A DNA stretch of 37,551 nt from Chloroflexota bacterium (GTDB lineage: Bacteria > Chloroflexota > Anaerolineae > Anaerolineales > RBG-16-64-43): NCBI GenBank assembly GCA_026389925.1, contig JAPLGX010000171.1, forward strand, positions 1 to 37,551, read 5' to 3'. Numbering within the stretch: the first letter of the stretch is position 1; each line of letters opens with the position of its first letter. The notes beneath the pieces are model-generated. The model searched no databases and was not told the DNA's origin. It saw only the letters and a program-made list of their open reading frames with translations. The position numbers and the translations under genes were made by a program. Positions 1-37,551 of this stretch are shown in pieces.

Positions 1-80
1 CATGTCAATCACCCGTCTCCACAAGATCTTGGCCCTGCATATGCAGGGCCAAGATCTTGTGGAGACGGGTGATTGACATG
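1..80. repeat. Perfect 80-bp palindrome (40-nt arms, no spacer) at the window edge
   Basis: catgtcaatcacccgtctccacaagatcttggccctgcat is followed immediately by its exact reverse complement. Confidence 0.97.
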
Positions 81-155
81 GGATACGGCGGATTGTAGAG
101 TCGGCGCACAGGCCAACTGGCGTCGGGCGCAGCGCCTCAGCCTCAAGGAGACACA

Positions 156-749
156 GTGACCGTTGCACGCAAACAAACAGGAACGGTGACCTTTCGCCCG
201 GTCACTCCTTCGCGCTGGAAAGACTTGGAAACCCTGTTCGGCGAGCGCGGCGCCTGCGGCGGGTGCTGGTGCATGTGGTGGCGCATGCCGCGGTCGGAAT
301 TCGATGCCAAGCGAGGGGCGGGCACCAAGCGTGCGCTCAAGGCGCTGGTGACCCGCGGCAAAGTCCCGGGCCTGCTCGCCTATGTCGATGGCGTCCCGGC
401 CGCATGGTGCTGCATCGCGCCGCGCCGGCATTTTCCGGCGCTCGATCGATCGCGAATCCTCGCACCCCTGGACGACGCCGTGGTGTGGTCGGTTGTGTGT
501 TTCTTCGTGGCTCGGCCGTTTCGCCGACAGGGCCTGACCGCCAAGGTGCTGGCTGCTGCCGTGGACTACGCTCACCGGCGCGGCGCGCGCGTGGTTGAGG
601 GCTACCCCACCGATCCTCGCGGCAAACCATCGCCCGACCCGTTCGTCTTCACCGGATTGCTCTCTGCATTCGAGCGTGCGGGGTTTGTGGAGGTCGCGCG
701 CCGCTCACCCACCCGGCCGATCATGCGGCACGTTGCCAAGGGCAACTGA
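156..749 (+). CDS. GNAT-family N-acetyltransferase
   Basis: 197-aa ORF, GTG start after an aaggaga Shine-Dalgarno; FFVARPFRRQGLTAKVLAAAVDYA resembles the acetyl-CoA binding motif A of GNAT proteins. Confidence 0.8.
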   Translation: MTVARKQTGTVTFRPVTPSRWKDLETLFGERGACGGCWCMWWRMPRSEFDAKRGAGTKRALKALVTRGKVPGLLAYVDGVPAAWCCIAPRRHFPALDRSRILAPLDDAVVWSVVCFFVARPFRRQGLTAKVLAAAVDYAHRRGARVVEGYPTDPRGKPSPDPFVFTGLLSAFERAGFVEVARRSPTRPIMRHVAKGN

Positions 750-774
750 TCCTATACAGCCAAGAGCGCAGCAC

Positions 775-885
775 TCTCACCACGGAGAACACAGAGTCCA
801 CAGAGACATGTGTGGCATGGTCTAGAGCCATGACGTGCTGGAGGCTGTGATGGTCTCCATGGTCTCGTCGTCCTTTGTGGTGAAA
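775..885. repeat. Degenerate inverted-repeat element with internal ~9-nt periodicity
   Basis: TCACCAC (777-783) mirrors GTGGTGA (877-883); arms ..CACCACGGAGAACACAGAGTCCACAGAGAC.. and revcomp ..CACCACAAAGGACGACGAGACCATGGAGAC.. are partly matching; the centre contains CATGG-TCTAGAG-CCATG. Confidence 0.55.
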
Positions 886-997
886 TCGAAGACCAGACCG
901 AGAGAAGCCGCGCGCGGTTCACGCGCATGCCTTTTCCGTTCCCGCGCCGGGCCGGCTCGCGGTGAACACCAACCAGCTGCAGCATCTTGTGCTGCAT

Positions 998-1045
998 GGG
1001 AGGGGCGGGCACGGCCGCCAAACGACTGCTGCGCCCGCCTCTCCC
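998..1045 (-). terminator. Stem-loop downstream of the DUF4173-like gene, possible terminator
   Basis: GGGAGGGGCGGGC (998-1010) pairs with GCCCGCCTCTCCC (1033-1045), 13 bp with one G-U and a 22-nt loop; no clear U-tract. Confidence 0.4.
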
Positions 1046-1073
1046 AAGATCAGATCGTTCTGGCCGATCTCGC

Positions 1074-2648
1074 TCAGTCGATGTACGGCGCGTAGCATTC
1101 CCGCTCGCGGCCGTTGACCTCGACGTAGCGCAGGCCGTCGCGCTCGTAGGTGCGGTAGGCCGCCAGCGCCTGCGCCTCCGATTGCATCAGCCGCTGCGCT
1201 CGCCATGCCGCGATCGTAAGCGACGGCCAGGGCCGCGTGCGCTCATCGCGTGCGTCGAATGCGGCGCGGCAGGCGAGCACCCCGCCCAGCTCCGCCTGCA
1301 CCTCGCCCGACAGGCTGCGCTGCAAATTCACGAGCGCCGGCACGGAATCATCCGAGAGGCTGGCTAGGTAGCCCGTATCGAGATCTTCGCCGGCCAGCGC
1401 GCGTGCGACGTTCTGGCGAACGATGAACCCATCCACGTTGAGCGCCGCGAGCGAAAGGGCAAAGCCCAAGGCCGCCACAAGAGTCACCAAGGCGAACGCT
1501 CGCAATCGCTGCATGAAATCCAGCGCCAGCAGCGCGGCCAGCCACGCCCCAAGCCAAATGATAAAGACGTGGGTGTACGTGCGCAGGCGCGAGAAGCCAT
1601 AAGCCGTTTCGTAAAGCTGCAGGCGCAAGTAAGCCGAGACCAGGATGACGATGACTAGCAACACCAGCCCGGCGCCGAAGGCCAAGAACAGGCGCTGCTC
1701 ACGCCGCTCGCCGCGCCGCGTGAGGCTGGTCAGGCCAAGGAACAACAGCTGGCTGAGCACCGCCACCGCCACGAGTTCGCCGAAGCCGCGCCGGGCATAT
1801 TCCGAGTAAGTGAATCCCTCGGCGGTGATGTTAGCCTGGCCGCCGAACAAGTAGCGGAACTGAATGGCGACGAAGGCTGCAAAGAGCAAGTCGACGCTGG
1901 CGAGAACAATGCCCGCCTCGGTGAAACCGAGGAAGCGCGGCAGCCACGGCTTGTCGACCCCGATCAACTTGTGCTCGCGGCTTGAGAACAGCGCGTAGAC
2001 GAACACACCGACGAGCAGAAAAGTGCCGACGAGGATATAGGCCAGGCGGAAGATGTACTCGGGCAGGTTCTCGATGCGCAGGAACTTGAGCACCTGTTCC
2101 AGCCGGTTCGAGAACACCGGGTCCGCCGATGCCAAGAGTGCCGCGAACACGGCCAGGATGGGCAACGCGAGCAACAGACCACGTACTACCGCCCAGCCGC
2201 GCGGTGCACCTCGGCGGGGTTCGCCTGCGCTCACCGGCTGCGCCGGGCCTACCTGCCAGAAGCGAATCGGCCCGGCCAGCGTGTTGAGCGCGAGGCGCAC
2301 TGCGCCCACCGCGTAATCGCTGACGCTGAAGCGCCACCAGGTTCCGGCGGTGAAAGAGTAAGCCAGCACGGCCATCAACCCAACGGTGGTGGCCATGCTC
2401 AGGAAGAGAGTCGTCGACTCGGCTCGCAGAAAGGTCAGCGAGGCAAAGACCAGAATCAGCGCGAGGAGCACCAGGTTGATCGGCGCCATGCGCACCCGCT
2501 CGCGCCACGCAAGCAGCAATCCACCGCCCAGACAGAGCAGGGCGAAGATGGCAAATGAAACGCCCGGGGCCTTCTTCCAGAAGAGCAGGTCGAAAGACCA
2601 GGCCACGACCAAAGCGGTGATCCAAAAGCGGTTGGGCGATGTGCTCAT
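1074..2648 (-). CDS. DUF4173/DUF4153-like multi-pass membrane protein
   Basis: Long hydrophobic ORF from MSTSPNRFWITALVVAWSFDLLFWKKAPG; ~10 predicted TM segments and AALNVDGFIVRQNVAR typical of DUF4173. The longer ORF start is an artefact. Confidence 0.75.
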   Translation of the reverse strand: MSTSPNRFWITALVVAWSFDLLFWKKAPGVSFAIFALLCLGGGLLLAWRERVRMAPINLVLLALILVFASLTFLRAESTTLFLSMATTVGLMAVLAYSFTAGTWWRFSVSDYAVGAVRLALNTLAGPIRFWQVGPAQPVSAGEPRRGAPRGWAVVRGLLLALPILAVFAALLASADPVFSNRLEQVLKFLRIENLPEYIFRLAYILVGTFLLVGVFVYALFSSREHKLIGVDKPWLPRFLGFTEAGIVLASVDLLFAAFVAIQFRYLFGGQANITAEGFTYSEYARRGFGELVAVAVLSQLLFLGLTSLTRRGERREQRLFLAFGAGLVLLVIVILVSAYLRLQLYETAYGFSRLRTYTHVFIIWLGAWLAALLALDFMQRLRAFALVTLVAALGFALSLAALNVDGFIVRQNVARALAGEDLDTGYLASLSDDSVPALVNLQRSLSGEVQAELGGVLACRAAFDARDERTRPWPSLTIAAWRAQRLMQSEAQALAAYRTYERDGLRYVEVNGRERECYAPYID

Positions 2649-2905
2649 CCGAGCCTCCTCGACAAAGGGGTCACCGTGCCGGCAAGCACGGCGGCGCGCC
2701 CGCCCCCGATCCCGGGCGCGCTGGACCATTCTAGGGCAGCCCCAGCGCCCGATCCAGTTCTCGGCCTCCATGGATGGCGCACCCAAGTGCTTGCCGGGGG
2801 CCCTGCCCTGGGGCATCGTGTAAAATCCAAGCATCCCGCGGCATTCGCTGGCGGAATCCACATCCCCCGGCCAGGGTGAGCGCTGCTCGGGCCGACGGAG
2901 GCCGT

Positions 2906-3649
2906 ATGATTCACCTGCTGCTCGTCGAAGACAGCCCCAACCTGCGCGCGGCACTGCGCGAGGGGTTGGAACAAACCGGCGAAGTGCACGTCGTCCACGA
3001 CGGGCCCAGCGGCGAAGAGGCGCTCGAGTATTGCCTGAGCCACGAGCCGCCCTCGGCCGTGCTCATGGATGTGCAGCTGGCCGGCGCAATGAACGGTATC
3101 GAAGCCGCCGTCGCCCTGCGGCGCGAGTTTCCCCGCCTGCCGGTCGTCTTCTATTCCATCCAAGACGACGAAACTTACTATCGCGCCTTCCGCACCGCCG
3201 GCATCCTCAGCCACCATGCCTACGTGCGCAAGTCGAACTACCTCCTGCCGGCCATGATCGTGCCTCTCCTGCGAGATGCGATCGCCGGCCGAAGCTTCAT
3301 CGACCCGGAGATCGAGAGCCGGGTGGAGGAGGTACGCCACAAGGATGCCCACTCGCCGATGGCACTGCTCGAACCGACCGAACAGGTGGTGGCGCGTATG
3401 CTGGCCGAGGGGCTGAGCAACGAGCAGATTGCGGCGCGGTTGGGCTTCCGCGATAAGCGCACCATTAGCCGCATGAACGGGCAGATCTACGCCGCCTGGG
3501 GGCTCAGCCAGACGACGGTCGACGAGAAGGTGGCGCGCACGCGCGCCGCGCTCATTGTGCGCGAGGGGCGGTTGCTCATCTGGGATGAAGACGGCACGCC
3601 CCGCGCGATGGATGCGCAAGGACGCTGGGTGGCGCACAAACCCTCATGA
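2906..3649 (+). CDS. Response regulator (REC plus LuxR/NarL-type HTH)
   Basis: MIHLLLVEDSPNLRAALREGL, phosphoacceptor context AVLMDVQLAG, HTH LTEGLSNEQIAARLG-like segment (MLAEGLSNEQIAARLGF); ggagg upstream of the ATG. Confidence 0.85.
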   Translation: MIHLLLVEDSPNLRAALREGLEQTGEVHVVHDGPSGEEALEYCLSHEPPSAVLMDVQLAGAMNGIEAAVALRREFPRLPVVFYSIQDDETYYRAFRTAGILSHHAYVRKSNYLLPAMIVPLLRDAIAGRSFIDPEIESRVEEVRHKDAHSPMALLEPTEQVVARMLAEGLSNEQIAARLGFRDKRTISRMNGQIYAAWGLSQTTVDEKVARTRAALIVREGRLLIWDEDGTPRAMDAQGRWVAHKPS

Positions 3650-5790
3650 GCGGCAACCTGCTCCTCGACGGAGCGATCCTCTCCATCTCGTTCTTCAACA
3701 CCATCGCGCTTCTTTGGCTGGCGCTCACCGTGCTGCTCAACGCGCAGCGCCGCCCGTGGGGCGTGTGGCTGATCGGCCTAGGCCTGGCGGCCGGCGCGTT
3801 CTTCTTCGTCAGCCATGGGGTCATCGCCAGCCGCGGGCTGGAGGGCGATCTCGCCGCGCGCGATACGTGGTGGCACCTGGGCTGGGCACCGGTGACCGTC
3901 GCGCCCCTGTCGTGGTACATCGCCATGCTGTGGTACTCCGGCTTCTGGGAGAAGCCCGCCGCAGAGGGTCTGGCCGCCTGGCGCGGGTTGCGCCGCTGGC
4001 ACAGCCTCGGCCTGGTGCTGGCCGGCGCCGGCTGCGCCCTCGTCCTGGTACTGCTCGTGCGCTCAAACCCGCTGCCCAACTACGCTGGTCTGAGCGAACT
4101 GCGTCTCTTGCCCGCTCTCTCGCTGGCCGGCGTGCCGCTCTTGGTGTGGACCTACGCCGGCTACATGGCGGCCTGCATTCTGCTCGCCCTCGATGCGCTG
4201 CGCCGACCGGGCCCCACCCGGCGCGTGATGGGCCAGCAGGCGCGCCACCGCGCCCGCCCGTGGTTGGTGGCCACCTCGCTCACTCTGCTCTCGGTCAGCT
4301 TGCTGGTCACCTGGGCCATGCTCGTCATCGTGCGCCACGTCGAAACACCCGGCGGCCCGCCCCAGGCGCTCGCCCTGCTCGTCGCTCGCTTCGACCTGGG
4401 CATTGCCTTTCTCCTCGGTTATGCCGTGACGCTGCTTGGCCAGGCCATCACCTCCTACGAAGTGTTCACCGGCAAAGCCCTGCCGCGCAACGTCATGCGC
4501 CGTCAGTGGTATCTCTTATTGGTGATGGGTGCCGTGTTTGCGCTCACGTTGGGTTTTGCCGTCGCCTTACGGTTGCCTTCCATCTACACTGCTTTGGCCG
4601 GGGGCGCGCTCGCGGTGGGTTTGTATGCGCTGCTCACCTGGCGCACCTTCGTCGAGCGCGAGGCGCTCATCCACCGCCTGCGGCCGTTCCTCTCCAGCCC
4701 ACGCGTCATCGAGCGCCTGCTGCATGAGGGCGCCGCCGGCTCGGCGCAGCGCGAACTGGCCGAACCGTTCCGCGCGTTGTGTCAGGAAGTGCTCGACACG
4801 CGGCAGGCCTATCTCTTCGCCGCCGGGCCGCTGGCAAGCTTCGCCGGCGAGATGTTCATCTTTCCGCCGGCCGCGACGGCCTTGCCCGCCAGCACGACGC
4901 GCGAACTTGAAGCGCAGGCGGCTGGCCTGGGGTCGAGCGCGTTGTACCTGCCGCTCGATCCGCTGCGCGCCGCCGGTTGCGAGTGGGCCATCCCCTTGTG
5001 GAGCGAGGGCAATCTGGCCGGGCTGCTGGTGCTCGGGGCGAGGACGAATGGCGCACCCTACACGCAGGAGGAATTCGAGGCGGCGCGCGCGGCGGCCGAG
5101 CGCCTGCTCGACACCCGTGCCACGGCGACGATGGCTGAGCGCCTGATGGCGTTGCAGCGCGAACGCCTCGCGGAAGTGCAGGTGATCGATCAGCGCACGC
5201 GCCAGGCCCTGCACGACGATGTCTTGCCGGAGCTGCACACCGCCATCCTGCGCCTGAGCGCACCCGCGGCCGCCTCGCCGGCCGCGGCCGAGGTGGTGCA
5301 GCTTCTGGGTGAAGCCCACCGCCGCCTGTCGCAAGTCATCCGTGAGATTCCCGTGTCGAGCATGGTGGAAGTGCGCCGCCTTGGGCTGTTCGGCGCGCTG
5401 CGCAGAGCGGCCGAGATCGAACTGGGCGATTCCTTCGCCGGGCTTGAATGGGCCATTAGCGCCGAGGCCGAAGCGCGCAGCCGCGAGCTGGCGCCGGTGG
5501 TGATCGAGGTGCTCTTCCTGGCAGCGCGCGAGGCCATGCGCAACGCGGCCCATCACGGGCGCGGCCGCGATGCCGCGCGCCCGCTCACCCTGCGTATGAC
5601 CGCCGAAGCAGGGCAGGGCCTGAGCCTGAGCATTGCCGATGACGGCGTGGGGCTGGAGGTCGCGGCCTACCCCCCTGAAGCGGGTCATGGGTTGGCGCTG
5701 CACTCGACCCTCCTGGCCATCGTCGGGGGAACGCTCGAAGTTGACTCCTCCGTAGCCGGCACATCCGTGCGGTTGCATATTCCCCGCTGA
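3646..5790 (+). CDS. Membrane sensor histidine kinase (HisKA_3/NarX-LiaS class) with GAF-like region
   Basis: N-terminal TM helices; H-box RTRQALHDDVLPELH; ATP-binding ADDGVGLE and GHGLALHSTLLAIVGGTLEV; 4-bp ATGA overlap with the response regulator. Confidence 0.88.
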   Translation: MSGNLLLDGAILSISFFNTIALLWLALTVLLNAQRRPWGVWLIGLGLAAGAFFFVSHGVIASRGLEGDLAARDTWWHLGWAPVTVAPLSWYIAMLWYSGFWEKPAAEGLAAWRGLRRWHSLGLVLAGAGCALVLVLLVRSNPLPNYAGLSELRLLPALSLAGVPLLVWTYAGYMAACILLALDALRRPGPTRRVMGQQARHRARPWLVATSLTLLSVSLLVTWAMLVIVRHVETPGGPPQALALLVARFDLGIAFLLGYAVTLLGQAITSYEVFTGKALPRNVMRRQWYLLLVMGAVFALTLGFAVALRLPSIYTALAGGALAVGLYALLTWRTFVEREALIHRLRPFLSSPRVIERLLHEGAAGSAQRELAEPFRALCQEVLDTRQAYLFAAGPLASFAGEMFIFPPAATALPASTTRELEAQAAGLGSSALYLPLDPLRAAGCEWAIPLWSEGNLAGLLVLGARTNGAPYTQEEFEAARAAAERLLDTRATATMAERLMALQRERLAEVQVIDQRTRQALHDDVLPELHTAILRLSAPAAASPAAAEVVQLLGEAHRRLSQVIREIPVSSMVEVRRLGLFGALRRAAEIELGDSFAGLEWAISAEAEARSRELAPVVIEVLFLAAREAMRNAAHHGRGRDAARPLTLRMTAEAGQGLSLSIADDGVGLEVAAYPPEAGHGLALHSTLLAIVGGTLEVDSSVAGTSVRLHIPR

Positions 5791-5858
5791 AGCGCGGCTC
5801 GCCCGCTTGGCGTCACGCTTTTCACTGCGCCAGCGATAGCTCCCGCGAAGCGCACTGC

Positions 5859-5864
5859 TATAAT
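5859..5864 (+). promoter_or_regulatory. -10 box TATAAT 6 nt upstream of ATG, candidate leaderless promoter
   Basis: TATAAT-cacagc-ATG; no Shine-Dalgarno and no good -35 box. Confidence 0.6.
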
Positions 5865-5870
5865 CACAGC

Positions 5871-6416
5871 ATGAGCCAGCCCACGCCTTCCACCTCACCC
5901 GGCGGCACGCCGGCTTATCGCGAACTGCTGACAACCTCCGTGTTGATGGGCCTGGGGGGCTGGGCGCTCATCGCCGCGCTCGTCTTTCTCGTCACGCCCA
6001 CCCTCGGCCCGCGCTGGGCTTTCCTCTTCGCGCTCTTCATCGCCCTGGTGGGCACCTCCCTTCCGCTGCTGTGGTACCTCAACCGCCGTTTCTCGCCCGA
6101 TCCGTTCCCGAGCCCGGGCGTGCTATGGCGCGAGGCCGTGGAAGTCGGCGTATGGGGGCTGTTCCTTGTTTGGCTGCGCGTCGGGCGCTTGCTCACACCC
6201 TTTGCCGCATGGACATTGACCGGCGTCTTCTTCGCCGTGGAGCTCCTGCTGCGCCTGTATGAGCGCAGCCGCTGGGCGCCATCGGCCTCCATGAGTCCGC
6301 CCGCCGCCCCGGTGGAGACAACGTCCTCGGCCGAGGCGGCCGCGCCGCCGACGGCATCGGTAGTAACGCCTCCTTTCGTCGACGATGAGTTGGATTCGGA
6401 CGATTCGCCCGCATGA
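5871..6416 (+). CDS. Small integral membrane protein, hypothetical
   Basis: 181-aa ORF with ~4 TM helices and an acidic/Pro-Ala tail; overlaps the selA start by 4 bp. Confidence 0.7.
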   Translation: MSQPTPSTSPGGTPAYRELLTTSVLMGLGGWALIAALVFLVTPTLGPRWAFLFALFIALVGTSLPLLWYLNRRFSPDPFPSPGVLWREAVEVGVWGLFLVWLRVGRLLTPFAAWTLTGVFFAVELLLRLYERSRWAPSASMSPPAAPVETTSSAEAAAPPTASVVTPPFVDDELDSDDSPA

Positions 6417-7792
6417 GCCTGCGCGAGCTGCCCTCGGTTGATGTACTTCTGCAGCAGCCCCGCACGCGCCGCCTGACCGAGGCTTACGGCCGCGATCTCA
6501 CCCTGGATGCGTTGCGCAGCGCGCTGCAAGGCGCGCGCGATGCCGTGCGCGCCGGGCAGTCCGTGCCATCGGCCGAGGTGCTCCTCGAAAGCGCGCAACG
6601 CAGCCTGGCCGAGTGGACCTCTCCCAGCCTGGTGCCGGTGATCAATGCCACCGGCGTGATCCTGCACACCAACCTCGGCCGTGCGCCGCTCAGCGCCTCC
6701 GCTCTGCATGCCATGCAGCAGGTGGCGCAGGGCTACGCCACCCTCGAATACGACCTGCCCTCCGGCCAGCGCGGCGCGCGTACGACGCACGCCGAACGCT
6801 TGCTCACCCGCCTTACCGGCGCCGAAGCCGCACTGGTCGTCAACAACAACGCTGGCGCCGTGCTGCTCGCGCTCACTGCGCTCGCCAAGGGGCGCGAGGT
6901 GATCATTGCCCGCTCGCAGTTGGTCGAGATTGGCGGGGGGTTCCGCATCCCGGATGTCATGCGCCAATCGGGCGCGCGCCTGGTCGAGGTCGGCACGAGC
7001 AATCGCACGCACCCGGCCGACTTCAAAGAAGCACTCGGCGCGCGCACAGCAATGCTGCTACGCGCCCACCATTCGAATTTCCGCCTGGTCGGGTTCACAA
7101 GTGAGCCGACACTGGCCGAGATGGCGGACATTGCCGCGGCGCACCAAGTGCCACTGGTGGACGACCTGGGCTCGGGCGCGTTGCTCGATACCGCGGCCTT
7201 TGGATTGGCCCACGAACCCATGGTCCAGGAATCGCTCGCGGCCGGCGCCACGCTGGTGATGTTCTCAGGCGACAAACTCCTGGGCGGCCCGCAAGCCGGA
7301 ATCCTCGTCGGGCGCGAGGCGCTCATGGCACGCCTGCGCAAGCATCCGCTGGCGCGCGCGCTGCGCGCCGACAAACTGTGCCTGGCGGCGCTCGAAGCCA
7401 CACTTCTCCACTATGCACGCGGTGAGGCCGCTCAGGCGCTTCCCGTATGGCAGATGATTGCCGCTCCGCTCACCGCGCTGCGCATACGCGCCGAGCGCTG
7501 GGCGGCCGAGCTCGGACAGGGCCAGGCGATCGAGAGCCGCTCCACCGTGGGCGGCGGCAGCCTGCCCGAAGAAACGCTGCCCACCTGGGCGCTGGCCCTC
7601 TCGCTGCCCAAGCCGCAGACGGTGCTGGTGCGTCTGCGCCAGGCGAGCCCGCCGATCATCGCCCGCGTGGAGGAGCAGCGTGTGCTGCTCGACCCGCGCA
7701 CCGTTTTGCCGGATCAGGATGAAATGCTCCTGCGCCAGCTGGCTGAGGCGCTGGCGGTCTCCGAGGCCTCACATACAGGGAAGGTGTCATGA
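6413..7792 (+). CDS. selA: L-seryl-tRNA(Sec) selenium transferase
   Basis: N-terminal LRELPSVDVLLQQP, VINATGVILHTNLGRAPLS, VNNNAGAVLLAL, and PLP-lysine region FSGDKLLGGPQAG are SelA signatures. Confidence 0.93.
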   Translation: MSLRELPSVDVLLQQPRTRRLTEAYGRDLTLDALRSALQGARDAVRAGQSVPSAEVLLESAQRSLAEWTSPSLVPVINATGVILHTNLGRAPLSASALHAMQQVAQGYATLEYDLPSGQRGARTTHAERLLTRLTGAEAALVVNNNAGAVLLALTALAKGREVIIARSQLVEIGGGFRIPDVMRQSGARLVEVGTSNRTHPADFKEALGARTAMLLRAHHSNFRLVGFTSEPTLAEMADIAAAHQVPLVDDLGSGALLDTAAFGLAHEPMVQESLAAGATLVMFSGDKLLGGPQAGILVGREALMARLRKHPLARALRADKLCLAALEATLLHYARGEAAQALPVWQMIAAPLTALRIRAERWAAELGQGQAIESRSTVGGGSLPEETLPTWALALSLPKPQTVLVRLRQASPPIIARVEEQRVLLDPRTVLPDQDEMLLRQLAEALAVSEASHTGKVS

Positions 7793-9126
7793 AATCGGAC
7801 CTCGATCGGTTAATGAGCGAACGCAACCTCGACGGCCTGTGGGTCACCGGCCCGGGATTGCACAACCCGGCCATGAGTTACTTCACCGGGCTGGCGCATC
7901 TCACCCGCGCCGACCTGGTGAAACCGCGCGGGCAAGAACCCGTGCTCTACTACTACCCGATGGAACGCGACAACGCAATAGCCACCGGCCTGCGCACCAA
8001 GAACATCAACGACTACGACCCGCTGCGCCTGCTGCGCGAGGCGCGCGGCAATCGGGCGCGCGCCATGGCCGCTCGCCTCAAGCTCAGCTTTGAAGATCTG
8101 GGCTTGCGCGGACGGGTCGGCGTTTACGGCACGGTGGATGCTGCGCTGCCGTTGGCTGTGGCGAAGGAATTGCATTCGCACATGCCCGAGGTGACGCTGG
8201 TCGGCGAGGGTGAAGACACGCTGCTCATCGCCGCGCGCGCCACGAAGGACGAGGCGGAGATCGAGCGCATCCGCCAGGTGGGGCGGGCCACGACCGCGGT
8301 CGTGGCGCGTACCGCCGAGTACCTCACCACGCGCCGCGTGCGCGGCGACACCCTCCTGCGCGAAGACGGCCAGGGGCTCACCGTACGCGACGTCAAGGCG
8401 CGCATCTCCGCCTGGTGCAGCGAGTTCGGGCTGGAGGACAGCGAAGGGGTCATCTTCGCCATCGGCCGCGACGGCGGGGTACCGCACTCCAGCGGCAAAC
8501 CGGATGACCTGATCCGCACCGGTCAGCCGATCGTCTTCGACTTTTTTCCACAGGAGAGCGGCGGGGGCTACTTTTACGACATCACCCGCACCTGGTGCCT
8601 GGATCATGCGCCGCAGGAGGTGGAAGAGCTTTACCGGCACGTGCAGGCCGCCTACCAACTGGCGCTCGACAGTTTCACGCCCGGCATGCTATGCCGCTTC
8701 GCCCAGCGCCGAGTGTGCGAGTACTTCGAAGCCCAGGGACACCCGACGTTGCTCAGCAACACCACGACCGAGGTGGGTTATGTGCATCCGCTTGGGCACG
8801 GCGTCGGGCTCAACCTTCACGAGAGCCCGGTCTTCTCTGACGTCGAGCAGAACAACGACCGTCTCGAGCCGGGCATGGTGTTCACCCTCGAGCCCGGGTT
8901 GTACTACCCAGAGCGCGGAATGGGCGTGCGCCTGGAGGACACACTGGTGATCGGCCGCGACGCGCGGATCGAGGTGCTGGCCGAGTATCCAATGGACTTG
9001 GTGCTGCCGATGCGCAAAGCCGCGCGGGCGGGGACCTCGCGCGCCAGGCCCGCCACGCGACCCTCGGCCAAGCCCGCCCGCACGAGCAAACGCGCAACCG
9101 GGCGCGCCAAACCGCGCCGCCGCTGA
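7789..9126 (+). CDS. M24 family metallopeptidase (Xaa-Pro aminopeptidase-like) with basic C-terminal tail
   Basis: Metal ligands FDFFPQESGGGYFYDITRTW, GHGVGLNLHESP, FTLEPG, VRLEDTLVI; tail KAARAGTSRARPATRPSAKPARTSKRATGRAKPRRR. Confidence 0.88.
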   Translation: MKSDLDRLMSERNLDGLWVTGPGLHNPAMSYFTGLAHLTRADLVKPRGQEPVLYYYPMERDNAIATGLRTKNINDYDPLRLLREARGNRARAMAARLKLSFEDLGLRGRVGVYGTVDAALPLAVAKELHSHMPEVTLVGEGEDTLLIAARATKDEAEIERIRQVGRATTAVVARTAEYLTTRRVRGDTLLREDGQGLTVRDVKARISAWCSEFGLEDSEGVIFAIGRDGGVPHSSGKPDDLIRTGQPIVFDFFPQESGGGYFYDITRTWCLDHAPQEVEELYRHVQAAYQLALDSFTPGMLCRFAQRRVCEYFEAQGHPTLLSNTTTEVGYVHPLGHGVGLNLHESPVFSDVEQNNDRLEPGMVFTLEPGLYYPERGMGVRLEDTLVIGRDARIEVLAEYPMDLVLPMRKAARAGTSRARPATRPSAKPARTSKRATGRAKPRRR

Positions 9127-9152
9127 TCCCGTGCGCCGAATGAGTGCCGCTC

Positions 9153-10223
9153 ATGCCTGAGAGAAAGAGCAAAGGAAGACCTCAACCCGTCCGCCTGCTG
9201 GGCATCGAGACCTCGTGCGACGAGACCGCGGCTGCGGTCGTCGAGGACGGGCGCATCATCCATTCCAACGTGATTGCCTCCCAGGTTGAACTGCACGCGC
9301 CTTACGGGGGTGTCTTCCCCGAGGTCGCTGCGCGCCGCCACATCGAGGTCATTGGGCCGGTCATCACGCAGGCGCTGAGCCAGGCCCACATCGGGGTGAG
9401 CGACTTGGATGCGATCGCCGCCACGCGCGGCCCAGGCCTGGCCGGGTCGTTGGTCATCGGGCTGAACGCGGCCAAAGGCCTGGCGCTGGGTGCCGGGCTG
9501 CCGCTGATCGGAGTCAACCATCTCGAGGCGCATCTCTATTCGCTCTTCCTGCTCGACGAAACGCATCCGGTTACCTTCCCGGTGGTGTGCCTGATCGTGT
9601 CGGGCGGGCATACCGAAATCATTCTCATGCTCGATCACGGCCGCTACCGCCGCCTGGGCGCGACCCTGGATGATGCGGCCGGAGAGGCTTTCGACAAAGT
9701 GGCTCGCCTGCTGGGCCTGCCCTATCCCGGTGGCCCAGCCCTTGAACGGGTGGCGCGCAACGGGCGGGCCGAGGCCTATCGCTTCCCGCGTGCCTGGCTG
9801 GAGGGAACTTACGACTTCAGCTTCAGCGGCCTGAAGACCGCCGTGCTGCGCGTGGTGCGCAAGCTCCAGCCCGAGCTGAAGGCAGGCCTCGAGCCGCCGC
9901 GGCCCGGGTTGCCCATCCCCGATCTGGCGGCTTCCTTCCAGGCAGCCGTGGTGGACGTGCTCGTGACCAAGGCGGTGCAGGCGGTCAAGGAATTCGAAGC
10001 GACGCAGCTCTTCGTGGCGGGCGGGGTCTCGGCCAACGGCGCGCTGCGCGAGGCACTGCGAGCCGCCTCGCCCTGCCCGGTGCGCACACCCACGCCCGAT
10101 CTGTGCACCGACAATGCCGCGATGGTTGCCGCCGCTGGCGCGGCGCGCTTCCTCGCCGGGCAGCGCGATTCCATGGATATCGACGTACTGCCCGGATGGA
10201 CGCTGGCGACTCTCAGTGGGTAA
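9153..10223 (+). CDS. tsaD: tRNA N6-adenosine threonylcarbamoyltransferase
   Basis: LLGIETSCDETAAAVV, NHLEAHLYS, VSGGHTEI, GGVSANGALRE, DNAAMVAAAG. Confidence 0.96.
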   Translation: MPERKSKGRPQPVRLLGIETSCDETAAAVVEDGRIIHSNVIASQVELHAPYGGVFPEVAARRHIEVIGPVITQALSQAHIGVSDLDAIAATRGPGLAGSLVIGLNAAKGLALGAGLPLIGVNHLEAHLYSLFLLDETHPVTFPVVCLIVSGGHTEIILMLDHGRYRRLGATLDDAAGEAFDKVARLLGLPYPGGPALERVARNGRAEAYRFPRAWLEGTYDFSFSGLKTAVLRVVRKLQPELKAGLEPPRPGLPIPDLAASFQAAVVDVLVTKAVQAVKEFEATQLFVAGGVSANGALREALRAASPCPVRTPTPDLCTDNAAMVAAAGAARFLAGQRDSMDIDVLPGWTLATLSG

Positions 10224-10241
10224 GGCGTAGGGCGAACGGCA

Positions 10242-10270
10242 TTGACACGCCCCGCGCGAGGTTCTATACT
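10242..10270 (+). promoter_or_regulatory. Near-consensus sigma70 promoter TTGACA-17-TATACT
   Basis: TTGACA 10242-10247, 17-bp spacer, TATACT 10265-10270 in the tsaD-SWIM intergenic region. Confidence 0.85.
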
Positions 10271-10304
10271 TAGCAGGTAAGCTGGAACGAGGAGGAAAAC
10301 CGCC

Positions 10305-10343
10305 ATGAGCGGTCTGGCACACGGCACGAGGCTCACCGGCTGA
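10305..10343 (+). CDS. Candidate 12-aa leader peptide MSGLAHGTRLTG
   Basis: Strong Shine-Dalgarno gaggagg 8 nt upstream; ATG..TGA; lies between promoter and terminator. Confidence 0.5.
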   Translation: MSGLAHGTRLTG

Positions 10344-10345
10344 CG

Positions 10346-10378
10346 AGGCACCGGGTCTCCCCGCGTGCCTTTTTGTTT
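10346..10378 (+). terminator. Rho-independent terminator/attenuator ahead of the SWIM gene
   Basis: AGGCAC-CGGG-tctc-CCCG-c-GTGCCT followed by tttttgttt. Confidence 0.75.
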
Positions 10379-10404
10379 CCTATCACCCTCCAAGGAGTCC
10401 GCCA

Positions 10405-10647
10405 ATGGACTATGGGATGATCGGCAAAATCGACAAGGCCAAGCGTTACGCCCAGGAGCGAGAGCGGTTCCACTTCGACAACTTTGCATTGGTGTTCCAC
10501 GGCGACAACAACGATCACCGGGTGGCATACACGCAAGGCAGGTGGGATTGTGATTGTGAGTTCTTCAAGCGGCGCGGCGTGTGCAGCCACACCATGGCGC
10601 TGGAACGCATGCTCGAGAAGATGCTGGCGGTGAAGGAAGTCGCTTAG
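10405..10647 (+). CDS. Small SWIM zinc-finger protein (80 aa)
   Basis: WDCDCEFFKRRGVCSHTMAL fits CxCx(n)CxH; caaggag Shine-Dalgarno upstream. Confidence 0.8.
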   Translation: MDYGMIGKIDKAKRYAQERERFHFDNFALVFHGDNNDHRVAYTQGRWDCDCEFFKRRGVCSHTMALERMLEKMLAVKEVA

Positions 10648-10755
10648 CCGCGGCAATCGCGTGCGCGGCCCGTGTCTCGCGGGGCCGCCGGCCGCAGTGC
10701 GCCCGCGCGCCGCTCGCGGGTGGATTGCCCCTGCGAGTGCGAGGGATTGGCGAAT

Positions 10756-10788
10756 CACAGGACGAACGCCGCCGGCGTTCGTCCTGTG
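10756..10788. terminator. Perfect 15-bp stem, 3-nt loop between convergent genes
   Basis: CACAGGACGAACGCC-gcc-GGCGTTCGTCCTGTG between the SWIM gene (+) and ccmD (-). Confidence 0.75.
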
Positions 10789-10825
10789 TCTTCCTGGGTA
10801 TGCTGCGCGCCGAGATCGGCTCGCG

Positions 10826-10987
10826 CTACTTCTTCTCGCCCTGTTCGACCTCAGCCAGCCAGCGCTCCTCGCGCGCCAGCGCGCGCCACCGCACAATCAG
10901 ACTGAGCACATACAGTAGCAGCCCGCCCAGGATGACGCTGTAGCCCGCAATCAAGTAAGCCCGGGTGTCGGGAATCGTTTCAAACAT
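10826..10987 (-). CDS. ccmD: CcmD-like small heme exporter subunit (53 aa)
   Basis: MFETIPDTRAYLIAGYSVILGGLLLYVLSLIVRWRALAREERWLAEVEQGEKK: one TM helix with basic/acidic tail, immediately after ccmC; absent from the ORF track. Confidence 0.8.
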   Translation of the reverse strand: MFETIPDTRAYLIAGYSVILGGLLLYVLSLIVRWRALAREERWLAEVEQGEKK

Positions 10988-10996
10988 TGCGCCTCC

Positions 10997-11701
10997 TCAG
11001 GCGGCCAGTTCCGCGCGGCGCATCTCCAGCGCTTCCGCGCGGCGCGCCAGGCGCATCCGGTGCAGGAGCAGCACGAAGTACAGCACCGAGAACGCCAGCA
11101 GACTGAACATGAAGGTCTGCAGCATGGGCGGGGTCATGTCGAAGGCGCCTTGCGCCGCGGCATCGCCCGAGCCGATGACCACCGGATGGATGGTGCGCAG
11201 GAAACGGATCGAGAGAAAAGTGATCGGCACGGTGAGCACGCCGACGATCGCGTACACCGCACCGAAGCGCGCCCGGCGCTCGGGGTCTTCGACCCCCTGG
11301 CGCAAGAGCACGTAGGCGGCGTACGCGAGCTCCATGATGGTTGTGGTCACCAGGCGCGGATCCCACGTCCACCAGGTGTTCCACACCGGGCGTGCCCAAA
11401 TCGACCCGCTGACGATGGCGATCAGCCCAAACACCATGCCGATCTCCACCGACGACACGCCGACCAAATCCCAGGTACGGGTGCGTCGCACGAGGTAGGT
11501 CACGCCGGCCACGGCTGCCACCACAAACGACAGCATGCCCACCCAGGCCGAGGCCACGTGGAAGTAGAACACGCGCTGCACCTCACCCATCACGCGCTCG
11601 CGCGGGGCGTAAAGGAAGACCAGGCAGCCTGCCGCCAGCACGAGCAGGATGGCGGCGGCGGTCAGGAGCCTCAGCCCGAGCGGCATTTTCTGATCGGTCA
11701 T
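10997..11701 (-). CDS. ccmC: Heme exporter protein CcmC
   Basis: Six-TM protein with WWD-type motif WNTWWTWDPRL, FYFHVASAW, and IHPVVI. Confidence 0.92.
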   Translation of the reverse strand: MTDQKMPLGLRLLTAAAILLVLAAGCLVFLYAPRERVMGEVQRVFYFHVASAWVGMLSFVVAAVAGVTYLVRRTRTWDLVGVSSVEIGMVFGLIAIVSGSIWARPVWNTWWTWDPRLVTTTIMELAYAAYVLLRQGVEDPERRARFGAVYAIVGVLTVPITFLSIRFLRTIHPVVIGSGDAAAQGAFDMTPPMLQTFMFSLLAFSVLYFVLLLHRMRLARRAEALEMRRAELAA

Positions 11702-11747
11702 CCTCGCCTCCCTTGACTTCCCGATCACCCTCCACGCGGCGACCGTC

Positions 11748-12464
11748 TTATTCCTCCACCACGAAGTCGAACACCATGTAGCCCGCCGCAACGAAAATCA
11801 CATCGCAGGCAATGAGCAGGTTGAGCCACGGCCAGATCTCGTCCATTGGCACGCCCTGTAGCACGCCAGTGCTTGCCTTGACCGCGGAGATGAGCACCGG
11901 CAGCACGACCGGGAAGAGCAGGATCGGTAGCAACACGTCGCGCGTGCGGGCCTGCACAGCCATGGCGGAAAGCAGCGTACCCAGTGCGACGTAACCGATC
12001 GAGCCCAGGGCCACGACGGCCAAGAGCAGCGGCTGGAACAGGTTGACGTTGTACAGCGCGCTATAGAACGGCAGGACAAGAATCTCCATGATGGCCATGA
12101 AGGCCAGGTTGCCCAGCGCTTTGCCGAAGTAGATGGCGCTGCGGTCGACCGGTGCCAGCAGCAGGCCCTCCAGGCAGCCCCCGTCGCGTTCGAGGGCCAG
12201 CGAGCGGTTGAGGCCGAGCGTGCCGGCGAAAGCAAAGGTGACCCACAACACGCCGGCGGTCACGCTCTGGCGCGCGCGCACATCCAGCTCGAGGGCGAAG
12301 TTGAACACCAGCACCACCAGCAGCGCGAACACCAGCATGCCGCTGATGAGCTCTTTGCTGCGCAGCTCGGCGGCCAGGTCTTTCCACACGATGGCGGCCA
12401 CGGCGCGCGCGAAGCCGCCGCGCGCAGGGCGCGTCATGGGCAGGGCGCGCTCAGCCGCGGGCAT
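11748..12464 (-). CDS. ccmB: Heme exporter protein CcmB
   Basis: IVWKDLAAELRSKELISGML, SLALERDGGCLEGLLLAPVDRSAIYFGKALGN. Confidence 0.93.
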   Translation of the reverse strand: MPAAERALPMTRPARGGFARAVAAIVWKDLAAELRSKELISGMLVFALLVVLVFNFALELDVRARQSVTAGVLWVTFAFAGTLGLNRSLALERDGGCLEGLLLAPVDRSAIYFGKALGNLAFMAIMEILVLPFYSALYNVNLFQPLLLAVVALGSIGYVALGTLLSAMAVQARTRDVLLPILLFPVVLPVLISAVKASTGVLQGVPMDEIWPWLNLLIACDVIFVAAGYMVFDFVVEE

Positions 12465-13158
12465 TCACCGCCTCCTGGTAGAGCGAGGGCAGCCGGTCGA
12501 GGGCGAACTCGCCGCGCCGCCAGCTGGCGGCAATCGCGCCTCGCGAGAGCACGTCCACGCGGTCCCCGAGCGCGGCGGCGCGCAGCAAATCGTGCGAGCT
12601 CATCACGATCGTGCGCCCAGCCGCCGAGGTGGCACGCAGCAGGTCATCCAGCATCTCGCTGGCCTGCTGATCGAGGCCGGTGTAGGGCTCGTCGAAGAGC
12701 AGCACCTGTGGTTCGTGCAACAGGGCGCGCGCCAGCGAGAGACGCTGTTGCATGCCTCGCGAAAAGGAACGCACCGGGTCGCACCGGCGCGCCGCCAGGC
12801 CTACCTGGTCGAGCGCTTTCTCCACTCGCGCTGCGAGGTCCACGAGCCCGTACATTCGCCCGTAAAAGCGAAGGTTCTGTTCGGCCGAGAGGTCGCCGTA
12901 GAGCAAAGGCTGGTGCGACAGCACGCCAATGCGCCGGCGCACTTCGGCGGCCTCCTGCGGCAGGCGGCACCCGGCCACGCGCACTTCGCCAAAGGCTGGG
13001 CGCACCAGGGAGGCTAAGATGCGAATGAAGGTCGTCTTGCCGGCGCCATTTGGCCCGAGCAGGACGACAAACTCGCCCGCGGCCACCTGGAAGTTGAGCT
13101 TGCGCAGCACCACGCGCGGGCCGAAGGCCTTGGTCAGGTTGCGCACCTCGATGGTCAT
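12451..13158 (-). CDS. ccmA: Heme exporter ATP-binding protein CcmA
   Basis: Walker A GPNGAGKTT, signature FSRGMQQRLSLARALL, Walker B VLLFDEP; overlaps ccmB. Confidence 0.93.
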   Translation of the reverse strand: MTIEVRNLTKAFGPRVVLRKLNFQVAAGEFVVLLGPNGAGKTTFIRILASLVRPAFGEVRVAGCRLPQEAAEVRRRIGVLSHQPLLYGDLSAEQNLRFYGRMYGLVDLAARVEKALDQVGLAARRCDPVRSFSRGMQQRLSLARALLHEPQVLLFDEPYTGLDQQASEMLDDLLRATSAAGRTIVMSSHDLLRAAALGDRVDVLSRGAIAASWRRGEFALDRLPSLYQEAVNARG

Positions 13159-15035
13159 GGCGTCTCGTCGTCCGCAAGATCCATCAGCCGTTCCTTGAGC
13201 GCGGCGCGGCGGGTTGTGTATTCGCTCTCCTTCATCCGACCAGCCTGGTAGTCATCATCCAGATCGGCGATGGATTGGAGTACCTTCTCGCGTTCCTCCT
13301 GCGGCTCGACAACATCCTCCGCCTCGGCTTCGTCGGCGCGGCGCGAGCGCCACCAGCCCCACAGGCCGGCGCCGATCAGCACCCCGCCCAGCACCACGGC
13401 GGCGACGATCAGTTCGTTGCCCTCCGCCCCAGCGGTGTTCGAGGCAGCTGTCGGCTTGCCCGAGAGCGTGATGGTCAGCGTCTGCCCTGCGGCCAGCGCG
13501 CCTCCAGAGTAGGTGCGGTAGCCCACTCCCTCGATCTGGCGCACGCCGGAGTCCTGCAATGCCTCGCTCTCCACGCGCATCCCGTCAGGCACGACGATGA
13601 TCTCGCCCGAGACCGGATAGCGAACCAGGAACTCCAGCTTCGCGCTGCGCGTGTAGGGAATGTCGAAAGAGAACACGACCTGATGCGAGCCCTGGCCGGG
13701 GATCACCGCCAGCGTATCGGCAAATCCCGTCTCGGTCTGCATGAATCGCCCGCCCAGCTCGCCCTCCTGCATCTGCAGGTTGACCGCGGTTTTGGGCAGG
13801 TCGAAGTACAGTGTGCCCTCGCCTGTGCTGGCGGCCACCACCGCGTCCGAATCCGAATTCGAAAGAAGGGCCAGTGCGCCGACGCGCACCACATCCTGGC
13901 CAGCCACCGGCTCGAGGAACAGGTGCAGACGGTCGATGCTAATGGCCGAAGCGTCGCGGGTGGTGTCGTAGAGCGTGACATTCAACTCGAGCGTGCTCTG
14001 GCCGGCCTGGGCTTGCGCCACCTCCGAGAAGTACGACACGCCGAGGTAGTCCGCCTCGATGATCACCGCACGCTGCGGCGAGAATTCCACGCTTTCAAAT
14101 CGGAAGCGACCCTGGCTGTCGGTGAGCCCGGTCAGAGGTTCCAGTTCCTGCGTCCCATCAAAGCGGCGCAGTGAGATCGGGAGATTCGCCGCGGGCTGCT
14201 GGGTGGTGCCGTTGAGCACCTGCCCGCTGACCTCAGCCACAGCCGTGATGCCCTCCGGCAGCGTGGTGGCCGGCGTCTCGCTGCCGGCCAGGGGCGTCGC
14301 GATGGCGACGGCCGAGCCGGGCGCATAGCTCAGGCTGCGCACGTAGCTCACCAGGCTCCACCGTTCATCGTCGCTGAGGGCCGTGCCAAGTGCGGGCATG
14401 CCCTCCGAGCTGCCCTCGCCGATCAGGGTGAAGACGTCTTGGGCGCTGCGTTCGACCAAGGTCTGCGGCTGGCGCAAATCGCGCAGAGGTACCTTGACCG
14501 TGCCGGGCTGTGCGCCATCGCCGGCACCCTCGGGCCCATGGCACTCGGCGCAGTGGGTCTCATAAAGCGCACGTGCCGGTTGAAGGTCGTTCGCGCCTTG
14601 CGAGAGCGACAGCGCGTAATAGGTCGCGTTCCAGCGTTCGGTTGCGGTGAGTGCGTTGCCGAAGGGCGGCATGAAACGCGGCATATTGCCGACGGTGATC
14701 ATGCGGAACCATTCGAGGGGCACAGCCGAACGCCCGAGCTCGGTGCTCCCGATGGCTGCGGGCAGATTCGAAAGCTGTGTGGCAAGCTTGCCGTCGCCCA
14801 GCCCGCGCTCGCCGTGGCACGCTGCGCAGCGGTCGAGATAGATCGCACGACCTGCCTGCAGGTCGATAGATGCCGACAGCTCAATCGGCTCGGGCATGGC
14901 CGACGGTCCAGCCGTGGCAGGCAATTCGGTCGCGGACGAGGCCGTCGCGGCTGCGAGCTGGGTCAGCCCGGGCGGCGGCGTGATGTCCTCCGAGAGCGAG
15001 CATCCCGCCAGCCCAAGAGGAAGCAGGATCGCCAA
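13155..15035 (-). CDS. Di-cytochrome c lipoprotein with carboxypeptidase-regulatory-like region, TM helix and CcmI-like C-terminal tail (start uncertain)
   Basis: Lipobox LAGC; two heme motifs CAACH and CAECH; TM AAVVLGGVLIGAGLWGWW; tail EKVLQSIADLDDDYQAGRMKESEYTTRRAALKERL. The TTG at 15035 is only one start candidate; the ORF is open to 15251. Confidence 0.8.
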   Translation of the reverse strand: MAILLPLGLAGCSLSEDITPPPGLTQLAAATASSATELPATAGPSAMPEPIELSASIDLQAGRAIYLDRCAACHGERGLGDGKLATQLSNLPAAIGSTELGRSAVPLEWFRMITVGNMPRFMPPFGNALTATERWNATYYALSLSQGANDLQPARALYETHCAECHGPEGAGDGAQPGTVKVPLRDLRQPQTLVERSAQDVFTLIGEGSSEGMPALGTALSDDERWSLVSYVRSLSYAPGSAVAIATPLAGSETPATTLPEGITAVAEVSGQVLNGTTQQPAANLPISLRRFDGTQELEPLTGLTDSQGRFRFESVEFSPQRAVIIEADYLGVSYFSEVAQAQAGQSTLELNVTLYDTTRDASAISIDRLHLFLEPVAGQDVVRVGALALLSNSDSDAVVAASTGEGTLYFDLPKTAVNLQMQEGELGGRFMQTETGFADTLAVIPGQGSHQVVFSFDIPYTRSAKLEFLVRYPVSGEIIVVPDGMRVESEALQDSGVRQIEGVGYRTYSGGALAAGQTLTITLSGKPTAASNTAGAEGNELIVAAVVLGGVLIGAGLWGWWRSRRADEAEAEDVVEPQEEREKVLQSIADLDDDYQAGRMKESEYTTRRAALKERLMDLADDETP

Positions 15036-15163
15036 GGCCAGAACGGCGATAGGTCCACCTCGCGGAAGTGCCAGCCCGCGGCGCGCGCCGCCTGATCGGT
15101 AGTGTGCAGGGTGAGAGCCATGATGAAGGAAAGACACGCGAAACCTCGCTCGAGAGCGCTCGA

Positions 15164-15622
15164 TCAGGTCGTCTTTTCGTGGCCCAACGCGGTACCGCAG
15201 CGCGGGCAGAATTTGTCGCCCACCTGAACCGGCGCGCCGCAGGCGGGGCAATAGCCGGCTTTGCGCTTCACCCCGTTCGAGGCGGGCTGAGCGCGGCGAG
15301 CTGTGATTTCTGCTTCAAGCGCGGCGTCTCGGACTGCGAGGGGCGTGCCGCGCGCCTCATCCAGCCGCCGCAGCTGATCGGCACCCTGCGCCACCAACTC
15401 TTGCCGGCGCGCCGGATATTCATCCTCGGGGATTTTGCCCAGGGCGCGGTCGAAATCCAACTCGCGCAGCGTGTCGATCGTGCGCTCCAACTCCGCCTCC
15501 AGCGAGGAGACCCCGGCCGCGCGCCGCGGCGCGCCGGCCCTCTGCCCGAGCAGCGGCTGGACCAGGAAGATGACAACCAGGATGGTGACGGCCAGCGCCG
15601 TCAGCAGAGCGGCAGCGTCCAT
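15164..15622 (-). CDS. CcmI-like N-terminal domain fused to a C-terminal zinc ribbon
   Basis: TM helix, TLRELDFDRALGKIPEDEYPARRQEL, zinc ribbon YCPACGAPVQVGDKFCPRCG; TAATG overlap with ccmG. Confidence 0.75.
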   Translation of the reverse strand: MDAAALLTALAVTILVVIFLVQPLLGQRAGAPRRAAGVSSLEAELERTIDTLRELDFDRALGKIPEDEYPARRQELVAQGADQLRRLDEARGTPLAVRDAALEAEITARRAQPASNGVKRKAGYCPACGAPVQVGDKFCPRCGTALGHEKTT

Positions 15623-16173
15623 TAGGGTTTCACCAGCGGATCGAGGATGGATTGGAGCTCATTCATTTCGATCGGGCCGATCTTCACGCGTACGATCGTG
15701 CCCTGACGATCGACGAAGTAGGTTTCCGGAACGCCGCGGATGCGGAAGGCCTGCGAGACGCGGGTGCCGAGATCCGGTCCGTTGGGATAGGTAATGCCGA
15801 AGCGTTCGAGGTAGGCACGCGCCTCGGGCTCCGTGTCCACGTAGTCGACTCCCAGGAAAGACGCGCCCTGATCGCGGTATTTCTGCGAGCCGGCTTCGAG
15901 GGTGGCTGCTTCCTCCTCGCACGGCTTGCACCAAGAGGCCCAGAAGTTAACGACCACCACCTGGCCTTTAAGGTCGGCCAGGCGGATCGTTTCTCCGTCG
16001 AAGGTGGTCAGCGTGAAATCGGGGGCCGATCCGCGGGACACCGGGCCGGCTTGGGTGCGGTACAGACCAAAACCCACCAAGGCCAGCAGGGCGGCCAACC
16101 CGCCCCACAGCAGGAGGCGTCCGAAATTCCGCGCACGCGGCGCAGGGGGTGGAGTCGCGGGCGTGTCAGACAT
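15622..16173 (-). CDS. ccmG: TlpA/CcmG-type membrane-anchored thioredoxin
   Basis: TM anchor, NFWASWCKPCEEEA, GVPETYFVDRQG. Confidence 0.9.
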   Translation of the reverse strand: MSDTPATPPPAPRARNFGRLLLWGGLAALLALVGFGLYRTQAGPVSRGSAPDFTLTTFDGETIRLADLKGQVVVVNFWASWCKPCEEEAATLEAGSQKYRDQGASFLGVDYVDTEPEARAYLERFGITYPNGPDLGTRVSQAFRIRGVPETYFVDRQGTIVRVKIGPIEMNELQSILDPLVKP

Positions 16174-16176
16174 GTC

Positions 16177-16683
16177 TCAGTCTCGTCGGCGGAGTTCTTC
16201 TTCGATGCGGCGGGTGTAGTCGCCTTCGGCCGCAGGCGGCGGCGAGGCCACCGGCCCAGCAGCGCGCCGCCAGGTGCGCACGGCTCGATAGACAATGTAC
16301 GCCCCGACCACGAAGGCCAGCGGCGGCAACAGGTAGACCAGCAGGCTGAGCCCGCGGGACGGCGGCGCGGCGAGCACCCGCGCCCCATATTGCTCGACAA
16401 AGTAGTTCTTGATCTCCTGCTCGCTCCAGCCCGCGGTCAGTTTCTCGCGAATGGTCTGGCGCCACTGAGCGCAGGCCTGGGTCGGGCATACGTCCAGCGG
16501 CACATTCTCGCACACCGGACAGTAGAGCTGCTTGGCGACGGCGTTGACCTGGTCGTCGGAAGGCGTCGGCTCCTGTGCCCGGGCGGGCGAGGCCAGGGAA
16601 GTAAGGACGGAGGCCAAGGCGATCGCGAGGACGAAAAGAACCAGCGCGGCACGCGGCAGGGCGCAAGGGCGGTGATGAGTCAC
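16177..16683 (-). CDS. ccmH: Cytochrome c maturation protein CcmH/CycL
   Basis: Signal peptide, LYCPVCENVPLDVCPTQACAQWR, IKNYFVEQYGARVLAAPP; GTG start. Confidence 0.9.
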   Translation of the reverse strand: MTHHRPCALPRAALVLFVLAIALASVLTSLASPARAQEPTPSDDQVNAVAKQLYCPVCENVPLDVCPTQACAQWRQTIREKLTAGWSEQEIKNYFVEQYGARVLAAPPSRGLSLLVYLLPPLAFVVGAYIVYRAVRTWRRAAGPVASPPPAAEGDYTRRIEEELRRRD

Positions 16684-16708
16684 AGTCTCTCTTTTCCTTG
16701 GGGCCGTG

Positions 16709-18766
16709 TTACTTCGATTGAGGCACAAGCGCGCCAGCCGGCCCGCGGGCCGCAGCACGTGTTCGTTCGCGATCCGGCCAGGCGGCCACCAGCGTGCCCA
16801 AAATGAACACCAGCGACCCGGCCCACAGGAAATTGATCAGCGGGTTGAGATAGATCTTGAACGTTGCGCCGCTCGAACCAATGGGTTCCCATCCGACGAG
16901 CAGCACGTAAAAGTCGCCCTCCAGGCTGCTGTACACGCCGGGGATGGTCATGGGCTGCTGGGTGATGTAGTAGAAGTCGCGCCGCGGATAGAGTTCAGCC
17001 ACCTTCTGTCCGTCGCGGTAGACCGTCGTCACGGCGCGGGCGACCATGCGGTCGTCGGGCGCGTTGAACTCGGCCAGCGAGTCGTAAGTCATCACGTACT
17101 TTCCGAGCGTGATTTGCTGGCCTTCGGCCAGCGTGCCTTGCGTCTCCTGTTTAAAAAACTCGCTCCCGATGATGCCAATGGCCATCAACACCACACCCAG
17201 GTGAATGATGTACCCGCCATAGCGACGGCGGTTGCGTCTGGCCAGGTTCCACAACGCCACCGGAAGGGCTTCCTTGTTGATGCGCCGGCGCGCCAGCGCA
17301 CCGCGCCAGAATTCGTAGAGCGTCACCAACGTGACGAATGCAGCCAGCCAGAAGCCGAGCAGCGCCGCCGGGTTGTGCGTCCCGCTGAGCGCAAGACCCA
17401 GCGGCACGAGCAACGACCCCGCCAGCGGCCAGGCGATCAGCCGCCCCAGCGACCGCCCGGCGGTGCGGCCCCAGGCACTGAGTGGCGCAATGCCCATCAG
17501 CAGCAAGAGGCCCGCGAACATCGGCCCCGTGGTGCGCTCATAGAACGGCGGGCCGACGGTGACTTTCTGACCCGTGAACAGTTCCGAGATAAGCGGGAAG
17601 ATGACGCCCCAGAAACAGGCGACCAGGATGCTGACGAAGAGCAGGTTGTTCAGCAGGAACAGGCTCTCACGTGAGAGCAGCGAGGTGAGTTGGTTCTCAC
17701 CGCGCAGATCGTTCCAGCGCGAGAGCAAGAGCGCCAGCGAGGCCGCGAAGCTCAGCCCGATGAAGCCGAAGAACGCCGGGCCGATGGCCGACTGGGCGAA
17801 GGCATGCACTGAGGAGAGCACGCCTGAGCGCGTGAGGAAGGTGCCGAAGATGACCAGGCAGTAAGTGAGGATGACCAGCACCATGTTCCAGTGCTTGAGC
17901 ATGCCGCGCTTTTCCTGGATCATCACCGAGTGCAGGAAGGCCGTCCCCGTCAGCCACGGCATGAAGGCGGCGATTTCCACCGGGTCCCAGCCCCAGTAGC
18001 CTCCCCAGCCGAGCACGTCGTAGGCCCAGCGCCCGCCGAGCACCAGACCCATCGACAGGAAGAGCCAGGCAATGAGTGTCCAGCGCCGCGTCACGCGGAT
18101 CCACCGGTCATCGGTGCGGCGCGTGATGAGCGCGGCCATGCCGAAGGCATACGGTATGACGAAGCTGACAAAGCCCAGGTAAAGCATGGGCGGGTGGATG
18201 ATCATCCCGGGGTGGCGCAAGAGCGGGTTGAGCCCCTGCCCGTCGCCGGGTGTGAGCAGCACCGCGCCGCGCGGGGCGAACATGGCCTTGACCGTCTCGC
18301 CGGCCGGCGCGGCCCACAGCCGGGCAAAGGGGTTCTCAAAGAGGAGGATCAGGCTGAGAAAGAAAGCCAGCGTCACCAGAGCCACGACGATCACCCATGG
18401 CAGAAACTCGCGATCGCGGTCCCAGCGGCGCAGCCCAGCCGCCGAAGCAAAGGCCGCCATCAGCCACGACCAGAACAGCAGCGACCCGGCCTGACCGCCC
18501 CACAGGGCGGTCGCCTTGAGGTAGCCCGGCATGCTGCGGCTGGTCACCGAATAGACGAAGTCCACTTCGAAATGATTGGTCACCAGCAGGGCCACCAGGC
18601 ACAAGGCCGAGAGGGTCACCAGCGGCCAGGTCAGCAGCATCGCCTGGCGCGCACTGAGCACCCACGCCTCGCGCCGTGAGCGTGCGCCGTACAGCGCCGC
18701 GGCAATGCCGTAGATTGCAGCCAGCAGGGTAATGACCAGGACCGCAAAACCCAGATTCGCCAGCAT
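16709..18766 (-). CDS. ccmF: Heme lyase CcmF
   Basis: WGGYWGWDPVEIAAFMPWL WWD domain, KATALWGGQAGSLLFW, RSGVLSSVHAFA. Confidence 0.95.
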   Translation of the reverse strand: MLANLGFAVLVITLLAAIYGIAAALYGARSRREAWVLSARQAMLLTWPLVTLSALCLVALLVTNHFEVDFVYSVTSRSMPGYLKATALWGGQAGSLLFWSWLMAAFASAAGLRRWDRDREFLPWVIVVALVTLAFFLSLILLFENPFARLWAAPAGETVKAMFAPRGAVLLTPGDGQGLNPLLRHPGMIIHPPMLYLGFVSFVIPYAFGMAALITRRTDDRWIRVTRRWTLIAWLFLSMGLVLGGRWAYDVLGWGGYWGWDPVEIAAFMPWLTGTAFLHSVMIQEKRGMLKHWNMVLVILTYCLVIFGTFLTRSGVLSSVHAFAQSAIGPAFFGFIGLSFAASLALLLSRWNDLRGENQLTSLLSRESLFLLNNLLFVSILVACFWGVIFPLISELFTGQKVTVGPPFYERTTGPMFAGLLLLMGIAPLSAWGRTAGRSLGRLIAWPLAGSLLVPLGLALSGTHNPAALLGFWLAAFVTLVTLYEFWRGALARRRINKEALPVALWNLARRNRRRYGGYIIHLGVVLMAIGIIGSEFFKQETQGTLAEGQQITLGKYVMTYDSLAEFNAPDDRMVARAVTTVYRDGQKVAELYPRRDFYYITQQPMTIPGVYSSLEGDFYVLLVGWEPIGSSGATFKIYLNPLINFLWAGSLVFILGTLVAAWPDRERTRAAARGPAGALVPQSK

Positions 18767-18893
18767 GTGTTTCCTTTCTGCTTCAGGTCACCGGCCGGAG
18801 ACAACAACACTGGCGCGCCGGCTCGAGGACTTTCGCGCTCCCTCCTCTCGCTGGACGCGCCAGTCAATCGCGGGACGGCGCGTGCGCGCCGCG

Positions 18894-19421
18894 CTACCCC
18901 GACTGTTCCGGCAGCGCGGACTCGTAGCGGGCGGGGCACTTGAGCAGAACTTCATCCGCGTAGAAGATGCCATCCTCGCCCAGATGTCCGGTGAGAATGG
19001 CCTGCGCCTGGTCGCGCATCAGGTCCGGCTTGGGGCCGATGTAGACCACGGGCATGCGCGCCACGGTGGGATTCTTGACTGCCGCCTCGAGCGCCGCCGC
19101 CAGCCCGCCGGAAGCTTCGATCTGTTTCATGTCGCCTGGCACGTCGGCGATGGTGAAAGAAAGGGTCAGGCTTTGTGGATCGTAGGTGATCGTGTCGCCA
19201 ACGACCGCTCCCGATACCTTGACATTGCGGCTGCCCACGCTGGAGGCTTTGGCCTCCAATTCTTCAACCGTAAGGAAGTACTGCGCCGCTGCCTGCGTCG
19301 ACGAGATGATCAAGTAGCCAACCGCCGCCAGGATCAACAAACCGCCAACGACGAACTTCGTGCGCCCGCCCGAAGCAGGTCGGCCGTTCCCCCGCGGCGA
19401 ATCGTTGCGTGTCGCTTCCAT
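18894..19421 (-). CDS. ccmE: Heme chaperone CcmE, CXXXY variant
   Basis: TM anchor, FTIADVPGDMKQI, GPKPDLMRDQAQAILTGHLGEDGIFYADEVLLKCPARYES; ggagga upstream. Confidence 0.92.
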   Translation of the reverse strand: MEATRNDSPRGNGRPASGGRTKFVVGGLLILAAVGYLIISSTQAAAQYFLTVEELEAKASSVGSRNVKVSGAVVGDTITYDPQSLTLSFTIADVPGDMKQIEASGGLAAALEAAVKNPTVARMPVVYIGPKPDLMRDQAQAILTGHLGEDGIFYADEVLLKCPARYESALPEQSG

Positions 19422-19576
19422 GAATCGATTCTCCTCCAATTCACGCTTCTTTCTCACCCGTGGACGATGGACGTCTCGCCCACTCCCGCGATTGAGAAAG
19501 CTCTTGCAAGCGTGACCCCATTCTCGCGGCTGGAGATTAGGCGAGGATGAGAGTCCGGTTGGAATCGCCTAAACCA

Positions 19577-20473
19577 TTATTCGTTGCGTCGCAGTTGGGT
19601 CCCGCACATGCTGCAAAAGACGGCCTGGGCCTCGGCCCGCGCTCCACAGTTGTGACAGAACAGGCGCGCTCCGCCCTCCATGGCCGGCTTGTGTCGCAGC
19701 CGCCCCGGCCGCGCGTCGTCCTCTCCTTTGCGGCCGCGCACGAAAGAGACTACGGCCAGGGCCACGAGCGTAACCCCCAAGGCACCCAAACCCCATGGCC
19801 AGTAGGGCCAGGCCAGCAGCCGCTCGCCAAGCGAGGCCGGACGCGCGATCGGTTCGACCGGTTGCAGACGTTCGAAGCTCAGGCCGCTGCCCATTTTGTC
19901 GTAGGCCACTTCGACGACCTGCGTCTGACCGGTCGCCAGGCCGCCCAGCGTCGCGCCGAAGGTGGTCATGCCATCGCTTCCCAGCGTGCCGTTGCCCAGG
20001 GGCGGGGTCACGCTGATGCGCGTCGCCTGCGCGGGCTGCTGCACCTCGACCGCGAACTGGCCGACCGCATAATCGCCCGGCCAGGTGAAAACAAAGCGGT
20101 GGTCGCTGCCCTGCACTTGCAGCGCGGGATCGTAGTATTCGAGCTGCACCTCCCGCGCGCTGGTGGTGAAGGTAATCAGCGCCAGATCTCCCACCACCTG
20201 GCGCTGATAGGGCAGGCTGATCGGATCGAGATCGTCCTGGCGATAGGCAACGGCGCTTGGCTCGCCTGCGGCCGCTGGAATGCGGAACGTGAGGCCCACC
20301 GGCAAAACTTGCTCGGCGGGCAGTGCGGCGCGGTAGATCACCAGCACGCCCGGACGATCGTACTCGGGCCACAGGCTTACTTGCAGCCGGTCGAGGACGA
20401 CCGGTGATTGAGCCTGTACCACGAACGGGATAAGCAGGGCGAGGATGAGAAGGGGCACGAGCGATCGTTTCAT
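19577..20473 (-). CDS. Secreted beta-domain protein with TM helix and cytoplasmic zinc ribbon
   Basis: Signal peptide MKRSLVPLLILALLIPFVVQAQ, TM near residue ~240, CHNCGARAEAQAVFCSMCG; first gene of the ccm cluster. Confidence 0.75.
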   Translation of the reverse strand: MKRSLVPLLILALLIPFVVQAQSPVVLDRLQVSLWPEYDRPGVLVIYRAALPAEQVLPVGLTFRIPAAAGEPSAVAYRQDDLDPISLPYQRQVVGDLALITFTTSAREVQLEYYDPALQVQGSDHRFVFTWPGDYAVGQFAVEVQQPAQATRISVTPPLGNGTLGSDGMTTFGATLGGLATGQTQVVEVAYDKMGSGLSFERLQPVEPIARPASLGERLLAWPYWPWGLGALGVTLVALAVVSFVRGRKGEDDARPGRLRHKPAMEGGARLFCHNCGARAEAQAVFCSMCGTQLRRNE

Positions 20474-20497
20474 GGCGTCATCAGACCTCTGGCTTCC

Positions 20498-20526
20498 CTT
20501 ATAACCTGTTTGACCGCCGCTGCCAA
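20498..20526 (-). promoter_or_regulatory. Candidate ccm cluster promoter TTGGCA-17-TATAAG
   Basis: Minus-strand TTGGCA (20526-20521), 17-bp spacer, TATAAG (20503-20498), 25 nt before the ATG at 20473. Confidence 0.7.
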
Positions 20527-20646
20527 GGTGTTTGTTCGCCGGTGCACGCACGCAGAGGCCTGGGACGGATTGATCTTGCGCTCCGCGCCGTGCATCCGCT
20601 TCCTCCGCGGGCATAGGCCGCAATGGGGAACGGCCCCGAAAGAGAA

Positions 20647-20652
20647 TATAAT
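20647..20652 (+). promoter_or_regulatory. Candidate -10 box TATAAT for the phosphoribosyltransferase gene
   Basis: TATAAT with no good -35, ~70 nt before the ATG. Confidence 0.4.
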
Positions 20653-20722
20653 CTTCGCGGTCCCCTGCCCTCGTCCTTTGGCACCGCCCTCACCTGTCCC
20701 TCAGGGGAACCAGGAGCGCCCG

Positions 20723-21277
20723 ATGAGCCCCACACGCGAGACCTATCCCGTCGACTTGGCCGGACTGCGGCGCGAGCTGCCCTTGTTTCAGGTTGCCCCG
20801 GGGCTGCGCATCGCCATTCTCAACATCCTGGGCGACACCGAACTCGTGCAGCGCTGCGCCGAGGAACTGGCGCGCCGCCTGCGGGGGTGTTCCTTCGACT
20901 TGCTTGTGACGGCTGAGGCCAAGAGCATTCCGCTGGCGCACGCGCTGTCGGTGGCCACCGGCAAGGGCTACGCCGTCCTGCGCAAGGTCTACAAACCCTA
21001 CATGGGCGAGAGCGTGCAGGCCGAGACGCATTCGATCACAACCGGCGCCTCGCAGACGCTGTACCTTGACGAGAAGGACCGCGCGTTGGTCGCGGGCAAG
21101 CGGGTGGTGCTGCTCGACGATGTGATCAGCACCGGTTCGACCCTGCAGGGAATGCGCATGGTGATGGACAAGGCGGGCGCCATCATTGCCGCGGAAGCGG
21201 CCATCTGCACCGAGGGCGAACGGGCGAAGTGGCAGGATATTGTCGCCCTCGCCCACTTGCCCTTGTTCACCGAGTAG
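20723..21277 (+). CDS. Adenine phosphoribosyltransferase-like protein
   Basis: PRPP-binding motif VVLLDDVISTGSTLQ; VTAEAKSIPLAHALS. Confidence 0.82.
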   Translation: MSPTRETYPVDLAGLRRELPLFQVAPGLRIAILNILGDTELVQRCAEELARRLRGCSFDLLVTAEAKSIPLAHALSVATGKGYAVLRKVYKPYMGESVQAETHSITTGASQTLYLDEKDRALVAGKRVVLLDDVISTGSTLQGMRMVMDKAGAIIAAEAAICTEGERAKWQDIVALAHLPLFTE

Positions 21278-21339
21278 CCTGCGCACGTCTATCGGTAGGT
21301 ATCGGCCGCGCGGCACGGCCAAGTGGAAGAGGTGGAGTG

Positions 21340-21978
21340 ATGAGCGAGAAGCCAATCGATCGGCGCCAGGCGCAAGAAGCCGTCCGGCGCGAAGGGCGTT
21401 TGCCCCCGGGGCAGGCGCTGACCCAGAAATTCCCCGTCCTGCACTACGGCCCGGTGCCGGCATTCAACCCGGCCACCTGGGACTTGCGCGTCTTCGGCGA
21501 GGTGGAGGAACCCAAACGCTGGACGTGGGAGGAGTTCAACCGGCTGCCGCGCACGCGGAGGGTCATGGATATTCATTGCGTCACGCGCTGGAGCAAATTC
21601 GACACCGAGTGGGAAGGTGTCTCACTCAAGGATATCGTCAAGCAGGGGATCATCCGTCCCAAACCCACGGCCCGCTTTCTCCTGCAGCACTGTGAATACG
21701 GGTTCACGGTCAATATCCCGCTGGAGGTTGCCCTTTCAGAAACCTTCCTGCTGGCCACGCACTTCGCCGGCCAGCCGCTCAGCCCGGATCATGGCTACCC
21801 GCTGCGCGGCATCGTCGGCTTCCTGCCTGGGCGCGAGGATCTTCAGACGCCGTACTTCTGGAAGGGCGGCAAATGGCTGCGCGGCCTCGAGTTCATGCGC
21901 GAAGACCGTCTCGGTTTCTGGGAAGAGGCCGGCTACCACAACCGCGCCGACGTGTGGAAAGAAGAACGATTCGCCTGA
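21340..21978 (+). CDS. Sulfite oxidase-like (molybdopterin-dependent) oxidoreductase
   Basis: MDIHCVTRWSKFDTEWEGV with the cofactor cysteine, DHGYPLRGIVG, KWLRGLEF. Confidence 0.87.
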   Translation: MSEKPIDRRQAQEAVRREGRLPPGQALTQKFPVLHYGPVPAFNPATWDLRVFGEVEEPKRWTWEEFNRLPRTRRVMDIHCVTRWSKFDTEWEGVSLKDIVKQGIIRPKPTARFLLQHCEYGFTVNIPLEVALSETFLLATHFAGQPLSPDHGYPLRGIVGFLPGREDLQTPYFWKGGKWLRGLEFMREDRLGFWEEAGYHNRADVWKEERFA

Positions 21979-22023
21979 GGCCGGCCGCGCGGCCTCACGA
22001 GGCACCCCATTGCGGAGGCAGAT

Positions 22024-22755
22024 ATGCCGCCGCGCCTGCCAACCTGGCGCGCATTGAAGTGGCTGCGATCTTCTCCCGAGCCGCCCAAGCATGAAGCGGG
22101 CGACCCGTTCGCCGTGGCTCGCGCGCGTATGGTCGAGGAGCAAATTTCCGCGCGCGGCATACACGATGAGCGCGTGCTGGCCGCGCTGCGCACCGTTCCA
22201 CGCCACGCCTTCCTCCCCGAACATCTGCGCCAAGACGCCTACCTCGATACCCCACTGCCCATCGGCAGCCACCAGACCATATCGCAGCCCTACATCGTGG
22301 CGCTGATGACCGAGTTGCTGGGCTTGGATGGAGACGAACGCGTGCTCGAGGTGGGCACCGGCTCAGGCTATCAGGCGGCCGTGCTGAGCCTTCTCGCGCG
22401 CGAGGTGTTCACCATCGAACGCCGCGCCGAACTCGCCGCCCGTGCGCTCCAGGTGCTCGCCCGCTTGCACTGCGGCAACGTCGAGGTGGTTGTCGGCGAC
22501 GGGACCTGCGGCCTGGCGGCGCATGCGCCCTACCACGGGATTATTGTGACGGCGGCCGCGCCGCATGTGCCGCAGCCCTTGCTCGACCAACTCGCACCCG
22601 GAGGCACGCTGGTGCTGCCCGTGGGCGAGGCCAGTTCACAGGTGCTGGAGGTGTGGCGGCGAACGCCAGCTGGGCTCGAACGCGAAGAGGTGGCGCCGGT
22701 GGCATTCGTTCCGCTGATTGGCGAACACGGGTGGAGCGACGACGCATGGGGTTGA
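22024..22755 (+). CDS. pcm: Protein-L-isoaspartate O-methyltransferase
   Basis: ARMVEEQISARGIHDERVLAALRTVPRHAFLPE, GSHQTISQPYIVALMTELL, VLEVGTGSGYQAAVL. Confidence 0.94.
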   Translation: MPPRLPTWRALKWLRSSPEPPKHEAGDPFAVARARMVEEQISARGIHDERVLAALRTVPRHAFLPEHLRQDAYLDTPLPIGSHQTISQPYIVALMTELLGLDGDERVLEVGTGSGYQAAVLSLLAREVFTIERRAELAARALQVLARLHCGNVEVVVGDGTCGLAAHAPYHGIIVTAAAPHVPQPLLDQLAPGGTLVLPVGEASSQVLEVWRRTPAGLEREEVAPVAFVPLIGEHGWSDDAWG

Positions 22756-23780
22756 AACACGCCGGGCGGGCTTTCTCAATTCTGTTGCTGTGCGCGGGCT
22801 GCATCGTGCCGGCGGCCCCGGCAGCCACTGTGACGCCCCTCCCATCGGCTGCCCCGCTGGCCGCGTCCACCCCGCTGCCAAGCCGCACGCCACCACCCAC
22901 GCCCTCCCCATCCCCCCAGACCACCGTCACCCCCGCGCCGCTCGCCGCGCGCGTGCTCATCATCACCATTGACGGATTGCGCGCCGACGCCCTCTACCGG
23001 GTGAGCATGCCCGTGCTGGCCGGCCTGATGCAAAGCGGCGCGAGCAGCCTGAGCGCCCAAACCATTTTGCCGAGCGCCACGCTCATGGCGCATGCTTCGA
23101 TCATCTCCGCCTCGTGCCCAGCGAAACACGCCATCACGTGGAACGACTACCGCCCCGAACTGGGCGAGACGCATGCCGTCACGCTCTTTGACCTGGTGCA
23201 TGCCGCTGGCGGGCGCACGGTGATGGTGGTGGGCAAAGAGAAACTCATCCAGATCGTTCATCGCGGCACGGCCGACGTGTTCGCCTACGTGGCCGGGCAC
23301 GACCGCGATGTCGCGGCGCGCGCGGTGAGCGAGGTGAGCCAGGGCTTCGAAGCGATGTTGGTGCACCTGCCGGTGGTGGACGGCGTGGGGCACACCTTCG
23401 GCTGGATGTCGCCGCAGCAGATGAGCGTGATCGAACGGGCCGACACGGCGGTGGGCACCCTGCTCGAGGGGCTCGAGGCCAACGGCCTGAGCCAGAGCAC
23501 GCTGATCATCCTCACCGCCGACCACGGCGGCCACGCGCTCACTCACGGCAGTGACGCGCCCGAGGACACCACCGTGCCCTGGATCATGGCCGGCCCGGGC
23601 GTGCTGCCGGGCCTGCGGCTGGCCTCACCCATCAGCGTGATGGATACGGCAGCTACAGCCGCATGGGCCCTCGGCCTGGCGCGGCCGCCGGAGTGGGACG
23701 GCCGCGCAGTCGAGGAAGCATTCGGAATTCCGGTAGACATTGGGGCGATCCGGGTGGCGAACGCAATGTGCGCGCCGTGA
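22746..23780 (+). CDS. Alkaline phosphatase superfamily/nucleotide pyrophosphatase-like lipoprotein
   Basis: Lipobox CAGC, Pro/Thr/Ser-rich linker, VLIITIDGLRADALY, ILPSATLMAHASI, ADHGGHALTHG. Confidence 0.82.
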   Translation: MGLKHAGRAFSILLLCAGCIVPAAPAATVTPLPSAAPLAASTPLPSRTPPPTPSPSPQTTVTPAPLAARVLIITIDGLRADALYRVSMPVLAGLMQSGASSLSAQTILPSATLMAHASIISASCPAKHAITWNDYRPELGETHAVTLFDLVHAAGGRTVMVVGKEKLIQIVHRGTADVFAYVAGHDRDVAARAVSEVSQGFEAMLVHLPVVDGVGHTFGWMSPQQMSVIERADTAVGTLLEGLEANGLSQSTLIILTADHGGHALTHGSDAPEDTTVPWIMAGPGVLPGLRLASPISVMDTAATAAWALGLARPPEWDGRAVEEAFGIPVDIGAIRVANAMCAP

Positions 23781-23868
23781 GAAATGCAGTGCGGCGGAGC
23801 CTGCCTGGCGTGCAAACGAGGCAGCGCTCGTGCGCTCGGGCCACCCGGGGCACTTCAAACGTATGAAT

Positions 23869-23900
23869 CAAAAGAAACGGGGCTCCTCATCGGAGCCCCG
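23869..23900 (-). terminator. Rho-independent terminator of dnaN
   Basis: CGGGGCTCC-tcatc-GGAGCCCCG (23878-23900), followed on the minus strand by TTTCTTTTG. Confidence 0.8.
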
Positions 23901-23932
23901 CATGATTCATTCTGCCAGATGAAACCGCTGCG

Positions 23933-25066
23933 CTAGCGGCCGAGGTGCATGGGCATGATCACGTGCAGGAAGTCGTCCTGACCGACCGGCTTGATGACGC
24001 CCGGGCTGGCCGGGCCGGTGGTTTCGAGAGCCACGTTGGGCGTTTTGACGATGCTCAACACGTCCACCAGGTACTTGACGTTGAAGGCGATCTCGATCGC
24101 CTGGCCCTCGACCGACGCCTCCACCACCGTTTCGCCTTCACCGGTCTCGGCGGCCGTGGCCATCACCTGCAGGTTGCCCGGTGTTGAATCGGCGCCCGGT
24201 GTCACTTTGAGGCGCGCCGAGTGCGAGGCCTGGCGGGCGAAGATATCCGCCGCGCGGCAGGCTTTGAGGAACTGGGAGGTGGTCATGACCGTGCGCGTGG
24301 AGCACGACTTGGGAATGATCGGCGAGAAATCGGGGAAGGTGCCCTCGATCAGCGCCGAGGAGAGTTCGGCGTCCTTCATGCGGAAGATCACCTGACCGCG
24401 TCCGGCGGGCAGGAACATCCACACCAGTTCGTCGCCGTCGCCGATCAGGCGCCCGAGTTCGTTGAGCGCGCGGGCCGGGACGATGACTTTGATCGGATCC
24501 TTGACCGCCGCCGAGAGCTTGGTGGTGCGCACCGAGAGGCGGAACCCGTCGGCGGCCGCCATGGTCAGCGTCTCGCCTTCCACTTTGACCAGCACGCCAG
24601 TGAGGATCGGGCGCGTGTCGTCGGTGGCCGCGGCCAGTGCCACCTGAGCGATCATCTCGCGCAGGTCGTCCACGTTGAGAGCAATGCCCTCACCCGCCCC
24701 GGCCGAAGGCAGCACCGGGAACTCCTGCGCGTCCATGCACTTGATCTCGCTGGTGAAGCTGGCGCAGCGCAGCTTGAGCGACATGCGCCGCGTGTCGAGC
24801 TGCATGCCGACCTGCTCGTTGGGCAGCGCGTTGACGAAGTCCACGAAGGTGCGCGCAGGGACGGTGGTCGAGCCGGCCTGCTCCACCTTAGCCCCGATCC
24901 AGCAGGTGATGCCCATCTCGAGGTTGGTGGCCGCCAGCTTCAGGCGCCCCTCGTCGGTGGCGACGAGCACGTTGCCCAGCACCGGCAAGACGCTGCGCGC
25001 GGCCACGGCGCGCGACACCATACTCAGTCCGCGGGCCAGATTCTCCTGCAGGCACGAGACTTTCAT
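23933..25066 (-). CDS. dnaN: DNA polymerase III beta subunit (sliding clamp)
   Basis: MKVSCLQENLARGLSMVSRAVAARSVLPVLGNVL, ATDDTRPILTGVLVKVEG, C-terminal VIMPMHL. Confidence 0.96.
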   Translation of the reverse strand: MKVSCLQENLARGLSMVSRAVAARSVLPVLGNVLVATDEGRLKLAATNLEMGITCWIGAKVEQAGSTTVPARTFVDFVNALPNEQVGMQLDTRRMSLKLRCASFTSEIKCMDAQEFPVLPSAGAGEGIALNVDDLREMIAQVALAAATDDTRPILTGVLVKVEGETLTMAAADGFRLSVRTTKLSAAVKDPIKVIVPARALNELGRLIGDGDELVWMFLPAGRGQVIFRMKDAELSSALIEGTFPDFSPIIPKSCSTRTVMTTSQFLKACRAADIFARQASHSARLKVTPGADSTPGNLQVMATAAETGEGETVVEASVEGQAIEIAFNVKYLVDVLSIVKTPNVALETTGPASPGVIKPVGQDDFLHVIMPMHLGR

Positions 25067-25186
25067 AGACGATTCTCCCTGAACGCGCGCCGCCCGCGCC
25101 GGAATGGTGGACTGGCAGAAGTATACATCGGTTCACCCCGCCCAACGGGGCCTCCTGTTCGTTGTTGCACGAGGCCTGCCAGCGGG

Positions 25187-27502
25187 CTACTCCGCCGGGG
25201 CGGCAAAGTAGGCCACGGCGCGCGTTCCGTCCATGGCCAGGGTGAGCGTGCACCCCGGCCTCTCGCTCGGGATGTGAATCACGCGTACGCACTCCGCCAT
25301 CGCCTGGCGGTCGGGCATCAGCTCGGACAGGCAATTCGCAGCCTGCTCCAGGAATGCTTCGTTGAGCCAATCGCCTTCGTTCGAGGTGGAGATGGCCAGC
25401 GGGTAGATCTGCGCCTCGAACAGATCCTGAAAGAAGTGCGTCCCAAACGAGGGGTCGGGGCGCGCGCCCTCCGGGCCGAGGCCAAGTTCGACCAGTGCGC
25501 TGGCGTTGTAGATCTCGGCGTAGCCGACGGGCACACCGAGGCGCGAGTTGGAGGAGCCCCAGCGTCCGGGCCCCAATAGGATGAAGCGCGTTCCCGCCAG
25601 GCGCGCATTGAGTTGGCCGACGAGGCGGGCCACCTCGGCGCGCGTGCCGTCCCCGCGGATGGCCTGATAGGCCTCGGGGGCGACATACACGAGATACTCC
25701 ACCTGGTCCACATAGCCGCGCGGAATCATGCGCGTGGCACGGAACAGCATATGCTCGTCGCCCAAGCCCTCCGGAACGGCGACCGCTCCACCCGCGCGCA
25801 GGTTGCTCTGCGGGCGGCACTGCAGGAGGTGCAGCCCAAAGCCCTCTGCCCCTCGCCCAAGTTGAGTGACGGCGAATTCCACGTCCACCGGCCCGCCAAG
25901 CGTGCGCGCGAGCGTGGTCAACACATCCTTGATCAATGCCACGAAGGACGTCCGCCCGATCAGATTGTCGAAGGTGAGTACCAGGTTGCGCGAAGTGACC
26001 TCCGGCCCGAGCGAGAAAAGCGGCAGGATGGCATCCCCGCTGTCAAGCGAGGCGACCCAGGCCAGACCGGGGTAGTCTACGTCGAGCACTTCCGCCACCG
26101 GCCGCGTGGCAAATGCATTCATGGCGAGGTCGATGAGATCCACCGACGCCTGGCTGTAGCGGCGGATGGCGCCCAGCGAGGTTTCCGGGCGCAGGCGCGG
26201 ATGGCTGAGCATGATCAAGCGCGGGTAGTCCTCGCCCACGCGTTCCACGGCGCGCGTGCCCAGCCCGAGCACGAGGCGCACAAAACCCTCTTCCGGCCGC
26301 ATCTGAGAATCCCACACGATCGGGCTGGTGCTGAAGGCCACGCCCGCCAGAGCCGGGAAGAGCAGCTCGCGGTAGCGCTCGCCTTGCACCTCCTGCAAGA
26401 GGATCGCCATGCGCTCGTCATAATCCAAGAGGCCCATGCGCCGCCGGTAGATGAGGACATCCGGGTTGTAGACGCTGGCGTAGATACGGCGGATGGCCGC
26501 GATCAGCGCCTCGAGATTCTCGTCAAGGGTGCCCTGATTGGCGCAGAACAAGCTGGCATACTTGCCGGCAAACGAGGTGCCGAATGAGTCCTCCAGCAGG
26601 CTCGAGGAGCGGACGATGATCGGCACCTGGCCCAGCTCGGCCAGGATCGCGCGCAACCCCTCGCGCGCGGCCTCCGGGAAGCGCCCCTGGTTGTAGGCGG
26701 TGACGATGGCCGGGTAGTCATCGGCAATCTGCTCGGACGTCTTGTACTTCTGGTTGAGGTACTCCAGCCCGTTGAGCGCCAGGAAATCGTAGAACACGTC
26801 CGCGCACACGAAATACGACTGCGGCAGGCGCAGGCGCGGTGCGAGGTGCGGCGCCGCCCCCTGCAGGATCTTCCAGCCCAGCAGCAGGCCGCCGGCCTTG
26901 CCGCCGATCTTGCCCGTGCCCACCGAGCGGGCTTGGATCGAGGCAAAGTCGCCGGCGCTGAACCACTGTTTGGCCACGCGCACAAAGCTGAGCTGATCGC
27001 TGACCATGGTCTTGGTCAGCACCACACACATTTCTTCCAGATGATGCGCCACGCGCTCACGCTCATCCGGTGGCATTTTCTCGTACTCGGCCATCTGCTG
27101 CAGCAACAACTCGCGCGGCGCCAGCTCCGGGTTGAAGCCTAGCCCGCCCCCCGGCGCGCGCCCGAGGCGTTCGCCCAGCACGGATTCCACAATGCCGGTG
27201 AACAGCTCGAGCGGCAGGTTGTAAGCGAAGTAGAAATCGGTCAGGTGATCGCGGATCAGGCGCAGCCTCTCCTCCCACTGCGCCGGATTCTCTTCTACCA
27301 GTGGATCGGTCAGGTCCTCGCGGTGCTGGGAGGTGATAGCCTTTTCGTGCGCCTCGCGCTCGAAGAGGTTGGGCGAGATGACCCCGCGCCGGTACAGTTC
27401 ATCGCGCATGCGCCGGCGGATGGTGGCGGCCAGAATCGGATACTGCGCGATGTGCAGAGTGATGGTAAGGATCTTGGGCGTCTCGCGCGGCAGGTCGGGC
27501 AT
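25187..27502 (-). CDS. PEP/pyruvate-binding (PPDK_N-like) domain protein
   Basis: SVGTGKIGGKAGGLLLG, VPIIVRSSSLLEDSFGTSFAGKYASLF. Confidence 0.82.
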   Translation of the reverse strand: MPDLPRETPKILTITLHIAQYPILAATIRRRMRDELYRRGVISPNLFEREAHEKAITSQHREDLTDPLVEENPAQWEERLRLIRDHLTDFYFAYNLPLELFTGIVESVLGERLGRAPGGGLGFNPELAPRELLLQQMAEYEKMPPDERERVAHHLEEMCVVLTKTMVSDQLSFVRVAKQWFSAGDFASIQARSVGTGKIGGKAGGLLLGWKILQGAAPHLAPRLRLPQSYFVCADVFYDFLALNGLEYLNQKYKTSEQIADDYPAIVTAYNQGRFPEAAREGLRAILAELGQVPIIVRSSSLLEDSFGTSFAGKYASLFCANQGTLDENLEALIAAIRRIYASVYNPDVLIYRRRMGLLDYDERMAILLQEVQGERYRELLFPALAGVAFSTSPIVWDSQMRPEEGFVRLVLGLGTRAVERVGEDYPRLIMLSHPRLRPETSLGAIRRYSQASVDLIDLAMNAFATRPVAEVLDVDYPGLAWVASLDSGDAILPLFSLGPEVTSRNLVLTFDNLIGRTSFVALIKDVLTTLARTLGGPVDVEFAVTQLGRGAEGFGLHLLQCRPQSNLRAGGAVAVPEGLGDEHMLFRATRMIPRGYVDQVEYLVYVAPEAYQAIRGDGTRAEVARLVGQLNARLAGTRFILLGPGRWGSSNSRLGVPVGYAEIYNASALVELGLGPEGARPDPSFGTHFFQDLFEAQIYPLAISTSNEGDWLNEAFLEQAANCLSELMPDRQAMAECVRVIHIPSERPGCTLTLAMDGTRAVAYFAAPAE

Positions 27503-27508
27503 GGCTTC

Positions 27509-27514
27509 ATTCTA
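27509..27514 (-). promoter_or_regulatory. -10 box TAGAAT 6 nt upstream of ATG, candidate leaderless promoter
   Basis: Minus strand TAGAAT-gaagcc-ATG(27502); no Shine-Dalgarno. Confidence 0.5.
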
Positions 27515-27530
27515 ATTCGGGCGAGGGGGA

Positions 27531-27564
27531 TCACACAGGGGCGGGTGGCCCCGCCCCTGTGTGA
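27531..27564 (-). terminator. 15-bp perfect stem downstream of gdhA
   Basis: TCACACAGGGGCGGG-tggc-CCCGCCCCTGTGTGA between gdhA and the downstream gene. Confidence 0.65.
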
Positions 27565-27579
27565 CACCGGACGCCGAGC

Positions 27580-28866
27580 CTACACCCAGCCGCGCAGCTT
27601 CATGGCCTTGACCACCTTATCGATGGCCACCAGGTAAGCCGCATCGCGCGTATACACCTTGCGCTCGGTCGACATATGCAGCACGCCGTGGAAGGCCTCG
27701 GTCATCTTCTGATCAAGCTTGGCCAGCACCTCATCCTTCGGCCAGTAGAAGTTCATGTCGTTCTGGACCGATTCGAAGTAAGAGGTGGTGACACCGCCGG
27801 CGTTGCACAGGAAATCCGGGATGAGGAAGATGTTGCGCTTGCGGATGACCTCATCCCCTTCCAGCGAGGTGGGGCCGTTGGCCCCCTCGGCGATGAGGCG
27901 CACGCGCTTGTGCATCTTGGGCGCTGTCTCGCCGGTGATCTGGCCCTCGATGGCCGCGGGGATGATGACGTCGGCTTCCTTGGTGATCCACGCGCCGCCG
28001 TCTTCGATCACGTAGCCGGCCGCCTTGGCCTTGGCCTTATCCACCGTGCCATACTGGTCGGTGATGCTCTGCAAGAAGCGCGCATCCACACCGCTGGGGT
28101 GCGAGAACGTGTAGGTCTTCTTGTCGCCGCCGTCGTAGCACGAGACACAGGTCACTTTGCCGCCGAGCATCTCCTTGAAGCCGATGGCCGCGTACTGGGC
28201 CACGTTGCCGAAGCCCTGGATGGCGGCCACGCTGGCCTTGGGGTCCATGCCCAGGTGCTTCATCGCTTCGCGCACGACATAGATCACGCCGTAACCAGTG
28301 GCTTCGGTGCGGCCGAGCGACCCGCCGCCGCCCACCGGTTTGCCGGTGAAAACGCCCGGCGTGTACTGGCCCACCAGGCGCGAGTACTCATCCATCATCC
28401 AGGCCATCATCTGCGGCGTGGTGCCCACGTCCGGCGCGGGCACGTCCTGGCGCGGGCCGATGTTGCGCCACATCACGTTGACCCAGCCGCGGCACAGGCG
28501 TTCCTTCTCAGCGTCGGAGAGCGAGGCCGGGTTGACGATGATGCCGCCCTTGCCGCCACCCAGCGGGATGTCGGCCACGGCGCACTTCCAGGTCATCCAG
28601 GTGGCCAGCGCACGCACCGTGTCGAGGGTCTCGTTCGGGTGGAAGCGGATGCCGCCCTTATACGGGCCACGCGCATCGTTGTGCTGCACGCGGAAGCCGT
28701 TGAAGACCTGCAGGCGCCCGTCGTCCATGCGCACCGGAATGCGGAATTGGAATTCGCGCTGCGGCCAGCGCAAAATGGCGCGCACGTCCTCCGCCAGGCC
28801 GAGGAGTTCCGCGCCTCGGTCGAATTGAGCTTGAGCGAGCACAAAGGGATTATTCGAATTGTCCAT
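27580..28866 (-). CDS. gdhA: Glu/Leu/Phe/Val dehydrogenase (glutamate dehydrogenase)
   Basis: GPYKGGIRFHP, PLGGGKGGI, PAPDVGT, GFGNVAQYAA, GANGPTSLEGDE; aaaagga upstream of the ATG. Confidence 0.93.
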   Translation of the reverse strand: MDNSNNPFVLAQAQFDRGAELLGLAEDVRAILRWPQREFQFRIPVRMDDGRLQVFNGFRVQHNDARGPYKGGIRFHPNETLDTVRALATWMTWKCAVADIPLGGGKGGIIVNPASLSDAEKERLCRGWVNVMWRNIGPRQDVPAPDVGTTPQMMAWMMDEYSRLVGQYTPGVFTGKPVGGGGSLGRTEATGYGVIYVVREAMKHLGMDPKASVAAIQGFGNVAQYAAIGFKEMLGGKVTCVSCYDGGDKKTYTFSHPSGVDARFLQSITDQYGTVDKAKAKAAGYVIEDGGAWITKEADVIIPAAIEGQITGETAPKMHKRVRLIAEGANGPTSLEGDEVIRKRNIFLIPDFLCNAGGVTTSYFESVQNDMNFYWPKDEVLAKLDQKMTEAFHGVLHMSTERKVYTRDAAYLVAIDKVVKAMKLRGWV

Positions 28867-28967
28867 CAGGATTGCGTCCTTTTCTTGCCTAAGTTCGGCT
28901 CTCTCCGAGAGATGCCGCCGGGGTGTATTGCACCCCAGTGATGAATGGCATCGAGTCGCGGGAGAAT

Positions 28968-30437
28968 CTACCCGTCTTTTCCGGGTGACAGGTGTTCCTC
29001 GAGCAAGGCCTGCACCAGGCGCGGGTCGGCGCGTCCGCGGCTGGCCTTCATCACTTGGCCGACCAACCACTGCATCACGCTGAGTTTCCCCGCGCGCACC
29101 TGGTTCGCCTGGGCTGCGTTCTCGCGCACCACGCGCTCAACCAGTTCGCGCAATGCCGCGGCATCCCCGATGCGTTCGAGCCCGCGCTCGCGCACGATGG
29201 CCTCCGGCGTGTGCCCGCCGCGCAACATTTCTTCGAGCACGGCCTTGCCGCTGGCGCCGGTGATCTCGCCCGTGGCGACGCGCTCCACCAAGTCGGCGAA
29301 GTCGGCGGGCGCGAGCGCCGGCTGGCCGTGGGCATCAACCAGCGGGCGGCCGAGGGCGTTGAGCGTGCCGAACAGGTCACTGGTGAGCCAGGCCGACAGC
29401 CGGCGCGGCGCGAGCCCGGGGCGGGCGCGCGCGCTGGCCTCGAAGAAATCCGCCGTGGCGCGGTCTTCCACGATCACCTCGGCCTCCGCGGCACCCAACT
29501 GGTACTCGGCCATCAATCGCTCGCGGCGTGCATCGGGAAGTTCGGGCAGCGCCGCGCGCACCCGCGCAAGCCAATCGGCTTCGATATGCAGCGGAGGCAG
29601 GTCCGGCTCGGGGAAGTAACGGTAATCATGCGCTTCCTCTTTGCTGCGCTGGCTGATGGTCTCGCCGCGCGTTTCATCCCAGCCCAGCGTTTCCTGAATC
29701 ACGCGTTCGCCGCGTGCGAGCAGTTCGCTTTGGCGCTGCACCTCGAAGTCGATCGCGCGCACCAGAGCCCGGAAACTGTTCAGGTTCTTAATCTCCACCC
29801 GTGTGCCCAGCTCGCGGCTGCCCGCGGGGCGGATGGAGACGTTGGCCTCGAAACGGATCACCCCCTTCTCCATGTCGCCGCTGTTCACCTCCAGGTAGCG
29901 TAGCAGGCGGCGCATAGCCGTGGTATAGGCCTTCGCCTCTTCGACTGAGAACAGGTCGGGCTCCGAGACGATTTCCAGCAGCGGCACGCCGGCGCGGTTG
30001 AAATCGACGAGCGAGGCCGGCGGCTGGCCCTCGGCGTGGGTCAGCTTGCCGGTATCCTCCTCGAGGTGCACTCGCCGCAGGCGCACGGTGCGCGCGCCGG
30101 CCAGGGTGATGATACGCAGCGCGCCGCCGCTCGCGAGCGGCGTTTCGTATTGCGAGATCTGGTATCCCTTGGGCAGGTCGGGGTAGAAGTAGTTCTTGCG
30201 GGCGAAGATGCTGGCAGGCAGCACCTCGCAGCCGAGGGCGAGGGCCACGCGCAGCGCCAGCTCCACTGCGCGCTCGTTGACCACCGGCAGTGTGCCCGGG
30301 TAACCCAGGCAGATCGGGCACACGGCGGTATTGGGCGCGGCCTGGGTGGTATCCACGCGGCGGCATCCACAGAACATCTTGGTCTGTGTTTGCAGCTCAG
30401 CGTGAATTTCTAGTCCAATGACCGGCTCGTATGGCAT
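28968..30437 (-). CDS. gatB: Asp-tRNA(Asn)/Glu-tRNA(Gln) amidotransferase subunit B
   Basis: YEPVIGLEIHAELQTQTKMFCGC, YFYPDLPKGYQISQYE, DFNRAGVPLLEIVSEPD. Confidence 0.97.
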   Translation of the reverse strand: MPYEPVIGLEIHAELQTQTKMFCGCRRVDTTQAAPNTAVCPICLGYPGTLPVVNERAVELALRVALALGCEVLPASIFARKNYFYPDLPKGYQISQYETPLASGGALRIITLAGARTVRLRRVHLEEDTGKLTHAEGQPPASLVDFNRAGVPLLEIVSEPDLFSVEEAKAYTTAMRRLLRYLEVNSGDMEKGVIRFEANVSIRPAGSRELGTRVEIKNLNSFRALVRAIDFEVQRQSELLARGERVIQETLGWDETRGETISQRSKEEAHDYRYFPEPDLPPLHIEADWLARVRAALPELPDARRERLMAEYQLGAAEAEVIVEDRATADFFEASARARPGLAPRRLSAWLTSDLFGTLNALGRPLVDAHGQPALAPADFADLVERVATGEITGASGKAVLEEMLRGGHTPEAIVRERGLERIGDAAALRELVERVVRENAAQANQVRAGKLSVMQWLVGQVMKASRGRADPRLVQALLEEHLSPGKDG

Positions 30438-30480
30438 GCGGGCGAGTGTCCTTGGTGAGCAAGAGTCCCGTGTATTCGGG

Positions 30481-32505
30481 TTACGGGCGCGAGACCTTGA
30501 AGTTGTCGAAGAGGATGTCGGTGCCGGCTTCGTCAAACGTGCCGGCAATCAGCCCCACATCGCCGCTGGGCAGCGTGCTATCCTCGGCCTCCGCCACCAA
30601 TTCGTCGTTCACATACAGGCGCAGCGTGGGTCCAATGCACTCGGCGCGGATGCGATTCGTTGCTTCACCCTGGGCAATCGCATCGCTCGGTTGATACTGG
30701 TCGCTCGACAGCCCTACCCACTCACCGGCGCGATACATGGCGATGATCGCGTAACCGTCGCTGCTGATCTCGAACAGGTAGTAGTTCTGGTTGTCCTGGT
30801 AGCGGCACAACACGCCGAAGTCGTTGTCTTGCGGTCCGCCGAGTGTGGTGGCCTCAACCTCCATGATCGCATCTACAACGTCCAGGCCTGGTTGCCCCCA
30901 GACATCCAACTGCGAGTCATTGACCCAGATGCGATAGCCGCCCTGCGCGTAGTCGGTGATGACCGTCTCGTCCGAACGGCGAGGCCATCCGGAGAAAGGG
31001 TCGGAGAAATCGTCGGCGAAGAGAACCTTGCCGGAGGCTGAGCCAGGCCCGCCCGGAACGCGCACCTGGAAGTTGTCGAAAGCAACCCTTAGCCCGCCTT
31101 CTTCCCAGGTGCCGGCGATCAAACCGGTACTGCCTTCGGTCAGGTCCGCATCGGTGGCCTCACCCAGCACCACGCCATCGGCCATAAGCGTCAGGCGGTC
31201 ACCAATGCAGGCGGCGCTGAGCGTCGCATCGCTGCCCGACGGCACGTCAGTCGACTGGGTCCAATCCAGAATCATCACTGTTTCGTCATCAGTGCTTTTC
31301 CAGATGGAGAAGTATCTGTCCTCGCTGATCTCCAGCGCGTAGAAGTTGCGGCTGTCCTGGTAGCGGCATAGCAGTCCGAAGTCGCTATCCCCCGTGGAGG
31401 TGAGTACACGCACATTGACCGAAACGATCACATCGGGCGGCATGTCGGCCGGCGCCGCCGCCCAACTCAGATACTTATCGGGGGTCACATCGATCTGGTA
31501 CGCGCCCCCGGAATACCCGCGCTGGATTCCTTCTGTGCTGTCTTCTGGCCACCCGCTGCTGGCGCGCGAGAAGTCGTCGGCGAAAACGACATCGCCCGAG
31601 GTCGGCGCGCGCGCCGGTTCACTGGGCGCCTCGACGATCATCACCCGGCCCTCGGCTGCGGCGTTGATCAGCGGCATGGCCAGTTTCACGGGGCGCAGCG
31701 CATTGATGAACCCGCCGGTCGGAATGCAAGTGTCGTTTTCGTCGACACGCCCATCGCGGTTGGTGTCGGCCAGCGGCCGGCAATCGACGATGTCCGCATC
31801 GCCGCCCGAGCCCACCTGGGTGGGGATGCCGATCAGTTCGCCCTGGCCGTTGAGCGCCATGCCGCCGCTGTTGCCGCCGGCGATCGTCGCGGAGGTCTTG
31901 ATGAAGGCGCGCTTGCCGACGTTGCTCTCGGCCGTGAATCCGCTCACCTCACCCGAGGTGAGCGTGATCGTCTCGCCGCCGATGCCCGGGTAACCGAGAA
32001 TCGTGACCGCATCGCCCAGCTTCAGGCTGTCGGAATCGCCGAGCGGCACGACCGGCAAGTTGAGCGAACTGCGTTCGATCAGGTTGCCGTCGAGATCGCT
32101 CACCACGCGGATGACCGCAATATCCAGATCGGCATCGGCCTGCATCACTCCGGCCAGGTAGGTCGGCTCGGGCGGCTCATCCGGCTTGAGGGTGAGCGCC
32201 ACCACCAGCCCGCCGAGCGGAAAGTTCTTGGGCGCCAGCACGACGTGCGCATTGGTCAGGATGAGCCCATCGGAGGAGATGATCGAACCCGAGCCGCGCC
32301 AGGCTGAGTTACCGTCACGGTCCACCGCGATGATTTCGACCACCGCCGGATAAGGCACCTCCTCCGCCGCGTGCGAGGCGGCGGGGGCCTGGCCGGCCAG
32401 CCGCACCGGAGTTGACGCCGAGGGAGTCGGCGGCGTGCCCAGATTGCAGCCCAGCACCACTAAGATGGCCACGCCCAGCGTGGCGAGTTTCAGCCGTGGT
32501 GACAT
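30481..32505 (-). CDS. Trypsin-like (HtrA-type) serine protease lipoprotein with EF-hand-like insertion and two tandem C-terminal beta domains
   Basis: Lipobox VLGC; triad contexts LTNAHVV, DADLDIAVIRV, IAGGNSGGMAL; DTNRDGRVDENDTC; two homologous blocks FADDFS..LCRYQD..ACIG/ECIG..FDNF. Confidence 0.88.
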   Translation of the reverse strand: MSPRLKLATLGVAILVVLGCNLGTPPTPSASTPVRLAGQAPAASHAAEEVPYPAVVEIIAVDRDGNSAWRGSGSIISSDGLILTNAHVVLAPKNFPLGGLVVALTLKPDEPPEPTYLAGVMQADADLDIAVIRVVSDLDGNLIERSSLNLPVVPLGDSDSLKLGDAVTILGYPGIGGETITLTSGEVSGFTAESNVGKRAFIKTSATIAGGNSGGMALNGQGELIGIPTQVGSGGDADIVDCRPLADTNRDGRVDENDTCIPTGGFINALRPVKLAMPLINAAAEGRVMIVEAPSEPARAPTSGDVVFADDFSRASSGWPEDSTEGIQRGYSGGAYQIDVTPDKYLSWAAAPADMPPDVIVSVNVRVLTSTGDSDFGLLCRYQDSRNFYALEISEDRYFSIWKSTDDETVMILDWTQSTDVPSGSDATLSAACIGDRLTLMADGVVLGEATDADLTEGSTGLIAGTWEEGGLRVAFDNFQVRVPGGPGSASGKVLFADDFSDPFSGWPRRSDETVITDYAQGGYRIWVNDSQLDVWGQPGLDVVDAIMEVEATTLGGPQDNDFGVLCRYQDNQNYYLFEISSDGYAIIAMYRAGEWVGLSSDQYQPSDAIAQGEATNRIRAECIGPTLRLYVNDELVAEAEDSTLPSGDVGLIAGTFDEAGTDILFDNFKVSRP
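30484..31035 (-). repeat. Second copy of tandem C-terminal domain in the protease (boundaries approximate)
   Basis: VLFADDFSDPFSGWP...DFGVLCRYQDNQNYYLFEIS...ECIGPTLRLYVND...VGLIAGTFDEAGTDILFDNFKV. Confidence 0.75.
31060..31600 (-). repeat. First copy of tandem C-terminal domain in the protease (boundaries approximate)
   Basis: VVFADDFSRASSGWP...DFGLLCRYQDSRNFYALEIS...ACIGDRLTLMADG...TGLIAGTWEEGGLRVAFDNFQV. Confidence 0.75.
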
Positions 32506-32525
32506 TCGTCCCTCCACCTCGACCC

Positions 32526-33686
32526 TTATCCGTGACGGCGCAGGAAGCGTTCCATACGGTTGAGCGCTTCTTCTATTTGTTCATAGGCTGTGGCATACGA
32601 GCAGCGCACGAAGCCGGCTCCGGCCGCACCAAACGCCGCCCCCGGCACCACCGCCACGCGTTCCTCTTCCAGCAGCCGCTCGGCGAATTGCGTGTCGTCC
32701 ATGCCGCTGCGCTCGACCGAGGGGAAGGCATAGAAGGCGCCGCGCGGCTCGAAGCACGTGAGGCCCAGGCGATTGAGCCCCCCGACAATCAATTGCCTGC
32801 GCCGGTCGTACTCGCTGACCATCTTCTCGACGAACGCTTCGCCCTCCGCCAGCGCCGTGACCGCCGCCACCTGGGCCGTGGTAGGCGCCGACATGATGGT
32901 GTACTGATGGACCTTGCGCATCGCCGCCAGCAATTCGGCCGGCGCGGCGGCATAGCCGATGCGCCAGCCGGTCATGGCGTAGGCCTTGGAGAACCCGCCC
33001 AGGGTGATGGTGCGCTCGCGCATGCGCGGTAGCGAGGCAAAGCACACATGCTCCACGCCGTACACCAGGCGGTCGTAGATCTCATCCGAAATTACAAGGA
33101 TATCTCGCCGCTCGGCCAGATCGGCCACGTGCTCGAGCGCGGCGCGGCTCATCACCGCGCCGGTGGGATTGTTGGGGTAGCCGATCAGGACGGCCTTCGT
33201 GCGCGGTGTGATCGCCCGCTCGATGTCTTCCGCCGTCACCTGGAAGGAATCCTCGACGCGCGTGGCCAGGTACACCGGCACGCCGCCGGCCAGCGTCACC
33301 TCCGGGCCGTAGGCGACGAAACACGGCTGCGGCACGATCACTTCGTCGCCCGCGTCCAGGACCGCCACCAGCGCCAGGTAAAGCGCCTCCGAAACCCCCA
33401 CGGTGATGATGATTTCATCCGCCGGGTTGAAGCGCAGCGCATAACGGCGCATCAGGTGGTCGCATAACGCCTGGCGCAGTTCGAGAATTCCCGAGTTGGA
33501 GGTGTAGTGGGTCTCGCCGCGGCGCAGCGAGGCGATGCCGGCCTCGAGCACCGGCTCAGGCGTCACAAAATCCGGCTCGCCGATGCCCAGCGAGATGACA
33601 TCTTTCATCGTGGCGGCAATATCAAAAAAGCGCCGTATGCCTGAAGGAGGAATGCGGCCAATGCGCTTGGCAACCTCAGGCGACAT
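32526..33686 (-). CDS. PLP-dependent class I/II aminotransferase
   Basis: ISLGIGEPDFVTPEP, IGYPNNPTGAVMS, ISDEIYDRLVY, GGFSKAYAMTGWRIGYA. Confidence 0.93.
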   Translation of the reverse strand: MSPEVAKRIGRIPPSGIRRFFDIAATMKDVISLGIGEPDFVTPEPVLEAGIASLRRGETHYTSNSGILELRQALCDHLMRRYALRFNPADEIIITVGVSEALYLALVAVLDAGDEVIVPQPCFVAYGPEVTLAGGVPVYLATRVEDSFQVTAEDIERAITPRTKAVLIGYPNNPTGAVMSRAALEHVADLAERRDILVISDEIYDRLVYGVEHVCFASLPRMRERTITLGGFSKAYAMTGWRIGYAAAPAELLAAMRKVHQYTIMSAPTTAQVAAVTALAEGEAFVEKMVSEYDRRRQLIVGGLNRLGLTCFEPRGAFYAFPSVERSGMDDTQFAERLLEEERVAVVPGAAFGAAGAGFVRCSYATAYEQIEEALNRMERFLRRHG

Positions 33687-33710
33687 GCAGCCTCCTGATC
33701 TGTGGTCGGC

Positions 33711-33962
33711 TCACGGCGAGGCCGGCGGGCTGCCCTTGTCCGCCGCAGATTCCAGCGGGTGCACCCGCCACTCGTCGGACAGCTCGACATAGAGCAGCTC
33801 AAAGCGCGCGCCCGCCGCGGTGCGCACGCGGAACTTCGTGCCGCCCGGAATGCGCCACTGCGCCTCCACCGCGGCCACCTCGTAGCGCATGCCTTGCCAG
33901 GTGAGCGCGTGCGGTCGCTCGGCGTAGGTGTACCCGGAGTGACACTCGACCCGTTCGCCCAT
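33711..33962 (-). CDS. Small hypothetical protein (83 aa)
   Basis: ORF fitted tightly between nucleotidyltransferase and aminotransferase genes on the same strand; MRYEVAAVEAQWRIPGGTKFRVRTAAGARFELLY. Confidence 0.6.
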   Translation of the reverse strand: MGERVECHSGYTYAERPHALTWQGMRYEVAAVEAQWRIPGGTKFRVRTAAGARFELLYVELSDEWRVHPLESAADKGSPPASP

Positions 33963-33972
33963 CGATCACGGG

Positions 33973-34971
33973 TTACTCGAACCCGACCTCGGATGAATCA
34001 CCGACGATCATCGAACGGAACCCGCCGCGGATGCGCGCCTGGCGCCCGACGAGCGAGCCCGACAACACCGCCCCGCTGATCTCCGCCTCCTCATCCACGA
34101 CCGAATCGCGCACAACCGAATCCTCCACCACGCAGCCGGCCGCCAGCGAGGCATACGGCCCGATCACCGCGCGCTCGATGCGCGCCGCAGGATCAACAAA
34201 GACCGGCGGAACGACGACCACGCCGGGGCGCGCCGCGGAGGCGGAGGCCGAGTTCTCCCGTCCGTGATCGAGCAGGTAACGATTGGTGTGCAGCAGAGCA
34301 TCCGGCTTGCCGCAGTCCTCCCACACCTCCACCGGTTCGACGCGCATCTTCAGCCCGCGCTCAAGCATCAGGTTGAGCGCGTCGACGAGGAAGAACTCGC
34401 CGTTGAGGTGCAGGTTGCGCTTCATCTGCTCTTCGATGGCCTGGTCCAGCGCCTCGCCCTGGGGCAAGTAGTAACAACCGACGACCACCAGGTTGTTCTG
34501 GCGGTCGGCGGGTTTCTCAACCAGACGGCGCACCCACCCGCCCTCGCCTACCTCAGCCACGCCGAAGCGCCGCGGGTCGTCGACGGCTTTGACCCAGGCC
34601 ACGCCGGCTTCGCCGCTGCCGATCGCCCGCCGCAGGTCGGTCTCGATCAGCGTGTCGACAAAAAGCAGAAGCACCGGACCGTGCAGAAACTCTCGCGCCA
34701 GCCACAGCGCGTGCGACTGCCCGAGCATCTCGCGCTGCTCGACGTAGCGCGCGGTCAGGCGCGGGTAGGCGCGCTGCACGTAGGCCTGCACCTGATCGCC
34801 CAGGTAGCCGACGATAAAGACAACCTCCTTCACGTCGGGCAGGTCGTCGAACATATCCAACACGTGGCCCAGCACGGGCTGCCCTGCCACCGGCACAAGC
34901 GGTTTGGGTTTGCTCCAGGTGAGCGGGCGCAGGCGCGTGCCGAAGCCGGCCATGGGCAAGAGCACATTCAT
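33973..34971 (-). CDS. NDP-sugar nucleotidyltransferase with left-handed beta-helix-like C-terminus
   Basis: [33 protein letters not shown]; hexapeptide-like C-terminal repeats; overlaps the gatA stop by 4 bp. Confidence 0.9.
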   Translation of the reverse strand: MNVLLPMAGFGTRLRPLTWSKPKPLVPVAGQPVLGHVLDMFDDLPDVKEVVFIVGYLGDQVQAYVQRAYPRLTARYVEQREMLGQSHALWLAREFLHGPVLLLFVDTLIETDLRRAIGSGEAGVAWVKAVDDPRRFGVAEVGEGGWVRRLVEKPADRQNNLVVVGCYYLPQGEALDQAIEEQMKRNLHLNGEFFLVDALNLMLERGLKMRVEPVEVWEDCGKPDALLHTNRYLLDHGRENSASASAARPGVVVVPPVFVDPAARIERAVIGPYASLAAGCVVEDSVVRDSVVDEEAEISGAVLSGSLVGRQARIRGGFRSMIVGDSSEVGFE

Positions 34972-36443
34972 AGCACGGGTGCCTCCAGGTGCCAGCGGGT
35001 CGATTGCTGGTAGCCCCATCCGGCGCGCAGAAGAAGCGCCTCACTCAGGGGCGGGCCGTTGAGCTGCATGCCGATGGGCAGGCGCTGCGAGTCGAACCCG
35101 CACGGCAGGGCCAGGCCGGGGATGCCGGCCAGGTTAGCCGGCAAGGTGAAGATGTCTTCGAGATACATGGCCAGCGGGTCGCTGGTGTTCTCGCCGATGC
35201 GGAAGGCCGTGGTGGGCGCCACCGGGCAGGCGATGAGATCCACCTGGCTGAAGGCGCGGTCGAAATCCTCCCGGATGAGCGTGCGCACCCTTTGCGCCTG
35301 GCCGTAGTACGCCTCGTAGTATCCGGCGGAAAGTGCGTACGTGCCGAGCATAATGCGCCGCTTGACTTCCGCGCCGAAGCGTTCACCACGAGTGACCGCA
35401 TAAGTCTGCCACAGGTCGGGCGCCGCCTGGCGCGGACCGAAGCGCATCCCATCGTAGCGCGCCAGGTTGGCCGAGGCCTCCGCCGGCGCGATCAGGTAGT
35501 ACACCGGCAGCGCGTACTCGGTGTGCGGCAGCGAGACCTCCCGCACCTCTGCCCCCAGCGCGGCCAGTACCTGCACCGCCTGGCGCACCGCCTGCTCCAC
35601 CTCAGGCTGGATGCCGGCGATAAAGTATTCGCGCGGCACCCCGACCCGCACACCGTGCAGATCCGGATCGCCTGTCAGTGACTGCAGATAGTCGGGCACG
35701 GGCTGGTCGAGAGTCGTCGAATCGAGCGGGTCGTGGCCGGCCATGATGCCCAGCACCAGCGCGGTATCCTCGACCGTGCGCGCCAGAACGCCCAGGCAGT
35801 CGAGCGAGGAGCCGTAGGCCACCAGCCCGTAACGCGAGACGCGCCCATAAGAGGGTTTGATCCCGGTCACGCCGCAGAACGAGGCCGGTTGGCGAACGCT
35901 CCCGCCGGTGTCGGTGCCCAGCGCGGCGGGCACCATGCGCGCCGCCACGGCCGCGGCGCTGCCGCCGCTCGAGCCGCCCGGCACGCGTGTGGCATCCCAC
36001 GGGTTGTAGGTCGGGCCATAGGCCGAGTTCTCGGTGGAGGAGCCCATCGCGAATTCATCGGTGTTGGTCTTGCCCACCACAATCGCCCCAGCCGCGCGCA
36101 GGCGCGCCACGCCGGTGGCATCGTAGGGAGGGGTAAAGCCCTCCAGGATCTTCGAGCCGCAGGTGCAGGGCAGCCCCGCCACGCACACCACGTCTTTGAC
36201 CGCCAGCGGCACGCCCAGGAGCGCCCCCCCAGCCTGCGCCTCGCGGCGGGCCGCTACCAAGCGGCGGTCGGCGTGGCGCGCCTCGTCCAGCGCAGCCTGC
36301 GGCCGCAGAGCAAGGAAGGCATGCTGCTTTTCATCTAATCGGTGGATGCGCTGCAAGCAGGCGCGTGTGAGTTCCAGGCTGCTGATCTCGCCGTCTCGCA
36401 GCATGCGGGCAGCCTGGGCCAGCGAAAGCGCGGTGAGGTCCAT
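34968..36443 (-). CDS. gatA: Asp-tRNA(Asn)/Glu-tRNA(Gln) amidotransferase subunit A
   Basis: Amidase signature [47 protein letters not shown]. Confidence 0.96.
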
Positions 36444-36456
36444 GGGGCGGGCCGGC

Positions 36457-36744
36457 TTAATCGAAGACCGGCGGCACACGGAACATGCCGCGCGCGCAGT
36501 CGGGGGCTTGGCGCAAGACCTCCTCGTGCGCGAGCGAGGGGCGCGGCTCGTCGGCGCGCGTCACCGAATGCGGCGCAAGCACCGAGGTGGTCGGAGGAAT
36601 CGAGGAGGTATCGACACCCTGCAGCCGCGCCACGTACTCGAGAACCGCTTCCAGTTGCTCGCGATACCGCGCGGCCTCGTCGGCTGTCAGGTTGAGATGT
36701 GCAAGATGGGCGATGTGCTCAACTTCTTCGCGTGTGAGCGCCAC
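36457..36744 (-). CDS. gatC: Asp-tRNA(Asn)/Glu-tRNA(Gln) amidotransferase subunit C
   Basis: ALTREEVEHIAHLAHLNLTADEAARYREQLEAVLEYVARLQGVDT; the GTG at 36744 matches typical GatC N-termini. Confidence 0.9.
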   Translation of the reverse strand: MALTREEVEHIAHLAHLNLTADEAARYREQLEAVLEYVARLQGVDTSSIPPTTSVLAPHSVTRADEPRPSLAHEEVLRQAPDCARGMFRVPPVFD

Positions 36745-36750
36745 GCGCCA

Positions 36751-36756
36751 ATTATA
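36751..36756 (-). promoter_or_regulatory. -10 box TATAAT 6 nt upstream of the gatC GTG, candidate leaderless promoter
   Basis: Minus strand TATAAT-tggcgc-GTG(36744). Confidence 0.6.
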
Positions 36757-37198
36757 CCTCACGCACTTTCATCACTCGCGTGAGATGCCCCCAGCTCGAC
36801 GAGCCTCCTCGTTCGCGCGCGCGACAGGTCGTGCGATTCTGTCGAGCCCGGTGCGCGTGCCTCCTCTATTTCTTTGCCTCTCGATCGCCCACGCCGTGGC
36901 CAATTCGTCATCTTCGCGACTTCTCTGCCCGCGAAATGGCGTGCGGCGCATTCCGTTGCGCATCCAGGCCGCATCAATGCGACACGGGTAATTTAAGACT
37001 CTCTTCAACGCCGGCTGAACAACAGGCCCAGGCGCCCAGATGTTGGAGAGCGTACAGATGTTTCTCTGCGGGTGGGGTATCGCGAGCCAGGATCCACGAG
37101 GCGTGCGGCGCGCTCGGGCTCCATGTGTTGAGCGTGCTCGTTAACCTCCATCCACCTTAAAGGTTCGATTCTTTTTACGTTTGCGTCATGCTGCGATA

Positions 37199-37228
37199 TT
37201 GCCCTAGGGTCGTCGTGTTTGCTAGAAT
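37199..37228 (+). promoter_or_regulatory. Candidate dnaA promoter TTGCCC-18-TAGAAT
   Basis: TTGCCC 37199-37204, 18-bp spacer, TAGAAT 37223-37228, ~165 nt before the dnaA ATG. Confidence 0.55.
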
Positions 37229-37342
37229 GATGTGTGCACGCCGAAGGTGCCCCACACCGCTCGGCGCGCGTCTCCACAACGGAGCGAATGCATTCTGCAG
37301 CTCCGGAAACCATACGGGAGAAACACAACGCAGACCAGCATA

Positions 37343-37362
37343 CGCTTCCCGCGCGGGAAGCG
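37343..37362. repeat. 20-bp perfect palindrome in the dnaA 5' leader
   Basis: CGCTTCCCGC|GCGGGAAGCG. Confidence 0.85.
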
Positions 37363-37393
37363 AAACGGCGCATCGCTGTAGATCGAGGCCCGC

Positions 37394-37551
37394 ATGAACG
37401 GCGAACAGGCATGGCAGGCGGCAGTCGGGCAGTTGCAGATGGAATTGAGCAAGGCGACGTTCGATACCTGGGTGCGCGACGCGCACTTTGCCTCGTACGC
37501 GGATGGCACTTTCACCATCTCGGTGCTCAACGGATATGCCCGCGATTGGCT
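37394..37551 (+). CDS. dnaA: Chromosomal replication initiator DnaA, N-terminal fragment (truncated by window end)
   Basis: MNGEQAWQAAVGQLQMELSKATFDTWVRDAHFASYADGTFTISVLNGYARDW matches the DnaA domain I pattern. Confidence 0.88.
   Translation, partial: MNGEQAWQAAVGQLQMELSKATFDTWVRDAHFASYADGTFTISVLNGYARDW

Follow-up and report, generated by a model that had tools for sequence, protein, structure and literature searches.

A small gene for a SWIM-type zinc-finger protein (80 residues, 10405..10647, forward strand) lies, in the window analysed here (the whole stretch of 37,551 nucleotides of DNA from a Chloroflexota bacterium), behind a short segment, 10242-10404, that carries a promoter, a minute open reading frame and an intrinsic terminator. 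This arrangement raises the question of what a terminator does between a promoter and the gene, and whether the reading frame in front of it takes part in deciding if the gene is transcribed. The preliminary description of the locus had suggested either transcription attenuation or a small RNA, with two pairings in the leader RNA as possible switches.

All elements were found at the positions originally claimed for them, on the forward strand. The sigma-70-type promoter, TTGACA-17-TATACT (10242..10270), scores 11/12 and is present once against 0.4 sites expected; it places the predicted transcription start near 10277. It is followed by a Shine-Dalgarno sequence, GAGGAGG (10289..10295), a leader ORF of 12 codons (10305..10343) encoding MSGLAHGTRLTG, and an intrinsic terminator (10345..10378), consisting of a stem at 10345-10371 with the core GGCAC..GTGCC and one bulge, and a U-tract at 10370-10378; TTTTTGTTT lies directly 3' of the hairpin. 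The TGA stop codon of the leader ORF ends 3 nt upstream of the first G-C pair of the terminator. Folding assigns the hairpin a free energy of -18.4 kcal/mol (z -4.0), equalled by none of 200 shuffled sequences; a simple terminator scan missed it, probably because of its one-base bulge. A second Shine-Dalgarno sequence, AAGGAG (10392..10397), precedes the SWIM gene. Further downstream, between this gene and convergent genes, lies a near-perfect inverted repeat, CACAGGACGAACGCC..GGCGTTCGTCCTGTG (10756-10788), which is probably a terminator shared by both sides.

Conservation of the SWIM gene and its upstream region

The assignment of the encoded protein to the SWIM zinc fingers holds for its metal-binding pattern, CxC..CxH, as the ligands C49, C51, C60 and H62 are invariant in 26 orthologues, but its score against PF04434 (18.6 bits) stays just below the Pfam gathering cut-off of 19.6; the protein is thus best described as a SWIM-like relative just below the Pfam line. 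It was found in 172 of 200 relatives of the window genome and in 304 of the 399 genomes sampled across the phylum, and named records related to the window are mostly from Anaerolineae. The cultured relatives Anaerolinea thermolimosa and Ornatilinea apprima have SWIM loci as well. A structure model is fairly confident (pLDDT 87.6); no solved structure was matched by sequence, and the best match by fold had an E value of 0.52. Whatever function is suggested below for the protein is one that we infer.

In the loci examined no shared operon partner of the SWIM gene could be identified. Its neighbours are unrelated: tsaD, considered as a possible link in regulation, adjoins only the window's two copies among the 159 loci whose upstream sequence exceeds 1 kb, and is an incidental neighbour. 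Since the neighbours differ from locus to locus, the leader and the SWIM gene form an independent unit.

For comparison, 144 non-redundant orthologous upstream regions were collected. A promoter matching at least 9 of 12 consensus positions is present in 138 of these, and a strong hairpin with a U-tract in about 128, which bears out the conservation of both elements in relatives. The promoter-terminator layout is above chance, as the same order precedes the orthologues family-wide; in the window's own genome, a terminator follows within 130 nt in 4 of 30 consensus promoters checked. The exact terminator pattern occurs nowhere else in that genome, a strict pattern that also misses the bulged hairpin of the window. 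Some lineages of the phylum have no recognisable terminator, for instance a large-genome family (f41; loci L238, L239, L267 and L269). The distance from the end of the terminator to the ATG of the SWIM gene has a median of 37 nt, and in 116 of 126 cases does not exceed 60 nt. A second promoter would not obviously fit into such a gap; judged by this spacing, polymerase probably reaches the SWIM gene by reading through the terminator.

The same genome holds other promoters with a hairpin close behind. At locus L193 (1500-1720 of contig G000:C400, forward strand) a consensus promoter is followed by a short ORF and then by rpoB, which carries the Pfam Rpb2 domains. The ORF crosses a terminator-like hairpin located 53 nt downstream of the -10 box, and this rpoB leader is possibly a second leader attenuator. 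Two more consensus promoters, at L177 and L200, have a terminator-like hairpin within 130 nt.

Position of the leader stop codon relative to the terminator

Leader starts were assigned by a rule that is blind to the stop codon, namely the first ATG with a Shine-Dalgarno sequence, otherwise an ATG at the 5' end, and otherwise an ATG in the usual range; stop positions were counted from the first G-C pair of the hairpin. Among 126 leaders, 76 have a Shine-Dalgarno-type start, 23 begin leaderless 5-10 nt downstream of the -10 box, and 10 lack a recognised start. The leader ORF usually has 9-20 codons.

Of 116 leaders, 68 have their in-frame stop codon at -9..+4 nt relative to the hairpin base; reading them in the other two frames gives 9 and 8, and 500 shuffles of the ORFs gave a mean of 13.3 for the same range (sd 3.6, maximum 23). 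Stops well upstream of the hairpin are correspondingly few in frame (7 of 116, versus 57 and 36 off-frame). As the orthologues are related, these counts overstate the independence of the leaders. The effect is also seen when Shine-Dalgarno starts alone are considered, where the stop lies at the hairpin in 48 of 75 leaders (6 and 2 off-frame) and before -12 in a single one of the 75 (30 and 21 off-frame); it survives thinning of similar leaders, with 37 of 61 versus 4 and 2 off-frame. A second cluster of stops occurs at +11..+16, within the hairpin, and in 29 of the 116 leaders the stop lies outside -12..+18.

Leaders with a leaderless start and no Shine-Dalgarno sequence share this property, as the stop is at the hairpin in 12 of 23 (1 and 3 off-frame). 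Examples of leaders that start at the 5' end, in lineages without a Shine-Dalgarno sequence, and still end at the hairpin are MIDKTISETNLKGLNWS and MSRVVAIISAFDL. At eight loci from lineages without a Shine-Dalgarno sequence (L009, L013, L017, L037, L057, L073, L075 and L091) the -10 box and the leader ATG are 6-9 nt apart, and these leaders are probably translated leaderless.

Families outside the order served as a held-out set, comprising 77 distinct loci; a strict rule recognised a terminator in 41, and a Shine-Dalgarno start was present in 28. The in-frame stop falls at -12..+18 in 18 of the 28, versus 5 and 5 off-frame (1000 shuffles: 8.1±2.0, maximum 14). In the narrow range of -12..+4 the signal is weak, with 9 versus 5 and 4 off-frame and a shuffle maximum of 9. 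Two groups of loci missed by the strict rule fit on inspection: in L232/L233, from small genomes, MLKILIFYHLNKLRV ends with a TAA abutting GGCACC, and in L240/L268/L295/L297 a peptide of the form MK.CVT... ends with a TAG overlapping the first base of GGGCGG. The rule that the leader stops at the hairpin thus recurs in outgroup families of the phylum, albeit more weakly.

The placement of the stops is comparative evidence that the leader ORF is probably translated. The conserved trait is the geometry, a reading frame ending on the terminator, rather than peptide sequence or RNA switching.

Peptide sequence and RNA structure of the leader

Apart from an initial M-R or M-S, the leader peptides have no motif in common and are unrelated; neither a run of regulatory codons nor a conserved arrest motif could be identified in them. 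Between close leaders, 36 synonymous and 118 nonsynonymous codon differences were counted in frame, and 32 and 240 off-frame. As change is mostly nonsynonymous, constraint on the peptide is at most weak, and a conserved leader peptide was rejected.

These findings bear on classical amino-acid attenuation through competing RNA structures. The trp, his and ilv attenuators also have a leader peptide and an intrinsic terminator upstream of the gene, but the SWIM leader is without regulatory codons and without antiterminator pairing, and its stop lies at the hairpin base, with a distance near zero against more than 20 bp from leader stop to hairpin in amino-acid attenuators (PMC4824070). We regard this explanation as highly improbable.

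Neither of the two pairings suggested as switches has become a general feature. GGCACG (10323-10328) had been thought to compete for the 3' strand of the terminator. Pairing of upstream leader sequence with the terminator arms does not exceed that in shuffled sequences (3' arm z = -0.09±0.10, 5' arm +0.28±0.09, n=87), and no conserved antiterminator or alternative RNA structure was found in these 87 leaders, so that the proposed competition is unsupported. Moreover, the pairing would leave a hairpin beside the U-tract, which is not the geometry of an antiterminator. The idea was therefore abandoned, and the GGCACG pairing looks like a local accident. The hairpin CCGC-catga-GCGG (10300..10312, forward strand), which presents the leader start codon in its loop, is indeed present and strong in the window's own clade, but is weak family-wide (mean z -0.51±0.14; a free energy of -2 or lower in 40 of 87), and was rejected as a general switch.

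What is conserved here is the context of the start codon, CTATGCGAG (ATGCGAG in 27 of 100 thinned leaders) and TATGCGAG or CGCCATGAGCGG, the sole strongly conserved sequence of the leader; the Shine-Dalgarno sequence of the SWIM gene, AAGGAG, occurs in 71 of the 100 thinned leaders. Besides the start context and the Shine-Dalgarno sequences no conserved k-mer was found in the leaders, and no pause element was identified. A phylum-wide start motif was considered and dismissed, being present in 7 of 79 outgroups against 1.7 expected, mainly in related taxa.

The terminated transcript of about 100 nt could itself be a small RNA, with the SWIM gene expressed through leaky readthrough. The promoter and the terminator are both strong, and a GGCACG/GCACGC stem is conserved, as would suit such an RNA. 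Yet the sequence from promoter to terminator diverges freely except near the start codon, leader structure is not greater than in shuffled sequences (z +0.23), Rfam has no match for the leader above the gathering score, and a separate promoter for the SWIM gene would in most cases not fit. Since the frame, and not the RNA, is conserved, we consider a small RNA quite unlikely. Of the two readings offered in the preliminary description, attenuation, in the form of a translated leader, has strong comparative support from the stop placement, the spacing, the conserved promoter and terminator, and the replication outside the order.

Alternatively, the leader might be a stall-inducible attenuator of the kind found at ABC-F and erm resistance genes, where a ribosome stalled on the leader ORF by a drug or metabolite is needed for readthrough and the SWIM protein would be a ribosome-stress protein. 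Promoter, short uORF, terminator and gene are the layout of such leaders, and a ribosome arrested at the stop codon would keep the hairpin from forming; in the resistance genes vmlR, msrD and tlrB and in hflX (uORFC-6-1), a very short uORF likewise precedes a terminator and the gene, and the position of the ribosome sets readthrough (PMC9226507, PMC8632094). These systems rely, however, on ribosome stalling, in vmlR with an anti-antiterminator/antiterminator pair of alternative RNA structures, whereas the peptides of the SWIM leader have no conserved arrest motif and its RNA no conserved alternative structure. Stalling of this kind thus seems unlikely, though less so than a small RNA.

Proposed mechanism and comparison with known attenuators

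We propose that 10242-10404 is probably a translation-coupled transcription attenuator of the pyrBI/pyrE type, with the direction of control and the physiological signal as we infer them. RNA polymerase would initiate near 10277, and a ribosome binding the leader Shine-Dalgarno sequence would translate the 12-codon peptide, whose sequence would matter little, up to the stop codon at the base of the terminator hairpin. A ribosome arriving while the polymerase is completing the hairpin would cover its 5' arm; the hairpin would not form, and transcription would continue into the SWIM gene. With late or absent leader translation, or with the polymerase running ahead of the ribosome, the terminator would fold and release a transcript of about 100 nt. 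The output of the SWIM gene would then report timely translation, or transcription-translation coupling.

In E. coli, the intrinsic terminator of pyrE is blocked by a ribosome translating up to it. The same holds for pyrBI, where translation up to the pyrL terminator prevents its formation and no competing structure is needed (PMC4824070, PMC5021804). A ribosome represses a terminator a few bases downstream of the stop codon almost fully in E. coli; termination recovers to full efficiency beyond about 27-30 nt from the stop, and is restored when translation is removed (PMC4824070). The conserved near-zero spacing between stop and hairpin thus speaks for a ribosome that interferes with the hairpin directly. 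Unlike pyrBI, whose leader gene of 135 bp contains the terminator and where pausing sets the coupling (PMC4824070), the SWIM leader has a short ORF, a stop at or in the hairpin, and a small zinc-finger gene as its target. As a ribosome seldom catches up with the polymerase within the first 100 bp without a polymerase pause (PMC4824070), the leader may be a kinetic sensor of coupling; in a leader in which no pause element was identified, the same point also weighs against the model.

The same anatomy would be expected if translation always suppressed the terminator and transcription were blocked only on global translation failure, without a specific signal. The strong Shine-Dalgarno sequence and a peptide indifferent in sequence agree with such a constitutive quality gate, but it seems costly to keep a terminator and a leader ORF across classes without regulatory gain, and we hold this to be very unlikely. 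The proposed translation-coupled attenuator also resembles the DUF1127 leader of Sinorhizobium meliloti, a uORF leader of a small-protein gene to which the monitoring of ribosome availability has been ascribed; there, Rho-dependent termination and a C-rich element are proposed, and the sign is opposite, since translation of the uORF leads to attenuation (PMC12218461).

No prior description of the leader or of the SWIM protein in this phylum was found in the literature searched, with subscription journals mostly outside the search. The SWIM leader would appear to be a previously undescribed form of translation-coupled attenuation. As a rule, attenuators with a leader peptide answer to an amino acid, a nucleotide or a drug, and a conserved peptide or RNA switch underlies many of them. 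Here the layout has been kept throughout one class, and in parts of others, while peptide and RNA drift, which points to the frame ending on the terminator as the selected trait. The SWIM leaders thereby offer a natural setting in which direct interference between ribosome and terminator can be tested cleanly, and the stop-at-hairpin rule is a simple means of searching for such attenuators elsewhere. More speculatively, and doubtful as it stands, the leader could be a translation sensor as old as the phylum, in which timely arrival of the ribosome determines how much of a small zinc protein is made. That protein would act on translation or on RNA, and might close a feedback loop by binding the conserved start context of its own leader (CTATGCGAG / CGCCATGAGCGG). 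In a phylum for which little is known of post-transcriptional regulation, the finding points to a widespread small zinc protein, the expression of which seems to be worth translational control.
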